From Marseilla massiliensis (GTDB lineage Bacteria > Bacteroidota > Bacteroidia > Bacteroidales > Bacteroidaceae), in contig NZ_JACJJG010000001.1 in assembly GCF_016899855.1 (NCBI RefSeq), positions 1-64,000 on the forward strand: a DNA stretch of 64,000 bases, in the 5' to 3' direction. Below are positions 1-64,000 of the stretch, one piece after another. The translations under genes and the position numbers were made by a program. The notes beneath the pieces were generated by a model. The model ran no database searches, was not told the origin of the DNA, and saw only the letters and a list, made by a program, of their open reading frames with translations. Each line of letters starts with the position of its first letter. Position 1 is the stretch's first letter.

Positions 1-6
1 ATCCGG

Positions 7-384
7 CTACGCTGTTTCGCTGTTCCAATCCAAAGGATACCTAAGTTTGTCATTTTTAATCCGTCGATAAGATGATATATTGTTTATGTATGCCTGTGCT
101 TCAGTTAGGTCAGCCGAGTCGAACGCCCGGTTGTGCACTTGCGCCAGCGCTTCACGTGCCGTTATGCCGGCATCGCCGTCGTAACGGGCGTCAGGGCTGC
201 CAGCCAATTCGTTCATCACTTCGGCATAATAGAGCAGAACCTGCGAATAACGCAGTTTCACGGGGTTGATACCATATCCTTGTTTTGCTGTTGCCACGAG
301 GTTCTGTGACTTCCATGTGTCGCTCATCATTCGCGGATCCCATTTGCCTACGTAGATGGCGAATGGCGTGTTGCCGAGCATTTC
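7..384 (-). pseudogene. SusD/RagB-family fragment, internal part, minus strand
   Basis: Read on the minus strand this encodes an internal piece of a SusD-like starch-binding outer-membrane lipoprotein (GNTPFAIYVGKWDPRMM, then LRYSQVLLYYAEVMNEL, the helical region typical of SusD). It has no signal peptide or N-terminus: in this frame a stop codon lies just upstream, inside the inverted repeat. After the repeat-encoded stretch (FDSADLTEAQAY...) it runs into about 20 residues that do not resemble SusD and stops at 7-9. The natural continuation of the protein is instead found on the plus strand from 439. The fragment is therefore one half of a gene split by an inverted repeat, either through DNA inversion or through a fold-back assembly error at a contig end. 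Confidence 0.7.
70..123 (-). repeat. 54-bp perfect inverted repeat, left arm
   Basis: The reverse complement of 70-123 is identical to 385-438 by direct comparison (54 of 54 bases). It covers exactly 18 SusD codons. The bases on both sides diverge at once. Confidence 0.9.
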
Positions 385-438
385 TTCGACTCGGCTGACC
401 TAACTGAAGCACAGGCATACATAAACAATATATCATCT
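385..438 (+). repeat. 54-bp perfect inverted repeat, right arm
   Basis: Partner of the arm at 70-123. The two arms enclose 261 bp (124-384) that encode the SusD segment in the orientation opposite to the rest of the gene. Confidence 0.9.
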
Positions 439-933
439 GACAAAGATTCGTTTTTCGACGCGATTGTACAGGAAAACGCATGGGAACTGGCTGGCGAAGG
501 CATGCGTAAATGGGACTTGATACGATGGAACTTGCTTGTACCAAAGATAAAGGAATCAAAAGAACTGTACCTTCAATACCTGCAAGACGGAACATTCAAG
601 GAGACTGTTTATTTCAATTATTCAGACGCTGCCAAAACACAGATTGACATGTCAAGCATAACATGGTACACCGATCCGGCTGACATTACGGCAAGCGACT
701 ATGACGGCTCGGAAAGTTCCTATGGCAGCAGCGACATAACAGACACCAACGATACACAGGTGTACACCAACCTACCGTCGATAAGCAGCGGCCTCGTAGG
801 CAGCAGCATAGAGTCGCTCGGGATATCAGGTACGGAGCCTTCGGTTGTAAACCGTTACCTGATGCCGATAGGATCGACTACAATTTCAGCCTCAAACGGA
901 ACGTTGCAGAACTCTTACGGCTATACTAATTAA
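385..933 (+). pseudogene. SusD/RagB-family C-terminal part, plus strand
   Basis: The plus strand is open in one frame from the inverted repeat at 385 to the stop at 933 and encodes the C-terminal half of a SusD-like glycan-binding lipoprotein: the AIVQENAWELAGEGMRKWDL block is the classic SusD motif before the C-terminal domain. The N-terminal half is missing on this strand. The first 18 codons are identical to a stretch of the minus-strand fragment at 70-123, in the same reading frame, so minus 384-124 joined to 385-933 would make one continuous SusD segment. An internal ATG at 502 is probably not a real start. The gene is followed after 29 bp by a lipoprotein gene, as usual in PUL operons. 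Confidence 0.75.
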
Positions 934-962
934 CAAAACGTAAACATTAAGTAACGAAAAAG

Positions 963-2618
963 ATGAACACATTAAAGACCATATACGGATTCGCGATAGC
1001 GATAGCCATAGGCTTTTCGGCGGCATCGTGTACGGACAAGAACGACTGGGACGTGGACAGTTCGTACGACAGACTGTTCGGAGTATCTAACGACGACCTT
1101 ACAGTATCGCCAGGCGATACTTACGCAGAAGTGACATTCACTAAAGTGTCAGACGCCGAATATTACATAATCGAAGTCAGCACGGACTCGCTTACCGACG
1201 ACATCGCCCTTGGAGCGTCAAGCGGCTCGATAGCCTACGGCGAAGACAAAAGCATAATATCGTCGCCCGACACGATAAGCGGACTTATCGGCGACACTCC
1301 ATACCATCTTAGAATAAAATCAATGTCGTCGCAAAAAAGCGAATCGAAATGGGTGTACTACGACAACGGAAATTCGTTCAGGACAGATGCCGAACAACTG
1401 TTCAACACACCCACAGACGAAGACCGCGGCGACACATGGATACGCCTGTCATGGACAGTGACCGACAACTTGACACACATCGCGCAAGTGCAAGGCGGCG
1501 ACACGACAAGAATCGAAATGACGGACGAGATGATTTCGACCGGTGAATACACGGTAGAAGGATTGAAAAGTTCGACTACGTACACGTTCATCCTGTACTA
1601 CAACGAATCGAAACGCGGCACACTGAACGTTTCGACGATGGCTTCACCGCCGTCTGACGCCTATCTTTACACTCTCGACAGCAGCATTACACGCATTGAC
1701 CAAGACCTCATAGACGAGATTTCGGCACTTGCGTTGGCACAAAGCGGCACTGACCCGCAAAACTATGCCGTAACAATAGGCCTCAACCTTGGCACTACCG
1801 TGTCGCTCTACGCTACCGACCCGGAAACCGGGGACGACGCGGAAGTATCGATACCCGACGGTATGTCGGTGACGTTCTTCGGCCTGGCAGGAGGCAGCAC
1901 GCCAACCCTCAACATCAACCAGAGTGTAGACATAGCCGGTTCGCACAACTACATACGGTTTGAGAACGTATCAATAGTCGACAACGGTGCGCAATATCTG
2001 ATTAACGAAGGCGACGCAGCAACGGTTGGCAGCGACCTGTCGTTCACAGACTGCAAGTTCAGCAACTTCGTGCGCAGCCTCATCCGCCTGAAAGACGAAG
2101 CAGCAATAACCATCGACTCAATCAAGATTGACAACTGCATCGCCACCGATATGTCAACCGGCGCAGGCTATGCCATAATGTACTGGAACAACGCTGCCTA
2201 CACCGTAGGCGGAGTAAAGATTAGCAACTCAACGTTCGACACGTTCTCACACTCGTTCATGGACATCCGCAAAAGCAATACCGGCTCGGTGGAAATAAGT
2301 AACTGCACGTTCTACAACGGCCCCGGCAGCGACAAGTACATCATTGACGCACAAGACTGCTCTAGCATAACGTTTACAATTTCGGGCTGTATATTCTCGG
2401 CATGCCAGGACGAATCGAAATGCAGCGGAATAAGAAACGACACCGACCCGACCATATCCGAAGTCTACTTCACCAACGACTTTGCGCTCAGTTCGGCTGT
2501 CTTTACGCCGACCGTCCAGCTCGAATATGACGCCTCTTCACTATTCACCGACCCGGAAAACGGCGATTTCACACTGTTGAAGAGCGATGTTGACGCCGGC
2601 GACCCTCGTTGGGAATAA
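963..2618 (+). CDS. Surface lipoprotein, Fn3-like plus parallel beta-helix (DUF4957/DUF5123-like)
   Basis: A 551-aa lipoprotein. The start carries a hydrophobic signal peptide ending in a lipobox (FSAASC, Cys about residue 23). Two fibronectin-III-like segments follow (about 45-135 and 140-225, with YTVEGLKSSTTYTF as a typical Fn3 strand). The second half (about 250-551) has the short repeated FxNCxF/ISNSTF pattern of a right-handed beta-helix, as in DUF4957 and DUF5123 proteins that sit beside SusC/SusD pairs, often in PULs for pectin-like glycans. It lies 29 bp behind the susD part, so it is probably the last gene of that operon and a surface glycan-binding protein. No catalytic motif is visible. 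The family assignment comes from overall pattern and is moderate. Confidence 0.7.
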   Translation: MNTLKTIYGFAIAIAIGFSAASCTDKNDWDVDSSYDRLFGVSNDDLTVSPGDTYAEVTFTKVSDAEYYIIEVSTDSLTDDIALGASSGSIAYGEDKSIISSPDTISGLIGDTPYHLRIKSMSSQKSESKWVYYDNGNSFRTDAEQLFNTPTDEDRGDTWIRLSWTVTDNLTHIAQVQGGDTTRIEMTDEMISTGEYTVEGLKSSTTYTFILYYNESKRGTLNVSTMASPPSDAYLYTLDSSITRIDQDLIDEISALALAQSGTDPQNYAVTIGLNLGTTVSLYATDPETGDDAEVSIPDGMSVTFFGLAGGSTPTLNINQSVDIAGSHNYIRFENVSIVDNGAQYLINEGDAATVGSDLSFTDCKFSNFVRSLIRLKDEAAITIDSIKIDNCIATDMSTGAGYAIMYWNNAAYTVGGVKISNSTFDTFSHSFMDIRKSNTGSVEISNCTFYNGPGSDKYIIDAQDCSSITFTISGCIFSACQDESKCSGIRNDTDPTISEVYFTNDFALSSAVFTPTVQLEYDASSLFTDPENGDFTLLKSDVDAGDPRWE

Positions 2619-2676
2619 CCTAATAGGTCATACTCCACAACGACATGACTTGTTGAACGCTTAGTTGCTATGTACC

Positions 2677-2738
2677 GTGTCCGCACTTTCTGAATAATGT
2701 ACAAGACAAAAATACATATTTCCAGAATGGGCGGACAC
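2677..2738. terminator. Hairpin downstream of the lipoprotein gene
   Basis: GTGTCCGC (2677-2684) pairs with GCGGACAC (2731-2738), with further imperfect pairing inward. ATTTTCC follows on the plus strand. It lies about 60 bp behind the stop at 2618 and is a plausible transcript end. Confidence 0.5.
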
Positions 2739-2781
2739 ATTTTCCTTACCTGGAATAAAAGGGAAAATACCGAATAAAGAA

Positions 2782-2812
2782 AAAGTCCTTAAGCTCCAAT
2801 CTTAAGGACTTT
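2782..2812. terminator. 12-bp stem hairpin, probable bidirectional terminator
   Basis: AAAGTCCTTAAG (2782-2793), a 7-nt loop and CTTAAGGACTTT (2801-2812), with A-rich DNA on the left and T-rich DNA on the right. It sits between convergent genes. The rest of the 2619-2985 gap holds no gene; 2813-2840 resembles the 3' end of the small gene at 26715-26882. Confidence 0.6.
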
Positions 2813-2985
2813 CTCAATTTTGAGCGGAGAGAAGGATTAAAGCCATTCCCTCATTAATTTATTGATTTTCAAGGTATTTTATACGTTCAGAACTGTGTAT
2901 CAATCATATACAGCTTTTTATCCAGTGAAAAAGACCTTCTTTTAGCATTATTACTATGGTTCATGTATAGAAAAAGCATATAAAA

Positions 2986-5001
2986 TCATTTTATGGCCTT
3001 GATTCTGAAAATTGAGACCGAACAAGCGGCTACTTTTACTGTAATATGTGGACACATTACTTTCGATTCAGCGGTGTGTGGAATGATTCGCTCCGGATTA
3101 TCGAGTGAGTTATCGCAATCAAGAATACTATGAACCTTGTCACTGCCATAATTAACATTTCCCAAAGGTTGGCTCTCAGAAGCAGATAATACAGTGGTAA
3201 GCATAGAACTTTCACAATTCATGCCTTTTAGGTTAATTGAGACAGGAATATCTTTTTCACCTGTATTCACAACTTTCACAATTACCGCATTTTTGTCGTC
3301 CTTATCCGCAACAGCGCTTGCATATATTTTATCCGTGTTCCCTGAAACAGAAATGGGTAATACATGCGTTCCACGATTGACGGAAAACAGTTGCTGCACA
3401 TAATAGGATGATGTGCGTACCGACCGCAGGTTATCAAACCATATCATGTCGGGCCGCCATTGCCAGCCATTGATATGGGCAAAGAGAGGCGCATAAGTTG
3501 CCATTTTCACGACATCTGCATTTCTTTCAAGACCGGTCATAAATGCGGCTTCACAAATCGCAGAATAAAAACGGTTCCATTTCTTTCCTTTTCCATGACA
3601 GGCATATTCACCCGCATATACTTTGGGACCCTTTCGCGGGAAATTATCATAGCGACTGGCTCCGGAGAGAAAGAAGTCTTCGTCCTTATAGAAATGCTCA
3701 TCGACAAAATCGACACCGGCCTTACGCATTTCCGGCCAAAGGTAATCGTATTCTTTCCCGTCAGGCCAGGGACCAGACGAACCTATAATCTTGATTTGTG
3801 GATAGAGCTTACGGATAGGCTTCATAAAGGCTTTGAGCATTGGCGCATACCATTCTCCCCACTGTTCATTACCGATGGCAAGGTATTTGAGGTTGAAAGG
3901 TTCAGGATGTCCCATCTCGGCTCTTATTTTTGCCCATTCATTTTTCTCCGGGTCACCGTTACAGAACTCGATGAGGTCAATGGCGTCCTGTATGAACTCG
4001 TTTAAGCTATCACCTTGCGCTATCCATGAACCTTTCGTGGTAATATCGTTATTAAACTGGCAAGCCATACCACAACTAAGCACAGGAAGCGGCTCGGCAC
4101 CGATTTCTTCACAAAACTGGAAAAATTCAAAGAAACCGAGACCGTATGACTGGTAATAGTCAAAATGTGTGCGTTCCTTGCCATAGTTCCAGCGTGTTTC
4201 ATTCAACGGACGGTTTTCAACTGGCCCGATACTGTTTTTCCAGTTGTATCTGGTGTTTAGAGTCGCTCCTTCAACGATACAACCGCCAGGGAAACGCATC
4301 ACGCCAGGCCTTAAATCTGCAACAAGCTGTGCAAGGTCTTTACGCAATCCGTTTTCATGCCCACGCCATGTATTTACGGGAAACAGGCTGACATGTTCAA
4401 CATCCACCGGAGTGTTACCCTTCAGAAACACCGTAAGAGATGCTTTCTTGATTGTGTGTGGCGGGGTAAGCACGACGGCATATTTACGCCACTCGCTACC
4501 GCATACGTTAATATTGGTGTCACATACAGTAAAACTTTCTTCCTGCGAATCAAGGTCACGCAAACCAACGTTCAGTTGCGCCTGAGCATCTCCTGGAACT
4601 CTCGCCCATACCGTAAACCGATACTCTTCACCGCCAAGAAGCGACATTCCAAGGAATCCCCTATTCTCAATCCCCGTGGACATATCGCGCTTGCCGCTAT
4701 ACGACAATCTCACATAATGGGGACAGCGGCTGAACGGGCCGTCATTCCTCACTTCCACACCACCTATGGTGTTCCATCCCATAAGCGGTTGCGGAAATTC
4801 AAACGACCTGTTCTTTACCAATTCGCCATAAAGTCCGCCGTCGGCGCCATAATTGATGTCTTCAAAAAAGATTCCGTACATTGTCGGGGCTATTTCCGCC
4901 CCACTTTTATTAGTGTTGATTTCCAACACGACGCCTTGTGCTTCCGCCTGGATAAAACAAGCGGTAAAGCAAAGTGTATAAAACAGTTTTAGAAAGTTCA
5001 T
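2986..5001 (-). CDS. GH51 alpha-L-arabinofuranosidase, secreted
   Basis: A GH51 enzyme that releases terminal alpha-L-arabinofuranose from hemicellulose or arabinan side chains. I place the start at 5001 because it gives a clean signal peptide (MNFLKLFYTLCFTACF...AEAQG); the open frame extends 17 codons further upstream without sense. The catalytic acid/base lies in YLAIGNEQWGEW (Glu about 379 from this start) and the nucleophile in VYAGEYA (Glu about 465). An N-terminal carbohydrate-binding-like domain (MGWNTIGGVEV...SRCPHYVRL) precedes the (beta/alpha)8 barrel. At 671 aa it has normal bacterial length. It is the last gene of the minus-strand PUL, about 290 bp behind a GH3 gene, so it may have its own promoter. 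It supplies the only clear arabinose-removing activity of the locus. Confidence 0.92.
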   Translation of the reverse strand: MNFLKLFYTLCFTACFIQAEAQGVVLEINTNKSGAEIAPTMYGIFFEDINYGADGGLYGELVKNRSFEFPQPLMGWNTIGGVEVRNDGPFSRCPHYVRLSYSGKRDMSTGIENRGFLGMSLLGGEEYRFTVWARVPGDAQAQLNVGLRDLDSQEESFTVCDTNINVCGSEWRKYAVVLTPPHTIKKASLTVFLKGNTPVDVEHVSLFPVNTWRGHENGLRKDLAQLVADLRPGVMRFPGGCIVEGATLNTRYNWKNSIGPVENRPLNETRWNYGKERTHFDYYQSYGLGFFEFFQFCEEIGAEPLPVLSCGMACQFNNDITTKGSWIAQGDSLNEFIQDAIDLIEFCNGDPEKNEWAKIRAEMGHPEPFNLKYLAIGNEQWGEWYAPMLKAFMKPIRKLYPQIKIIGSSGPWPDGKEYDYLWPEMRKAGVDFVDEHFYKDEDFFLSGASRYDNFPRKGPKVYAGEYACHGKGKKWNRFYSAICEAAFMTGLERNADVVKMATYAPLFAHINGWQWRPDMIWFDNLRSVRTSSYYVQQLFSVNRGTHVLPISVSGNTDKIYASAVADKDDKNAVIVKVVNTGEKDIPVSINLKGMNCESSMLTTVLSASESQPLGNVNYGSDKVHSILDCDNSLDNPERIIPHTAESKVMCPHITVKVAACSVSIFRIKAIK

Positions 5002-5104
5002 ATTGTTAATTTTGATTAATACCGCATTCATCCCATACCCGCGGATATGCAACTGAAAAGTGTCTTATGACATCCGGATTTTCAATATGCGCCATATCAT
5101 GCCA

Positions 5105-5235
5105 TGAAACGTGCTGTTTCAGCCGCTAAAACGTGCTGTTTCGGCTTCCGAAACGGCACGTTTTGCAACGCACTGATTATCAGACGATTAATCAAGACAA
5201 CCGTTATCTGCTGCAATTAACATAAAAATATCAAA
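5105..5235. repeat. Intergenic array of palindromic AAACG..CTGTTTC units
   Basis: The gap between GH3 and GH51 holds short units of the form gAAACGtgCTGTTTc, repeated about three times with alternating orientation, then TTTTGCAACGCACTGATTATCA. A related array lies at 23155-23330. No ORF is present. It is probably a genus-specific intergenic repeat of unknown role. Confidence 0.55.
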
Positions 5236-5292
5236 GGCAACATACGGCTGCCGTAGAAAGAATTGGATGTTTGCGGAATTCATATTAATTTA

Positions 5293-7656
5293 TCACTTCA
5301 CCACCTCTGACAGATAATGTTCGCGCAGTTTTTTTACATGGTGCTTTCCTGTGAGTACAATTTCTTGTTCCTGTCGTATATCTTGCGATGATGCGGCCAC
5401 CTTGACCATGTAACGTCCAGGTGCAATATTCCATTGTCCACCGTCATAATATCCCAACTGCTCCGGGAAAAGCCTGAACCTCACTGTCTGTTTTTCCCCG
5501 GCCTTGAGGCTTACCCGTGCAAAGCCTTGAAGTTGGATAGGCTTTAACCGTGACTCGCTGTCAATTGGAGAGACATAGATTTGCACCACTTCGTCAGCAT
5601 AAACATTACCCGTATTTTTTACATTAACACTGAGGCCGAACGCTTCAGCAGTAGTTGCCACTTGCCGGTCAATCTGCATATCACTATATTCAAAAGAAGT
5701 ATAGCTCAAACCATAACCGAACGGCCATGCAATGCGAGAGTCTTTCTCCAAACCGTAATTGTAACAAACAGGTTCATGAAGCTCAACGGCAGGGTAGCTG
5801 ACACAGAGTTTACCTGACGGTGACACATTGCCGAAAAGAATATCGGCAACAGCATTACCTCCTTCCTCACCCGGATACCAGGCTTGAAGCACAGCTGCAC
5901 ATTTCTTTGCCAAATCGCTAATTACCTGTGCACGTCCGCCAAACACAACAAGCACAACCGGTTTTCCAGTAGCGACAAGCGCATTTACATATTCCTCCTG
6001 CCGCCCCGGGAGTGTGAGTTTTGTACGGTCACGGTTTTCACCGCTAAGCATCACATTTTCACCCATAGCCGCAACGATTACGTCACACTGGCGTGCCATC
6101 CGCAGGGCTTCATCCCAATCAGCCGGTTCATGGCTGTCTACCATGCGGTTGTCGATTATCTTTTGTTCAGCCACCCTCGGGTCACCACCTTTTTCCATTA
6201 TCGTTTCCGGTACATCAGTCCAGTCGCACCCACGTGAATAGAGCAGCGAGCCTCCTTGGGGCATCTTTTGCTCCATGCCTTCTTTTAAAAACACATATTT
6301 GGGACGCAGAGGACTTTCCTCTTTACCCTTCCAAAAATAGTGCATGGCCTGGAAGGTATAGTCGCCGGCAAGTGCCCACATTGAATTTGCATTAGGCCCT
6401 GTCAGGAACACGCGTCCGCCAAGTCTTGAAAGTTTTTCGGCTGTAAGCGGCAGAATAGGTTTATTATCACTCCCTATATTGCCGTTTTTCAATAATACGA
6501 TGGATTGAGCGGCAAGATGGTAGGATGTGGCACGCTCTTCGTCAGTGTCAAACTCTATATGCCCATCGCTGTACAGACGCGCTGTATTGTCGAGCAAACC
6601 AAGCTTTGCCTTTAACATCAGCACATGCTTGACCGCCTTTTCCACTACGTCTTCACTGATGAGGCCTTTCTCCAACGCTTCAGGAATATTGACATATACT
6701 TCACCGGTAGGAAAATCCACTTCGTTGCCGGCATTCATTGCCACAGCGCACAGCTCTAACGGCGAAAGAGATTCATCAATCTGTGGAATAGAGCCGTAGT
6801 CACTAACAGTGAGCCCGTTGAATCCCACATACTTGCGAAGTAAATCCTGTTGAAGCCACTTGTTAGCCACACATTTCGTACCGTTAAACGCATGGTAACC
6901 GGTCATCACCACCTGGCTGCCCGCCAGACGGATAATAGCCTCGTGCGGTAGCAGAATATCCTCCATAAGTTCTTTTTCGGAAGCATTTGCTCCACCGCCA
7001 TAACCAAGGAAATGCTTTGTACAAGCAGCAACACCTTCATGCAGATTTCCACCCATTTGCAGTCCTTTTACAAAGGCAACTCCCATTGCAGCCGACAAAT
7101 AACCGTCTTCTCCGTAAGATTCTTCAAGACGGTTGAACGAAGGGTCACGAACCACATCCACCATAGGGGAAAGGGCAAGCGTTCCGCCCATAGCACGCAA
7201 CGCCGCTGCCGAAAGCCGGGTTTTCTTTTCAGCCAGCTCTGTATTGAACGTACATGCCATACCTATTTGTTGAGGATAAACAGTGGCATCCAAGGCGTTC
7301 ACTCCAGAGAGCACCTCCTCATGGACAAGTGCGGGAATATGGTTGGGCGTGTTCTCTATCAGCCATTTCTGCAACTGGGCAACCATGTCACGCTGCTCAT
7401 TGGGCGATTTTCCTAAATCCATAGCAAATTGGGACACATGCCCTATGCCGTAAGGTATTAATTTCTTACATTTAGCCTCGTCAATCTTACCATCCGGCAT
7501 AAATAATTCAGACATGTAAACGCTCCTCAACTGAGCCACTCGTTCAGCCAGGCTCATGCTGTTATAGAGCCGGTCCACACGTTGTTCCAATGTCGTTGCA
7601 CCACAAGTCATATTAATACAAAACATGGCAATCAATATTTTGAAGACAAGCCTCAT
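5293..7656 (-). CDS. GH3 beta-glycosidase (787 aa)
   Basis: A family GH3 exo-acting enzyme, probably a beta-glucosidase acting on oligosaccharides in the periplasm. A signal peptide is visible (MRLVFKILIAMFCINMTCGA). The GH3 N-terminal barrel runs to about residue 330 and carries the substrate-binding KHFLGYG (about 214-220) and the nucleophile Asp about 286 in LTVSDYGS. The C-terminal alpha/beta sandwich (VVLVVFGGRAQVISD) and a terminal Fn3-like domain (EVVQIYVSPI) follow. Length is normal for the three-domain form. It begins 11 bp behind the other GH3 gene, so both are co-transcribed. The two GH3 proteins are clearly divergent in sequence and probably cut different linkages. Glucosidase versus xylosidase specificity cannot be told from the sequence alone. 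Confidence 0.9.
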   Translation of the reverse strand: MRLVFKILIAMFCINMTCGATTLEQRVDRLYNSMSLAERVAQLRSVYMSELFMPDGKIDEAKCKKLIPYGIGHVSQFAMDLGKSPNEQRDMVAQLQKWLIENTPNHIPALVHEEVLSGVNALDATVYPQQIGMACTFNTELAEKKTRLSAAALRAMGGTLALSPMVDVVRDPSFNRLEESYGEDGYLSAAMGVAFVKGLQMGGNLHEGVAACTKHFLGYGGGANASEKELMEDILLPHEAIIRLAGSQVVMTGYHAFNGTKCVANKWLQQDLLRKYVGFNGLTVSDYGSIPQIDESLSPLELCAVAMNAGNEVDFPTGEVYVNIPEALEKGLISEDVVEKAVKHVLMLKAKLGLLDNTARLYSDGHIEFDTDEERATSYHLAAQSIVLLKNGNIGSDNKPILPLTAEKLSRLGGRVFLTGPNANSMWALAGDYTFQAMHYFWKGKEESPLRPKYVFLKEGMEQKMPQGGSLLYSRGCDWTDVPETIMEKGGDPRVAEQKIIDNRMVDSHEPADWDEALRMARQCDVIVAAMGENVMLSGENRDRTKLTLPGRQEEYVNALVATGKPVVLVVFGGRAQVISDLAKKCAAVLQAWYPGEEGGNAVADILFGNVSPSGKLCVSYPAVELHEPVCYNYGLEKDSRIAWPFGYGLSYTSFEYSDMQIDRQVATTAEAFGLSVNVKNTGNVYADEVVQIYVSPIDSESRLKPIQLQGFARVSLKAGEKQTVRFRLFPEQLGYYDGGQWNIAPGRYMVKVAASSQDIRQEQEIVLTGKHHVKKLREHYLSEVVK

Positions 7657-7667
7657 TACCGGTGCGA

Positions 7668-9953
7668 TTAATAATTGAACTTCACCTTGCCATGAATATC
7701 GGCTGCCGATGAACCGACATAAATAGTAAACGTACCGCGTTCAGCTACCCATTCATGCTTTTCCTCATCAAAATATTTCAGATCATCGTCATCAATAGTA
7801 TATGAGACCTGTTTTGTTTCTCCCGGTTCAAGTGCGATTTTTTCGAAATGTTTAAGTTCCTTTACTGGGCGGATTACCGAAGCCTTGTCGTCACCGACGT
7901 AGAATTGCACTACTTCCTGCCCGGCCACATTTCCGATGTTACGCACCGGCACCGATACCGTGCGCCCGTTAATCGTCGGTTTACCGTAACTGAATGTAGT
8001 ATAACTTAAACCGAAACCAAAGGGGAAGCGCACTTTCGTTTTGAAATAGTCAAACCAGCGATAGCCCAAAAGAATGTCTTCGCCATATATTTCTGTTTCA
8101 TTCTTCTTTGTTCCGTCCCCCGGCACAGCACAGAAATCAATGCCTTTCCAGCCATTCACGGCAGCTTTCAGCAACCGGGCGGAATTCAACGGTTTCCCCT
8201 CTTCGCCGCCAAAAGGCTGAGGCAACTTGTCAGGCGACACCCCGGGATAACCTATTGCACCCATTTTGTGGGCAGGATAATCAGTAAGTTCGTATGTAAA
8301 CGTAAACGGAAGTTTTCCTGATGGGCACACGTCTCCTGAAATAATATCAGCCAAAGCGTGTCCGGCTTCGCTTCCAAGATACCAAGACTGTACCAATGCC
8401 GGAGTCTTGTCAATCCAAGGCGTGTCGTATGCGTTTCCGCTCACAATCACCAATACTGTGTTGCTGTTGGCAGCCAGCAATTCTGTTATGAGCTGGTCTT
8501 GTCCGAAAGGAAGATGATAAAATTCACGGTCACCGCCCTCGCAGTCTTGACTATGATTTTTGTTCAACCCACCTACATAGATGACGTAATCAGCTGTTTT
8601 TGCTTTTTCAACGGCTTCATTTCGGAGAGAATCATAAAGGGATTGAGGAAATACATCCACTTTACCAAACATTGCGCGTCCTGAAACATAGCCTTTAACA
8701 TATTCTATGGTGCATTTGTCGCCGAAACGTTCTTTAATGCCACGCAATGGCGACACTTCATCGCGGGGCTTGAGTTCACTTGAACCACCGCCGGCACATA
8801 AACTACGGGTGGCATTTTCACCCACCACCAGAATCTTCATCTTATCCTTAGGAACAAGAGGAAGGATTCCGTTGTTCTTCAACAGAACTATACCTTCCTG
8901 CGCTATCTTACGAGCAGCAGCAACGTGTTCTGGAGAATTCATTGAGCCAAAGCCTTGATTGGCAGCGATTTCAGTACGAAGTATCAGGCGGAGCATACGT
9001 CTGGCCTTGTCATTGATTATCGAATCAGGAACTTCGCCCCTGCGGCATTTCTCAAGATAAGCTCTTCCAAGATAGTAGTCATCATACGAATTTATCGGAG
9101 CTTCAGCAGAAAGACCGTCAGTAAAACTGCCCATTTCAAGGTCAAGACCATTAAAGATGGCTTCGTCCGTATTGTGCGCGGCACCCCAGTCAGTAATCAC
9201 AGCTCCATCAAAACCCCATTCTTTCTTCAGAATATCGTTAATCAAACGAGCGTTATGAGTTGCATGCTGATTGAGGTATTGGTTGTAACTGCCCATTACG
9301 CTCCATGCGCCTCCTTCAACTACTGCAGCATGGAATGGGCGCAGATAAAGTTCATACAAAGCACGGTCGGAAACTCGCACATCCACATGGTTGCGGAAGG
9401 TTTCCTGTTCATTAAGCGCGTAATGTTTTACGCAGCACGCCACACCCTTGGATTGAAGACCTTGAATATAAGGAACACACATCCGCGAAGCAAGATACGG
9501 ATCCTCTCCCATATATTCAAAGTTGCGACCGTTAAGAGGCGTGCGGTATAGATTCACGCCGGGACCTAACAAAACATTCTTTTTACGATAACGGGCCTCT
9601 TCACCCACCATCCGCCCATAAAGGGAAGCCAGCTCCGGTTGCCATGTGGCGGCAAGACAAGTCAAAGCAGGAAAAGCCGTACAGGAATCATTGGTCCAGC
9701 CGGCATGGTCCCAGCTGTTCCAGCAGATTTCCATTCGTACGCCATGAGGTCCGTCGCTACAATAAAGTTCAGGGACACCTAAACGCGCCACACCCGGACT
9801 TGAGAATTTTGATTGTGCATAACTAAGGCGGACTTTCTCCTCAAGTGTCATCTTGTTCAGAAGCGTTTCCACCATTGACTCTATATCATCGTTGTTGGCA
9901 GCGCTTGATGTCAACATGCCTAACATAAAAAAGAGAAAAAGAAATTTTTTCAT
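7668..9953 (-). CDS. GH3 beta-glycosidase (761 aa)
   Basis: A second GH3 exo-glycosidase with signal peptide (MKKFLFLFFMLGMLTSSAA). Domain order: barrel with LYCSDGPHGVR near residue 65, KHYALNEQE near 177 and the nucleophile Asp about 255 in VITDWGAAH; an alpha/beta sandwich with VLVIVSGNAYDTPW; and a C-terminal Fn3-like domain. The DGPHGVR signature places it in the beta-glucosidase/beta-xylosidase branch with full-length bacterial enzymes. It starts 116 bp behind the glycan-binding lipoprotein gene, and that gap holds a hairpin terminator at 9995-10028 that may lower expression of both GH3 genes relative to susC and susD. It probably removes single sugars from imported oligosaccharides. 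Confidence 0.9.
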   Translation of the reverse strand: MKKFLFLFFMLGMLTSSAANNDDIESMVETLLNKMTLEEKVRLSYAQSKFSSPGVARLGVPELYCSDGPHGVRMEICWNSWDHAGWTNDSCTAFPALTCLAATWQPELASLYGRMVGEEARYRKKNVLLGPGVNLYRTPLNGRNFEYMGEDPYLASRMCVPYIQGLQSKGVACCVKHYALNEQETFRNHVDVRVSDRALYELYLRPFHAAVVEGGAWSVMGSYNQYLNQHATHNARLINDILKKEWGFDGAVITDWGAAHNTDEAIFNGLDLEMGSFTDGLSAEAPINSYDDYYLGRAYLEKCRRGEVPDSIINDKARRMLRLILRTEIAANQGFGSMNSPEHVAAARKIAQEGIVLLKNNGILPLVPKDKMKILVVGENATRSLCAGGGSSELKPRDEVSPLRGIKERFGDKCTIEYVKGYVSGRAMFGKVDVFPQSLYDSLRNEAVEKAKTADYVIYVGGLNKNHSQDCEGGDREFYHLPFGQDQLITELLAANSNTVLVIVSGNAYDTPWIDKTPALVQSWYLGSEAGHALADIISGDVCPSGKLPFTFTYELTDYPAHKMGAIGYPGVSPDKLPQPFGGEEGKPLNSARLLKAAVNGWKGIDFCAVPGDGTKKNETEIYGEDILLGYRWFDYFKTKVRFPFGFGLSYTTFSYGKPTINGRTVSVPVRNIGNVAGQEVVQFYVGDDKASVIRPVKELKHFEKIALEPGETKQVSYTIDDDDLKYFDEEKHEWVAERGTFTIYVGSSAADIHGKVKFNY

Positions 9954-9994
9954 GATTTATAATTATTGATTGGTATCCACAAAAGCGAGAAAAG

Positions 9995-10028
9995 CAAGCC
10001 GTTGCCCTTTATAATTGGCAACGGCTTG
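9995..10028 (-). terminator. Intra-operon terminator or attenuator
   Basis: CAAGCCGTTGCC (9995-10006), 10-nt loop, GGCAACGGCTTG (10017-10028). In the direction of transcription (minus) the stem is followed by TTTTCTCGCTTTT. A 12-bp perfect stem with U-rich tail fits a partial terminator between the binding-protein genes and the enzyme genes. Confidence 0.65.
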
Positions 10029-10069
10029 TATTCACACATAGAATATAACCAATCTAAAATGGCGCTATG

Positions 10070-11065
10070 TTATTCTTTTGTAACCTTAGTAATCGTATAG
10101 CCGTCGCCGACGAAAAGGGCTCCGTCTTGTTCGTTCATCAGCTGAATAGAGTAGTCTGTCAGCTCAAACTCCAGAACCATAGATCCACTAATCGTAATAT
10201 CACCGCGCTCAGGATCTCCTTTACCCGTAAGAATATTATTCCACCAGGCGGTAGTCATAGTGCCCGTTCCCTCGCCGGAAACATACGCACGGACTATATC
10301 ACCGCTCTGTACCAAATCCTTAAACTGATCCTTGAGGAGATCGAACGGCGTATCCCATGTTACATCGAACGAGCCTTCCCAAAGAGTTGTTTCTTCCGTG
10401 ACAGGAAGTTCGTCGGTTACTTCAATTTTATCGCCGCCATAAACATTGCCGTCACTGTCAGTAAGAGTTATGCGGTATGTGCCGAGAGCGAGGTCGCTTG
10501 GCACGGTGTATTCAATATAGTCATTGCCGTTATTGGGAACAAAAGTGGCAGCAGCCTCCTTGTCACCTATGGTTATTTTCACCACTTTGTCCATATTTGT
10601 GCCGTGCAGCTTCGCCTCCATTCCCGGAACAACCAGACGGTCGCTTGCAGCATCAGTGGGAGTAGGGTCGCCTTCAAGCGGTAAAACTTCAAGTATACCC
10701 GTTCGGGATGTTTGTTTTCCCTTTGTCGTGGTAGCGACAATCTTCAAGATATAATCTCCTGCCAAAATCGAAGAAAGCTGAATCTTAGTGCCCTCACATA
10801 CTTTTTCGTCGTCAAGGAACCACTCTACGGTGGTGTAGAGGGCAGGGGTCACTACGGCTGAATCAACAAATTCCGCGTCGCGTGAAATACTCTTGTAAAC
10901 AGCAGGCTCACCGTTCTCCCAATCGCCGAACCACGGCAGGAGTATCTGCGGGAAATCATCCTCGGTAGCCGTGATAAACCCTTCGTTGTCTTCAGAGCAG
11001 GAGCAAAGCATTCCCATTGAGAGAACAACTATTGCCGTTATCAATTTATATAATGTCTTTTTCAT
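10070..11065 (-). CDS. Surface glycan-binding lipoprotein (SGBP type)
   Basis: A 331-aa lipoprotein with signal peptide and lipobox ending in a cysteine (MLCSC, about residue 23). The body looks like consecutive Ig-like/IPT-type beta domains (YTVPSDLALGTYRITLTDSDG is a typical IPT strand pair) followed by a C-terminal domain rich in Trp (TTLWEGSFDVTWDTPFDLL, TTAWWNN). Its position directly behind susC and susD (22-bp gap) and its architecture fit the surface glycan-binding protein that presents polysaccharide to the SusCD complex. No catalytic residues are seen. The sequence does not tell the ligand, but the locus context points to beta-glucan or xyloglucan-like hemicellulose. Confidence 0.75.
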   Translation of the reverse strand: MKKTLYKLITAIVVLSMGMLCSCSEDNEGFITATEDDFPQILLPWFGDWENGEPAVYKSISRDAEFVDSAVVTPALYTTVEWFLDDEKVCEGTKIQLSSILAGDYILKIVATTTKGKQTSRTGILEVLPLEGDPTPTDAASDRLVVPGMEAKLHGTNMDKVVKITIGDKEAAATFVPNNGNDYIEYTVPSDLALGTYRITLTDSDGNVYGGDKIEVTDELPVTEETTLWEGSFDVTWDTPFDLLKDQFKDLVQSGDIVRAYVSGEGTGTMTTAWWNNILTGKGDPERGDITISGSMVLEFELTDYSIQLMNEQDGALFVGDGYTITKVTKE

Positions 11066-11087
11066 TTTTATTCAATCTGTTAATCTA

Positions 11088-12839
11088 TTATTCAATTGAT
11101 TCGCTAAACTTTTCAATGTCCATGAAATTCTGTTCGTTGACATCCCACCATACACGGGCGTGCCAATCGTCGGTTCCGCCCAAACGGTCAACGGCTTCCT
11201 CGTAATTTACGCTGTTATACCTGCCCTCAAGCAGCGGATAACGCAAGCGTACGGGTGTTTGCAGGTTGGGGTCTTCGTGGGGGAAGTCGCCACGGACAGG
11301 AAGCAAAGTACGGTCGGCCAGCGCGGGATAGTCCGAACGACGGAGGTTCGCCCAGCCTTCGCTTGGATTTGTAAGATGAAGAATCCATGCCTGGGTATTG
11401 ATCGACTCACGGGGATTATCGCCTAACGGGTTTTCCGCTATGTATTCATCTATCTCTTCGTCGGAAATCTTTGAGACGATATCGTAGTAGTTGTTAAGCA
11501 CCTGCATTGATGCGCGAATGCCTGCTTCATAATGACTTTCAGCGTCGCCGGGGACATTCCAGCCTTTCGAGGCAGCCTCGGCAAGCAGGAATTCTACTTC
11601 GGCCGAGGTGATAAGTATGCCGGGGCAGTCGGCATTGCAGAACGCTACGGCTATGGTAGGCCTGATCATACGGGCATTATAGTTGTTCTGATCGTATCCT
11701 CTGTCAGGATAAAGATTTACAAGTGAATCCAAGGTAGGGATGTCGCTGTTGGCAGGTGCGCTCACCCAGTCGCTCCACCAGGCGTCGCCGACATTGCACG
11801 GAACGATGCCTTCGCCGCCGCGCTCGCCCCAAGCCAGTACCTCGTCGGTAACGTCATAGTTGCCTGACGTATCGGTCTGGCTGCGCGTGGTGTGGATATA
11901 GCAGCGGCAAATACGGTAAAGGCGCGGGTCGTGCATCTTTTTCATATAATCAAACAAGGTGGAGCTGACAAACGAAGGCGACGTCGGGTCTTGTCCGTAT
12001 ATCATCTCGCTAAGTGCGTTGGCCCTGAAATCAAGGTCGGCGGCGCCGTCATAAAGCGTGAAGGGAACATCGATGTATTTTATGTAAGCATCTTCGTCGG
12101 CCGATGAGATAATGCCGCCGTCGGCATTTAATGCAGACTCAAATTCGGAACGCGCTCTTTCCGGAGCGACATCGGAAATACGCATTGCATAACGCAGGCG
12201 AAGAGTATTGGCATACCTCTTCCATGCCTCCGGGTCGCTTCCTAAAGAAGTGACGTCTCCGGAGATAACGTCAGTACCCGTACCGAGTTGCTCGGCACAC
12301 GCTTTCAGCTCTGAGAAAATGAAGTCGTAGACCTCTTCCTGCGTGTCGTATTTCGGGGTGGCGTTGCCGTCGATGTACGACATTCCAGCCTCCGTGCAAG
12401 GTATGTCGCCGTAGATGTCAGAGAGCACGGCCATCATGTAGGCACGGTGGATACGCAGCGCCGCATTGGTGTTCGGCATATCTTCAGTGTGATAGATGGC
12501 ATCTACAAGGTTCTTTATACCTACTTGATAATAACGGTTCCACGGATAAGCCATCTCCGAGTCCTTTGGATAAACCGCTCCGGCATAGTTGGAAACATTC
12601 CATCCTCCGGCATAATACTGCGTGAAGCCGGTGATATAACTGCGGTATGTGTCCATCAGGGAAAAGTCCCCGTATGTTTGCAGCAGAGCCGTGGTGAGCT
12701 GCGCATTCGGGTCGATGGTCTCCGCCTTTGAATCGTCGGTGTTGACCTCCTCCAGGTAAGAGTCGGAGCAAGAAGAAAGCCCCACGCCAAGCGTCAGAAG
12801 CATCATGAACGATGCTATGTTGAAAATATGTTTTTTCAT
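11088..12839 (-). CDS. SusD/RagB-family nutrient uptake lipoprotein
   Basis: Outer-membrane lipoprotein of the SusD family, which forms the lid of the TonB-dependent SusC channel. The start is set at the ATG at 12839 (MKKHIFNIASFMMLL); the open frame extends two codons further to a GTG, which is less likely. The lipobox is LSSCSDSYLEE near residue 24. The alpha-helical TPR-like region is visible (RIHRAYMMAVLSDIYGDIPC near 130, then SEVEFLLAEAASKGW), a pattern of the SusD-like_2/SusD superfamily. About 583 aa, a usual length. It starts 16 bp behind susC and precedes the SGBP gene by 22 bp, forming a tight susC-susD-sgbp operon. Confidence 0.92.
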   Translation of the reverse strand: MKKHIFNIASFMMLLTLGVGLSSCSDSYLEEVNTDDSKAETIDPNAQLTTALLQTYGDFSLMDTYRSYITGFTQYYAGGWNVSNYAGAVYPKDSEMAYPWNRYYQVGIKNLVDAIYHTEDMPNTNAALRIHRAYMMAVLSDIYGDIPCTEAGMSYIDGNATPKYDTQEEVYDFIFSELKACAEQLGTGTDVISGDVTSLGSDPEAWKRYANTLRLRYAMRISDVAPERARSEFESALNADGGIISSADEDAYIKYIDVPFTLYDGAADLDFRANALSEMIYGQDPTSPSFVSSTLFDYMKKMHDPRLYRICRCYIHTTRSQTDTSGNYDVTDEVLAWGERGGEGIVPCNVGDAWWSDWVSAPANSDIPTLDSLVNLYPDRGYDQNNYNARMIRPTIAVAFCNADCPGILITSAEVEFLLAEAASKGWNVPGDAESHYEAGIRASMQVLNNYYDIVSKISDEEIDEYIAENPLGDNPRESINTQAWILHLTNPSEGWANLRRSDYPALADRTLLPVRGDFPHEDPNLQTPVRLRYPLLEGRYNSVNYEEAVDRLGGTDDWHARVWWDVNEQNFMDIEKFSESIE

Positions 12840-12855
12840 AATCACAATATGTCTG

Positions 12856-15800
12856 TTAGAATTTCACATTTATATTAAAACCGTAGCTACGGCGTGACGG
12901 GAGCGAGCCGTACTCAAGCCCGTACCCTGATGTGTTGTAGTTTGAGTCAGGGTCAATGTTCGGGATGTTCTTCCAAACAATAAACGGGTTGCGGGCCACG
13001 AACGAGATGGAGAGCGACTTTATGAACTTGCCCAGCATCTTTTCGGGGAAGGTGTATCCGAACGTGATTTCGCGGCACTTGATGTAAGAATTGTCGTAGA
13101 TGAACAATGCAGGAGCTTTTTCGGCAACGCTCTTCCAGTAGTTCTGCGGGTTCACGGGATATGTGTTCTTGCTGTACGTGCCGTCGCCGTTGTCAACGAC
13201 GCCGTCTACAATAAGTCCTTCACACTTGCCTGCAGCGCGCCACTCGGCTTCCGTCATGCCGGCAGCCTTGCGGGCCTCTTCAGAGCGGTACCACTCTTCA
13301 CGTCCTGCGAGCGTGCCCTTGGCCTTACCCGTTAAGTAGGCCGAACGCATCGAGAACGAGTAGAGGTCGGCTCCCATTTTCACGTCAAACGAGGCTGAGA
13401 GGTGGAAGTTCTTATACGTGAACGTTGAGTAGAAACCGCCCGTCCAGTCCCAGGTAGAGTTGCCGAGGGTCTTGAGATTCTCGTCGTAAAGCGGCAGACC
13501 CGTGTTCTTGTCTATGAGAATGTCGCCGTTCTCGTTGCGCTTGAAGTCTGTTCCGAGGATAGAGCCGTAGTTCTTTCCGACCTCTGCTCCAACCGAGACG
13601 CCAGCCCAGCTCGCATCAGCCAGCTGGAGGTAATCCATGCCTTCAACAAGAGCGAGAACCTTGTTCGAGTTCTTTGAGAAGTTGATACCTGCGTCCCATG
13701 CAAAATCCTTGATCTGGAGCACGCGGCCGTTGATGGCTAACTCGATACCCTTATTCTGAATCTTTCCGGCATTGACAAGACGGCTGGGATATCCAGAAGC
13801 CGAAGAAGAAGCAAGTGCTATAATCTGATCCTTTGATGTCTGGTTATAGTATGTAAAGTCAACTCCTAAGCGCCCGTTGAAGAACTTAAGCTCAAGGCCG
13901 AGTTCGTAAGAGCTGGTCATTGTCGGCTTAAGGTTATTGTTAGGCTGTGTGTTGTTGTTTATCATACCGATGGTGTAGCCCGGATATTTATATTTACCCG
14001 TCGAATAGATCAGGGCGAGCTGATACGGGTCAGTGTCTGAACCTACTTTCGCCCATGAAGCACGGACTTTACCAAAACTTAAGATTTTATGGTTCTTGAA
14101 AAAGTTAGAAAAGATGATACTTCCTGATACCGAAGGATAAATATATGTGTTGTTTGCCGACGGGAGTGTGGATGAACGGTCGCCGCGGATAGTACCTTCA
14201 AGATAGTATGTAGAGAGATAGCCAAGGCTTGCACTTGCATAAAGAGAATTTATCTGCTTCTTGTATGTGCTCGGCTGGACATTCTGCTCTGCATAATTTA
14301 TGATTGAAACCACGTCGTCCATTTGCTGGTCGGTACCGGTAATGACGGTTGTCTTGTTGTCGACCTTAAATATGTTTCCACCCAGAGTGGCATTGAAATC
14401 GAAGTTGCCCCAGTTGTTGTTATAGAGGGCAAGAAGCTCTGCGTTCAGCGTACGGTTATTAAAGATCGAGTTGGTGAGCTTACCAGGAAGAACGCCAGGA
14501 GTCGTACGGGCAATGAACTCATCGAAGTTCATATTATTGATGTCAGTACCAATCGTTCCTTGGATTTTCAAGTGCTTGTTCACGTTGTAAATGGCTTTCG
14601 CTGTAAAGCGGAACACGTCTTTCGCTGAAGTGTTGTTGTTCTTGTAGAGGTCCCAATACGGGTTTCTGTTATACTGGTCGTTACCATTCCAGTTGGCATA
14701 AGTGCCGTCAGCATTCTGGTAATGCTTGAGCCATTCAACATTATATGTGCCCGCCAGGGTCATGAGGTTCTTGCCCACGTTGCTTTGTGAGTTGGAGAGT
14801 GCCGGACGGTTCTTCACGTTCTCACGCACATAGTTTGCCGTAAAGTCGAAATCAACAGGGCCCGCTGAAGTTGTCACACGGAGGTTGAAATTGTCACGGC
14901 TCATGTGCGTGTTGGGAAGGATGTCCTTGTTACGCATATCGGTAAAAGAGAAACGCACGCCCGTTTTGCCTGAGTTGACACTCAAAATAGCCGTATTCTG
15001 GGCTGTAAGACCGGTGCGGAAGAATGAAGACGTGTTGTTCGGATACATGAGGAACGGACGCACTGAACCATCATAATAAGTCTTGTCTATCATGTCCGCC
15101 TTCACGCCCCAGCTCTGGTTTGTGCCCGACGAGGCGTCAAGCTGGTACTGCCCGTTATCGCCCATACCATATATCTCCTGCACGTCGTCCCACTTAGCGA
15201 GCTGCGTGTCGATGGTCAGCGAACCGTTATACTCAACGGAAATCTTTTCTTTATCCGCCTTTTTTGTAGTGATGAGGATTACACCGTGAGATGCACGTGA
15301 ACCGTAAAGAGCAGAAGCAGCCGGTCCTTTGAGCACGGTCATCGTTTCAATATCGTCAGGGTTAATGGCTGATATACCGTCACCAAGGTCATAACCGCCC
15401 TGCTCGCCGGCATTTCCGAAGTTGGTATTGTCCAAAGGAACGCCGTCAATCACGTAAAGAGGCTGGTTGTTACCGGTCAGCTCGGTCGTACCACGAAGTA
15501 TGACTCTCGTTGAACCGGCAGAGCCACCCGCCGTATTCGTGACTACAAGGCCGGCTACCTTTCCGGCAAGTGAGTTCATCACGTTGGTCTCCTTCGCTTT
15601 GGTCAGTTCGTCGCCCTTTATTTCTGACAGTCCATAGCCGAGAGCCTTGCGGTCGCGCTTTATACCAAGTGCGGTGACAACCACTTCGTCCAGATTCGCC
15701 GTGTTCTCCTCAAGCGTGATTTTCAAATTGTTCTGAGCCTTCACGCGTACGGTTTTGTATCCTACATAGGAAATCTCAAGCTCATCGCCGGCGTTGCACT

Positions 15801-16035
15801 GTACGGTAAAGTTACCGTCAAGGTCGGTAATAACGCCCTTTGAGCTTCCTACCACCTTCACTGATACGCCGATTAACGGGCCTTGCGCATCGGAGACATT
15901 GCCCTTTACTGTAATACCCGTCTGGGTCGCCGTTATGCCTACGTCTGCTCTTCTTGGCGTGGTTGCCATGACCGCCGGCGCAATCAGGCTCGCCCCGAGC
16001 ATGCATAACACTAAGTTAAATCGTTTAATTTCCAT
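12856..16035 (-). CDS. SusC/RagA-family TonB-linked outer-membrane transporter
   Basis: A 1059-aa TonB-dependent channel that imports oligosaccharides through the outer membrane with the SusD lid. A signal region (MEIKRFNLVLCMLGASLIAPAVMA) is followed by a carboxypeptidase-regulatory-like domain (about 40-115: VKGNVSDAQGPLIGVSVKVV), the plug (about 115-240, with VVVTALGIKRDRKALGYG and the SusC signature LYVIDGVPLDNTNFG) and the beta-barrel to the C-terminal aromatic residue (FNINVKF). Length is typical. The 275 bp upstream to the GH5 stop contain no ORF and probably the operon promoter. This gene opens the susC-susD-sgbp-GH3-GH3 transcription unit. Confidence 0.95.
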   Translation of the reverse strand: MEIKRFNLVLCMLGASLIAPAVMATTPRRADVGITATQTGITVKGNVSDAQGPLIGVSVKVVGSSKGVITDLDGNFTVQCNAGDELEISYVGYKTVRVKAQNNLKITLEENTANLDEVVVTALGIKRDRKALGYGLSEIKGDELTKAKETNVMNSLAGKVAGLVVTNTAGGSAGSTRVILRGTTELTGNNQPLYVIDGVPLDNTNFGNAGEQGGYDLGDGISAINPDDIETMTVLKGPAASALYGSRASHGVILITTKKADKEKISVEYNGSLTIDTQLAKWDDVQEIYGMGDNGQYQLDASSGTNQSWGVKADMIDKTYYDGSVRPFLMYPNNTSSFFRTGLTAQNTAILSVNSGKTGVRFSFTDMRNKDILPNTHMSRDNFNLRVTTSAGPVDFDFTANYVRENVKNRPALSNSQSNVGKNLMTLAGTYNVEWLKHYQNADGTYANWNGNDQYNRNPYWDLYKNNNTSAKDVFRFTAKAIYNVNKHLKIQGTIGTDINNMNFDEFIARTTPGVLPGKLTNSIFNNRTLNAELLALYNNNWGNFDFNATLGGNIFKVDNKTTVITGTDQQMDDVVSIINYAEQNVQPSTYKKQINSLYASASLGYLSTYYLEGTIRGDRSSTLPSANNTYIYPSVSGSIIFSNFFKNHKILSFGKVRASWAKVGSDTDPYQLALIYSTGKYKYPGYTIGMINNNTQPNNNLKPTMTSSYELGLELKFFNGRLGVDFTYYNQTSKDQIIALASSSASGYPSRLVNAGKIQNKGIELAINGRVLQIKDFAWDAGINFSKNSNKVLALVEGMDYLQLADASWAGVSVGAEVGKNYGSILGTDFKRNENGDILIDKNTGLPLYDENLKTLGNSTWDWTGGFYSTFTYKNFHLSASFDVKMGADLYSFSMRSAYLTGKAKGTLAGREEWYRSEEARKAAGMTEAEWRAAGKCEGLIVDGVVDNGDGTYSKNTYPVNPQNYWKSVAEKAPALFIYDNSYIKCREITFGYTFPEKMLGKFIKSLSISFVARNPFIVWKNIPNIDPDSNYNTSGYGLEYGSLPSRRSYGFNINVKF

Positions 16036-16310
16036 AATAGTATTTTTAAGATGTATTTCATTTTTGTCCGTTGACGAAGTTGTTTGCGGCTCTTTATCGC
16101 AAACACTTACGATATGTTGCGTTTCCGCGGCTTTTTCTTACGGTTTTAGCTTGCCTCATACATATTTGCAGGAAGCGTCCTTTTACAGCGTGAGAGGCCA
16201 CCTTTTAAGAGGCGAAAAGCCATCTGTTGCAGGCCGCAAGGACACTGTTTGAAACCGTAACTGCCGCTGTTCCGCTCAAAACAACTCCGTTAACGTGCGT
16301 TTTTTATTGT

Positions 16311-17510
16311 TCACATAGGTTTCGCACTCTCTGCAATCCCTTCCTTAATGCCTTTTATTACCCAGTCAGCTTTAATCGCCATGTTCTTATTACGGTCGAA
16401 AATACCGAACATTTCAGAGCCGTTGCCAAACCGGTTGTTGTCCCAGATGAAAGTAGAGAATCCGCGTTTGCGCGCCTCTGACACCAATGTCTTGCAGTAA
16501 TAAGACACATTTTCGTGCATACGGTCGGCTTCTGAACCTTTGTAATGGTCGGTAATGCCCCATTCTCCAATCACTATGCCCAATCCTTTAGAGCCCCATT
16601 CCGAAACTAACTTGTCGAAGAAATTAACCATCGTCGTCTCATCGCTCTGCGGCGTTTTCCCATACTGCTTGTACGGCTCGCCCCAGTAGTAGTATTCGCC
16701 GCTGCCGGCATATTCCCACGGATTGTAAAAATGCAGCTCTACGCTCATGTAATCATTGCCGTTGCCCTCAATGTCTTTAGGGATTACGAAGTCGCCGTTG
16801 TACAGGCCGAAATCAGCATTGCATACATAAGTCTGCACTATCAGGTGGCGCTTTACGTTATTTCCGCCCGTGGCCCGCACAATGTCGACGAACGTCTGGT
16901 TGTAGGCGTTCTGCACGTCAAGGTTTTCAGCAGTAGGTTTTCCCCAATTATTAGGCACATGAACCTCGTTGGTGCCTGCAAATGCGACACGGTCATCATA
17001 TTTGCCGAGTTCATTTGCTATATTCATCCAGAGCAAAGCCAGTTTCCGGCAGTTCTCTTCCTTGTTGGCATAAAAGGGGCGGCTCTCAAGCCATTTCTCA
17101 TGTTGCACGTTGACGATGACTTTCATGTCATATTCTAGGCACCAGTCTATCACCTCCTTTATCCTGTCTATCCACGTCTTGCTGATACTCATGGCCGCAG
17201 GGTTGGTGATGTGGCATTGCCACCTTATAGGTATACGTATGGCATTGAACCCCGCATCGTGAACGGCCTTAATTGTTTTCTTTGTCACTACCGGGTTTCC
17301 CCATGCCGTTTCAGCATTGTCGGCGCCATCAGGTTCACCTATATCCATAGACTCACCATCTTGACCTGGAGCAGAACATTCAAATTGGTTACCAAGGTTC
17401 CATCCAGCAGTGACTTCACTGTTCCATTGCCGGGCTGTCTTTTGGGCGTGACACGACATTACGGCAAACATCAGCGTCAACAGCCAACAAATCCTTAATT
17501 TCGTTTTCAT
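16311..17510 (-). CDS. GH5 endo-beta-glycanase, probably lipoprotein
   Basis: A 399-aa GH5 enzyme of the endoglucanase type (GH5_4-like by the WNLGN and AETAWGNPVVTK blocks; subfamily not certain). I chose the start at 17510 because it gives a signal peptide with a possible lipobox (MFAVMSC, Cys about 20); the frame extends 22 codons upstream. The acid/base Glu is about residue 182 in AFAGTNEVH and the nucleophile Glu about 316 in GIVIGEWG. It would cut internal beta-1,4 bonds of glucan, xyloglucan or mixed-linkage glucan at the cell surface. A 118-bp sequence directly upstream (17531-17648) is repeated upstream of the second GH5 gene, which suggests shared control by the local regulator. Confidence 0.88.
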   Translation of the reverse strand: MKTKLRICWLLTLMFAVMSCHAQKTARQWNSEVTAGWNLGNQFECSAPGQDGESMDIGEPDGADNAETAWGNPVVTKKTIKAVHDAGFNAIRIPIRWQCHITNPAAMSISKTWIDRIKEVIDWCLEYDMKVIVNVQHEKWLESRPFYANKEENCRKLALLWMNIANELGKYDDRVAFAGTNEVHVPNNWGKPTAENLDVQNAYNQTFVDIVRATGGNNVKRHLIVQTYVCNADFGLYNGDFVIPKDIEGNGNDYMSVELHFYNPWEYAGSGEYYYWGEPYKQYGKTPQSDETTMVNFFDKLVSEWGSKGLGIVIGEWGITDHYKGSEADRMHENVSYYCKTLVSEARKRGFSTFIWDNNRFGNGSEMFGIFDRNKNMAIKADWVIKGIKEGIAESAKPM

Positions 17511-17530
17511 GATTTTTAATTTAATTTTCC

Positions 17531-17648
17531 AAATATGTCGCAAAATAAGTAAAATTTCCCATAAGAGCGGGTTCACTATCTATTAATAAAGGTTTGATGA
17601 GCGTCTTTTGTCTGGAAACAAACCTTATTTCACGAGGAATAAAACCTT
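17531..17648 (-). promoter_or_regulatory. Duplicated 118-bp upstream element, copy A
   Basis: Aligns without gaps to 22841-22958, with 99 of 118 identical bases by hand count. Both copies lie just upstream of a minus-strand GH5 gene and share a CATATTTG box (minus strand, one base off the Bacteroidetes -7 consensus TAnnTTTG) close to the gene. It is likely a promoter plus operator for the PUL regulator. Confidence 0.6.
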
Positions 17649-17706
17649 CGCTCCGTTATATTCAGATATTACTTGAAATAATAAGCTTTATTTTTTTAAT
17701 AGTTTA

Positions 17707-19092
17707 TCATTGCTTTTCCATATCTGAACTCTTGAACTCCGCGATACGCTTGGTGGTAAGCGGATACAACACCATCAGGCCGATTATCAGCAGCGCGATG
17801 AATGCCGGAATGTAGCTCATCGCCAGTTTCATGCCAAAGATGGCGTCAGGTGTCTGCGTGGCGGCATTAGGCTGAAGGCCGAAAAAGCTGAACAAAAGCA
17901 GCACGGCCGACCCGGCGATGGCACCACCGAACTTCTGGGCCATGGAACCGGAAGAGAAGATGAGGGCGGTAGAGGCTGTGCCGTGTTTGTAGTAAGAATA
18001 GTCGGCCACATCGGCATACATACTCCATACCAGCGGACTAACCACTCCGGTGAAAATGCTGATGAGTACCTGAAGTAGCAATATGCCTATGAATCCGCCA
18101 TTGCTTAACGGCATATAGAAGAACGCTATGCTGAGTACGCCCATTGCCACAGCAGAGACAATGAACGTAGTTTTCTTGCCCAGCCGCTTACTCAAAGGCA
18201 TGGCGCACGCCACTCCTATCATGTTGCTCACCTCACCAATGGCAAGAAACACGCCTGCGTAAAAGAAAAATGAGACAACCCCCAAGTCAACGATATTGCT
18301 ATCTCCAATGTAGTATTTGAAATAATAAGCCACCGTGGCGCCACGCACCGTGTTAAATAGGTTAGTGCTGAGGGCCGTGCAGGTAATCATCCACCAAGGG
18401 AAGTTTCTCACCAGAAAGCGAAAATCGTTCATCAGTTTGTCTCCCTTGACACCCTTGACATGCTCACGGGTTAACAGGAAACTTCCAATGAAAAGCAGGA
18501 AACACACCGTGGCGATAACGATCATGGCGCCTTGCCAAGCACCGGCCTGACCTTCGACAGCGAGGAAAAAAGGTTTGTAATCGGAAAAGAACTTGCACAA
18601 CGGCTCCCAAGAATACAGGGCAATGAACGAGCCGCCATAAGCGAAGAACATACGATAGCTTGAAAACACAGTCTTCTCGTAACTGTCGGATGTTATCACG
18701 CCAAGCATCGAAGCATAAGGTACATTAATGCAGGTGTAGACCGTCATCATAAGGATGTAGGTAATGTAAGCATAGACAAGCCGTCCTTGCTCGGCACAGT
18801 CAGGCGTGGTAAACAACAACACTCCGCTGACGGCAAATGGCAGCGAGAACCACAACAGGTAAGGACGGTACTTGCCCCACCGAGTGTTGGTTCGGTCACT
18901 GATAGCGCCCATCATAGGGTCGGACACTGCATCCCACACACGCGTCACAAACATCAAAGTGGCAGTATGGGTGAGCGACAGGTTAAAGATATCACTATAG
19001 AAAATGGGAAGATAATAAGAAAATATCTTCCAGAACATGGAAGACGCCATGTCTCCCATGCCATATCCTATTTTTTCAGTCAATTTGGCCAT
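17707..19092 (-). CDS. GPH-family (MFS) sugar:cation symporter
   Basis: A 461-aa inner-membrane transporter of the glycoside-pentoside-hexuronide:cation symporter family (MelB/XylP-like). About twelve hydrophobic segments are visible, and the diagnostic loop between the second and third helix is present (TRVWDAVSDPMMGAISDRTNTRWGKYRPYLLW). It would carry the di- or oligosaccharide released in the periplasm into the cytoplasm. It is encoded 34 bp behind the GH94 phosphorylase gene, which makes the phosphorylase substrate (a cellobiose-like disaccharide) the probable cargo. The stop is followed by an AT-rich gap of about 200 bp that contains the duplicated element upstream of the next GH5 gene. 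Confidence 0.9.
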   Translation of the reverse strand: MAKLTEKIGYGMGDMASSMFWKIFSYYLPIFYSDIFNLSLTHTATLMFVTRVWDAVSDPMMGAISDRTNTRWGKYRPYLLWFSLPFAVSGVLLFTTPDCAEQGRLVYAYITYILMMTVYTCINVPYASMLGVITSDSYEKTVFSSYRMFFAYGGSFIALYSWEPLCKFFSDYKPFFLAVEGQAGAWQGAMIVIATVCFLLFIGSFLLTREHVKGVKGDKLMNDFRFLVRNFPWWMITCTALSTNLFNTVRGATVAYYFKYYIGDSNIVDLGVVSFFFYAGVFLAIGEVSNMIGVACAMPLSKRLGKKTTFIVSAVAMGVLSIAFFYMPLSNGGFIGILLLQVLISIFTGVVSPLVWSMYADVADYSYYKHGTASTALIFSSGSMAQKFGGAIAGSAVLLLFSFFGLQPNAATQTPDAIFGMKLAMSYIPAFIALLIIGLMVLYPLTTKRIAEFKSSDMEKQ

Positions 19093-19126
19093 GATAAGCA
19101 GATTTCTGTGAAATTCACTTTTGACT

Positions 19127-21619
19127 TTACATCTCCACCTCTACTACGTGCTTGCCCGGAAGAGCCTTCACAACGTTGCCCTCAATGGGCTGTCCGTCTA
19201 CGGTTATCCGGCTTACGCCTTTCGACTTGCCATTTGGATTGTTCACGATAATGGTCAACTCGCTGCCACGCAGCTTGCGCTTCACGGTGTACTTCTTCAT
19301 TGTCTTAGGCAGGCATGGATCTATCTCCAATCCATCATATGTAGGACGTATGCCGAGGATATACTGGGTGATGGTGAGCCAGTTCCATGCTGCGGTACCT
19401 GTAAGCCAAGAGTTCTTTCCCTCTCCCGGACGTGCGGCGTCCTTGCCTGCCACCATCTGGCAATAAACATAAGGTTCTACCTTATGGAGTGTCTGATCCT
19501 TTATCCACGCCGGACATATCTTGGTGTAGTGATCCCAAGCGTCATCGCCACGTCCGGCTACAGTCTCGCCGATAATAACCCACGGGTTGTTGTGGCAGAA
19601 GATACCGGCATTCTCCTTGTAACCTGCCGGATAAGAAGATATTTCGCCCATCTCCACGTGGTAGGTGGTGAAGGCCGGATTGTTGAGAACCATGCCGTGC
19701 TCGCAGTCAAGGTAACGCTTGCAAGAGTCGAGAGCCTTGCTTACCATGCCGTCCTCCATTCCTATGCCGGCCATAGTGCAGAAACCTTGCGACTCAATGA
19801 AAATCTTGCCTTCCTCATTCTCTTTGGAGCCAATCTTGTTGCCGTAGAAGTCGTAAGCACGAAGATACCACTCTCCATCCCATCCGTACTTCTTTACCGC
19901 CTCTACCATGTCATCAACACAGCCTGTAGCGCGTTTTGCCTCAGTCTCCATACCACAAACCTTGCACAATTCGGCATACTGACGACCGCAGAAGACAAAG
20001 AGTCCCGCTATCATCAGAGATTCCGCCTTTGAACCCTCGGAAACGTTCTCCGTGGTTTGGAACGACTCGTTTGGATCCCAAGAGAAACAGTTAAGGTTTA
20101 GACAGTCGTTCCAGTCCGCGCGACCGATAAGAGGCAACTTATGGGGACCGAGATTCTCCACCACATGGTTGAACGAAATACGAAGATGCTCCATGAGCGA
20201 CACTTCCGACCCCGGCTTGTTGTCCCAAGGCACTTTCTCGTCAAGGATGCCGAAGTCGCCCGTCTCTCTCACATATGCTACCGTGCCGAAGATGAGCCAC
20301 ATAGGGTCGTCATTGAACCCACCACCAATGTCATTATTGCCACGCTTGGTGAGGGGTTGGTATTGATGATAGCAGCCACCGTCGGGGAACTGCGTTGAAG
20401 CAATGTCGATAATACGCTGGCGGGCACGCTCAGGCACTTGGTGCACAAAGCCAACAAGATCTTGGTTGGAATCACGGAATCCCATTCCACGGCCTATGCC
20501 ACTCTCGAAGAAGCTGGCTGAACGTGAGAAGTTGAACGTGATCATGCATTGGTACTGATTCCAGATGTTCACCATTCGGTCAAGACGGTCGTCGCCCGTA
20601 GAAACCTGGAACTTGTCGAGCAGCTTGTCCCACATGGCGTGAAGTTCATTAAAAGCAGTGTCCACAGCCTCAACGGTGCAGAATCTTTCGATGGTAGCGT
20701 GAGCCTTTTCCTTGTTTACGATGGTGCGGTCTAGAGCACCCAATGATGTGATGAGCGTCGGGTCGGCATGTGGATCGGCATATTTTTCCTCTTGCGCGTT
20801 TTCGACATAGCCAAGCAAAAAGATAAGGTCCCTCTGCTCACCCGGCATAAGGCTCACCTCTATATAATGTGAGGCAACGGGACTCCATCCGTGTGCCACG
20901 GAATCAGACGATTTGCCTGCCATGACGCACTGCGGATTGGCAAACTCATTGTAGAGACCTATGAACGACTCACGATCGGTATCGAACCCATCGGCCTTTG
21001 CATTTGCCAAGGCGTAATAGGCATAATGGTTACGACGCTCTTTGTACTCAGTCTTATGGTAGATGACGGTAGAGGCTGCTCCCTGCTCTATCTCTACCTC
21101 GCCAACGCTCAAGTTGCGCTGGAAATTCTCCATGTCGGTTGCGGCGTTCCACAAACACCACTCGGTAAACGAGAAGAGCTTAATAGTCTTCTTCATGTCA
21201 GTGGTATTGCGAATACTCAACTTCTGCACCTCAGCCCATGTATTCAGTGGCACGAAGAAAAGTTCGGAGACCTCAATGCCGTTCTTGCTTCCTGTTATGC
21301 GGGTATAGTTGAGTCCATGACGGCACTCATAGCTGTCGAGCGAGGTCTTGCATGGTTTCCAACCTGGGTTCCACACTACGTCGCCGTCCTTTATATAGAA
21401 GTAACGGCCGCCATTGTCCATTGGCACGTCATTGTAGCGGTAGCGCGTAATGCGGCGGAATTTGGCATCTTTGTAGAAAGAGTAACCTCCTGCCGTATTG
21501 GAAATAAGACTGAAGAATTCTTCATTGCCCAAGTAGTTAATCCAAGGGAATGGTGTTTCAGGGTCGGTAATTACATATTCACGGTTGATATCGTCGAAAT
21601 GTCCGTATGTCTTTTTCAT
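19127..21619 (-). CDS. GH94 cellobiose/cello-oligosaccharide phosphorylase
   Basis: An 830-aa cytoplasmic enzyme of family GH94, which splits a beta-glucosyl disaccharide with phosphate to glucose-1-phosphate and a sugar, saving ATP. There is no signal peptide ([10 protein letters not shown]...). The N-terminal beta-sandwich (about 1-290) is followed by the (alpha/alpha)6 barrel with [10 protein letters not shown] (about 379-388) and the catalytic Asp about 505 in [11 protein letters not shown], as in cellobiose phosphorylases. Its length matches cellobiose phosphorylase rather than the longer cyclic-glucan synthases. It lies between a secreted GH5 gene (28-bp gap) and the GPH symporter. Cellobiose, cellodextrin and laminaribiose phosphorylase cannot be separated with certainty here; cellobiose is the first choice. 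Confidence 0.9.
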
Positions 21620-21647
21620 TATTCTGTTTGTAAGAAAGTTAATTAAG

Positions 21648-22763
21648 TTATTTCTTTTTTCCCGTCAGGAGATCCACCAGCGGACGATCCTTGAATGATT
21701 GACTTTTCTGGTCCCAGAAGCCGAAGTCATTGTCGTAGCACCAAGAGGCCCATGCTATATTGTACTTGTCGAACACCCACAGCATATCCTTTGTCCACTT
21801 ATAAGCAAGCTCGCGATCAACCGGTTCATAAACTCCCCATTCTCCGCAGTAGAGCTGTACGCCATATTTTTTTGCCACGGCAATGGCGTCACGGAAGTCC
21901 TGGGCTATACGCTCACGATTCCAAACGCTGGTGTACTGTTTCAGTATAGGCTTCAAGCTATCAGGGGCTTTATCATAATCAGCCTGCGAAACGAGCTGCC
22001 CTGGATAAGTGAGTTTGCCGCTGTACTTGCCTATTGGTGTCCAAGGCGCTCCGTAGTGTGTAAGTACCTGTGGCTCATAGTAATGGAACGAAAGAATGAT
22101 ATTCTTGTCGCCTTCTGGTATGCGCAGGTACTTGAATGTCCATGTGCCCTGCCACTTGTTGGAACCTATAACTAACGTTCGCTGTGGCTCACGCTCTCGA
22201 ATGGCTTTATGCACCTTGAAAATCAAATTGTTCCACTGCTCATGCTCATCGGCTACAGGCTCGTTCATCAGCTCGTAAGCCACGGAATCGTTGCTGTATG
22301 TCTTGAGCACGTCGGACAGCTGGTACCACAAATTTATATAGTTTTGCATGGCTTCGTCTGACGTAAAAAGCACATTGGTTTTGCCCTCGTTTACAGCATT
22401 GAAATTATGAGAGCGGATAATATGCATATCCACTATGGTGCGCAAGTGGTGCTTCCCGGCCCAGTTCAAGGCTTGCGTGAGCAACTGCCATGCTTCGGGC
22501 AGCTTGTTGCCCTGCTCGTCCCAAAATTGTTCCTCGTCGATCGGAAGGCGCACGAAGTCGAATCCAAGTTCCTCAAGGCGTGCGAAATCCTCTTCCTTGA
22601 TATGCTGGCGGCGTGCTTCTCCGCGCTCCTCACTCTGCGAGAGCCAGTGGCTGATGTTTGTACCGCGTTTAATAGTAAAATTGTTTACAGTCTGCGCAGT
22701 AGAGGCAATAGAAGAACATGCCATAGTCACAACTGCGGCAGCGAGAATCATTATCTTTCGCAT
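21648..22763 (-). CDS. GH5 endo-beta-glycanase, secreted
   Basis: A second GH5 enzyme (371 aa), clearly different from the one at 16311. Signal peptide [29 protein letters not shown] may also act as a lipobox. The catalytic acid/base is Glu about 168 in YELMNEPV and the nucleophile Glu about 308 in LYCGEWGV. The [11 protein letters not shown] start of the barrel and [10 protein letters not shown] differ from classical endoglucanases, so the subfamily and exact substrate are open. It is the first gene of the GH5-GH94-symporter operon, with a 70-nt leader region downstream of the duplicated 118-bp element (22841-22958). Confidence 0.88.
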
Positions 22764-22840
22764 ATTTCTTAATAATTTATTGGATTGTCACAAATTTCTT
22801 TTATTCTATATACTCATTCATGATTATTAACCTAAAAATC

Positions 22841-22958
22841 AAATATGTTGCAAAATAAGTAAAATGTTATAAAAGAGTTGGTTCGCTATCTATTGATAAA
22901 GGTTCAATAAGTGTCTTTCGTCAGGAAACGAACCTTATTTCACGAGAAATCAAACCTT
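22841..22958 (-). promoter_or_regulatory. Duplicated 118-bp upstream element, copy B
   Basis: Partner of 17531-17648 (99 of 118 bases identical by hand count). It ends about 77 bp upstream of the GH5 start at 22763. The best-conserved blocks are AAATATG, CAAAATAAGTAAAAT, TCTATT.ATAAAGGTT and AACCTTATTTCACGAG. The last two contain inverted AAGGTT/AACCTT halves, which would suit a dimeric regulator. Confidence 0.6.
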
Positions 22959-23003
22959 TTTATTACGGGAGACAGAGCAATCGGACCGTTAAATACGGTG
23001 AAA

Positions 23004-23058
23004 GGTTCGGCAATGTCAAGTTAAAAAACTTTGTTTTTTAACTTGACATTGCCGAACC
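23004..23058. terminator. 25-bp perfect stem hairpin
   Basis: The arm 23004-23028 is the exact reverse complement of 23034-23058, with a 5-nt loop. The stem holds A6/T6 next to the loop. It lies between the GH5 promoter region and the regulator's terminator and may insulate the two units or act as an RNA structure. Confidence 0.6.
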
Positions 23059-23154
23059 GCATCCTGTATTCGTGAAACAAATATAAAGAATGTCCGAAAT
23101 CTGCCCAGACGTGCAAATATGCGACAAAGAACGTTCTCAATCTCCTTGATTCTC

Positions 23155-23330
23155 AATATGTGGCATTTCGCGCTGCAAAACGGCCTGTTTTAGCTCGCGA
23201 AACGAGCCGTTTCAGACCGTAAAAGGCGCTGTTTCGCAAGTTAAGACCGAGTTTTTTGCAACTCATTGTATATCAAATGGTTAACCAACATGACCGCCGT
23301 CACAGCCTTTAACATAAAAAAGTTAATCGC
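23155..23330. repeat. Intergenic palindromic-unit array, second copy
   Basis: Resembles 5105-5235: CAATATG, several alternating AAACGgcCTGTTTt units, then TTTTTTGCAACTCATTGTATATCA and a TTAACATAAAAA end shared with the first copy. No gene is present. The array lies in the 680-bp gap between the regulator and GH5, together with the hairpins listed. Confidence 0.5.
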
Positions 23331-23367
23331 TGAGCGCAGTTTTAGTTAGTAGCAGGGCATATAAAAA

Positions 23368-23399
23368 AAGACACCTTCCTCATCTGAAGAAGGTGTCTT
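23368..23399 (-). terminator. Terminator of the PUL regulator gene
   Basis: AAGACACCTTC (23368-23378) and GAAGGTGTCTT (23389-23399) form an 11-bp stem. On the minus strand it is followed by a run of T. It lies 45 bp behind the regulator stop. Confidence 0.75.
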
Positions 23400-23444
23400 G
23401 ATATAGGGGTGAAACTAACTGCAATTATTTAGTCAGACATTATT

Positions 23445-26393
23445 TTACCTGTATTTTGACGGAGAGACGCCAAAATATTTCTTGAATGCCGTGCTGAAAT
23501 ATTTAGCGTTATCAAAGCCTACTTCCTCGGCCACATTACCCACTTTGTGCCCGGAGCGCAGCAGGACTGCAGCACGTTCAAGACGCACTATACGGATAAA
23601 CTCCTGAGGAGATTTTCCCGTGTATGACTTCAGCTTGACATAAAACATTGTGCGGCTCATCGCCATTTCCTTGCACAAGCGGTCAATAGTGAAGCCTGAA
23701 TCAGAGATGTTGTCGAGAATAAGTTTTGTCACAATGTCAACGAAAGCCGTATTTTCTTTCTCGGCAGTTGCGGCGGCGTCGTCTTTGTTTCCGTCAAGTT
23801 GCAGCTCCTTATTTGCAGAAATAAGCTGCACGGCCTTATCTTGTTTTTGCTCAGGCAGTGAAGCCTGCAAATCTTTTTCATTGCCGCTGCCCACAGAGTT
23901 TACCACAAAGCGCATATACCGGGTGTGCTGGCCGTATGTCCATAAAGCCCCGTAGAACAGCAATGCGATTAAAGCGATGTAGACACACCACATCCACCAC
24001 GAATTCCACCAAGGCCTGCCGATAATGATTGTAAGCTTCTGTTCATCAAGTACAATGCGGTTGGCTTTGCTTACCGCGCGGACAGTAAGAGGGTGTGTGC
24101 CAGGCTCAAGATTGACGAACCTGATGTATTGCTGTGTCGAGAGCTGGCTCCAACTGCCATCCCCGACCTTGTATTGATAAGCAATATCAAATTGGTAGCG
24201 CAAGTTTATGCTTTCAATATACAACTCAAATGTACGCTGTTGGTATGACAGTTTCAGTTTCCTTTCACCCAACATTTTGGCCACTTGCCCGTTGAACTCT
24301 ACAGAATCATCATTGCAACTAATTCCCTTGAAACGCAATTTGGCCGTGTAATTGTGTTCCTGCACGTAGTGCGGGTCTATGACGACAGCACCTTCTACGC
24401 TCCCGAAAAGGAGTTTTCCGTCTTGTAAATTGAAGGCTGCGCCCTGTGAATACTCGCGTTGGGCTCCATAATGATAGTTTACTGAAATGATTTTGTCAAG
24501 ACTGCCAGGGTATGCGAACGACAATCCCCTGTCAGTAGCGAACCACAGGCGTCCGAGTTCGTCTTGCGTGACGCTTGTGACGACGTTTGAAGGCAGGCCG
24601 TTTTTCATGGTAAACTGCCGGCATTTCCCCGTGCGGAGGTCATACACATACAGTCCTCCGCCATTAGTGGCGATATTTATGTAGCGTTCATCATAAATAA
24701 AGAGGTCAAGCACATAACGGTTAACTTGGTCGGTTGATGACGGGGAATAAGGCAGTTCCTTTACCGCTTTCTGACCCGGAGTCACAATAAAGAGCCCGTT
24801 TATTGTACCCGCCGCTATACGGCCGTCGGGCAAGAGGGCAAGAGACTCCACGTTTTCCACAGGGTAATATAGGAATTTTCCTTGTACTACTTCAACAAGT
24901 CGTGTATCTTGGCAACCAATCCAAAGATGGCCATTCCTGTCAAACAACAAATCCTGGATATGGCTGTCTTCCAGAACGTCAGTACCATACAACTCCCTTA
25001 CCTCTCCGTTGGTGCTGATTTCACACACGCCGTTGCCATAAGTTGCAGCCAAAAGCCCTCCGCTGTCCTGCTTGGGACACAACGAAAGCACTACGATGTT
25101 CCGCGCAATATGACGCCACTCACCTGTGGTGGTGTTTAATACACTGATACCGCCGTCAGTACCCATCGCCAAAGTCGATGGTGACAGCTGTGCCACACAG
25201 TTGACATGGTCGTTAACCAATGTCGGCTTATTCGGCTGATGCATATAAACGGTAACGGCGTTACCGACGGGCCGCGCAATGTCTATGCCTCCCGAATAAG
25301 AACCTATGAATATGTCTTTCCAGGCATCAACAAGCACTGCGTAAATGCCATTGCCGTGAAGCACGCCATGCTCTCCCTCATTGGCATTGAACAGCAGTGA
25401 GGCTTTATTTTTAGCTGAGGATAAGCGTGAAGCCTGATACACGCCGAAGCCGTCAACCCCCACCAGCATCGTATTACTGTCATAGTCGACAATGCTGCGA
25501 ACGGGATGATGAGGTATTCCGTCCATTGATGTGCACACACCTTTTCCGTCTGCAATTATAAGCCCCTGCTCGTATGTGCCAAGCCAAAGTTGTTTGGTGT
25601 CCGCGTCATAGTGCCCACTTACGACGTCATACGGCAAATAAGAAATAAGAGCCTTGTGATTACGGCTCAATGACTTTACACCCTGACGTGTGCCAAAGAG
25701 CAAAATGCCTTTCGGCCCGCGGATGATGCAACTTGCATATATCTTTGAACCTACCGTGACAATCTTTCCATTACGGAGCATATAAACGCCATCGCTCATT
25801 GCCAGCCAGTAAATGTCGCCGTCCTTATACACATCGTTGAGCTGGTTGTCATGCTTGAAAAAGACAGCAACGTCAGCTACAACATCAAAATGGTTTTGCT
25901 CCGGATTATATTCATATATGCGTCCACCGGCATCAAACACTTGCAACACACTGTTGTCGGCCGATTGGACAAAACAGTTATACTCACCGGTATTACCCTC
26001 CAAATTAAAGTTCTCTATGCTGACCCCGTTGTATCGGGCCACAAAACTCTGTGTCGTCAACCACACGGCTCCATCCTCCGTTTGTTTAAGCGAAAAGATG
26101 CGTTGGCTGTTTAATCCATCTGTCAGGCCCAGATGAGAGAACGTAAAGTCGTTTACATGTAAAGCTGCCGCAACAGCAGGTAACTGCGGCATTATAATGC
26201 TTATTATTAATATAAGGTATGTTTTTGCGGCCCTAAGTCTGCCCCAGCCGCTTTGATGTAGCTTGTCATGAAAAGCATTTACATCTTCTCTAACCAGGAA
26301 GGGGGGGGGGGTAAAAATGTCCTGTTTTTCCAAAAGAAGTTCATTATTTTCATGGTTTTCACGAATAGTTATGTCACGCCTGATTTCTGCCAA
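23445..26393 (-). CDS. HTCS-like PUL regulator without kinase: propeller sensor, Y_Y_Y, TM, AraC HTH
   Basis: A membrane-bound transcription regulator that senses an oligosaccharide outside the inner membrane and activates the PUL. A hydrophobic segment near residue 60-78 precedes a two-component-regulator-type beta-propeller (repeats such as DRNGHLWIGC and DELGRLWFATDRGL), a Y_Y_Y domain (ending near 790), one transmembrane helix (about 794-820) and a C-terminal AraC-type HTH domain (about 885-982, GFTIDRLCKEMAMSRTMFY and VAEEVGFDNAKYFSTAFKK). Between membrane helix and HTH there are only about 60 residues: the histidine kinase and receiver of normal HTCS proteins are missing. The frame is open to a TTG at 26393, but the true start is uncertain because an 11-base C tract (26301-26311) lies inside the coding start. 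A better ATG (26353) is one base out of frame. Confidence 0.88.
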   Translation of the reverse strand: MAEIRRDITIRENHENNELLLEKQDIFTPPPFLVREDVNAFHDKLHQSGWGRLRAAKTYLILIISIIMPQLPAVAAALHVNDFTFSHLGLTDGLNSQRIFSLKQTEDGAVWLTTQSFVARYNGVSIENFNLEGNTGEYNCFVQSADNSVLQVFDAGGRIYEYNPEQNHFDVVADVAVFFKHDNQLNDVYKDGDIYWLAMSDGVYMLRNGKIVTVGSKIYASCIIRGPKGILLFGTRQGVKSLSRNHKALISYLPYDVVSGHYDADTKQLWLGTYEQGLIIADGKGVCTSMDGIPHHPVRSIVDYDSNTMLVGVDGFGVYQASRLSSAKNKASLLFNANEGEHGVLHGNGIYAVLVDAWKDIFIGSYSGGIDIARPVGNAVTVYMHQPNKPTLVNDHVNCVAQLSPSTLAMGTDGGISVLNTTTGEWRHIARNIVVLSLCPKQDSGGLLAATYGNGVCEISTNGEVRELYGTDVLEDSHIQDLLFDRNGHLWIGCQDTRLVEVVQGKFLYYPVENVESLALLPDGRIAAGTINGLFIVTPGQKAVKELPYSPSSTDQVNRYVLDLFIYDERYINIATNGGGLYVYDLRTGKCRQFTMKNGLPSNVVTSVTQDELGRLWFATDRGLSFAYPGSLDKIISVNYHYGAQREYSQGAAFNLQDGKLLFGSVEGAVVIDPHYVQEHNYTAKLRFKGISCNDDSVEFNGQVAKMLGERKLKLSYQQRTFELYIESINLRYQFDIAYQYKVGDGSWSQLSTQQYIRFVNLEPGTHPLTVRAVSKANRIVLDEQKLTIIIGRPWWNSWWMWCVYIALIALLFYGALWTYGQHTRYMRFVVNSVGSGNEKDLQASLPEQKQDKAVQLISANKELQLDGNKDDAAATAEKENTAFVDIVTKLILDNISDSGFTIDRLCKEMAMSRTMFYVKLKSYTGKSPQEFIRIVRLERAAVLLRSGHKVGNVAEEVGFDNAKYFSTAFKKYFGVSPSKYR
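26301..26311 (-). repeat. 11-base C tract (G on plus strand) in the regulator start
   Basis: Eleven consecutive G on the plus strand. On the coding strand it encodes TPPP in the present frame. No ATG, GTG or TTG occurs between the tract and the signal segment, so translation must cross it. It is a candidate for slipped-strand phase variation. Confidence 0.85.
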
Positions 26394-26688
26394 TCGCCCT
26401 TAAGCAAAAAATCAAACATTTCTGTGAAACACATCTCATTGTCATCTGAATAAGGCATTATCCCATCGCAGTCAACGACAATCTATTTGAATGATTCTGC
26501 CCACTCAGTTATCTCGTCTGATGATCAAGTTATTAAAATATGTATCACGTTTAATGTTTTTGTTCTTATTCATTCCAGATTACGAATCTGCTACAAAATT
26601 ACAACGTTTTCGGATGAAAATCAAATAAATATAGGAAAAGTTACAGATTGAATGGAGTCGCAACGTAATATCAAGGCAAAACACCAAA

Positions 26689-26730
26689 AGAAAGAGTCCC
26701 GTAAAATGTTGATTTTACGGGACTCTTTCT
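26689..26730. terminator. 19-bp stem terminator overlapping a small gene's stop
   Basis: The arm 26689-26707 pairs perfectly with 26712-26730 around a 4-nt loop, with T-rich DNA on both sides. It overlaps the stop codon (26715-26717, minus strand) of the small ORF 26715-26882. Confidence 0.75.
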
Positions 26731-26882
26731 GTAATTTTCAACCTAATGTCTTTAGGCTCAAGCGGAGAGAGAGGGTAATGAACCTTTACCCTAACTCTCT
26801 GTATATTACGCTTTTGCGTTACACCGTATTGGCGTTTTGTAGCAATCTTGTAGCACAGCATTGAATGCTTCCTGAAGTCCAT
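26715..26882 (-). CDS. Small basic protein of unknown function (55 aa)
   Basis: An open frame from the ATG at 26882, encoding a short, very basic protein (MDFRKHSMLCYKIATKRQYG... ending ITERVP). I do not recognise it. Three signals support it as a transcribed unit: a TACTTTTG promoter box on the minus strand at 26923-26916, about 34 bp upstream; an intact frame; and a strong hairpin terminator that begins within the stop codon. The DNA around 2782-2840 keeps a similar end (CTCTCCGCT block followed by an AGTCC hairpin) without the ORF, so this may be the tail of a mobile or repeated element. It could also be a non-coding RNA. About 320 bp between it and the regulator start region hold nothing else. 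Confidence 0.4.
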   Translation of the reverse strand: MDFRKHSMLCYKIATKRQYGVTQKRNIQRVRVKVHYPLSPLEPKDIRLKITERVP

Positions 26883-26915
26883 CTGACGACCTCTATCGTC
26901 ACTTCTTTCGGGTAC

Positions 26916-26923
26916 AAAAGTAG
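26916..26923 (-). promoter_or_regulatory. TACTTTTG -7 promoter box
   Basis: Plus-strand CAAAAGTA reads TACTTTTG on the minus strand, matching the Bacteroidetes consensus TAnnTTTG. It would start a transcript near 26909 into the small ORF. Confidence 0.5.
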
Positions 26924-26988
26924 TTATTTTCGAACTAATCTCCAAATGTTTGAAAATAAATTTTTTAGGATTATTTCTGCTACACTTT

Positions 26989-27037
26989 TAGTGCATGGTG
27001 CAAGCCCCTTATATAAGGAGGCTTGCACCATGCACTA
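26989..27037. repeat. 18-bp perfect inverted repeat with inner palindrome
   Basis: TAGTGCATGGTGCAAGCC (26989-27006) and its exact complement (27020-27037) enclose CCTTATATAAGG, itself a palindrome. It lies 58 bp behind the HNH gene stop, so it may be that operon's terminator, or an end of the accessory element. Confidence 0.7.
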
Positions 27038-27094
27038 AGGGTGAATAAGGGAACCATTGGATGTTGTCTATATCGCTTTAACTAGCATTAAGAA

Positions 27095-27832
27095 TTATAC
27101 AGGATCCTCGTCATCCAGTGGATTCCGACAGATTGGTTCAAAATGGTTTTGTGCGTCAAAGCAAGAAGCTGCTGTGCCTGGAAACTCTTCTATAAGGGCT
27201 TTCCGTACCTCATCATGTCCTTTAAATACAGTAAACCATATAGACCAGCAACCATGCCCCTTGACTAAATCGACAATCGTATAAACATCAATTGATCCAG
27301 CTATATATTTTTCCAGATATATGTTTGCCAAGTTCCATTTTTCCAACCTTATCCTCCATCGATAGTCTTTCGCACTTGAATCTTTCGGTCCTTTATTTAG
27401 TCCCACAAGCTCAAGCAACGCACGGGCATTGTTCGCTGATTTTCCGCTTAAAGAAGGATTAACTTCTACCACGCCTCCTGCTTTATAGCAAAGGCTCAGA
27501 AAAGTGTTGTTGAGGTGTGGCAAGTGGCAACTTCCATACACAACGTTTTTTGTGTCTTTGTTGTCTGCTCCGTTGCAAGTTGGACAGGAAAGCAAGAAAT
27601 TACTCCATGCGGTTTCAAGATGGGCATAGATATAGTTGCCATCAGCATCTTTGTATTTTTTAGGTTGGATATGTTCAACCTGCAAGTCCCGTTCATCGTC
27701 ATAAGCTTTTTCGCAATAAGAACATATCGTTCCCAAGTTCATGCATAAAGGGTGCTTTGCATCTTTATAATTGGGATAATTATCATTGATGCGTGGCTCA
27801 TTCTCAGGATTCCATTTCTCAACAGGCCTCAT
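27095..27832 (-). CDS. ptuB: Septu-like HNH nuclease (PtuB-like)
   Basis: A 245-aa HNH-family nuclease. Two CxxC pairs (CSYC at 37-40 and CPTC at 83-86) flank the active site, with His54 in QVEHIQPKK and Asn78 in WSNFLLSC. This layout matches the TIGR02646/PtuB-type HNH proteins that act with an ATPase in Septu anti-phage systems. Its start overlaps the stop of the ATPase gene by 4 bp, which is usual for translational coupling of subunits. As established for Septu, the ATPase would hold the nuclease in a complex until infection activates cleavage of nucleic acid. The C-terminal half (about 110-245) shows no domain I recognise. Family call good; defence role is inferred. Confidence 0.75.
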   Translation of the reverse strand: MRPVEKWNPENEPRINDNYPNYKDAKHPLCMNLGTICSYCEKAYDDERDLQVEHIQPKKYKDADGNYIYAHLETAWSNFLLSCPTCNGADNKDTKNVVYGSCHLPHLNNTFLSLCYKAGGVVEVNPSLSGKSANNARALLELVGLNKGPKDSSAKDYRWRIRLEKWNLANIYLEKYIAGSIDVYTIVDLVKGHGCWSIWFTVFKGHDEVRKALIEEFPGTAASCFDAQNHFEPICRNPLDDEDPV

Positions 27833-29154
27833 AACACATTCCTTTCTGCTCTAAGAAGTGCCACATAAGCCGGGTCGTCAGAAAACAGGCTTTCTATCTC
27901 ATCCAACTCTTTCTTGACCTTTAGAGCATCTGGCGTGTCTGCCTTTTCTTCCTTCACAAGCCGGTAGTATTCTTCCGCTTTTTCTACCATTTCATTGTAT
28001 TTGGCACTTCTGACAGTATCCATATTCATCTCGTTTATAACGATCTCCTCAATACTCCGTTTGTTCGGGTCATCAATACCCTTTACCCCGTCCAAAGTAA
28101 TTACATTCTGGCTTTTCACACTTTGCACGATAAACGGCGAGTGAGTAGTCACAATAAACTGCATCATTGGAAATGCGGTCTGCAAATCCAAGAGGATGTG
28201 CTTTTGCCAATGAGGATGTAAATACAAGTCCACCTCGTCTATCAAGACAATTCCCGGTGTCTTTTTTACCGCGTCTACACCTAAAAAACCATTGAGTTCA
28301 ATACACCGATAGGCGATTTCTGCGACGATGTTTATCATCGACTTAAAACCGTCGCTCATCATGTCATACGTGAGCCAGTAGGGTTGTGGATCTTTTGCCA
28401 TCTGTATTTCGGCAGTAAACTCATTGTTTTTCCGGTCAATCTCAATTACTTTTAATGTAGGTATGGCATCAGATAACGCATTCAGAAAGGCAATGTCAGA
28501 CCCTGCAAATTCACGCCCTTTATCCAGTTCCTTATCAAATCTATAAATCCAGTCAAATGCACTTTTGAAGTCCACTTTTTCATCCAACGCACATTTATAT
28601 GCCTTTTCTTCCCTCGAAGCACGTGCTTTTGTTTTTTCTGCCCCATTATAGTTGTTCTCAAGACGGGAAGCACCGAATGATATCATTAACGGTAATACCG
28701 ATGTTGTTTTTGTTATGTCAGCATCACGTCGTTTCTGTTCCATATTAGCCACCATATCTTTCAATTCCCCAGCATTTTTACGAGAATTTTTGGGACCAAG
28801 TCTAAGCCATTTGATGTCCTTTTCTTGGCAGGAGTATTCCTTTGATGTGAAATTGTAGTTTCCATCAATGAAGCAAGCATTTACTTCAAAAACTGGTTTC
28901 GCCTGCTGTTTTTGAAAACTTTTAGTCAATTCACTGTATTTCCTTACGACATCGCTATCTTTCGTGTTTCTGGCACAGCCGGTGACGAGAGTCAACTCTT
29001 GCAAAAAAGCGCCCAATGCTATTTGCACGGCATGAAGTAACGTGGTCTTACCTGTTGTATTATTTCCTAAAACAACATTCATTCTTGAATCAAAAATGAA
29101 AGATCGTTCTGTAAAACCACGAAAGTTCCTTATTGTTATGTCCTTTATCCTCAT
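27829..29154 (-). CDS. ptuA: Septu-like AAA ATPase (PtuA-like)
   Basis: A 441-aa SMC/OLD-type ATPase. The start MRIKDITIRNFRGF is the typical first strand of the AAA_15/AAA_21 group; Walker A GNNTTGKTTLL lies at about 30-40, Walker B VLIDEVDLYLHP at about 305, and the switch motif TTHSPF about 30 residues later. There is no TOPRIM nuclease domain, unlike OLD proteins, so the nuclease activity must come from the HNH partner encoded directly downstream with a 4-bp overlap. The gene is the middle one of an Xre-ATPase-HNH unit. It is AT-richer than the PUL and probably came with the accessory element. It could alternatively belong to a retron-related or Gabija-like system, but no reverse transcriptase or UvrD helicase is present. 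Confidence 0.78.
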   Translation of the reverse strand: MRIKDITIRNFRGFTERSFIFDSRMNVVLGNNTTGKTTLLHAVQIALGAFLQELTLVTGCARNTKDSDVVRKYSELTKSFQKQQAKPVFEVNACFIDGNYNFTSKEYSCQEKDIKWLRLGPKNSRKNAGELKDMVANMEQKRRDADITKTTSVLPLMISFGASRLENNYNGAEKTKARASREEKAYKCALDEKVDFKSAFDWIYRFDKELDKGREFAGSDIAFLNALSDAIPTLKVIEIDRKNNEFTAEIQMAKDPQPYWLTYDMMSDGFKSMINIVAEIAYRCIELNGFLGVDAVKKTPGIVLIDEVDLYLHPHWQKHILLDLQTAFPMMQFIVTTHSPFIVQSVKSQNVITLDGVKGIDDPNKRSIEEIVINEMNMDTVRSAKYNEMVEKAEEYYRLVKEEKADTPDALKVKKELDEIESLFSDDPAYVALLRAERNVL

Positions 29155-29155
29155 A

Positions 29156-29401
29156 TTATGAATTTTGTATGATGATTACTTTTTCTGCCCTTGAAGGAAT
29201 ATTGGAGACTAATAAATCCTTAACGTCTACTTGTAGCACTTCAGCTATTCTCATGAGCATCTCCAAAGATGGTTGGGATTTATTCGTACACCATTTACTA
29301 ACTGTTGTAGGGTCTTTGCCGAGCATTACGGCCAACCATTTAGCAGTACGTTTTTTTTCCGCAAGCACTACTTTTAATCTGTTTATATCTTTATCTACCA
29401 T
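29156..29401 (-). CDS. Xre-family HTH protein, first gene of the ATPase-HNH unit
   Basis: An 81-aa helix-turn-helix protein with the HTH at about 20-60 (LAVMLGKDPTTVSKWCTNKSQ). I chose the ATG at 29401, because the upstream frame only offers TTG. A TACCTTTG promoter box lies on the minus strand at 29430-29423, about 22 bp upstream. The stop sits one base before the ATPase start codon, so the three genes form one operon. It probably represses the unit and may be released on infection; this is inference from position. Confidence 0.8.
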   Translation of the reverse strand: MVDKDINRLKVVLAEKKRTAKWLAVMLGKDPTTVSKWCTNKSQPSLEMLMRIAEVLQVDVKDLLVSNIPSRAEKVIIIQNS

Positions 29402-29422
29402 AGGATGTTGTGGATTATTATG

Positions 29423-29430
29423 CAAAGGTA
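29423..29430 (-). promoter_or_regulatory. TACCTTTG -7 promoter box of the Xre-ATPase-HNH operon
   Basis: Plus-strand CAAAGGTA reads TACCTTTG on the minus strand, a full match to TAnnTTTG. The transcript start would be near 29416, about 15 nt before the ATG at 29401. Confidence 0.6.
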
Positions 29431-29662
29431 TAAAAATATATGTAACTTTGGCATGAGATATAGTAATTTTGCTGATAAATTAGCGTTTTAGTCCATTATT
29501 ATGAAAGAGGAAATTAACTACAATAAAAATTATTCATCATCTGTATGAATAAGAATCCATGCAACATCCCATTCATATTCATGCAGCTGGTTCTCACTTG
29601 TATTTATTATCTTCCTACATATATATTAAACTTGCACCTGTTGAAAGGTTTGGTGCGTACTC

Positions 29663-29716
29663 TGCAAATGTTTGCATATTGTGCAATACAACCAATTGCA
29701 GGTGCCACTAAATTTG
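29663..29716 (+). promoter_or_regulatory. Operator-like TTGCA palindromes and promoter of the divergent Xre gene
   Basis: TGCAAATGTTTGCA (29663-29676) is a perfect 6-bp-arm palindrome; TTGCATATTGTGCAA (29672-29686) overlaps it, and a third TTGCA ends at 29700. TAAATTTG (29709-29716) matches the -7 consensus and lies only 6 bp before the ATG at 29723, so the transcript may be leaderless. The remaining 29431-29662 is AT-rich with no supported gene. Confidence 0.5.
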
Positions 29717-29722
29717 TAAAAT

Positions 29723-30028
29723 ATGGACAATATCGGTGCAAAACTGAAAAGGAAACGTGAAGAAAAGAACTATTCGCAAGAGTATGTGGCTGAACAACTG
29801 GATGTTTCGCCTTCGACTGTATCCAGGGTTGAGAGCGATGCAGGCAATGTAAAACTATGCATTATAGAAAAGTATTGCAAAGTGTTGGAGATGTCCATTG
29901 CTGAATTATTTGCAGGAGATGCAAGCCCCACAGCCTACACTTATTCTGTGACTATTCAGATAGGTGTACAACGCATTGAAGAGCTACAAAAATTGGAAAA
30001 AGTTCTAGTTTCCATGCAAAAGAAATAA
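29723..30028 (+). CDS. Xre-family HTH regulator with C-terminal oligomerisation tail
   Basis: A 101-aa protein with a canonical phage-repressor-type HTH (about 5-60: KREEKNYSQEYVAEQLDVSPSTVSRVESDAG) and a short C-terminal helix (VQRIEELQKLEKVLVSM) that probably dimerises. It heads a plus-strand run of DNA-binding and replication genes, and the upstream TTGCA palindromes are plausible binding sites. Together with the divergent Xre gene it may form the control point of the accessory element. A sequence-specific target cannot be named. Confidence 0.8.
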   Translation: MDNIGAKLKRKREEKNYSQEYVAEQLDVSPSTVSRVESDAGNVKLCIIEKYCKVLEMSIAELFAGDASPTAYTYSVTIQIGVQRIEELQKLEKVLVSMQKK

Positions 30029-30043
30029 TAAAAACTTATAAAT

Positions 30044-30421
30044 ATGGAAGTTATCACAATTGACAGTGCAGCCTTTCTGAAATTGAAAGAGCAATTGGAT
30101 AGAATAGAAAGCTATATTGAGCGAACTGTGGAGTTGAACAAGGATATTGACGATGCTTTGGAAATGAGCAGCAAAGATGTAATGGAGGTCTTGCGAATAT
30201 CAGAATCCACCCTGTACAGGTGGCGGAAAAACGGGTTGGTAAAGTATCACTACGCTAATTCGGGTGATGTGAGATATTACTACAAATCTCTTTTCGTCGC
30301 CATAAAATGTTACCAAGTCAAGGTTCCAGCTACGCCTAAAGAAGAAGCCTTGAAAAGGCTCATGGAGTTTAAAGACAATGTGATTCTGAACGGCTATGTC
30401 ACTAAAGATAAAACGAAATGA
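30044..30421 (+). CDS. HTH_17/excisionase-like DNA-binding protein
   Basis: A 125-aa protein: an N-terminal coiled-coil-like helix (LKEQLDRIESYIERTVEL), then a MerR/excisionase-type winged HTH (about 48-90: DVMEVLRISESTLYRWRKNGLVKYHY). This layout is frequent beside primase and mobilisation genes of Bacteroidales mobile elements, where such proteins serve as Xis/RDF-like factors or replication helpers. Its TGA overlaps the ATG of the next gene (ATGA), so both are translated together. Confidence 0.7.
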   Translation: MEVITIDSAAFLKLKEQLDRIESYIERTVELNKDIDDALEMSSKDVMEVLRISESTLYRWRKNGLVKYHYANSGDVRYYYKSLFVAIKCYQVKVPATPKEEALKRLMEFKDNVILNGYVTKDKTK

Positions 30422-32460
30422 TAAGCAAAGACGAGATACTTGAGAGGACTAACCGAGGGTTGGATGTATTCAAATACTATTTAGGAATGCCCTTCAAGCC
30501 CGGAAAAAACTTTAGGAATCCCCTATATGAAGATAAAAACGCTTCGTGTAACATCTATTTTGACAAGCATTCGATGATGTTTAAGATGAAAGACTTTGGC
30601 AATGAAGGCTATTCCGGAGATTGTTTTTGGTTTGTGGCTACATTGAAAGGGATGAATTTAAAGACGGACTTTGTAAGTATAATTAATCTGATAGCAAAAG
30701 ACCTTCATCTGGATGTTGTTACAGATTCAAAACAATCCCTTCATCCGATAAGGCGTAATAAAGAAGCCACGATACAAATCATTGAGGTGGACGTCCCAAT
30801 ATATGAAATTGTAGAGAAGACCTTCACATGTTCCGAATTGGAATATTGGCAACAATACGGCATTACTAAAGTTGTTTTGGACACTTTTCATGTATCATCG
30901 GTCAATGTATTCAAAAGCGTGAACAGGAATAACGAACCTTTCAAAATCAAAAGTTCCGAAATAGACCCTGTTTTTGCATATAAGGGATTAGGGTACGTCA
31001 AGATATACCGCCCAATGAACAAGAAATACCGTTTCCTATATGGCGGAGAAATGCCAGATACCTATTGCTTTGGCTTTGAACAATTGCCCAATAAAGGTGA
31101 CATCGTTTTTATTACGGGTGGTGAGAAAGATGTAATGTCTTTGTATGCGAAGGGATTCCATGCTTTGTGCTTCAATAGTGAAACAGCTACAATACCTATA
31201 CAAATCATAGAAATGTTAGAGAGAAAGTTCAGGCATATCATATTCTTGTATGATTCTGACGAAACGGGTAAAAGAGAATCTTTGCGACAATGCTCAACAT
31301 TATCAGGGCATAATGTCATAAGGATCGAACTGCCTTTACCCGGAACTAAAAAGGAGAAAGACATTTCAGATTTTTTCGCATCCGGCAAAACAAAATCAGA
31401 CCTCCAGGCATTAATAACGGGTGCGCTTGAAAAATATTATTCAAATACACTCATGCTAATAAAATCATGTGAAATGGATTATAACAATCCCCCGCAAAAT
31501 TCAAAAACTGTAGTCTCAGTCAACAATGTTCCACTTGGTACCTATGACAATCTATTATGCGTTACGGGTGGAGAAGGTACAGGCAAAAGCAATTTTATTT
31601 CAGCGATCATTGCAGGAACCCTGATAGAGGTAGACGAATATTCTGAGATTGACACATTGGGACTTGACATCACTCCGAATTTCAAGCACAAAGCAATCCT
31701 GCATTATGACACGGAACAATCAGAATACCAGCTATATAAGAATATGACAAAAACCTTGAAAAGAAGTGGTTTGTCCCATATGCCCGACAGTTATCATTCA
31801 TTCTATCTTGCCTCTCTTTCCAGAAAAGAACGGTTGGATATAATAAGGGATAGTATGGATTTGTATTACCATAGGTTCGGTGGTATCCACCTTGTGGTCA
31901 TTGATGGCATAGCTGATCTGATACGTTCTGCAAACGACGAAGCTGAGAGCGTCGCCATTGTAGACGAGCTTTATCGTTTAGCAGGCATCTACCGCACCTG
32001 TATTATCTGTGTGTTGCATTTTGTACCGAACGGGATCAAATTACGAGGGCATATCGGATCGGAACTCCAACGTAAGGCAGCTGCAATTATTTCCATAGAG
32101 AAAGATGATAATCCTGTTTATTCGGTAGTGAAGGCTATAAAAGTACGTGATGGAAGCCCACTGGATGTTCCTTTGTTGCAGTTCTCGTGGGATACGGATA
32201 AAGACATGCACATTTTTGCAGGAGAAAAACCCGTTGAAGATAAGGAGCGTCGTAAACGCAACGATTTAATCAATGTTGCCAAAGAAATATTCTACACAAG
32301 AAAATCCCTGTCATACAGTGAATTATCAGAATTGTTGTGTGAGATGTTGGATGTCAAAGAGCGTACATCAAAAAATTATATTCAATACATGAAATCTAAT
32401 GGAATAATCAGCCAAAATACGTACAATAATTATATTGCAGGTAAACTCTGTAATATTTAA
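30418..32460 (+). CDS. Primase-helicase-like protein (TOPRIM plus RecA-type ATPase)
   Basis: A 680-aa replication protein. The N-terminus (NPLYEDKNASCNIYF...MFKMKDFGNEGYSGDCFWFV) resembles a degenerate CHC2-type primase zinc-binding segment without the cysteines. A TOPRIM domain follows (VFITGGEKDVMSLYAKGF at about 230, FLYDSDETGK at about 277), then a RecA/DnaB-like ATPase with Walker A TGGEGTGKSNF at about 382 and VVIDGIADLI near 497. It probably primes and unwinds DNA during replication of the element. The C-terminus looks like a winged-helix region (YSELSELLCEMLDVKERTSKNYIQYM). No DnaB-like N-terminal domain is seen. Confidence 0.75.
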   Translation: MISKDEILERTNRGLDVFKYYLGMPFKPGKNFRNPLYEDKNASCNIYFDKHSMMFKMKDFGNEGYSGDCFWFVATLKGMNLKTDFVSIINLIAKDLHLDVVTDSKQSLHPIRRNKEATIQIIEVDVPIYEIVEKTFTCSELEYWQQYGITKVVLDTFHVSSVNVFKSVNRNNEPFKIKSSEIDPVFAYKGLGYVKIYRPMNKKYRFLYGGEMPDTYCFGFEQLPNKGDIVFITGGEKDVMSLYAKGFHALCFNSETATIPIQIIEMLERKFRHIIFLYDSDETGKRESLRQCSTLSGHNVIRIELPLPGTKKEKDISDFFASGKTKSDLQALITGALEKYYSNTLMLIKSCEMDYNNPPQNSKTVVSVNNVPLGTYDNLLCVTGGEGTGKSNFISAIIAGTLIEVDEYSEIDTLGLDITPNFKHKAILHYDTEQSEYQLYKNMTKTLKRSGLSHMPDSYHSFYLASLSRKERLDIIRDSMDLYYHRFGGIHLVVIDGIADLIRSANDEAESVAIVDELYRLAGIYRTCIICVLHFVPNGIKLRGHIGSELQRKAAAIISIEKDDNPVYSVVKAIKVRDGSPLDVPLLQFSWDTDKDMHIFAGEKPVEDKERRKRNDLINVAKEIFYTRKSLSYSELSELLCEMLDVKERTSKNYIQYMKSNGIISQNTYNNYIAGKLCNI

Positions 32461-32472
32461 GAATTTGAAATT

Positions 32473-32775
32473 ATGGGACAAAGCAAAAGTCATACAAATT
32501 CACCAAATTGTTCTTCTTGTTTCTTAAGATTATGTGCCATACAGTCACAGATAGACAGGTTAGAACGGATGCTTTCTTATTCAAAGGAAACCTTAAACTT
32601 TAAGGAAGCCTGCCTTTATACAGGACTTTCAAGCAGTCAATTATATAAACTGTTGAATGGAAAAGAAGTTCCTCATTATAAGCCCCATGGAAAGTTGATA
32701 TTCTTTAACCGAAAAGAGCTCGACAGTTGGTTGTGCAGTAACAAAAGAAGCATTGAATTAGCGATGGAAATCTAA
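32473..32775 (+). CDS. Excisionase-family HTH protein
   Basis: A 100-aa protein. A CxxC pair (CSSC...CAIQ) near residue 14 and a short coiled coil are followed by an excisionase-type winged HTH (FKEACLYTGLSSSQLYKLLNGKEVPHYKPHGKLIFF pattern, about 45-85). It lies between two primase-type genes, 12 bp behind the first. Related proteins in Bacteroidales elements accompany excision or mobilisation modules. Function by family only. Confidence 0.75.
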   Translation: MGQSKSHTNSPNCSSCFLRLCAIQSQIDRLERMLSYSKETLNFKEACLYTGLSSSQLYKLLNGKEVPHYKPHGKLIFFNRKELDSWLCSNKRSIELAMEI

Positions 32776-32787
32776 AATTGAACAGAA

Positions 32788-33708
32788 ATGCCTATCATAA
32801 AGCGGATGAACATTAAATTGATCCGACAAATTCCAATTGTGGATTTTTTATTGGCAATAGGGATTTATCCGGTCAAGGTAACATCATGTTACGCATGGTA
32901 CTACGCACCATACCGAGAGGACGAAGATCTGTCCTTCAAAGTAAACAAGAACCGCAATATATGGTATGACTTCGCTACAGCCAAGAGCGGCGACATTATC
33001 GACCTTGCGGTATTGGTGTACCGCACCCACAACATTCCTAAAATATTAAAAATGATTGAGCAGGCTGCTCCTGCTGCACCTCTCAGGATACGGACATTCG
33101 TTCCGCATCCGCAACAATCAGCTCCTGATAGGACGCAACTGAAAGCAACCGTATTCCAAAACCTGCGGTTGGAATTGTTGGAATCCTTACCATTGCTTTC
33201 CTACCTTTCCAAACGAGGCATAGATATGGAAATAGCCAGTCAAGAATGTTGGGAAGCGCATTACACCTGCCATGGAAATAGTTACTATGCCATTGCATTC
33301 CCCAACGAGGCGGGAGGCTACGAGATACGCAATCCCTATTATAAGGGGTGCATTGCTCCGAAAGCGGTGTCATTCATTTCCCAAGGACAAACAGACTGCG
33401 TATGCCTGTTCGAAGGGTTCATGGACTATTTGTCCTTTCTGACCTTGCGGAAACGGGAACGGTTGTCCGTACCCTGTTATGGCGCAGACCTGTTGGTGTT
33501 GAACTTGGCAAACAACTTGCCCAAGGCATTGTCACGGCTGAAAACCTACAAGCACATCTATTGCTATCTCGACAATGACGATGCCGGACGGCGTGTGGTG
33601 GACATGCTACGGGAAATCAAAGGCGATGCCGTGCATGACATGATGGAAACCTACCCGCTCTACAAAGACCTCAATGACATCCTTGTTGGTAAGAAAAAGA
33701 TGCCGTAA
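32788..33708 (+). CDS. TOPRIM primase, CHC2-like
   Basis: A 306-aa protein typical of Bacteroidales mobile elements: an N-terminal primase zinc-finger-like region (VDFLLAIGIYPVKVTSCYAWYYAPYRED...DLSFKVNKNRNIWYDFATAKSGDIIDL), with most zinc ligands lost, and a C-terminal TOPRIM domain (CLFEGFMDYLSFL near 210, YLDNDDAGR near 262). It probably makes primers for element DNA. The start at 32788 is followed by an alternative ATG at codon 7. The DNA is visibly GC-richer from about 33.0 kb onward than the genes before it. Confidence 0.8.
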   Translation: MPIIKRMNIKLIRQIPIVDFLLAIGIYPVKVTSCYAWYYAPYREDEDLSFKVNKNRNIWYDFATAKSGDIIDLAVLVYRTHNIPKILKMIEQAAPAAPLRIRTFVPHPQQSAPDRTQLKATVFQNLRLELLESLPLLSYLSKRGIDMEIASQECWEAHYTCHGNSYYAIAFPNEAGGYEIRNPYYKGCIAPKAVSFISQGQTDCVCLFEGFMDYLSFLTLRKRERLSVPCYGADLLVLNLANNLPKALSRLKTYKHIYCYLDNDDAGRRVVDMLREIKGDAVHDMMETYPLYKDLNDILVGKKKMP

Positions 33709-33874
33709 TAATACGGATTTGCTTATTACAGAGTCTGCAATTCCTTATTTATGCGAATTTGAATGAAAATATTCCGCAAGAATCACAAAGAATTGCCATG
33801 GAATATTTGGCAGTTCGGGATGGATGCAGTATTTTTGCATGGGAAATATCGTCAAATTCATAATAAAGGCGAAT

Positions 33875-34636
33875 ATGGCAACAAAAATACAGCAAATATT
33901 GGAATCGCATCCAAATAGTTCATTGTTTTTCGGGAATTGGCTCACGAAACAGGGACTTAACTCCAAGGAGCAACATTCGTACATGAAGAGGGGTTGGCTC
34001 ACTCGTATATCCAAAGGCGTTTATGCTTTGAAAGGCAAATCGCCCACATTGCTGCAAACGGTGGCGGCTTACAATTCGCAACTTGGTAAACAGTGCATCG
34101 TGGGCGCTTATACCGCTTTGGAATTAAGGGGGTATTCACATTATCTTTCCCTCGGCAAACCTAAAGCCTACCTGTTTACCGACAAGGAAAACAAACTGCC
34201 CTTATGGATTGTTCAAGGGAATTGGGACATGGCTGTCAAGTACATGACAACCTCTTTCCTTGGAACAGACTTGAAGGCAGTCGAACCAATGGTTGTTGAA
34301 AGTAACAGTTTGCTCGTTTCTTCCCCTGAAAGGGCATTCTTGGAATGTCTTCATCTGCCAGATGCAGCTTCCTCCTTGCTGGATATGTATTACATCATGG
34401 AGAGCCTGACCACGCTTCGCCCTAAACTGGTGCAATCGTTGCTTGAATCATGCACTTCGCAAAAGGTAAAACGACTGTTTGTCTATATGGCAGAAAAAGC
34501 GGCCCACCCTTGGTTCAAGGCTCTAAAACTTGATTCTGTAACATTGGGCACATCACGATATATGATAGTGCCCACTGGAAAATACATCGCAAAATATAAT
34601 ATGACCATACCCAAAGAACTTGCTGAATATGAATAG
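33875..34636 (+). CDS. abiEi: AbiEi-type antitoxin (type IV toxin-antitoxin)
   Basis: The antitoxin and transcriptional autoregulator of an AbiE pair. I set the start at 33875 (MATKIQQILESHPNSS); the frame extends 17 codons further up without support. The N-terminal winged HTH (about 30-60, RGWLTRISKGVYALKGK) precedes the AbiEi core (about 70-230) with SPERAFLECLHLP. The 253-aa product overlaps the toxin gene by 8 bp. Known AbiE systems act as phage-abortive-infection and element-stability modules, and this pair lies beside the Septu-like operon. Confidence 0.88.
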   Translation: MATKIQQILESHPNSSLFFGNWLTKQGLNSKEQHSYMKRGWLTRISKGVYALKGKSPTLLQTVAAYNSQLGKQCIVGAYTALELRGYSHYLSLGKPKAYLFTDKENKLPLWIVQGNWDMAVKYMTTSFLGTDLKAVEPMVVESNSLLVSSPERAFLECLHLPDAASSLLDMYYIMESLTTLRPKLVQSLLESCTSQKVKRLFVYMAEKAAHPWFKALKLDSVTLGTSRYMIVPTGKYIAKYNMTIPKELAEYE

Positions 34637-35552
34637 AAACAACGCCAATACACAGATATACGCTCAGAAAGTGGAACTTCTGTTGCGACTGATGCCAATT
34701 GTCATGGAAGAGGGCGTATTTGCCGTGCATGGTGGCACTGCCATCAACCTATTTCTTAAGAACTTACCTCGCTATTCGGTTGATATAGACCTGACATATA
34801 CTCCATTAGCAGACAGAAACCAAAGTTTGGAAGACATCAACCTGCACTTGAAATCCATCAAAGAGAAAGCTGAAAAGGCTTTCAAAGGGATGCACATCGT
34901 GCCTAAGTACGACATCTGCAAACTACTTTGCGAATACCGGGGCAAACAAGTCAAGGTGGAGGTGAACCAGACCAAGAGAGGTCTTGTCGGTGGCGAAGCA
35001 TTAACCATGCCACTGAGCGACAAGGCACAAGAGGAGTTCGGACTCTACTGCGAGGCTGACATAGTTCCACTGACACAGCTATACGGCGGGAAGATTGCGG
35101 CGGCTCTTTCCCGGCAACATCCCCGTGACCTGTTTGATGTGAAATATATGGATTTGCCGATGGCAGATTGCAGGGAAGGACTTATCTTTAACTTGCTTGG
35201 CAGCGACCGTCCTATCCATGAATCGTTTTCCCCGCGGCTTATAGACCAACGTGAGGCAATGGTAAACCAATTTGATGGCATGACGGACATTCCTTTCACA
35301 TACGAGGAATTTGAGGGAACAAGGACTAAACTGATAACCGAAGTCAACCGGTTGATGACTGATGATGACAAGAGATTTTTGGTCAGTTTCGAACTTGGCG
35401 AACCGAAATGGAATGGGTATGAGTTTGAATACTTCAAAGATTACCCGTCTGTTAAATGGAAACTTGTTAATCTTGCTAAGTTGGCAAAACAGAATCCCCA
35501 AAAATTGAAAGACGAAGCGGCAAAGCTTGAAGCACTTCTTGTTGTAGAGTAG
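34629..35552 (+). CDS. abiEii: AbiEii-type nucleotidyltransferase toxin
   Basis: The toxin partner, a DNA-polymerase-beta-like nucleotidyltransferase. The start at 34629 is an ATG inside the end of the antitoxin gene. The GGTAIN motif (residues 35-40) and SVDIDLTY (50-57) supply the GG/S and the two metal-binding Asp residues of the family; a third acidic stretch follows (KVEVNQTK). 307 aa, normal length. Toxin action in this family is transfer of nucleotides, for example to tRNA, and is countered by AbiEi. Confidence 0.88.
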   Translation: MNRNNANTQIYAQKVELLLRLMPIVMEEGVFAVHGGTAINLFLKNLPRYSVDIDLTYTPLADRNQSLEDINLHLKSIKEKAEKAFKGMHIVPKYDICKLLCEYRGKQVKVEVNQTKRGLVGGEALTMPLSDKAQEEFGLYCEADIVPLTQLYGGKIAAALSRQHPRDLFDVKYMDLPMADCREGLIFNLLGSDRPIHESFSPRLIDQREAMVNQFDGMTDIPFTYEEFEGTRTKLITEVNRLMTDDDKRFLVSFELGEPKWNGYEFEYFKDYPSVKWKLVNLAKLAKQNPQKLKDEAAKLEALLVVE

Positions 35553-35627
35553 TTTATCAGCAAGCTGCTTATAACAGGTTAGACAAATAATAAAAGGTAT
35601 AAGCAAGCTTTGGCTTGCCAATTATCG

Positions 35628-35677
35628 CAAGGAAGGACAACCGCCCTATCACATCGGGGAACGGCTGTCCTTCCTTG
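35628..35677. terminator. Terminator between convergent genes
   Basis: CAAGGAAGGACA (35628-35639) pairs with TGTCCTTCCTTG (35666-35677), followed by TTTTC. It lies between abiEii (plus) and the minus-strand gene ending at 35688, and probably serves both. A shorter GCAAGC/GCTTGC hairpin is at 35602-35617. Confidence 0.7.
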
Positions 35678-35687
35678 TTTTCAGTCC

Positions 35688-36206
35688 TTATGCCGGTTTA
35701 CGCCACCTGACTTTCCAGCCGTAGACATCGGCAACGTAGGGATAGAGAGAATGTGTGAGCTTGCGGAAGCCTTTCTCGTCAATCTCAAGGTTGTAGATTT
35801 TGTCGGCTATCCGTTCGGCATTCTCCCGGCTTTTCGCCACCCGGTAAAGCACATAGTTCGTGCCGTCGTGGTGCGCCATGCGGCTGCGGATATTGTAGCC
35901 GTCACCATACCATTCCACGTCAAAACAGGATGAACGCAGTATGTCGGCGACGTTGCTGCCCAAGATTTTATAGCCCTGTCTGCGTCCGCGCCACAAGCCC
36001 AAGTCGCCAAACGCAATGATAACGCCGTCCACTTCTTTATTCAAGTTGAGCCGCTCGTCACTGAGCCAGCCGTTGACCACATCCTCCCATTCCTCATCCG
36101 TAACCACATAGCTGTCATCCTCCAAGAACTCGCGTTGGCAGTCTTGGTAATACTCCCGTGCCTCGTCGTCCATAAAGCTGTCGTTTGACCAAATAATCTG
36201 TTTCAT
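35688..36206 (-). CDS. Unknown acidic protein typical of conjugative elements (172 aa)
   Basis: A soluble, acidic protein (MKQIIWSNDSFMDDEAREYYQDC...). No signal peptide or membrane segment is visible. A central block (GVIIAFGDLGLWRGRRQGYKILGSNVADILRS) and a C-terminal block with HDGTNYVLYRVAKS are the most structured parts. I do not recognise a named domain; its acidic nature and place just before the transfer operon might suit an antirestriction-type protein, but there is no motif proof. It is transcribed divergently from the transfer operon. Confidence 0.65.
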   Translation of the reverse strand: MKQIIWSNDSFMDDEAREYYQDCQREFLEDDSYVVTDEEWEDVVNGWLSDERLNLNKEVDGVIIAFGDLGLWRGRRQGYKILGSNVADILRSSCFDVEWYGDGYNIRSRMAHHDGTNYVLYRVAKSRENAERIADKIYNLEIDEKGFRKLTHSLYPYVADVYGWKVRWRKPA

Positions 36207-36657
36207 CGTTTTGATAATTTAATGTTAGACTTCTTCTTCCTTCCCTGCCGTCGGGCTTTTACCCGTCCAAAGGGACTTGTTTTTACGTGCAAGAGCCAAG
36301 GCGGAAAGGAGGGAACGAATGCAAGGAGGAAGCTGGCCGCCCTCCCGGAACTGCGCCTTGCAGCTTCCCGACCGCCTTACCTTCGCACAGGAAAAACAAC
36401 GGCCGTGGACAGCCAGTGCGTTTCGTTGCCCGGAGAAGATATACTTCGATGGTCAGGCAAGTACAACAGAACAGCCGAAGCAGGTATAACTGCCTTTAGC
36501 AAGGTTGTCAAAGTATGATTGACAGTATGATTTCTCCGTCCGAAGAAAAATCAAGTTAAAGCAGCACAGTATTTCAGTCTGAGGTTTCGCAAGACGGCTT
36601 TTCCATTATTCTTTTGCAGGCAAAACGAGATTGTAAACCTATAAACCAGACAAAGCA
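36207..36657. other. Control region upstream of the transfer operon
   Basis: 450 bp between divergent genes. Small ORFs on the plus strand are not convincing. TTCTTTTG (36609-36616, one base off the -7 consensus) lies 42 bp before the first transfer gene and may be its promoter. The stretch is unusually GC-rich around 36300-36450. It is the only long gap beside the transfer genes, so an origin of transfer could lie here, but I see no nic-site motif I can name. Confidence 0.35.
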
Positions 36658-37089
36658 ATGAGTCCATTTATGATATTTGCCTTCGTGCTGACAATAGCCT
36701 ACGCTATTTATTATGCGGTGGTCATTGCCAAGGACTTGCAGGGCAAAAAAGGACGCACAAACTCTACCGAGGAGGTGTTTGACTTGGAAGGCATGGAGGA
36801 AGAGGAATCCGTGCAAGTCAGCGAATCAGGTGACAGCTTCCATGTGGGCAGTTCAGGAGATACGTCGGCCGACCCGATAAAAAGTGAGGAAGAAAATGCT
36901 GCCGGGCAGCCGACCGAAGAGCCACGGAGTGCAGCCGAAGAAAAAGCGGACCGCATCCAGTCGGCCCTGTATGAAGCCGAGATAACGAGCGAGAACGGCG
37001 TGACCGCTCCCGAACTCCACGAATTGTTGGAGGGCAGGCGGGAGACCCTGTTCAAAACCCCCATGAAGATAACAAGAAATGAGTTGTAA
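36658..37089 (+). CDS. Small membrane-anchored acidic transfer protein
   Basis: A 143-aa protein with one N-terminal membrane helix (SPFMIFAFVLTIAYAIYYAVVI) and a highly acidic, disordered tail rich in Glu and Ser, ending with a short helical region (ELHELLEGRRETLF). It is the first gene of the transfer operon, and its stop overlaps the next gene by 11 bp. The position corresponds to TraD-like proteins of Bacteroidales conjugative transposons, but the sequence is too low in complexity to confirm this. Confidence 0.55.
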   Translation: MSPFMIFAFVLTIAYAIYYAVVIAKDLQGKKGRTNSTEEVFDLEGMEEEESVQVSESGDSFHVGSSGDTSADPIKSEEENAAGQPTEEPRSAAEEKADRIQSALYEAEITSENGVTAPELHELLEGRRETLFKTPMKITRNEL

Positions 37090-37411
37090 GATGCGCAGGT
37101 GGACAGGCTTGTTGTTTGGCGTGTGCACGGCTTTGCCAGCCTCGGCCAAATGCGGTGGCGTGGATTATAGCTGGGGTGCTGACGCATTGGCTCTTATGCA
37201 TGATTACGTGGTGACCATGATGCTGTATGTGCTCTACCTGCTCTACGCCATTGCCGCCATCGTCGCCATCTATGCCAGCCTGCAAATCTACATCAAAATG
37301 AATACGAGGGAGGAAGGCATCACGAGGGAGATAATGATGGTAGTCGGTGCTTGCCTGTTCATCATCGGCGCATCCATCGTGTTCCCGGCGTTCTTCGGCT
37401 ACCGGGTATGA
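37079..37411 (+). CDS. traE: TraE-type small membrane protein (DUF4134), copy 1
   Basis: A 110-aa membrane protein: signal-like N-terminus (LLFGVCTALPASA) and two membrane helices (MMLYVLYLLYAIAAIVAIYASLQ pattern; MMVVGACLFIIGASIVFPAFFG) joined by the conserved YIKMNTREEGI loop. This is the DUF4134/TraE pattern of Bacteroidales transfer regions. Size and topology recall VirB2-type pilin subunits, which is inference. The next gene encodes a paralogue with the same YIKMN loop. Confidence 0.8.
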   Translation: MSCKMRRWTGLLFGVCTALPASAKCGGVDYSWGADALALMHDYVVTMMLYVLYLLYAIAAIVAIYASLQIYIKMNTREEGITREIMMVVGACLFIIGASIVFPAFFGYRV

Positions 37412-37462
37412 CAGGAAGAAACGAGACAATTCACATAGTGTTTAATTTTTAAGGTAAAAAGA

Positions 37463-37831
37463 ATGTTTAAAGGAAAAATCAGAAAGTGGATGAAGGGACT
37501 TTGCCCTTCCGGGAGATTGAAAATGCTCTCTCTCATGCTGCTAGCAGGCACCACAGCAGCACTCGCCCAGAACGCCGCCGGCGACTATACGGCGGGCACC
37601 ACCGCCCTCGGCACGGTGACGACCGAAATCGCCAAGTACGTGCCTTACGTGGTGAAGCTGTGTTACGCCATCGCCGGTGTCGTGGCCATCGTGGGAGCCA
37701 TCAGCGTGTACATCAAGATGAACAACGAGGAACAGGATGTCAAGAAGTCCATCATGATGATTGTGGGTGCTTGTATCTTCCTTGTGGCAGCAGCCCAGGC
37801 ACTCCCGTTGTTCTTCGGCATCACCAGCTAA
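37463..37831 (+). CDS. traE: TraE-type small membrane protein (DUF4134), copy 2
   Basis: A 122-aa paralogue of the preceding protein: signal peptide ending ALAQ, then two helices around the loop YIKMNNEEQDVKKS and the shared end MMIVGACIFLV...LPLFFG. It is closer to the usual DUF4134/TraE form. Two tandem copies suggest two subunits or a duplication with specialisation. The next gene starts 3 bp later. Confidence 0.85.
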   Translation: MFKGKIRKWMKGLCPSGRLKMLSLMLLAGTTAALAQNAAGDYTAGTTALGTVTTEIAKYVPYVVKLCYAIAGVVAIVGAISVYIKMNNEEQDVKKSIMMIVGACIFLVAAAQALPLFFGITS

Positions 37832-37834
37832 GCC

Positions 37835-38137
37835 ATGCCCGGAATGCACGGTGACACCCGTCCTTTGGAATACCCCATGTTCAAGGGGCTGCAACGGCCT
37901 CTTGAATTCATGGGGATTCAGGGAAGGTACATCTACTGGGCGGCAGGGGCCATCGGTGGTGCCATTGTCGGATTCATCGTGGCTTACTGCCTCTCCGGTT
38001 TCTTTGCCGGGCTGATAGTCTTGGTGGCCGCACTTGGCTGCGGCGCGGCACTCATCCTGCTCAAACAGCGCAAGGGGCTTCACAGCAAGAAGAACGACAA
38101 AGGTGTGTTTGTCTATGCCCGCTCCAAAGGACTGTAA
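37835..38137 (+). CDS. traF: TraF-type membrane protein (DUF4133)
   Basis: A 100-aa protein with two membrane helices (AGAIGGAIVGFIVAYCLSGF and AGLIVLVAALGCGAALILL) and a basic C-terminus (RKGLHSKKNDKGVFVYARSKGL). This is the TraF/DUF4133 protein that follows TraE in Bacteroidales conjugation loci and resembles VirB3 in size and topology. In many such loci traG follows at once; here a lipoprotein gene is inserted between them. Confidence 0.88.
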   Translation: MPGMHGDTRPLEYPMFKGLQRPLEFMGIQGRYIYWAAGAIGGAIVGFIVAYCLSGFFAGLIVLVAALGCGAALILLKQRKGLHSKKNDKGVFVYARSKGL

Positions 38138-38241
38138 ACGCCCATGCCAAGATTAAAGCGGCCTTGATGCGGGATATGATATTACTCCATAAAAACAGCA
38201 AATACGGAAATGATTAAATAACCATACAAAACAACGAACGG

Positions 38242-39756
38242 ATGCAAGTCTTTCTAATGATATGTATCGGGCTGCTGCTCGCCTCCTGCGGCGGAGAGAG
38301 GCAACCCAAGCCCACGGTTGCCGCCATCGAATCGGGCGAGAAAACACGCATGGAGTGGCAAAAAGCCCGCAAACCAATTAAAGTCTGCATTGAGGGTATG
38401 GAGGCAACAACCCCTGCATGGCCCCACCTTGGCGTATATATGGACGTAAGCACTGCCATACCCGAAGAAAGGCAGGCATTAGCAGGAGCGATGTTCACCC
38501 GGAAGGGAGACGTGTATGTGTCGGCAAACCGTCATGCACTCACTTCCGACACGACGGCGACCGTCAGCGTTTGTTATCCTTTCCGAAAAGGACTAGGGAC
38601 AAACGATACTCTCCGCCTGATCGCCCCGTTCGATGAGAACCTTTATGGAGTGGAAACCCGCCGCATCATCGGGACTACCATCCAACCGACATTCAGGCTG
38701 CAAAGTTCCATGGCATTGCTACGCATCGTCTGTGAGGGCGATGACCTGCGTGACCGGTTGGACGGCATCACCCTCATCGGGGATGACATCTATACTGAAG
38801 GTGGCTATCAGCCTTACACAGGCAGATGGCTCGATAAAAAAGCCAACGGCAGCCTACAAGCAGGAAGTACGGACTGCCTGCTGAACAACGGCAGGAAGCA
38901 TGACCTTTACCTGATTCCGACCGAAACCGCCTGCTCCGTTACTATCATCATCCGCATCAACGGCAAAGACCATGTGTTGCGTACCATGTTGCCACCCTTA
39001 ACGGCAGGAAGCATGACGCACCTCTCCATCCGCAAAGGCAACGAGGGCGTGGCCATCAACGGCAGTTGGGTGGAGCCGGAGCGTAGCCTGGCGTATAAAT
39101 TCCGGATGATGCCGGTTGATTCCGTGCAAACGGGGCATTACCTGCAAAGGGACGGGACGATACAGGCGAAGCGTGACACTCTTTCCATGGCCGTGGTCAT
39201 GGAAACGGACGGCAAGCACGGCAAGGCGGTTGCCTTATCTGATTGTCCGGGATCGTTCGTATTCTCCGGAAACGGCGTTTCAAGCGGCAGGCGATTCCCG
39301 ACCATTGACGGGAAACGAAAAGAAGGCATTATCAATCCGACCACCGGCATCGGCGAGGATGACAAGGTCATCTACAAGCCAGGAATGCCCTATTCGAGCG
39401 ATTGCGCCTTGGGCTATACTGATGGGGCAACCCTCACGCAAGGACTGGTGGAAGCCGATGGACAAACCAAGCGAAATTCTCCTTTGGGCAGGCGAACCAT
39501 GCTGCAAGAGACGGCACGGCATCCCGGCGGTTATGTGCCCTCACTCGGTGAATTGGCCAAGCTCTATTACCTGCTGGAATGTGCCAAGCCCTCCACGCTG
39601 AAAGGCCTGATACCCCCCTTGCAAGGCGAATACCTCACTTGCTCCGAAAGCGGCAAGGAGACCTTCTATCTGATGGACTTCTCCCACGGCATCGTGACCG
39701 GAAGGTTATCTAAGCGGTATACCCAGGCGAAACTACGACTTTTCTACCTATTCTAA
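38242..39756 (+). CDS. Fimbrillin-like surface lipoprotein inserted in the transfer operon
   Basis: A 504-aa lipoprotein (signal MQVFLMICIGLLLASC, lipobox LASC). The middle part (PTFRLQSSMALLRIVCEG...TEGGYQPYTGRWL) has the beta-sandwich style of Bacteroidetes fimbrillin/FimB-like proteins, and the C-terminal GGYVPSLGELAKLYYLL recalls DUF1566-type domains. It lies between traF and traG with a 104-bp gap in front, and may be a surface adhesin that helps mating contact, or cargo. A related YVPS.AQMRLLY motif occurs in the lipoprotein at 52775. The fold assignment is by pattern and moderate. Confidence 0.6.
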   Translation: MQVFLMICIGLLLASCGGERQPKPTVAAIESGEKTRMEWQKARKPIKVCIEGMEATTPAWPHLGVYMDVSTAIPEERQALAGAMFTRKGDVYVSANRHALTSDTTATVSVCYPFRKGLGTNDTLRLIAPFDENLYGVETRRIIGTTIQPTFRLQSSMALLRIVCEGDDLRDRLDGITLIGDDIYTEGGYQPYTGRWLDKKANGSLQAGSTDCLLNNGRKHDLYLIPTETACSVTIIIRINGKDHVLRTMLPPLTAGSMTHLSIRKGNEGVAINGSWVEPERSLAYKFRMMPVDSVQTGHYLQRDGTIQAKRDTLSMAVVMETDGKHGKAVALSDCPGSFVFSGNGVSSGRRFPTIDGKRKEGIINPTTGIGEDDKVIYKPGMPYSSDCALGYTDGATLTQGLVEADGQTKRNSPLGRRTMLQETARHPGGYVPSLGELAKLYYLLECAKPSTLKGLIPPLQGEYLTCSESGKETFYLMDFSHGIVTGRLSKRYTQAKLRLFYLF

Positions 39757-39771
39757 AATGAAGAAGACCCC

Positions 39772-42492
39772 ATGACACTATACGTACTATTGACATTCAC
39801 GGCACTTTTGGCGGGCATGGCCATCTCCGTCCGGGCATTCGGCACGGGCTGCAAGCGCAAACGTATGTTCCGGGAAATCTATTTCTCCATTGAGGACGTA
39901 GACGGCATCGGCATTCTCTACACCAAGACCGGGGAATACTCCGCCATCCTGCGCATCGAAAATCCGGTGCAGAAGTTCTCCGCTGACATCGACAGCTACT
40001 ATGAATATACCCGTTTATTCACCGCCCTTGCCCAGACACTCGGCGAGGGCTATGCCCTGCACAAGCAGGACATCTTCACGAGGCAGGGCTTCGAGGAAAC
40101 AGGCAACGGCAGACACGAGTTCCTGAGCGAATCCTATTTCCGCTATTTCAAAGGCAGACAGTACACCGACAACCGCACCTACCTGACCGTGACGCAGGAG
40201 AACCGTAAGGGCAACCTGTTCTCCTATGATGACAAACGGTGGAAGGACTTCCTGGTGAAGATACGCAAGGTGAAAGACCAGTTGCGCGACGCAGGCATCC
40301 GTACCCAGTTTCTGGACAAGGCAGAAGCAAGTACTTACGTTGACCACTACTTCACGATGGACTTCTCAGACAAGCCCGTGGCGATGGACAGCTTCAAGGC
40401 GGGCGAGGAATGCGTGGAGATGGGCGGCAGGAAATGCAAGGTGTTTTCCATTGTCGATGTGGACAGCGCGGGCCTGCCCTCATTAGTACGCCCGTTCACC
40501 AACATTGAAGTGAACAACACCGAGATGCCAGTGGACTTGGTGTCGATGATAGACAGCATCCCCGACGCACGGACGGTGGTTTACAACCAGATGATCTTCA
40601 TGCCCGGCCAGAAGAAGGAGCTTGCCGCACTGGAAAAGAAGAAGAACCGCCATGCCAGCATACCCAACCCCTCGAACCTGATGGCCGTGGAGGACATCAA
40701 GCGGGTGCAGGACGTGGTGGCAAGAGAGAGCAAGCAGCTTGTCTATATGCACTACAACCTCATGGTGTGCTGCGACAAAGGCACCGACCTGCAGAAGCCC
40801 ACCAACTACTTGGAGAACAGCTTCGGCAGGCTCGGCATCCACATCAGCAAGCGGGCGTACAACCAGCTGGAGCTGTTCGTGGCTTCGTTTCCCGGCAACT
40901 GTTACGGCATGAGCGTGGACTACGACCGCTTCCTCACCCTCGGCGATGCAGCCGCCTGCCTGATGTACAAGGAGCGTATCCAGCACAGCGAGGACACCCC
41001 ATTGAAGATATACTATACCGATCGTCAAGGCGTGCCCGTGGCCATTGACATCACTGGCAAGGAAGGGCGCAATAAGCTGACAGACAACTCCAATTTCTTT
41101 TGTTTGGGGCCAAGCGGAAGCGGCAAATCGTTCCACATGAACAGCGTGGTGCGCCAGCTGCACGAACAAAACACGGACGTGGTGATGGTCGATACGGGTA
41201 ACTCCTACGAGGGACTGTGCGAATACCTGAACGGCAAGTACATCAGTTATACGGAGGAGAAGCCGATTACCATGAACCCTTTCCGCATCAACCGCCAAGA
41301 ACTGAATGTGGAAAAGACCGGTTTCCTGAAAAACCTTGTGCTACTGATATGGAAAGGCTCCCAGGGCACGGTCAGCAAGACGGAGGACAGGCTCATCGAC
41401 CAAGTAATCACCGAATACTATGACGTTTATTTCAACGGTTTTGACGGCTTCACCCCTCCCCAGCGGGAAGACCTGCGCAAGAGCCTGCTGGTGGACGACC
41501 GCAACAACTCTCGTGATGGCAGGGAAACGGAAGAGGAACGGCTGGCCCGCATCGAAAGGGAGATCGACGAGATAGAACGCCGCCGTAAGGAGCTGAAGGT
41601 GGAGGGCCTTTCGTTCAACACGTTCTATGAATACTCCGTGCAACGCATCCCCGACATCTGCCACGAGAACAACCTTGCGGGCATCGACCTCTCCACCTAC
41701 CGCTACATGATGAAGGACTTTTACCGAGGCGGCAACCACGAAAAGACGCTGAACGAGGAAATGGACGGCACCCTGTTCGATGAAACTTTCATTGTCTTCG
41801 AAATCGATGCGATAAAAGATGACCCGTTGCTTTTCCCCATCGTGACGCTCATCATCATGGACGTGTTCCTGCAAAAAATGCGCCTGAAAAAGAAGCGCAA
41901 AGTCTTGGTGATTGAGGAAGCGTGGAAAGCCATCGCCTCTCCGCTGATGGCCGAGTACATCAAGTTCATGTACAAGACCGCCCGCAAGTTCTGGGCAAGC
42001 GTTGGCGTGGTGACGCAGGAGATACAGGACATCATCGGGTCGGAAATCGTGAAGGAGGCCATCATCAACAACTCCGATGTGGTGATGCTGCTCGACCAAA
42101 GCAAGTTCCGGGAGCGGTTCGACGGCATTAAGGCGATACTCGGCCTGACCGATGTGGAGTGCAAGAAGATATTCACCATCAACCGCTTGGAAAACAAGGA
42201 GGGGCGCTCGTTCTTCCGGGAGGTGTTCATACGTCGTGGCACGGCCAGTGAGGTGTACGGCGTGGAAGAACCGAGGGAATGCTACATGACCTACACTACG
42301 GAGCGGGCTGAAAAGGAAGCCCTGAAACTTTACAAGCGGGAATTGGGATGCAGCCATCAGGAGGCCATTGAAGCCTATTGCCGTGATTGGCAACTTTCGG
42401 GCATCGACAAGTCCTTGGCGTTCGCCCAGGAGGTGAACAAGGCAGGCCGTGTGCTGCATCTGGAACGGAACCGTCGGAAAACCATTCAGTAA
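39772..42492 (+). CDS. traG: TraG conjugation ATPase (VirB4 family)
   Basis: A 906-aa ATPase that powers assembly of the type IV secretion channel at the inner membrane. An N-terminal membrane helix (YVLLTFTALLAGMAISVRAF) is followed by the VirB4-type domain and the ATPase with Walker A LGPSGSGKSFHMNS at about 444-457 and Walker B KVLVIEEAWKA at about 711. The acidic, Arg-rich insertion near 580-610 (EERLARIEREIDEIERRRKEL) looks like a coiled coil. Length matches the TraG family of Bacteroidales elements. It is central to the transfer operon. Confidence 0.95.
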   Translation: MTLYVLLTFTALLAGMAISVRAFGTGCKRKRMFREIYFSIEDVDGIGILYTKTGEYSAILRIENPVQKFSADIDSYYEYTRLFTALAQTLGEGYALHKQDIFTRQGFEETGNGRHEFLSESYFRYFKGRQYTDNRTYLTVTQENRKGNLFSYDDKRWKDFLVKIRKVKDQLRDAGIRTQFLDKAEASTYVDHYFTMDFSDKPVAMDSFKAGEECVEMGGRKCKVFSIVDVDSAGLPSLVRPFTNIEVNNTEMPVDLVSMIDSIPDARTVVYNQMIFMPGQKKELAALEKKKNRHASIPNPSNLMAVEDIKRVQDVVARESKQLVYMHYNLMVCCDKGTDLQKPTNYLENSFGRLGIHISKRAYNQLELFVASFPGNCYGMSVDYDRFLTLGDAAACLMYKERIQHSEDTPLKIYYTDRQGVPVAIDITGKEGRNKLTDNSNFFCLGPSGSGKSFHMNSVVRQLHEQNTDVVMVDTGNSYEGLCEYLNGKYISYTEEKPITMNPFRINRQELNVEKTGFLKNLVLLIWKGSQGTVSKTEDRLIDQVITEYYDVYFNGFDGFTPPQREDLRKSLLVDDRNNSRDGRETEEERLARIEREIDEIERRRKELKVEGLSFNTFYEYSVQRIPDICHENNLAGIDLSTYRYMMKDFYRGGNHEKTLNEEMDGTLFDETFIVFEIDAIKDDPLLFPIVTLIIMDVFLQKMRLKKKRKVLVIEEAWKAIASPLMAEYIKFMYKTARKFWASVGVVTQEIQDIIGSEIVKEAIINNSDVVMLLDQSKFRERFDGIKAILGLTDVECKKIFTINRLENKEGRSFFREVFIRRGTASEVYGVEEPRECYMTYTTERAEKEALKLYKRELGCSHQEAIEAYCRDWQLSGIDKSLAFAQEVNKAGRVLHLERNRRKTIQ

Positions 42493-42525
42493 TCACACAA
42501 TAATCATCTACAAATAATCGACATT

Positions 42526-42876
42526 ATGGAAGCAGAAAAATTCATCCACGACTTTTGGAAGGCCAACGAAATCAGCAACTTCTCGAAAGAGGCCACCGTG
42601 TTGTTCTTCTACCTCATTTATGTGTGGGAGAACGAGAAGAAACCTGACGTGTTCTATGTGCATCCTGCCAGCCTGCTGTGCAAAGTAAGGGGATTCAGCG
42701 TAAAGGGAGTGTTGACTGCCAGTGAGGAATTGCAGGAACGCGGCTACATCACCTACAAAGCCCCCGACCAGCAATGGTGTTCTGGGGAGTATTCGCTTTG
42801 CCTTGACCGGGACATGAAAACAGGGAAGAATGAAAATCCGGGCAACAACCCGAACAATACAAACATCAAGCCCTGA
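42526..42876 (+). CDS. Small protein with wHTH-like fold, unknown role
   Basis: A 116-aa soluble protein (MEAEKFIHDFWKANEISNFSKEA...). The order of helices (SKEATVLFFYLIYVWE ... FSVKGVLTASEELQERGYITY) resembles the winged-helix part of replisome-organiser or DnaD-like proteins, so DNA binding is possible. It lies between the VirB4 ATPase and the large secreted protein, where a regulator is not expected. No stronger assignment is justified. Confidence 0.5.
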   Translation: MEAEKFIHDFWKANEISNFSKEATVLFFYLIYVWENEKKPDVFYVHPASLLCKVRGFSVKGVLTASEELQERGYITYKAPDQQWCSGEYSLCLDRDMKTGKNENPGNNPNNTNIKP

Positions 42877-42882
42877 TAATCT

Positions 42883-45450
42883 ATGATAAGACTTCTTGTC
42901 CTATTGGTATGCGCCTGTGCTTCCGTCATTTTGGCGGAAGCACAGTACGTGCGTGTCAACTACGACAAGAAGACCGTGGCGGCGATGGCGGCAGCCTATG
43001 CCACGGAAACGACCACGGAAGCCTATTATACCGAGCAGGTGAAGGACATACTCGACAAATACAACGCGGCGGAAGTGGCCGCGGCGGGTATCTTCCTGTC
43101 AAAATACCTCGACCGTAAGGCATTGACGGAACTGGGCGTCTGGAGCGACGGGACAGAGAACTACTATTACCGCCGCATCTATAACCTCGTAAGTGCGAAG
43201 ATTATGCCGAAAATCTGGACAGTGGCAGGCCAGATGCTCCATTCCCCGCAGACAGCCCTGTATTGGGGCAGTTACTTGATGAAAGTCTGCGCCGAGGTAA
43301 AGGCCCTCTGTATGCAATTTGAATCGGTGGTGACGAACGACACATTGTCGTTCCGGGACGTAGTGTTCCTGGAAATCGCCCCGCAGTTTGCTCCATTGTT
43401 CAAACTGTCGGAAAGCGGCGGCATCGACTGGGATGCCTTCTTCGACGATCTGGGCAATATCCGGCACAATTTCACCAAGGAAAACCTGAAAACGGACATT
43501 GACAACCTATATAACATGGGGGTAGGACTGGCTCAGGCCGGGGCGGACAATTTTTCGGATGCCATTCTGGGCGGGAGCAGTTTTCATGACCTGCTGAACG
43601 GGAAGATAAGCGACATTGCACGAGTGGCCGGGAATGCTTACGACCTGTACGGACAAATGGAACATTCCGTGGGCAATACGCTGCTCTCGATGGTCGGAGG
43701 ACCGGAGGGAGTGGCCAACCTGTTCCAGACCGGCAACTACAACCTGACTTCGTGGATAAGCGACTACCTGAAAGAAGCGGTCGGGCAATACTACACCCAA
43801 CGGTGGTACATTTACCGCAGGGATGCCGGCACGGAAACCCTGTGCGACTACACCCCGCCCACGGACGACAACAGCATAATTTACGGCGGAGAGTGGACAC
43901 GGTTCAACACTTCCGATGCAGGATTCTATCCCAACAGCGCACAGACTGAGCAGATACTCAGCAATTCAGAGCGGTATGCCGGATGGTCGAGGGCGCAGGT
44001 GGAACAGATGAACCAGTCAAACGACGGCTATACGTACCACATCAGCTATTATCGTTCCGTTTACAACATCAACCGGGGCGGTAATCTGATACAGAAGGCA
44101 TACGCTTACAGCATAAAAGTAACCAGAAGCTGGAACCACGAGGAAATGGTGTATGAAGACGTGTTCGATTCCTACAAGATGGACTTGAACGCTTTCAAGG
44201 CCGGGCTGAACGCCCGGTTGTCGGAGTTCAACGACAATGAGGAAGGATACACCTATGTCATCGGCAGCGATGCCAAGCACTATTACCAGGCCACGGACGA
44301 AGCCAAGCTGCAAGGTCGCGAGAGCGTGATCGTCAGCGTGACCTGTCATGACGGGGTGACATTGGGCAGCGGAAGCACCCAATACAAGTGCCGCACCTGC
44401 GGCGGTAGTCTGAACAGCCACTCCAAGGACTGCGCCATGCAGACTACCGTGTCCGGGGATGACGAACTGGATTTGTCCGGTCTGGACGAACTGGAAAACG
44501 AATACAATGCGGAAGCGGCGGCCTTGCAGTCGCAGATAGATGCCTTGGAAGCCGAGAACGCCGAGTTGGTGAAACAAATCGCATCGGCCACGGTGGAAGA
44601 AGCAGCCTCCTTGCGGCAACAGTACAACCGCAACAAAGATGAAATCACCCGGCTGGAATCCGACCTGTCCTCTATCCGGAAGAAGCAGGAGGAGCTGGCG
44701 CAAGCCAAGGAGGAAGCGGCGGCGGAGAACGACGTGCCTACGGATGACTATTACCGCATCCCCGCCATTATGCAGGAGTGCAAGAACGCCTATAGCCTGA
44801 CGTGGCAGGGTGACGGCTGGTGGAGCGGCTACAGCTACCTGCGGGAAGCCATCGCCCCGAACATCAACGGAACCATCACTTTCAAGGCCACCCTGTCCAT
44901 TGCCCGCAAGCCCAAGTATTTCTTGGGAATCAAAATACACCGTGCCATCATGCAGATAAACTGGGAACTGACGGCGGAGTATTCGGACACGGAAGTGGTG
45001 GACATCATCGAGCTTGATCCGGCCATGAGCGAGTCGGAAAAGGCAACGTTGGTCAATGACCGCCTGTCGGAGATTGCCCGGCAATACCCTTCGTGTGAAA
45101 TCACCACGGAATATGTGAAATCGGAACCGGTGGAGGAAGACACGACCACGGACACCTACCACCTGCTGTGGGCATCCGACCGGCTGGAAATCGCCCGTCA
45201 GGTGGAAGCCCGGCTGACAAACATCTACGCCGACCTCGTTGCCTTGGAGAAGATGATGAATTACAAGCTCGGCATCATTGACGTGCTGAAGGACGTCGCG
45301 CCTTTTGTCAACGAGGAGCGGGGACGCAGGCTTACTCTGGTGGAGGAATGCCGACGCAGATGGTTGCGTGGTGCGGCGAACAGTCTGCACTCGGTGGATT
45401 ACAACGGGAAATACGAGGAAACGGATGAAAATAGGGAGGAAACGGAATGA
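42883..45450 (+). CDS. Large exported coiled-coil protein of the transfer operon
   Basis: An 855-aa protein with a signal peptide (IRLLVLLVCACASVILAEAQ). The N-terminal part (about 30-330) is helical, the middle contains a four-cysteine knuckle (CRTCGGSLNSHSKDC, near 505), and about 530-610 is a long coiled coil (LQSQIDALEAENAELVKQI). The last part is beta-rich, then helical. No known catalytic motif is visible. It overlaps the next gene by 4 bp and belongs to a block of three exported proteins in the place of TraH/TraI of other Bacteroidales elements. It probably acts in the periplasm, possibly in the channel or mating-pair contact. Confidence 0.55.
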   Translation: MIRLLVLLVCACASVILAEAQYVRVNYDKKTVAAMAAAYATETTTEAYYTEQVKDILDKYNAAEVAAAGIFLSKYLDRKALTELGVWSDGTENYYYRRIYNLVSAKIMPKIWTVAGQMLHSPQTALYWGSYLMKVCAEVKALCMQFESVVTNDTLSFRDVVFLEIAPQFAPLFKLSESGGIDWDAFFDDLGNIRHNFTKENLKTDIDNLYNMGVGLAQAGADNFSDAILGGSSFHDLLNGKISDIARVAGNAYDLYGQMEHSVGNTLLSMVGGPEGVANLFQTGNYNLTSWISDYLKEAVGQYYTQRWYIYRRDAGTETLCDYTPPTDDNSIIYGGEWTRFNTSDAGFYPNSAQTEQILSNSERYAGWSRAQVEQMNQSNDGYTYHISYYRSVYNINRGGNLIQKAYAYSIKVTRSWNHEEMVYEDVFDSYKMDLNAFKAGLNARLSEFNDNEEGYTYVIGSDAKHYYQATDEAKLQGRESVIVSVTCHDGVTLGSGSTQYKCRTCGGSLNSHSKDCAMQTTVSGDDELDLSGLDELENEYNAEAAALQSQIDALEAENAELVKQIASATVEEAASLRQQYNRNKDEITRLESDLSSIRKKQEELAQAKEEAAAENDVPTDDYYRIPAIMQECKNAYSLTWQGDGWWSGYSYLREAIAPNINGTITFKATLSIARKPKYFLGIKIHRAIMQINWELTAEYSDTEVVDIIELDPAMSESEKATLVNDRLSEIARQYPSCEITTEYVKSEPVEEDTTTDTYHLLWASDRLEIARQVEARLTNIYADLVALEKMMNYKLGIIDVLKDVAPFVNEERGRRLTLVEECRRRWLRGAANSLHSVDYNGKYEETDENREETE

Positions 45451-46193
45451 AGCTGGCTATAAGAAATATCAGGCATATCATCCTTCTGATGATGGTGACG
45501 GCGTTTTCGTTGGAGATGTCGGCACAATGGAACTTTGACATCGTTTCAGTGGAAGCCTATATAAATGACCACAAACAACAGCGAAGCCTGTTACTGGCCC
45601 GTTCGACACTGGAACTGAGCAACCAACTCCTGCACGAATACAGCAGCGAAGCAGCGGTGGACTTCAAGGAACTGAACGTGGATTTGGACAAGTACACAAG
45701 GGCTTTTGATGTCATTGACATCCTCTACCAGTCGCTGCGTACCTCGCTCAACGTGTATTCCACCTACAATAGCGTGAGCGACCGAGTCGGGGACTACAAG
45801 GATTTACTAAATGACTATTATACAAAAGTGGTGGAGCGGAACAGGATGGAACTTCATGACACACTGATTATCGGCATCAGCCTAAGGTGTGTGGAAAGGA
45901 TTGCAGAAGACGGCAAGCAACTCTACCGCTCGATGAGCGACTTGGTATTGTATGCCACCGGTGCGGCGGCTTGCTCCACCTCGGACTTGCTGCTGGTATT
46001 GGAAAGCATCAACCAAGGACTGGACAACATCGAGCGGCATTTGAACAAAGCCTACTTTGAAACATGGCGGTATATCCAACTCCGCATGGGGTATTGGAAA
46101 GAAAGCATTTATCTGGCCAAGGACAAGTCGCAGATAGCGAACGAGGCTTTCCGGCGGTGGAGGGATTCCGGGCTGAATCCGTATAACCGATGA
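45447..46193 (+). CDS. Exported helical transfer protein, TraI-like position
   Basis: A 248-aa protein with a signal segment (IILLMMVTAFSLEMSAQ) and a mostly helical body (LARSTLELSNQLLHEYSS ... VYSTYNSVSDRVGDYKDLLNDYYTKV). The end ANEAFRRWRDSGLNPYNR resembles the end of the following protein (AMAAMNRWREAGWRAKGN), so the two look like paralogues. Helical periplasmic proteins in this place (TraI/DUF4141) are VirB5-like minor pilus components in Bacteroidales systems; this assignment is inferred from position and shape. Confidence 0.55.
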   Translation: MKLAIRNIRHIILLMMVTAFSLEMSAQWNFDIVSVEAYINDHKQQRSLLLARSTLELSNQLLHEYSSEAAVDFKELNVDLDKYTRAFDVIDILYQSLRTSLNVYSTYNSVSDRVGDYKDLLNDYYTKVVERNRMELHDTLIIGISLRCVERIAEDGKQLYRSMSDLVLYATGAAACSTSDLLLVLESINQGLDNIERHLNKAYFETWRYIQLRMGYWKESIYLAKDKSQIANEAFRRWRDSGLNPYNR

Positions 46194-46987
46194 AAGGGAA
46201 TGGAGGCATGGAAACGAAAAACAAGATGCGAGAAACCAAATACGAGAAAATTGAAATGAAACGAGCGGTATATATAATAATAGGTATTGGGGCGGCTATG
46301 TTCGGCCTTGCACCCAAGGCACTTGCCCAAAGCGTAACCTACAACCACGATGCTGCCAAGATGAACCAGATAACGGTGGCTGAAATCGGGTCGGGAGGAT
46401 TGACACCGGCATTTTATTACCAACTGCTGCATAACTCCTATCAAAAGAGCGCGGCGGCAAAGAACAAATTGGGCTTCCGCACGGCGGCGGGTATCAACCT
46501 GTACAACCAGGTTGACGATGCCGAGGCATTGGATTCCGCCATGACCCAACGTGCCCGGATTGAGGCGTTGAACGTGGCCGACCGAAGCGGCGGTGCATTG
46601 GACATGGCCTGGTTGACCGAGGGCGAAAAGGTCAATGCTGCCTTGGAGAACTTCGAGCGGAATATACGGCGGATTACGGAAGCCGGGGGCAGCAGTCGTG
46701 AGCGGGAGCTTTGGGAGGATTGCTACCGGATGTACCAATGTGCAGTCAAGGCGATGCACAATGCCTATATGCCCAATTCGGAACGCAAGAAACAGTACCT
46801 CCGCATCCATGCTGACATTATCCGCAAGAATGAAACCTTGGTGCGCTACTTGGTGCGGTTGGCCAGCTCCACCAAAGTCGCCGAACTGTTGGAGGCTTCG
46901 GCAACCATAGAAGACCGCCGGACGCAAATAGCTATGGCGGCAATGAACCGATGGCGGGAGGCCGGCTGGCGGGCAAAGGGGAATTAA
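46190..46987 (+). CDS. Exported helical transfer protein, paralogue of the preceding one
   Basis: A 265-aa protein. The ATG at 46190 overlaps the upstream stop (ATGA), but the ATG at 46256 gives a much better signal peptide (KRAVYIIIGIGAAMFGLAPKALAQ), so either start is possible. The body is helical (TPAFYYQLLHNSYQKSAAAKNKL...) and ends with the MNRWREAGW motif shared with its neighbour. It may match DUF5045-type proteins of Bacteroidales elements; I cannot confirm this. Role: probable periplasmic component of the transfer apparatus. Confidence 0.55.
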   Translation: MKGNGGMETKNKMRETKYEKIEMKRAVYIIIGIGAAMFGLAPKALAQSVTYNHDAAKMNQITVAEIGSGGLTPAFYYQLLHNSYQKSAAAKNKLGFRTAAGINLYNQVDDAEALDSAMTQRARIEALNVADRSGGALDMAWLTEGEKVNAALENFERNIRRITEAGGSSRERELWEDCYRMYQCAVKAMHNAYMPNSERKKQYLRIHADIIRKNETLVRYLVRLASSTKVAELLEASATIEDRRTQIAMAAMNRWREAGWRAKGN

Positions 46988-47034
46988 ACCGATGGCAGGG
47001 ATAAGAAAATTCAATAACCAATACATATAAGACA

Positions 47035-47886
47035 ATGAGCAAGGATAACGCGATTCAGGTGTTTAGCCACCCACAGTTCGGGAGCATCAACACCGTAGAA
47101 ACGGAGAATGAGAAAGTGTTGTTCAAAGGAAACGATGTGGCAAGGGCATTGGGGTATTCAGATGCCCCACAAGCTGTCCGAATGCATTGCAAGGGGGTTG
47201 TTGTTTTAACAACCCCCTCTGAAAACCAGTATGGTACGGTGGTTATGTTACCCACCAAGTACATTGCGGAAGCGGATGTTTACCGCTTGGTGATGCGTAG
47301 CAAACTGCCCGAAGCGGAGAAGTTTCAGGATTGGGTATGCGAGGAAGTATTGCCGAGCATCCGCAAGCACGGGGGCTATCTGACCGATGCCGCCTTGCAA
47401 CGGGTCGTGACAGAGCCGGACTTCCTGATAGGTTTGGCCAATGCCATCAAGGAGGAACGGAAGAACCGTCTGGAAGTGGAAGCCAAGTATGAGGAGCAAA
47501 AGCAGTTGATTGGCAAACAACAGGAGCAGATAGAGGAACTGGGCAAGCGGACAAGCTACGTGGAACTCGTGCTGCAATGTAAAGGACTACTTGACATTAC
47601 ACAAATTGCGCAAGACTATGGAATGTCGGGACGGAAAATGAATGCCATTCTGCACGAGAAAGGCATCCAGTACAAGGACAACAAGCAATGGATTTTGTAT
47701 GCCGCCTACAAGGACAAGGGCTATGTGCATAGCGCCACACTTTCCTTGGAGAGTGGCAAATCGGTGATGCGCACCCAATGGACGCAGAAAGGACGGATGT
47801 TCATTTATGAAAAACTGAAAGCGGACGGCATCCTGCCGGTGATGGAACGGGAGAAATCCCCAATAGATAACGAAATGACAGCTTAA
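47035..47886 (+). CDS. Phage-type antirepressor (BRO-N plus KilAC/ANT)
   Basis: A 283-aa DNA-binding protein of phage origin. The BRO-N domain fills the first 110 residues (VLFKGNDVARALGYSDAPQAVRMHCKGV; EKFQDWVCEEVLPSIRKHGGY), a coiled coil follows (about 145-175) and the C-terminal ANT/KilAC domain starts near 180 (LLDITQIAQDYGMSGRKMNAILHEKGIQY). Such proteins lift repression in temperate phages. Here it sits inside the conjugation operon, 5 bp before traJ, so it is co-transcribed with the secretion genes and may feed back on the element's Xre repressors. Confidence 0.88.
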   Translation: MSKDNAIQVFSHPQFGSINTVETENEKVLFKGNDVARALGYSDAPQAVRMHCKGVVVLTTPSENQYGTVVMLPTKYIAEADVYRLVMRSKLPEAEKFQDWVCEEVLPSIRKHGGYLTDAALQRVVTEPDFLIGLANAIKEERKNRLEVEAKYEEQKQLIGKQQEQIEELGKRTSYVELVLQCKGLLDITQIAQDYGMSGRKMNAILHEKGIQYKDNKQWILYAAYKDKGYVHSATLSLESGKSVMRTQWTQKGRMFIYEKLKADGILPVMEREKSPIDNEMTA

Positions 47887-47890
47887 CGAC

Positions 47891-49021
47891 ATGGACGACG
47901 ATATACTTTCGGATTTCGGCATCCACCTCTTGGAAGAGGAGATTGACGATGTGATATTCCAGACCAACGAGTTCCTGACAGATGCCACCTTTACGGGGGC
48001 GCAGGGACCCTTTTGGTGGATCTTGCAGATGTGCATGGCATTGGCTGCCCTGTTCGCCATCATCATGGCGGCGGGCATGGCGTACAAGATGATGGTGAAG
48101 AAAGAACCATTGGACGTGATGAAACTGTTCAAGCCGTTGGCGGTGGCGGTCATCATGTCGTGGTGGTATCCGCCCGCCGACACGGGTATTACCAACAGCG
48201 GGAGCAGTTGGTGCGTGTTGGACTTCCTGTCCTATATCCCAAACGCCATAGGCTCGTACACCCACGACCTCTACCAAGCGGAAGCCTTGCAGATTACAGA
48301 CAAATTCGAGGAAGTGCAGCAACTCATTTATGTGCGTGATACCATGTACACCAGCCTTCAGGCACAAGCCGACATTGCCCGTTCCGGCACGATGGACCCG
48401 GCGTTGGTGGAATCAACTATGGAACAGACAGGTGTCGAAGAAGTGACGGAAATGGAGAAAGATGCCAGCCGCCTGTGGTTCACCTCCTTGGTGAGCGGGG
48501 CGACCGTCTGTCTGGATAAAATCGTGATGGTCATCGCCTTGATTGTATATAGAATCGGTTGGTGGGCTACAATCTATTGTCAGCAAATATTACTTGGAAT
48601 GCTGACGATATTCGGCCCGATACAATGGGCTTTCAGCCTGCTACCCAAATGGGAAGGGGCTTGGGCGAAATGGATGACAAGGTACTTAACGGTACATTTT
48701 TATGGCGCGATGTTGTACTTCGTGGGCTTCTATGTACTGCTTCTGTTTGACATCGTGTTATGCATTCAGGTGGAGAACCTGACGGCGATAACCGCCAGCG
48801 AGACAACGATGGCGGCATACTTGCAAAACTCGTTCTTCTCGGCGGGCTACCTGATGGCGGCCAGCATCGTGGCATTGAAATGCCTGAACCTTGTACCAGA
48901 CCTTGCGGCATGGATGATACCGGAGGGTGACACGGCATTCAGTACGAGAAACTTCGGTGAGGGCGTGGCGCAACAGGCGAAAATGTCGGCCACCGGGGCT
49001 ATGCACTCGTTGATGAGATAA
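47891..49021 (+). CDS. traJ: TraJ, polytopic inner-membrane transfer protein (VirB6-like)
   Basis: A 376-aa membrane protein with several clear helices: WWILQMCMALAALFAIIMAAGMAY at about 38, IVMVIALIVYRIGWWATIYCQ near 212, and FYGAMLYFVGFYVLLLFDIVLC near 270. The arrangement and the place before traK fit TraJ of Bacteroidales conjugative transposons, a VirB6-type channel component. The C-terminus lies in a soluble tail (FSTRNFGEGVAQQAKM). Confidence 0.9.
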   Translation: MDDDILSDFGIHLLEEEIDDVIFQTNEFLTDATFTGAQGPFWWILQMCMALAALFAIIMAAGMAYKMMVKKEPLDVMKLFKPLAVAVIMSWWYPPADTGITNSGSSWCVLDFLSYIPNAIGSYTHDLYQAEALQITDKFEEVQQLIYVRDTMYTSLQAQADIARSGTMDPALVESTMEQTGVEEVTEMEKDASRLWFTSLVSGATVCLDKIVMVIALIVYRIGWWATIYCQQILLGMLTIFGPIQWAFSLLPKWEGAWAKWMTRYLTVHFYGAMLYFVGFYVLLLFDIVLCIQVENLTAITASETTMAAYLQNSFFSAGYLMAASIVALKCLNLVPDLAAWMIPEGDTAFSTRNFGEGVAQQAKMSATGAMHSLMR

Positions 49022-49059
49022 AAGAAGAATAATGAACGACGATTATAACTGTTAAGATT

Positions 49060-49674
49060 ATGGTCATAAAAAACTTAGAGAACAAAATCAAACTGGTGGG
49101 GATTGTCTGTGTGGCGGTCATCGTGGGATGCGTGGTCATCAGTTTGTCGAGCATTTGGACGGCAAGGGGCATGGTAGCCGATGCACAGCAGAAAATCTAT
49201 GTGCTGGACGGCAATGTGCCGATACTGGTGCAGCGCACCTCGATGGAAGAAACGCTCGATGTAGAAGCCCGCAGCCATGTCGAAATGTTCCACCACTACT
49301 TCTTCACCCTTGCACCGGACGACAAGTATATCCAGTACACGATGGAGAAGGCGATGTATTTAGTGGATGAAACGGGATTGGCTCAGTACAACACTTTGAA
49401 GGAAAAAGGATTCTACAACAACATCATGGGTACGAGTGCCGTGTTCAGCATTTTCTGCGACAGCATCAAATTCGATAAGGAAAAGATGGAGTTTACCTAT
49501 TATGGACGGCAGCGCATTGAGCGGCGCACCAGCATCCTGATGCGTGAATTGGTGACAGCCGGACAACTGAAACGTGTACCACGGACGGACAACAACCCGC
49601 ATGGGCTGCTGATTGTGAATTGGCGTACCTTGCTCAACAAAGACATTGAGCAACGGGCGAAGAACAACTACTAA
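49060..49674 (+). CDS. traK: TraK, VirB8-like transfer protein
   Basis: A 204-aa bitopic protein: one N-terminal membrane helix (KLVGIVCVAVIVGCVVISLSSI) and a periplasmic domain with HVEMFHHYFFTLAPDDKYIQ, a typical TraK block. Its length and place between traJ and traL/traM match. It would link the VirB6-like and VirB10-like parts of the channel. The gap behind it contains an AATTAACAATTGATAATTGACAATT-type repeat common between Bacteroidetes genes. Confidence 0.92.
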   Translation: MVIKNLENKIKLVGIVCVAVIVGCVVISLSSIWTARGMVADAQQKIYVLDGNVPILVQRTSMEETLDVEARSHVEMFHHYFFTLAPDDKYIQYTMEKAMYLVDETGLAQYNTLKEKGFYNNIMGTSAVFSIFCDSIKFDKEKMEFTYYGRQRIERRTSILMRELVTAGQLKRVPRTDNNPHGLLIVNWRTLLNKDIEQRAKNNY

Positions 49675-49723
49675 CCAATTAACAATTGATAATTGACAAT
49701 TCAAATTCAAAAACATAACGATT

Positions 49724-50065
49724 ATGGGATGGAAGAAACTGATTTTCGGAGAGAAGATGCCTGACAAGGACGACCCGAAGTATGAGAAACGGTATAAGAA
49801 GGAAGTGGAGGCAGGACGGAAAGCCGCACGTTTCCTGCGGATAGACAAGATGGCAGGGCGTGCGCAACGCTTTGCCTGCAAGCATCCGAAGTGGTTTCTC
49901 GGTATCGTGTTCGGCATCGTATTGGGATGCCTGGCACTTAATGTGTATCGCGTGGTATCGGTATGCATATTACCGGACAATGGCAGGCACGCCACGGCCA
50001 CCGAACGGCAGGAGATTCTTTTGAAACAAAAACAACCTATGAACCATGATGACGGACAGGATTAA
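49724..50065 (+). CDS. TraL-like small membrane protein (DUF3989 position)
   Basis: A 113-aa protein with a basic N-terminal part (KYEKRYKKEVEAGRKAARFLR), a single membrane helix (WFLGIVFGIVLGCLALNVYRVVSV) and a short tail. It lies between traK and traM and overlaps traM by 20 bp. Position and topology fit TraL (DUF3989) of Bacteroidales elements, although this copy is slightly longer at the N-terminus than I would expect. Confidence 0.7.
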   Translation: MGWKKLIFGEKMPDKDDPKYEKRYKKEVEAGRKAARFLRIDKMAGRAQRFACKHPKWFLGIVFGIVLGCLALNVYRVVSVCILPDNGRHATATERQEILLKQKQPMNHDDGQD

Positions 50066-51293
50066 CTTCAGACAACCCAAGTACGTGTTGCCGGCCATCC
50101 TCTACCCTTTGTTGCTGGTGACGGGGTATTTAGTGTTTGACATATTCGACACGGAGGTAGCAGAATCGCCCACTTCCCTACAAACCACCGAGTACCTGAA
50201 CCCGGAATTGCCGGAGGCGCAGATGCGCGATGACGGTATCGGAGGCAAGTATGAGAGCATGGTTAAGTCCTACGGCCGGATACAGGACTATTCCGCTGTA
50301 GAAAACATTGAACGGAACAACAATGAAACAGAGAAAGAAGATTACGATTCCCGCTATAGCGATGAAGACCTTGCCCTGCTCGATTCGGAAGCAGCCGCAA
50401 GGTCGGAGGAACTGGAACGTTTGCGTGAGATGCAGGAACGCCTGCGGCAAAGCGCCGAAAGAGGCGAAGCGATGGTGGCGGACACCACCGGGGTGCAACC
50501 GTTGAGCGAAGAAGAACGCCTAGCGCGAAGCGAGCAACGGCGCAAGGAGGCCTTGGCGGAGTTGGACAAGGCACTGGCAGAAGCCAGAAAGCAAGGGCAA
50601 AAAGGATTGCAGGACGTGGACAGCACGGACACGGAGAACCTCGCCCCCACCGGCAGTGTCGCCATAGGCGGCAAGGTGGAAATCAACGAAAATGCCGTGA
50701 ACGAGCTTGCCGAGAATGCCGAGAACGAGCAAGTGGTAAAAAAAGTGAAGACCTCTTCGGAGTACTTCAACACCTTGGCCGAAAACGAACCGGACCCCCG
50801 CTTGATAAAGGCCATCATCGACGAGGACATCAAGGCGGTGGAAGGCTCACGGGTGCGCTTGCGCCTGTTGGACGACGTGGAGATAGACGGCAAGGTGGTG
50901 ACCAAAGGCTCGTACCTGTATGCCACGATGAGCGGCTTCGGCAGCCAGCGCGTGAAAGGGAGCATCAAGAGCTTGCTGGTGGAGGACGAATTGGTGAAAG
51001 TGAACCTCTCCCTCTACGATACGGATGGGTTGGAGGGGCTTTATGTACCCGGTAGTTCCTTCAGGGAAACCACGCAGGATGTGGCATCCAACGCCCTCGG
51101 CAGCACGATGAGCATTAACAACGGAAATACCGGGAACACCTTTGCCCAATGGGGAATGCAGGCCATACAGAACGCCTATCAGCGCACGAGCAACGCCTTG
51201 TCAAAGGCCGTGCGCAAGAACAAGGCGAAGCTGAAATACGGCACGTTCGTCTATCTGGTGAACGGCAGGGATAAAAGGGACAATAATCGTTAG
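50046..51293 (+). CDS. traM: TraM, VirB10-like transfer protein
   Basis: A 415-aa protein with one N-terminal membrane helix (YVLPAILYPLLLVTGYLVF), a long acidic and charged linker (about 80-230, coiled-coil prone: RSEELERLREMQERLRQSAER) and a C-terminal beta-domain (about 270-415) with IKAIIDEDIKAVEGSRVRLRL and KGSYLYATMSGFGSQRVKG, the conserved TraM core. It spans the periplasm as the VirB10-type scaffold. A second ATG directly follows the first, so the start may be 50049. Confidence 0.93.
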   Translation: MMTDRINFRQPKYVLPAILYPLLLVTGYLVFDIFDTEVAESPTSLQTTEYLNPELPEAQMRDDGIGGKYESMVKSYGRIQDYSAVENIERNNNETEKEDYDSRYSDEDLALLDSEAAARSEELERLREMQERLRQSAERGEAMVADTTGVQPLSEEERLARSEQRRKEALAELDKALAEARKQGQKGLQDVDSTDTENLAPTGSVAIGGKVEINENAVNELAENAENEQVVKKVKTSSEYFNTLAENEPDPRLIKAIIDEDIKAVEGSRVRLRLLDDVEIDGKVVTKGSYLYATMSGFGSQRVKGSIKSLLVEDELVKVNLSLYDTDGLEGLYVPGSSFRETTQDVASNALGSTMSINNGNTGNTFAQWGMQAIQNAYQRTSNALSKAVRKNKAKLKYGTFVYLVNGRDKRDNNR

Positions 51294-51319
51294 ACACAAC
51301 AACCATAAGCAATAAGAAG

Positions 51320-52162
51320 ATGAAACTGACATCAGGAATCCTGGCCGTTGCCGCACTGCTGGCAGGACACGCGGCCAAGGCGCAGCAGACCTACAATGAA
51401 ATGGAACAGCTGACAGTGAACGAGCAGGTGACGACTGTCATTACCGCCACTGAACCTATCCGCTTCGTGGACATCTCCACGGACAAGATAGCGGGTGACC
51501 AGCCGATAAACAACACCATCCGCCTGAAACCAAAGGAGGCCGGACATGAAGATGGCGAAGTGCTTGCCATCGTCACCATTGTAACGGAACGCTACCGCAC
51601 ACAATACGCACTGCTTTATACGACCCGTTTGCAGGAGGCCGTGACAGACAAGGAGGTACAACCGGTAGAGATGACCGCCTACCACAATCCGGCGGTATCG
51701 CTTTCTACCGAAGACATGTACCGGTTCGCCCGTCAGGTATGGCTTTCGCCTGCCCGCTACCGGAACGTAAGTCGCAGGCAGCACCGGATGACCATGCGAC
51801 TGAACAACATCTACGCTGTAGGTGACTACTTCTTTATCGACTTCTCCATTGAGAACCGCACGGACATCCGCTTTGATATTGACGAAATCCGCGTCAAGCT
51901 GGCAGATAAGAAAGTATCGAAAGCCACCAACTCACAGGTCATCGAGCTAAAGCCGGAAATGGAACTGGAACAAAAGGGATCGTTCCTGCACGGATACCGC
52001 AATGTACTGGTGGTAAGGAAAATGACTTTTCCCAATGACAAGGTACTGACTATCGAGGTCAGCGAAAAACAGATTTCAGGACGTACTATCGCCCTGAACA
52101 TTGACTATGAGGACGTGCTTTGCGCGGACAGTTTCAATGAGGTCTTATTACAGGAGGAGTAA
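51320..52162 (+). CDS. traN: TraN, VirB9-like transfer protein (DUF4138)
   Basis: A 280-aa exported protein (signal MKLTSGILAVAALLAGHAAKAQQ). The first half forms a beta-domain (VTTVITATEPIRFVDISTDKIAGD) and the second half has NNIYAVGDYFFIDFSIENRT, the hallmark of TraN/DUF4138. It acts in the periplasm and outer membrane with TraM and TraO as the channel core. Confidence 0.93.
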   Translation: MKLTSGILAVAALLAGHAAKAQQTYNEMEQLTVNEQVTTVITATEPIRFVDISTDKIAGDQPINNTIRLKPKEAGHEDGEVLAIVTIVTERYRTQYALLYTTRLQEAVTDKEVQPVEMTAYHNPAVSLSTEDMYRFARQVWLSPARYRNVSRRQHRMTMRLNNIYAVGDYFFIDFSIENRTDIRFDIDEIRVKLADKKVSKATNSQVIELKPEMELEQKGSFLHGYRNVLVVRKMTFPNDKVLTIEVSEKQISGRTIALNIDYEDVLCADSFNEVLLQEE

Positions 52163-52167
52163 GGGAA

Positions 52168-52710
52168 ATGAAGAATGCAGAATTAATAATTAAGAATTTG
52201 GCTGTGCGAAAAGGCTTTGTCGCACTGGTTTTCTTGTTGGCAGCCATACTGCCCGGCTTTGCTGATGACCGGCATGGCAGAATACTAATTGGAACGGGAT
52301 TGCTGTATGAAAGGGGCATGGACTTGACCATCGGCTATGAGTACGAAACGAACTACCACCATGCGTGGGAGTTCTTCGGAAATGTCTATCTGAAATGGGA
52401 CGAATGTGAGGATTGCGGACACGTCTGCCCCGAATTGTTCTGGAACCATTACAATACGTGGGGTGTGGGTGCTGCCTACAAACCCTGCGTGTTCCGTAGC
52501 CGTAATCACCACGGCAACCTGCGCTTGGGCGGGTCGCTGGGCTCGGATAGGGACAAGGTGCTGGGCGGCATCCATGTGGGGTATGAGCATAGCTATGCGT
52601 TGCGCAAGGGCTGGAAGCTGTTTTGGCAGGCCAAGTGCGACCTGATGATAAAAGGGGAAGATTTGTTCCGGACAGGCATTGTCATCGGCGTGAAGATACC
52701 GACAAAATGA
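52168..52710 (+). CDS. traO: TraO-like outer-membrane protein
   Basis: A 180-aa protein with a signal peptide (VALVFLLAAILPGFA near residue 18) and alternating beta-strands of an outer-membrane barrel (GYEYETNYHHAWEFFGNVYLKW, GIHVGYEHSYAL, TGIVIGVKIP). The small TraO of Bacteroidales elements has this form and follows traN. A CEDCGHVC cluster is unusual. It starts 5 bp behind traN. Confidence 0.8.
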   Translation: MKNAELIIKNLAVRKGFVALVFLLAAILPGFADDRHGRILIGTGLLYERGMDLTIGYEYETNYHHAWEFFGNVYLKWDECEDCGHVCPELFWNHYNTWGVGAAYKPCVFRSRNHHGNLRLGGSLGSDRDKVLGGIHVGYEHSYALRKGWKLFWQAKCDLMIKGEDLFRTGIVIGVKIPTK

Positions 52711-52774
52711 AGAATTAAGAATGAAGAATCCGGCACGTGAAGCAGACAAATTTTACGGAATATATAATTAAGGT

Positions 52775-53455
52775 ATGAAAGGAAAGATGAAGAAGATAGG
52801 AAAAGCGTGGGCGGCAGTAGTGCTAATGCTGGTTGCCGTCCTTGTGGGCTGTGACGGGCATCACGACCCGTTGGACACCTCGATGAAAGTAGGACATATA
52901 CTTTGCACGGACGGCAAGACACGAAGCTACGAAGATTATGCGGGTTCCGGCAAGGAAGCCATAGCCGTGGTGTTCCATGTGAACCACGATGAAGAAATAA
53001 ATGGCACAGGCTATGCGGTCTATTTGCACGACCTTGCCCCGGAAGCCTTTGCTGACAGTTTGGGCATTGCGCAAGGAACGTCTGCCGACTTGGCGACTTA
53101 CGATGGAAACGAGAATACCTTTGCCTTGTATGACACAGACGATGTTTCTTCACCTATGGCCATGCAGGTGTTTGATATGTGGCGGTACGGGCAGAGTGCC
53201 TACGTACCTTCGGTGGCGCAGATGCGGTTGCTCTATGCCGCCAAGGAGTTTGTAAATCCCTACATAGAGGCTTGCGGCGGCGACCCGCTGTCGAACGAAG
53301 CCGATGGATGTTGGTATTGGACGAGTACCGAAGTGGAGGGGCAGGAAACCGCCAAAGCTTGGCTGTTCTCGATGGGGAGCGGTGCCATACAGGAAACGCC
53401 CAAACTGCAAGGGCACAAGGTGAGGGCGATAGTCACTCTGTATAATGAAGAATGA
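52775..53455 (+). CDS. DUF1566-like lipoprotein
   Basis: A 226-aa lipoprotein (signal WAAVVLMLVAVLVGC, lipobox LVGC). The C-terminal part has the DUF1566/Lcl-type pattern (AYVPSVAQMRLLYAAKEFVNP, CWYWTSTEVEG, AWLFSMGSGAIQETPKL), a C-type-lectin-related fold found in surface adhesins. It sits between traO and the coupling protein gene and may be a surface protein for mating contact. A weaker version of the same motif occurs in the lipoprotein at 38242. Confidence 0.7.
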   Translation: MKGKMKKIGKAWAAVVLMLVAVLVGCDGHHDPLDTSMKVGHILCTDGKTRSYEDYAGSGKEAIAVVFHVNHDEEINGTGYAVYLHDLAPEAFADSLGIAQGTSADLATYDGNENTFALYDTDDVSSPMAMQVFDMWRYGQSAYVPSVAQMRLLYAAKEFVNPYIEACGGDPLSNEADGCWYWTSTEVEGQETAKAWLFSMGSGAIQETPKLQGHKVRAIVTLYNEE

Positions 53456-53489
53456 TGAATGAATAATTAAGGATTAAGGAAAGTACGAG

Positions 53490-55676
53490 ATGGAAGAAAG
53501 CAAGGAACTGCAAGGCGCTTACAAGATATTCCGGACGGTGGTGTACGTGTCCGTCCTGCTGGAGTTTTTCATGTATGCGTTCAACCCGGCTGTGTTCGAC
53601 TATTGGAACGGCATCGTGTGTGACGTGCACGACCGCATGAAGACGTGGCTCATCTACCATGACGGCAACCTTGTGTACAGCAAGATTGCCACCTTCCTGC
53701 TTATCTGCATCACCTGCGTGGGTACGAGGAACAAGAAACACTTGGAGTTCGATGCACGGAGGCAGGTGCTTTACCCGCTGGTGTCGGGCATTGGGCTGTT
53801 GGTGCTTGCGGTGTGGCTGTTCGGGTATGAAATGGATGTCCGCCTTTACTCCATGCGCCTAAACGTCATCCTCTACATGGCGGCATCGGTGGTCGGTACG
53901 ATACTGGTTCACGTGGCATTGGACAACATCTCCAAATACCTGAAGGAAGGTTTGCTGAAAGACCGCTTCAACCTGGAGAACGAGAGCTTCGAACAATGCA
54001 CGGAGTTAGTGGAGAACAAATACTCGGTCAATGTGCCCATGCGTTACTATTACAAAGGCAAGTTCCGCAAGGGATGGGTGAACATTAGCAATCCGTTTAG
54101 GGGAACTTGGGTGGTCGGCACTCCGGGTAGCGGAAAGACCTTTTCCATCATCGAGCCGTTCATCCGGCAACATTCCGCAAAAGGCTTTGCCTTAGTAGTT
54201 TACGATTATAAGTTCCCTACATTGGCGACCAAGCTGTACTACCATTACAAAAAGAACCAGAAGCTGGGCAAACTGCCCAAAGGATGCAAATTCAATATTA
54301 TCAACTTTGTGAATGTGGAATACAGTCGCAGGGTGAACCCGATACAGGCGAAGTACATCCCCAACCTTGCCGCTGCCAGCGAAACGGCGGAAACATTGCT
54401 GGAGTCTTTGCAGAAAGGCAAGAAAGAAGGTGGCGGAGGTAGCGACCAGTTCTTCCAGACCTCGGCAGTGAACTTCTTGGCCGCCTGCATCTACTTCTTC
54501 GTGAACTACGAACGGGAGCCTTACGACAAGGACGGGAACAAACTGTATGCGGAGAAAGTGCAGGACAAGGAGACCAAGTTCTGGAAACCTACGGGCGTGG
54601 TGCGCGACCGCAAGGGCGGTAATATTGTGGAGCCTGCCTATTGGTTGGGTAAATACTCGGATATGCCGCACATCCTGTCGTTCCTGAACGAGAGCTACCA
54701 GACCATCTTCGAGGTATTACAGACCGACAACGAGGTGGCACCGCTGCTTGGCCCGTTCCAGACGGCATTCCAGAACAAGGCTATGGAACAGTTGGAAGGC
54801 ATGATCGGTACGCTGCGTGTCTATACTTCCCGACTTGCCACCAAGGAATCGTACTGGATATTCCACAAGGACGGCGATGATTTCGATTTGAAGGTGAGTG
54901 ACCCGAAGAATCCCAGCTACCTGCTGATAGCCAACGACCCGGAGATGGAGAGCATCATCGGGGCGTTGAACGCCCTGATACTGAACAGACTTGTGACACG
55001 TGTAAATACAGGGCAGGGAAAGAACATCCCCGTAAGTATCATCGTGGACGAGCTACCCACGCTGTATTTTCACAAGATAGACCGACTTATCGGAACGGCA
55101 CGAAGCAACAAAGTGAGCGTGGCATTGGGCTTTCAGGAACTGCCGCAGTTGGAAGCCGATTACGGGAAAGTGGGTATGCAGAAGATTATCACCACAGTGG
55201 GCAACGTGGTTTCAGGCTCCGCCCGCTCTAAAGAAACGCTTGAATGGCTGAGCAACGACATCTTTGGCAAGGTGGTACAGCTGAAACGTGGCGTGACCAT
55301 CGACAGGGACAAGACCAGCATCAACCTGAACGAGAACATGGACAACCTTGTTCCGGCATCCAAGATAAGCGACCTGCCTACAGGCTGGATATGCGGACAG
55401 GTGGCACGCGACTTCGTGAAGACCAAGACCGGACGGGGCGGCAGCATGAATATACAGGAAGCCGAAGAGTTCAAGACCTCGAAATTTTTCTGCAAGACCG
55501 ACTTCGACATGGAAGAGATTAAGAAAGAGGAAGACGGGTATGTGCCGCTTCCCAAGTTCTATACTTTTCCATCGAAAGAAGAAAGGGAACGCATCCTGTA
55601 CCGGAATTTTGTGAAAGTGGGCCAGGACGTGAAGGAGATGATAAAGGACGTGGTAAACAAGAAAGGGGCAAGATGA
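53490..55676 (+). CDS. Type IV coupling protein (VirD4/MobC family)
   Basis: A 728-aa inner-membrane ATPase that brings the DNA-relaxase complex to the secretion channel. Three to four N-terminal membrane helices (about 15-150, for example VLYPLVSGIGLLVLAVWLFGY) precede the motor domain with Walker A VVGTPGSGKTFSII at about 208-221 and Walker B VSIIVDELPTLYF near 516. LGFQELPQLEADYG is the usual coupling-protein motif. The gene overlaps the lysozyme gene by 4 bp (ATGA). The mobilisation genes that accompany it in other elements are not found in this window. Confidence 0.93.
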   Translation: MEESKELQGAYKIFRTVVYVSVLLEFFMYAFNPAVFDYWNGIVCDVHDRMKTWLIYHDGNLVYSKIATFLLICITCVGTRNKKHLEFDARRQVLYPLVSGIGLLVLAVWLFGYEMDVRLYSMRLNVILYMAASVVGTILVHVALDNISKYLKEGLLKDRFNLENESFEQCTELVENKYSVNVPMRYYYKGKFRKGWVNISNPFRGTWVVGTPGSGKTFSIIEPFIRQHSAKGFALVVYDYKFPTLATKLYYHYKKNQKLGKLPKGCKFNIINFVNVEYSRRVNPIQAKYIPNLAAASETAETLLESLQKGKKEGGGGSDQFFQTSAVNFLAACIYFFVNYEREPYDKDGNKLYAEKVQDKETKFWKPTGVVRDRKGGNIVEPAYWLGKYSDMPHILSFLNESYQTIFEVLQTDNEVAPLLGPFQTAFQNKAMEQLEGMIGTLRVYTSRLATKESYWIFHKDGDDFDLKVSDPKNPSYLLIANDPEMESIIGALNALILNRLVTRVNTGQGKNIPVSIIVDELPTLYFHKIDRLIGTARSNKVSVALGFQELPQLEADYGKVGMQKIITTVGNVVSGSARSKETLEWLSNDIFGKVVQLKRGVTIDRDKTSINLNENMDNLVPASKISDLPTGWICGQVARDFVKTKTGRGGSMNIQEAEEFKTSKFFCKTDFDMEEIKKEEDGYVPLPKFYTFPSKEERERILYRNFVKVGQDVKEMIKDVVNKKGAR

Positions 55677-56191
55677 GATTGGTTTTATGTGTTTTATCCC
55701 TGCTGTTCCTGTTTTCACTCAACTTGACAGCGCAAGCCTCCGACAAAGGAAAGCGGCTGAGGATATACGAATTGCCACCGTTCGAGCGTGCCATATTTTG
55801 CACCAAGCATTACGAGGGTTGGCATGGAAGCCGTAAGCATCTGCCTTACATTGGATACGGGCACAAATTATTGCCTGGTGAACGGCTGACCCATAAGATA
55901 AGCCGCGCACAGGGCGACAGCCTGCTCCGTGCCGATATGCGGAAGCTGTGCCGTATGTTCCGCCGCTTCGGTCGTGACTCGACACTGCTTGCCTGCCTTG
56001 CCTATCAGGTAGGCCCGTACCGTCTGTTGGGAAACGAGAAACTTCCCAAAAGCAGACTGATACGCAAGCTGGAACGCGGCAACAGGGACATCCATAAGGA
56101 ATATGTGTCCTTTCGGAAATGGAAAGGCAGGGTTATCCCAAGCATAGAAAGGCGCCGACGGGTGGAACTCGCCCTGTTGTTTGAGCCATGA
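55673..56191 (+). CDS. Conjugation lysozyme (GH24-like, TraQ type)
   Basis: A 172-aa exported muramidase (signal RLVLCVLSLLFLFSLNLTAQA). The T4-lysozyme-type active site is visible: KHYEGWHGSRKHLPYIGYGHKLLPGE (Glu about 45, with IGYGH about 62). It opens the peptidoglycan locally for the transfer channel. TraQ of CTnDOT-type elements has the same role. It is the last gene of the transfer operon. Confidence 0.85.
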   Translation: MRLVLCVLSLLFLFSLNLTAQASDKGKRLRIYELPPFERAIFCTKHYEGWHGSRKHLPYIGYGHKLLPGERLTHKISRAQGDSLLRADMRKLCRMFRRFGRDSTLLACLAYQVGPYRLLGNEKLPKSRLIRKLERGNRDIHKEYVSFRKWKGRVIPSIERRRRVELALLFEP

Positions 56192-56302
56192 CAAGTAGAA
56201 AAAGACTAAACCATCTGCAAACAATACGGCACGGAATGACGGAGTTTTTCAATGGTTACACTGTGTATTTTCAGTTTAATAACAAACTAAAAATCAGAAA
56301 TT

Positions 56303-57520
56303 ATGGCAACATTCAAACTAAAATTCCGCCCTTCCACCGCTGAAGGCAAGCCTGGCACTATGTATTTCCAAGTGACTCACCGCAGAAGCACGAGAGCAGT
56401 TTATACCGATTACCACATCACACCCGAAGAATGGGACGAACGGACTTCGTTCATCCGCATCATTGGCACACCGGAACGGCAGGCGGAACTGCAGCTGATT
56501 GTCTCCAAGATACGATGGGACTGCAAGCGGATCGCCGCGTTCATTACGGAAAGGGAACAGGCCATGCTGGAATACACGGCGGACGACATCGTGTCGGCAT
56601 TCCGTCTCCTGCCACCCTGCCAGACCTGGTTCAGCTTCATCCACGGTATGGTGGCGAAAAAGCTCCGCATCGGCCGATTAGGTACCGCCAAGACCTACCG
56701 TGATGCCTTGATGAGCTTCTCCCGTTTCCGCAACGGTGAGGACCTAACCATCGACGCACTGGACGCGGAGACCATGAACCTGTACGAGGCATGGCTGAAA
56801 GGACGGGGCGTGAAGCGCAATTCCTCGTCGTGCTACCTGCGTACCTTGCGCACCCTCTACCGCAAGGCGGTCGAAACCGGACTGACAACCGACAAGCATA
56901 TTTTCCGCCACGTGTTTACCGGCTTTGCCAAGACCGCCAAACGCGCCATTCCGTTAGGCTCATTGCGTGCCATCAGGCAGCTTCAGTTGTCCGAAGGCTC
57001 TGCCATTGCCTTCGCACGGGACCTCTTCATGCTGATTGTCTACCTTCAGGGCATCTCGTTTGTGGACCTTGCCTATTTGAAGAAAGACGACATCCGAAAC
57101 GGGCAGCTGCACTACAGCCGCAAGAAGACCGGACAGGAGCTGACCGTCGGTTGGGAATCCGTCATGCAGGACATTGTGGACAACTACATCCACCTGACGA
57201 AAGGCAGTCCGTATCTCTTACCCATTATCACTAAAACGGACGGCACGGAACGGCAGCAATACGAGCGGATGGAACATAAGGTGAACTATTACCTCAAGAA
57301 AATCGGCACGATGGTCGGGTTACAGGCATCCCTGACGACATATACGGGGAGGCATACCTGGGCCAGCATCCTGCGGGACATGGGCACCAGCCTGTCCGTC
57401 ATCAGCAAAGGCTTGGGGCATGAAAGTCTGAAGACCACACAAATCTATCTTTCCTCCATCGACATGGAGGGCGTGGTGAAAGCCAACCGAAAAATGATAG
57501 GAAAAATTTTTCGTAAATAA
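56303..57520 (+). CDS. Tyrosine recombinase next to an invertible promoter
   Basis: A 405-aa site-specific recombinase. The N-terminal arm-type DNA-binding domain (FKLKFRPSTAEGKPGTMYFQ) is followed by a SAM-like core-binding domain (about 105-200) and the catalytic domain. The box-II TGRHTWASIL (about 347-356) and the nucleophile Tyr about 382 (TTQIYLSS) are intact. At the place of the first catalytic Arg the sequence reads QGISFVD, a Ser instead of Arg, as reported for IntDOT and seen in many Bacteroidetes recombinases. Thirty bp behind its stop begins a segment bounded by 22-bp inverted repeats, its most likely substrate. It could alternatively be the integrase of the conjugative element. 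Confidence 0.88.
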   Translation: MATFKLKFRPSTAEGKPGTMYFQVTHRRSTRAVYTDYHITPEEWDERTSFIRIIGTPERQAELQLIVSKIRWDCKRIAAFITEREQAMLEYTADDIVSAFRLLPPCQTWFSFIHGMVAKKLRIGRLGTAKTYRDALMSFSRFRNGEDLTIDALDAETMNLYEAWLKGRGVKRNSSSCYLRTLRTLYRKAVETGLTTDKHIFRHVFTGFAKTAKRAIPLGSLRAIRQLQLSEGSAIAFARDLFMLIVYLQGISFVDLAYLKKDDIRNGQLHYSRKKTGQELTVGWESVMQDIVDNYIHLTKGSPYLLPIITKTDGTERQQYERMEHKVNYYLKKIGTMVGLQASLTTYTGRHTWASILRDMGTSLSVISKGLGHESLKTTQIYLSSIDMEGVVKANRKMIGKIFRK

Positions 57521-57619
57521 TAACCGGAAATGTTCGACAAATTTCACACCTGTATAATATGAAACGGCGGATTTTTGCAACTGACTGATTATCAATGTGT
57601 ATTTTTGTGTGGAATCCCA

Positions 57620-57656
57620 TTTTAGTCGAACAAATGCAGCTTTTGTTCGACTAAAA
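57620..57656. terminator. Hairpin inside the invertible segment
   Basis: TTTTAGTCGAACAAA (57620-57634) pairs with TTTGTTCGACTAAAA (57642-57656) around a 7-nt loop. It could terminate read-through from the recombinase gene or serve as a recombinase or host-factor site. Confidence 0.55.
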
Positions 57657-57712
57657 TTCCGAATCTTTAAAATTTTCTGCCTATAAAATGGCTCTGTATT
57701 AAATCTTTTTAT

Positions 57713-57720
57713 TACCTTTG
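57713..57720 (+). promoter_or_regulatory. TACCTTTG -7 promoter box
   Basis: A full match to TAnnTTTG, 7 bp before the right inverted repeat. The transcript would start close to 57727. A clear -33 box was not found. Confidence 0.65.
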
Positions 57721-57821
57721 CAACGTGTCCGCCGTTTCATATTATACAGCAATAGTAAAGCGGTGGGTATAGAAGAGACTTAATTGATTGAAAACTAAAT
57801 ACTTGTGATATGGAGGTAAAA

Positions 57822-57884
57822 ATGTTAAAGCGCATTGCGCTTTGCTCTTCTCGTCACATAACAACGGCAGGCCATTGTTGCTGA
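57822..57884 (+). CDS. Short leader ORF (20 aa) upstream of the UpxY-like gene
   Basis: ATG at 57822 with a strong Shine-Dalgarno sequence (GGAGG at 57812-57816), which is unusual for Bacteroidetes. It encodes MLKRIALCSSRHITTAGHCC and stops at 57882-57884. The hairpin AAAGCGC/GCGCTTT (57827-57843) lies inside it. Similar leader sequences precede UpxY genes in Bacteroides polysaccharide loci as far as I recall. It could couple translation to antitermination. Whether the peptide is made is unknown. Confidence 0.45.
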   Translation: MLKRIALCSSRHITTAGHCC

Positions 57885-58024
57885 GTTTTTACTCCAGAAT
57901 GCTGCCGCTAAACCTAAAGAATGCTGTAAACAACGCCTGAAAAACGTCTTGAAAATGTTTGAAAAGCGTGGTGATTCAAATTCGGAGAGGTATCAGTTAG
58001 CCGTCATGCGATTGCCATGGGGGT

Positions 58025-58043
58025 AGCGTAAAGAACGCTTTTT
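58025..58043 (+). terminator. Small terminator-like hairpin in the leader
   Basis: AGCGT, a 5-nt loop, ACGCT and a run of five T. The stem is weak. It lies about 195 bp before the UpxY-like start and might be the site where antitermination acts. The rest of 57885-58237 holds no gene and ends in GAATGAAGAATGAAG-type repeats. Confidence 0.4.
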
Positions 58044-58237
58044 CGTGAATGAAGAATGAAGAGTGAAGAATTAAGAGTTTACCATGCGGCATGACAACAT
58101 AACGATGCTTCATAACTTAGCTCAAAACATCTTTTGCTCGTTATAACAGCGAAACAGTCATCATTCTTCAATCTTCATTGGCTTACGCCGAACGTTGTTT
58201 CATTATTCTTCATTCATCATTCTTAATTTATCTCACA

Positions 58238-59740
58238 GTGCCTGACAAACTCAACAGTGTAGATTACCATTGGTTTCTTGTCTGCACCAAACCGGGACAT
58301 GAACCAGAGTTGTGCTCGCTCATCGAGCGCGAAAAGGACAAGATACGGAACATACTGGAGGTCTATTGCCCTACGCATACCAAGGTCTATGTGCGCCGTG
58401 GTGACAATGAACAGCAACAGCCCTTTTTCAACGGCTACGTGTTCGTGCTTGCCACCCAAGATGCATTGGTAGAGTTTCTCCGTGACAACAATTCCGACGC
58501 TTATATTTGGTACAACCGGAAGTGCACACCGGACGAGAAAGCCACAGTCTGCACCATCCCCGAATCGCAGATGCGTGCATTCCGTGACTACAACGAGAAC
58601 TATGCCGACAAGGTGATTGTGTTGGAACGGCCTTACACCGACTATGCGGTTAACGCGAAAACGGACGAGCCGAACGAAATCGTGCGTGTGGTTGACGGTC
58701 CGCTTGCCGGATGTGAAGGCTACATTTGCCGCTTCCACAAGAAAAAAGGACTGGTATTCCGCGTTCAGGGCTTGATACCGGGCAGCTGGCTGACCGTCAC
58801 TTACCCCAATGTATCCGACCTCCACGTTGTCCGACTACACAATGCCGAGGGCGACCGTTTGTCCATAGGCACGGAGAAAGGACGCGCCGTTGACCTGCTT
58901 ACCGGCATCCTGCAAGGCTGCGGTTACGGAGAACGCACACAGTCCCTGTTTTATGAACTGATGGAGCGTCTTGCCGCCGACCTGTCGTTGGAGGCTCTTT
59001 GCAAGTATTTCCAGAAGCAAGGGGAAAAGGCATTGGCAGACCGTCTTGCCAAACTGACTACCAAAGAGGCAGAACTTCTGATAAACCTTGCCCGTTATGA
59101 GCATGACACGCCCGGATATGTGAAGGAAAACTGGCCAAGCCTCATTTTCCGCCCGCTCCTTACGCCGACATCGGGAATAGTCATAGAAAAAGACAAGGGT
59201 GAAGTGGAGTTGCAACATAAGGATTACACGGAAATCATCCGCAGGGTGGACATCACCGAAGAGGTCTATTACCCCAGCAGGCAGGAGGACGGGAAAGTCA
59301 CCACTGCCTATTATGCCCACATCGGCATGAGGAAGGAAAAGGACGACCTCGTTTTCTTCGCCAACTGGGACGATTTTCTTCGCGAATATTTCCTGACGGC
59401 AGGAAAAGCCAACGAGAAGTTGGTTTCCGGTAAGGTGCAGAAAGTCCGTAACGAGATTACACTTAAGGAAACGGAAAAGCTCATTGAGTCTTTCCGCAAC
59501 TATGCGCCTACATTATATAAGGTATTGACGGATGCGGATTCTGCCGTAAAAGCCGTGCAGGACTTTAAGGTCGGTGAAGATACGTTGAATGTCTTTACCA
59601 TCCGGTCTTCAGCACAGGCAAAGGATGCGGCAAAGGACAAGCTGATACAGACCTGCGTCCGCATCTGCAAGGAAATCAACACCACCAACCACCTTGCCGT
59701 ATGGCGCAGGTACCTGCGGACGGTATGGCTGCACAATTGA
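58238..59740 (+). CDS. UpxY-like NusG-family antiterminator with long C-terminal extension
   Basis: A 500-aa protein whose first about 200 residues match UpxY/RfaH-type NusG paralogues: the NGN domain starts HWFLVCTKPGHEPELCSLIE and ends near YVFVLATQDALVEFL, and a KOW-like segment follows (VVDGPLAGCEGYICRFHKKKGLVFRV). Normal UpxY proteins end at roughly 170-190 aa. Here about 300 more residues follow, helical then beta-rich, with no domain I recognise. I place the start at GTG 58238, since the frame upstream runs only through repeat DNA to a TTG. It should load on RNA polymerase in the leader and let it read the downstream genes. It is the first gene under the candidate invertible promoter. 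Confidence 0.8.
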   Translation: MPDKLNSVDYHWFLVCTKPGHEPELCSLIEREKDKIRNILEVYCPTHTKVYVRRGDNEQQQPFFNGYVFVLATQDALVEFLRDNNSDAYIWYNRKCTPDEKATVCTIPESQMRAFRDYNENYADKVIVLERPYTDYAVNAKTDEPNEIVRVVDGPLAGCEGYICRFHKKKGLVFRVQGLIPGSWLTVTYPNVSDLHVVRLHNAEGDRLSIGTEKGRAVDLLTGILQGCGYGERTQSLFYELMERLAADLSLEALCKYFQKQGEKALADRLAKLTTKEAELLINLARYEHDTPGYVKENWPSLIFRPLLTPTSGIVIEKDKGEVELQHKDYTEIIRRVDITEEVYYPSRQEDGKVTTAYYAHIGMRKEKDDLVFFANWDDFLREYFLTAGKANEKLVSGKVQKVRNEITLKETEKLIESFRNYAPTLYKVLTDADSAVKAVQDFKVGEDTLNVFTIRSSAQAKDAAKDKLIQTCVRICKEINTTNHLAVWRRYLRTVWLHN

Positions 59741-59841
59741 AGTTGACAAGGTATCAGTTGACAAGGCAACAAGGTTCTGAATAGTTTCACTAATGGCATC
59801 TAAAACCTTGTTAACTAGTTAACTAGTCAACGAGTCAACTT
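59741..59841. repeat. Imperfect inverted array of GTTGAC/GTTAAC 8-mers
   Basis: The left arm 59741-59776 (AGTTGACAAGG..., two GTTGACAAGG copies) and right arm 59804-59841 (GTTAACTA repeated, then GTCAACGA and GTCAACTT) are imperfect reverse complements. Short tandem 8-mers of this kind occur between Bacteroidetes genes. It lies between the UpxY-like gene and the next gene and could form an RNA hairpin. Confidence 0.55.
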
Positions 59842-59856
59842 GTTACCTAAAATAAA

Positions 59857-60978
59857 ATGCTTACATTTATCCAATTCTCCTCCCGTTGGAAGCAGCTCCA
59901 TCACCCCACCATGAACGTGGATGGTGACGTGGCTTTCTTTTATCAGCTGTACGTCAGACTGTATCATCTTATCGGACAGGAAGCGAAGTGTTTCGACAAT
60001 CATAAAATATTTCACTTTCTGCTCTATATAGAGAATACCGTTGCCGTCGGGATTGACGGCGTTTATGAATACAGGTACCGCTGCGTAGGCGATGTGGACA
60101 GCCGCTGGTGCGACGGATTTGACATGAGTGCCAATGCAGATTCTGAAGTCCACAACCTCGTGGGCAGAGCCGTGGCGGACGCAAAATATAGCGCCCTTCG
60201 GCAATGGATGGTCGAAAGCGTGCTGTCAGGTGATTTCTCCCGTTTGAGTGAAATGCTGGCATGGTTTGTGCGCGAGGACAAAATCCTGCAGCAGGTCTTT
60301 CCCGACCTGCGTTGCCGCAAGGCGATGTTCATGCAGCTCGTTGGAAATAAACAAACTGCCAAGAATATGCTGTGGGCAGATCTTGCTTTCAACTGGCATG
60401 ACAAGCGCGGCGACTCTTTGGCAAATACCATAGCCAAACAGTTCCGCTATGAAGCATCTTTTGTAGAGGGAAAGGAAAAGACTTTGCTGAAGGAAGCGGC
60501 AGAAATACTCGATGCTATCCGTTCCGAACGACTGGATACTTATACGGTCATTGAAATGAAAGACGAACGCACGTTTACCTTGCTCCACAGGGACGGACGT
60601 ATGTTCAGTGACGTGATTCTTCCGCAGCCGATGCCTGAGAATGCACAAGGCTGTCATATTGCCGTCCAACTCGTCACATACAATAATATAACATACATAA
60701 GCGGTTCAGCAGTCCGGCTTGATAAAGAAGCCCTGCCTACATGGAACGGCGAAACCAACTGGAACGACATCGTGCAGAAAGAGCAGGATGCGGCGAAGCT
60801 CACATCCTTCACCACCACGTTCGGCAAGCGGATGTGCTTATATGATGACCTTTACACCGTTCCGGAAGATCCGGAGGAAGCCTATTACGCCGATATGGGC
60901 ATCCATTTCGACGAGCCGAACATTTTTGATTTTCTCGGAGGTCGGCCGAACGGCAGGGTAATCTATTTTGGCAGTTGA
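59857..60978 (+). CDS. Protein of unknown function in the UpxY-like operon (373 aa)
   Basis: I do not recognise this protein. The N-terminal third (MLTFIQFSSRWKQLHHPTMNVDGDV...) looks beta-rich, the middle is helical (WADLAFNWHDKRGDSLANTIAKQF; EKTLLKEAAEILDAIRSERL), and the last part is beta-rich (FTLLHRDGRMFSDVILPQP), ending in NGRVIYFGS. There is no signal peptide, membrane helix or catalytic motif. It follows the UpxY-like gene by 116 bp on the same strand and is separated by the GTTGAC repeat array. It is not similar to the UpxZ inhibitors that usually follow UpxY. Confidence 0.7.
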   Translation: MLTFIQFSSRWKQLHHPTMNVDGDVAFFYQLYVRLYHLIGQEAKCFDNHKIFHFLLYIENTVAVGIDGVYEYRYRCVGDVDSRWCDGFDMSANADSEVHNLVGRAVADAKYSALRQWMVESVLSGDFSRLSEMLAWFVREDKILQQVFPDLRCRKAMFMQLVGNKQTAKNMLWADLAFNWHDKRGDSLANTIAKQFRYEASFVEGKEKTLLKEAAEILDAIRSERLDTYTVIEMKDERTFTLLHRDGRMFSDVILPQPMPENAQGCHIAVQLVTYNNITYISGSAVRLDKEALPTWNGETNWNDIVQKEQDAAKLTSFTTTFGKRMCLYDDLYTVPEDPEEAYYADMGIHFDEPNIFDFLGGRPNGRVIYFGS

Positions 60979-60999
60979 CAGACAGACAAAATATAAAAA

Positions 61000-61854
61000 A
61001 TGGATAACAACAGACAGAAGAATGTACAGACGGTAGCTGTTCACGTTGACAGCCAAAATGTAACTGGTTTTGGTTTTGTCGCCTATACCAATTCTCGCGT
61101 TGAGAAGCTGCGGGACGAGGGGCGTTATGATGCGGCAATAAAACTGAAAAAGTATCTCAGGAAGTTCCTCAACTATTTAGGCAAGAACGAAGTGCCTTTC
61201 AAGGACTTCGATGCCCTGCTGATGCGCAACTACCACACCTGGCTGAAGAACCAAGAGTTAGGACGCAACACCATTTCCCTCTATATCCGGAATTTGAAGC
61301 GTGTCTATAAACTTGCTGTAAATGACGGACTTGCTGCTGACTGCAACCCTTTCGAGGGCCTGGACGTAAGCTACCGCGTCAAGAAATACAGGTACGGCCT
61401 GACGCTCGATGATGTGAAACGTCTGCGCGACCTTGACCTGAGCGGTGAATCAGAGATGACCGTCTTCGCTCGCGACATCTTCCTGTTCACGGTTTATACC
61501 AAGGGCATGAGGAGCGACGACATCTTCCGCCTGACAAGCAAGAATATCAAGAACGGACAGCTCACTTACCGCCAGCACGTCACTGGCAAGGAAATCTCCC
61601 TTCCCTGGGAGCTGGCGATGCAGGAGATTGCCGACCGCTACAAGCGGAAAGGCTCGACCCTCCTCTTCCCCGTCATCACGGCAAAATCCCCACACGAGCA
61701 ATGGATACAGTATGACGGTATTCTGCACCGCATTAATTACAATCTGAAGAAATTGGGCGAAAAGATAGGACTCGATTATCCGCTGAATCTTACCGTCGCA
61801 AGGCATTCGTGGGAAAGTATGACCAAGAGCGTAAGCATAAGCGACCTATTGTAA
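61000..61854 (+). pseudogene. Truncated tyrosine recombinase lacking the catalytic Tyr
   Basis: A 284-aa tyrosine recombinase that lacks its end. The SAM-like core-binding domain (about 20-125), the first catalytic Arg (KGMRSDDI near 168) and the box-II ARHSWESM (about 266-273) are present, but the frame stops ten residues later. The usual 40-50 residues with the Tyr-bearing helix are absent, and no other frame continues them. The protein should therefore be unable to cut DNA but may still bind it. It could be a decaying relic or a regulator. It starts 21 bp behind the unknown 59857 gene. Confidence 0.75.
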
Positions 61855-61901
61855 CCATACTGCACTTCCTACCCGGTTGAAATAAGAAGATTACAGTCTC
61901 T

Positions 61902-62420
61902 ATGCTAAAGGACATTCCACAAACTCTGACATGCCCTGTATGCAGGTCGCGGATTCCTTTCACCCTCAGCGGATTGCTGCTTGGCGAACGATTCACCTGT
62001 CACGGATGCCCGGCTATCGTATCATTGTCTACGGAAAGCCGGCAGGCGGTACAATCCGTAACGGATGAATTCGACCGCATTTTACATCATCAGACATTAA
62101 TGGAAAATGATTTGCCCTCAGTAGCTCAAAAATTTACCGGTCTTCCTTGGGAAGAACTCATTGGCAGTTCCTTAAACGCAGCGGAAAATGCTGAAGCAGC
62201 CTTGGCTATGTATATGACCCGCTTCTTGAAAGAGCATGGCCTTGAAGATTCTTTTGAATCCATCCTGATAGAGATGAGACTTGAGCATCCTCATGTTGAA
62301 GCCTCGGATGCGGATAGAACATCGGAAGACAAGAGTTCCAATGCCTCATTCAGCCTCCCCCTGTCGGCTGTTATTCCATTCGGCTCATTAGGGATTGAAA
62401 CACGACCCTTTTCAAAATGA
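61902..62420 (+). CDS. Zinc-ribbon protein of unknown function
   Basis: A 172-aa protein that starts with a zinc-ribbon (TCPVCRSRIPF at about 10-20 and FTCHGCPAIV at about 31-40), followed by a helical region (about 60-135: VTDEFDRILHHQTLMENDLPS, AEAALAMYMTRFLKEHG) and a low-complexity tail. No signal peptide is present. Its stop overlaps the start of the next gene (ATGA), so the two are probably partners. Function unknown. Confidence 0.65.
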   Translation: MLKDIPQTLTCPVCRSRIPFTLSGLLLGERFTCHGCPAIVSLSTESRQAVQSVTDEFDRILHHQTLMENDLPSVAQKFTGLPWEELIGSSLNAAENAEAALAMYMTRFLKEHGLEDSFESILIEMRLEHPHVEASDADRTSEDKSSNASFSLPLSAVIPFGSLGIETRPFSK

Positions 62421-62953
62421 AACAAGATTCACAAAAAGAGATGCGCAAGGAGATGTTCGACCGGATGGAAGCCGAATTGCAGAAAACCTGCAAGCCGGAA
62501 GAACGGATGTTTGCCTTGCATCCTGACGAAGACCATATCATCGTTTCGCACGCCTTGTTTCTGATGATGAGCAAGCCGTTGGCGGTCAAATTGCCAAGTT
62601 TGAAAGGTCGTTACCTGTTGCGCAAGTTGGAGGAAGAGATGCTGACGGCATGCCTGACCGAGTCTGACGGGTTCCCCGAACTGCTGCGTTATTGCAACCT
62701 CCTGTACGAAGTCTTTCCTTACGAACTGGCAGCGGCGGCACGCAATGCAGCCATTGCATCCAAAATCAGGAAATTGCAGGCTATCGGAATGGTTGCCGCA
62801 GGATATGGCGGTGATATGGATGATGACACAGTGGATGACATCCTTGACGACAGCCTGGGCATAGACTGGCGCATACCGACCGGCAAGGCCCTGCTGAGCG
62901 AGAAGGATACAAAGCACCCGCTGCTCAAAGACTTCGAGACACCGTTCATTTAA
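62417..62953 (+). CDS. Unknown helical protein coupled to the zinc-ribbon gene (178 aa)
   Basis: A soluble protein, helical throughout (EMRKEMFDRMEAELQKTC; LRKLEEEMLTACLTESDGF; ELAAAARNAAIASKIRKL), with a Gly/Asp-rich segment (GYGGDMDDDTVDDILDDSLG) near 130-150 that could bind metal or act as linker. I do not recognise a family. It ends the run of unknown genes; 153 bp without a gene follow before rfbD. Confidence 0.65.
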   Translation: MKQDSQKEMRKEMFDRMEAELQKTCKPEERMFALHPDEDHIIVSHALFLMMSKPLAVKLPSLKGRYLLRKLEEEMLTACLTESDGFPELLRYCNLLYEVFPYELAAAARNAAIASKIRKLQAIGMVAAGYGGDMDDDTVDDILDDSLGIDWRIPTGKALLSEKDTKHPLLKDFETPFI

Positions 62954-62957
62954 GTTA

Positions 62958-63005
62958 AAAGTGAAGAGTGAAGAACGAAGAGTGGAGAACGAAGAGTGAA
63001 GAATC
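62958..63005. repeat. Short tandem AGAGTGAAGAACGA repeats
   Basis: About four degenerate units of 14 bases of the type GAAGAGTGAAGAAC. Related GAATGAAGAATGAAG stretches occur at 58046-58076, 52708-52732 and 53442-53475, always between genes. They may mark recombination scars or be neutral intergenic repeats. Confidence 0.6.
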
Positions 63006-63105
63006 AGAATGCCCCTGTGGTGTCGGAACTTTGATGTATCCGATACGCAAGGCCATTCATTCCTGCAATTATGAATTTAGTATTCCAAAATAAAAAATCA
63101 GGACA

Positions 63106-64000
63106 ATGAATATTTTGGTAACCGGCGCAAACGGCCAGCTTGGCAACGAGATGCGCATAGTAAGCGGACAGACCGCAGACAATTACATATTTACCGACGT
63201 GGTTAACATCGAGGGCGTCGAAACCACGCTGCTCGACATAACCGACGCGGATGCAGTAAGGCGCATCGTGAAGGAAAACGGCGTGCGCTGCATAGTCAAC
63301 TGCGCTGCCTATACGAACGTGGACAAGGCCGAGAGCGACGAGGCTCTCTGCCGTAAGCTCAACGCCGAGGCTCCGAAGATACTTGCCGGGGGCATGAAGG
63401 AAGTAGGCGGCCTGCTCATTCAGATTTCGACCGACTACGTGTTCGGCGGCGACCCGTACAACACCCCGTGCCGCGAGGACCAGAAGGGCACTCCGACGGG
63501 AGTCTACGGCGCTACCAAGCTCGAGGGCGAGCAGAACATCGAGGCCGTAAGCTGCGACCACGTAATAATACGTACCGCATGGCTGTATTCCGAGTTCGGA
63601 AAGAACTTCGTCAAGACCATGCTCAACCTGACGGCCACGAAGCCCAAGCTGAACGTGGTGTTCGACCAGGCAGGCACCCCGACCTACGCCTACGACCTGG
63701 CAGTGGTTATAAAGACCGTGCTTGCCGACTATGCGGCTGAGAATCCGCAGTCGGGCTACAGCAAGACTGGCGTCTACCACTTCAGCAACGAAGGCGTATG
63801 CTCATGGTACGACTTCACGAAGAAGATAGCCGAACTTGCAGGCAACACCGGTTGCGACATCCAGCCCTGCCACAGCGACGAGTTCCCCAGCCCCGTGACA
63901 CGCCCTGCATACTCCGTGCTCGACAAGACAAAGATAAAGCAGGTGTTCGGAGTAAGCGTCCCTTACTGGACCGACTCGCTTAAAATATGTATGGACAACA
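63106..64000 (+). CDS. rfbD: dTDP-4-dehydrorhamnose reductase, 3' end cut by the window
   Basis: The last enzyme of dTDP-L-rhamnose synthesis, a short-chain dehydrogenase that reduces dTDP-4-dehydrorhamnose with NAD(P)H. The start ATG is at 63106; the NAD(P)-binding motif TGANGQLGNE (residues 6-15), the STDYVFGG block (about 108-115) and the catalytic YGATK (about 134-138) are all present. About 298 codons are inside the window and the frame is still open, so a few residues are missing. dTDP-rhamnose feeds surface polysaccharides, so the gene may belong to the polysaccharide locus behind the phase switch or be an ordinary chromosomal gene next to it. Confidence 0.93.
   Translation, partial: MNILVTGANGQLGNEMRIVSGQTADNYIFTDVVNIEGVETTLLDITDADAVRRIVKENGVRCIVNCAAYTNVDKAESDEALCRKLNAEAPKILAGGMKEVGGLLIQISTDYVFGGDPYNTPCREDQKGTPTGVYGATKLEGEQNIEAVSCDHVIIRTAWLYSEFGKNFVKTMLNLTATKPKLNVVFDQAGTPTYAYDLAVVIKTVLADYAAENPQSGYSKTGVYHFSNEGVCSWYDFTKKIAELAGNTGCDIQPCHSDEFPSPVTRPAYSVLDKTKIKQVFGVSVPYWTDSLKICMDN

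Follow-up and report, generated by a model that had tools for sequence, protein, structure and literature searches.

Does the 156-bp segment between a recombinase gene and a gene for a UpxY-like antiterminator in Marseilla massiliensis act as an invertible promoter, and if so, what does it switch? The window analysed here is 64,000 nt long and comprises the first 64 kb of contig C111 (164,255 bases), within a source assembly of 321 contigs where the segment is present in a single orientation. The locus is very probably a phase-variation switch of a glycan operon borne on a conjugative element, in which the recombinase R1 would flip a promoter that feeds a leader RNA and, through it, antitermination by the long UpxY-like protein UpxY-L. 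In particular, R1 would recombine two 22-bp repeats and thereby flip the segment. In the ON orientation, the promoter would fire through the right repeat into the structured leader and then UpxY-L, which, acting at or near the leader, would keep RNA polymerase running through the long operon; in the OFF orientation, the operon would be silent, its promoter facing back toward the 3′ end of R1. In addition, the N-terminal arm-binding domain of R1 probably holds three TGTTYGACHAA sites.

Inverted repeats and promoter box

57550..57571, + strand: left inverted repeat and crossover core (repeat search, shuffles, core pairs in homologous loci)
57572..57727, no strand: invertible segment, 156 bp, ON orientation here (reversed in 9 of the 23 loci, L022 included)
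57713..57720, + strand: -7-like promoter box TACCTTTG (sequence; box near one core in 23/23 loci)
57728..57749, - strand: right inverted repeat and crossover core (repeat search, shuffles, core pairs in homologous loci)

The original prediction, made from the letters of the window, described two perfect 22-bp inverted repeats around 156 bp, and the repeat search recovers exactly this arrangement: positions 57550-57571 and 57728-57749 are complementary at 22 of 22 positions and lie 156 nt apart. The 22-bp repeat has no further copy in the 64 kb at up to 3 mismatches, and none of 100 dinucleotide shuffles of the window contains such a repeat. The outward promoter box that had been placed inside the segment is likewise present, as TACCTTTG at 57713-57720 on the + strand. 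No TTTG is found about 20 nt upstream of it, so that its -33 element is weak or absent, which speaks against the switch model. Across the 23 homologous segments with a scored core pair, every one has a TAnnTTTG box less than 50 nt from one core, and on one side only, which is better evidence for a promoter than the single match in the window; TACCTTTG is a putative promoter.

Both orientations occur among related loci

Crossover cores were examined in 30 loci carrying the module, and a scored pair was found in 23 (the other seven are L053, L058, L065, L068, L072, L074 and L109); the core motifs were derived from the examined loci themselves and some loci are closely related, so that the 23 cannot be treated as independent. 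Of the 23, 14 have the box directed at the operon (ON) and 9 have it directed away (OFF), and the flipped segment that the original prediction proposed to look for in related genomes is therefore present there.

The sharpest case is genome G301, where two loci (L063 and L110) are colinear in the left flank (89.8% over 128 columns, beyond which the similarity ends) and in the right flanks (95.2% and 95.9%), and their segments align at 97.5% in reverse, with breakpoints at the repeats; the two are perhaps paralogues or strain variants within one genome bin. The window and L022 show the same pattern, with 84.7% identity on the left, 80.0% across the reversed segment and 81.9% on the right. L022 is also the one locus returned by an exact 22-mer scan of the species-genome collection, and its segment is reversed. 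These comparisons set homologous loci, rather than cells of one clone, side by side. They argue strongly, by comparison, for inversion of the segment between its repeats, and the flip presumably occurs in this strain as well. The central claim of the original prediction, an invertible promoter beside a likely recombinase and driving a UpxY-like operon, thus gains support from the two orientations in related loci.

The adjacent recombinase

56303..57520, + strand: R1, tyrosine recombinase, 405 aa, likely invertase (Pfam; alignment to solved Xer proteins)

The gene before the segment does encode a tyrosine recombinase, as predicted: its Pfam matches fall exclusively in tyrosine recombinase families (Phage_integrase at 47.6 bits, Phage_int_SAM_5 at 59.8 bits and Arm-DNA-bind_5 at 26.1 bits, cut-off 22.6) and delineate arm-binding-like, SAM-like and catalytic domains. 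Aligned to solved Xer proteins, R1 retains RH.W, GLGH (box II) and TTQIY with the catalytic Tyr; where XerD has GLR with the first catalytic Arg, the aligned residues of R1 are GIS, a point against the switch model. IntDOT is likewise known to lack this Arg.

R1 is the probable enzyme that flips the segment. Another recombinase could instead do so in trans, with R1 a bystander or a decaying neighbour, and such a division has a counterpart in P. vulgatus, where the available text of PMC13114119 describes a promoter that flips despite a broken adjacent recombinase. Moreover, a complete or partial R1 aligns upstream of UpxY-L in 12 of 29 loci (4 of the other 17 have less than 700 nt upstream), yet segments without R1 are found in both orientations, L063 and L110 among them. 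However, R1 in the window is a full 405-aa ORF that keeps all three motifs named above, it directly adjoins the segment, and its arm-binding domain would suit the accessory sites described below. Inversion in trans is therefore unlikely for this locus, and R1 is retained as the putative invertase.

Putative accessory sites within and beside the segment

57531..57541, + strand: accessory (arm-like) site 1, outside the segment, TGTTCGACAAA (exact TGTTYGACHAA match, after the R1 stop)
57619..57657, no strand: 19-bp inverted repeat, the predicted hairpin, read as two accessory sites (repeat search; motif reading)
57622..57632, - strand: accessory site 2, inside the segment (at fixed distance in 23/23 loci)
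57644..57654, + strand: accessory site 3, inside the segment (variable among relatives in direction and presence)

A hairpin inside the segment had been singled out as an unusual trait. Its inverted repeat is real, with arms at 57619-57637 and 57639-57657 that are 95% complementary over 19 nt, but it is not kept as a hairpin, the order being direct in four relatives. Both arms are copies of the 11-bp motif TGTTYGACHAA, and a third copy lies outside the segment. These are the only three exact matches in the 64 kb, where 0.28 are expected; 1 of 100 shuffles also has three. All 23 segments have an inner site with at least 9 of 11 positions matching, 51-55 nt away from the promoter-distal core (5.65 loci in shuffled regions), and 16 of the 23 have a left outer site, which in 15 lies 22 nt from the core (1.81 loci in shuffled regions); to the right of the segment, a site occurs in 3 loci against 1.7 expected, which is little above chance. 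The motif was drawn from the same loci, and more weight belongs to the fixed distances than to how often the motif occurs. Among relatives, the second inner site varies more; it is inverted in the window, in direct order in L069, L073, L075 and L083, and missing in others.

An RNA hairpin, working as a terminator or a regulatory stem, would explain the complementarity of the arms and the matching changes in both arms of L055. As a terminator it was rejected, since neither arm is followed by a T-run and the terminator scan lists none there. The direct order in the four relatives, the single motif in some loci, the constant distance of the first motif to the core and the third copy beyond the segment also speak against a hairpin, and an RNA role is quite improbable. 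The motifs fit better as protein-binding DNA sites; they may be arm sites of R1, whose arm-binding domain is the natural candidate to bind them. Arm sites are documented in IntCTnDOT-type integrases (PMC8138268, in the part available), and a search for literature pairing arm-type sites with invertible promoters found no such case in the limited part of its matches that was covered.

Loci without a complete switch

A segment locked ON in the window, its repeats being relics without recombination, is very improbable, because the appearance of locking in L058, L065 and L068 and the loss of the segment from L072 are set against window repeats that are identical over 22 bp where those of many relatives differ, and against equally intact repeats at the near-identical locus of genome G495 (L024/L054), which differs from the window at 1 of 162 inner bases. 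The identity of the window repeats suggests a recent exchange between them.

Several relatives have departed from this arrangement. L058, L065 and L068 keep the forward box but have no scored core pair. L072 (G285:C85) has lost the promoter segment although R1 can be aligned from end to end, and only one core-like site is left before the leader, which suggests that the switch was deleted. The contig of L053 (G133:C25) starts at the right crossover core and could reflect an assembly break on a segment of mixed orientation. Overall, 7 of 30 loci have no scored core pair, and at many the R1 gene is missing, truncated or fragmented, so that some copies are locked or served in trans.

A covarying leader RNA

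57804..58041, + strand: structured leader RNA, five helices (covariation over 24 loci)
57810..57884, + strand: 24-codon ORF inside the leader (same length in 23/25 loci)

Between the right repeat and UpxY-L, 24 loci (L054 being left out as nearly identical to the window) share a structure of 32 pairs with 93.2% of cells paired; 15 of the 32 pairs show two-sided change, and the covariation score is 0.249, compared with 0.174 in shuffles. None of 500 shuffles is as high in pairing, two-sided change or covariation score, and shifting the partners reduces all of the measures. Deriving the structure from the same sequences favours it over the shifted versions, and relatedness can inflate the scores. 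Further pair types do not exceed the shuffles (80 of 500 as high). Folded as a single sequence, the window leader does not stand out from its shuffles (11 of 100 fold equally well; z = -1.25), and the claim of a leader RNA therefore rests on covariation.

A search model built from the first three helices matches 5 places in the window's genome and 24 places in 13 of 20 chosen genomes. Five of these 24 matches lie outside the model's training set, namely L054, which is nearly a copy of the window, and four loci not seen before; at each of these four, UpxY-L follows within 400 nt. Across the order, under stricter filters that may lose weak matches, the leader is found in 1 of 393 genomes, the window's own. 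It has no Rfam match at the gathering score, and 13 sub-threshold matches up to E 10 were discarded as evidence of a known RNA; among the literature matches listed, none reports a UpxY leader RNA in its title or abstract. The leader RNA is thus provisionally new. UpxY proteins are known to prevent termination in the untranslated region (PMC7315117, in the part available), and UpxY-L would act on this leader.

The 24-codon ORF inside the leader ends in Cys-Cys in most loci, and the two exceptions to its length arise from an earlier ATG picked by the script (L072) and an extra base (L066). A leader peptide was rejected, as its differences by codon position (1717/1632/2037) and BLOSUM scores do not exceed those of column shuffles (128 of 500 as good). 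A terminator-like stem at 58025-58039 in the window is not a general feature, its pairs being unkept in many relatives.

The long UpxY-like protein

58238..59740, + strand: UpxY-L, 500 aa, with NusG-like first ~190 residues and a ~300-aa conserved C-terminal part (Pfam, NCBIfam, alignment)

The UpxY-like gene expected after the segment is confirmed by its NGN domain, which scores 35.3 bits against Pfam NusG (cut-off 22.2). Homologues place its start at the GTG at 58238 and not at the longest candidate, the TTG at 58178. Against the UpxY family of NCBIfam (NF033644) the protein scores 72.6 bits, below the cut-off of 100, and it is named UpxY-like for that reason; KOW4_SPT5, at 12.8 bits, is also below its cut-off of 27. 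A profile of residues 11-187 spans positions 6-165 of the NusG chain 8f5g. Altogether, 22 UpxY-L proteins, including the window's, align over their length with the ~300-aa extension conserved. These C-terminal residues match no family at cut-off (DHquinase_II, at E 0.025, is below it), and a single-sequence structure prediction of the protein had a mean pLDDT of 40.8 and was not used.

The downstream operon and a Tyr-less paralogue

59857..60978, + strand: p373, conserved protein of unknown function (after UpxY-L in 13/29 loci)
61000..61854, + strand: R2, recombinase paralogue ending before box II and the catalytic Tyr (alignment; 16 loci)
61902..62953, + strand: p172 and p178, small genes of unknown function (present in a few relatives)
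63106..64000, + strand: rmlD, first glycan-synthesis gene of a cluster that runs on to ~82.36 kb of the contig (RmlD, 301.9 bits)

The original prediction had the switched module consist of the long UpxY-like protein and several unknown genes, but past six genes after the switch a glycan-synthesis cluster begins, at 63106. The locus L052 contains 18 cluster ORFs, among which rmlD and nine others could be assigned to families: an epimerase, which we take to be RmlB-type, a MatE-type flippase, glycosyltransferases, EpsG, WbsX, a pyruvyl transferase and an NTP transferase. From these glycan-synthesis genes, the operon is therefore read as a surface-polysaccharide operon. The cluster ends in second rmlD- and rmlB-like copies (contig C111, 80283-82358; L052 and L076), the latter split over several ORFs, with one of the cuts being the border of two fetched loci. 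A YjbH-like gene follows the cluster, as do AAA-ATPase-like, HNH-like and LRR-TIR-like genes (contig C111, 83342-91075; L076), which by eye are possibly defence genes.

Nearer the switch, p373 has no Pfam match above cut-off, no NCBIfam match at E ≤ 0.1 and no PHROG match at E ≤ 0.001. Among the 24 loci whose sequence extends 2.6 kb or more beyond UpxY-L, 16 carry R2, and in 16 of 16 (15 of them aligned) it stops before box II and the catalytic Tyr; in the same 16 loci, no forward frame encodes box II from around the end of R2 to 400 nt past it. Because its last residues are alike (such as DLL or DIL) in 14 of 16, this ending is not a random truncation. Compared with solved structures, R2 matches nothing at E ≤ 0.01, and in a narrow test of the literature, the wording 'lacking the catalytic tyrosine' was absent from the papers matched. 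R2 may regulate the flip, or it may just as well have some other DNA-binding role.

Distribution and mobile context

50046..56191, + strand: conjugative-element genes (TraM, TraN, MobC-type coupling protein, lysozyme-like), with further ORFs among them (NCBIfam, Pfam)

The genes upstream of R1 suggest that the switch lies on a conjugative element, with scores of 245.5 bits to TIGR03779, 258.8 bits to TIGR03780, 488.3 bits to NF041326 (below its cut-off of 900) and 33.8 bits to Phage_lysozyme. A protein search with UpxY-L across 399 genomes of the family returned matches in 14, and the long type in 12; the matches in G583 and G434 (28% and 33%) are partial and were not counted, nor were two 28% matches in the window's own genome counted as the long type. 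Further copies are located on contigs C210, C199 and C122 of that genome; C35 has a fragment, and C33 carries a leader at its end.

The locus L054 in genome G495 belongs to another genus and is 97.9% identical to the window over 5.7 and 3.0 kb, with a 1.6-kb insertion between, a likeness that suggests transfer from one genus to another. The R1 of L054 is less similar (93% at the protein level). The insertion (L054 5699-7304, at window position ~59831-59847) parts UpxY-L from p373 and contains a 428-aa ORF that is transposase-like by eye. A DNA search with 421 bp around the switch matched 14 of 200 genomes of the genus, mostly over short stretches, and besides the window's own genome it reached modules only via G133 (80%, at a contig start) and G053. 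No relative of UpxY-L was confirmed among 94 pattern matches in viral contigs, and plasmids yielded one match of 22.8%, in Segatella copri. The parts of the module are not universal; R1, p373 and R2 are found at 12, 13 and 16 of the 29 loci, although contig ends truncate some of these.

Comparison with known switches

The basic switch is of a known kind and matches published phase-variable polysaccharide loci on integrative and conjugative elements (ICEs), to the extent that the available text of those papers describes them. In particular, PMC8748976 reports ICE-borne loci with an invertase gene, an invertible promoter with a TANNTTTG box, upxY first and glycan genes on a conjugative element, so that the arrangement, which the original prediction thought to look new, had already been published. 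In the available part of that paper, a long UpxY, a leader RNA, accessory sites and a Tyr-less paralogue go unmentioned; the likeness is drawn from gene content, promoter box and conjugative context. The P. vulgatus CL10 locus has a recombinase, an invertible promoter, upxY and a large polysaccharide locus on a predicted ICE, and its inversion was shown by PCR, but its recombinase is broken (PMC13114119, in part). In B. fragilis, the tyrosine recombinase Tsr19 (BF2766) flips the adjacent promoter of an EPS operon, while also acting on a distant promoter, a likeness drawn from its description in the accessible text of PMC4747536; Mpi similarly flips polysaccharide promoters, but it is a serine recombinase acting on many distant regions (same source and extent), whereas R1 is a tyrosine recombinase. 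Finally, LoaP is a specialised NusG paralogue whose function has been studied with an operon leader containing a hairpin, and is described for Bacillota, Actinomycetota and Spirochaetota (PMC12691694, in the part available); the leader here is another one, with five helices, and its binding by UpxY-L is putative.

What may be new is the variant, with its 500-aa UpxY-L, covarying leader, accessory sites at fixed distances and Tyr-less R2; the roles proposed here for the accessory sites, the leader, the UpxY-L extension and R2 are putative. A layered polysaccharide switch of a hitherto undescribed type, in which an arm-site-dependent invertase is joined by an operon-encoded Tyr-less paralogue, produced in the ON state alone and acting back on inversion, and by a dedicated structured leader recognised by a long UpxY-type antiterminator, can be offered tentatively, as a reading that is doubtful as a whole. 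If it were true, the need for arm sites may make inversion directional or regulated. The loci form a distinct lineage of phase-variable glycan loci, with several copies in some genomes and near-identical copies in two genera. They make testable the use of arm sites by promoter invertases, the role of a conserved Tyr-less recombinase in an operon that it might regulate, and the recruitment of UpxY-type antiterminators via a structured leader RNA.
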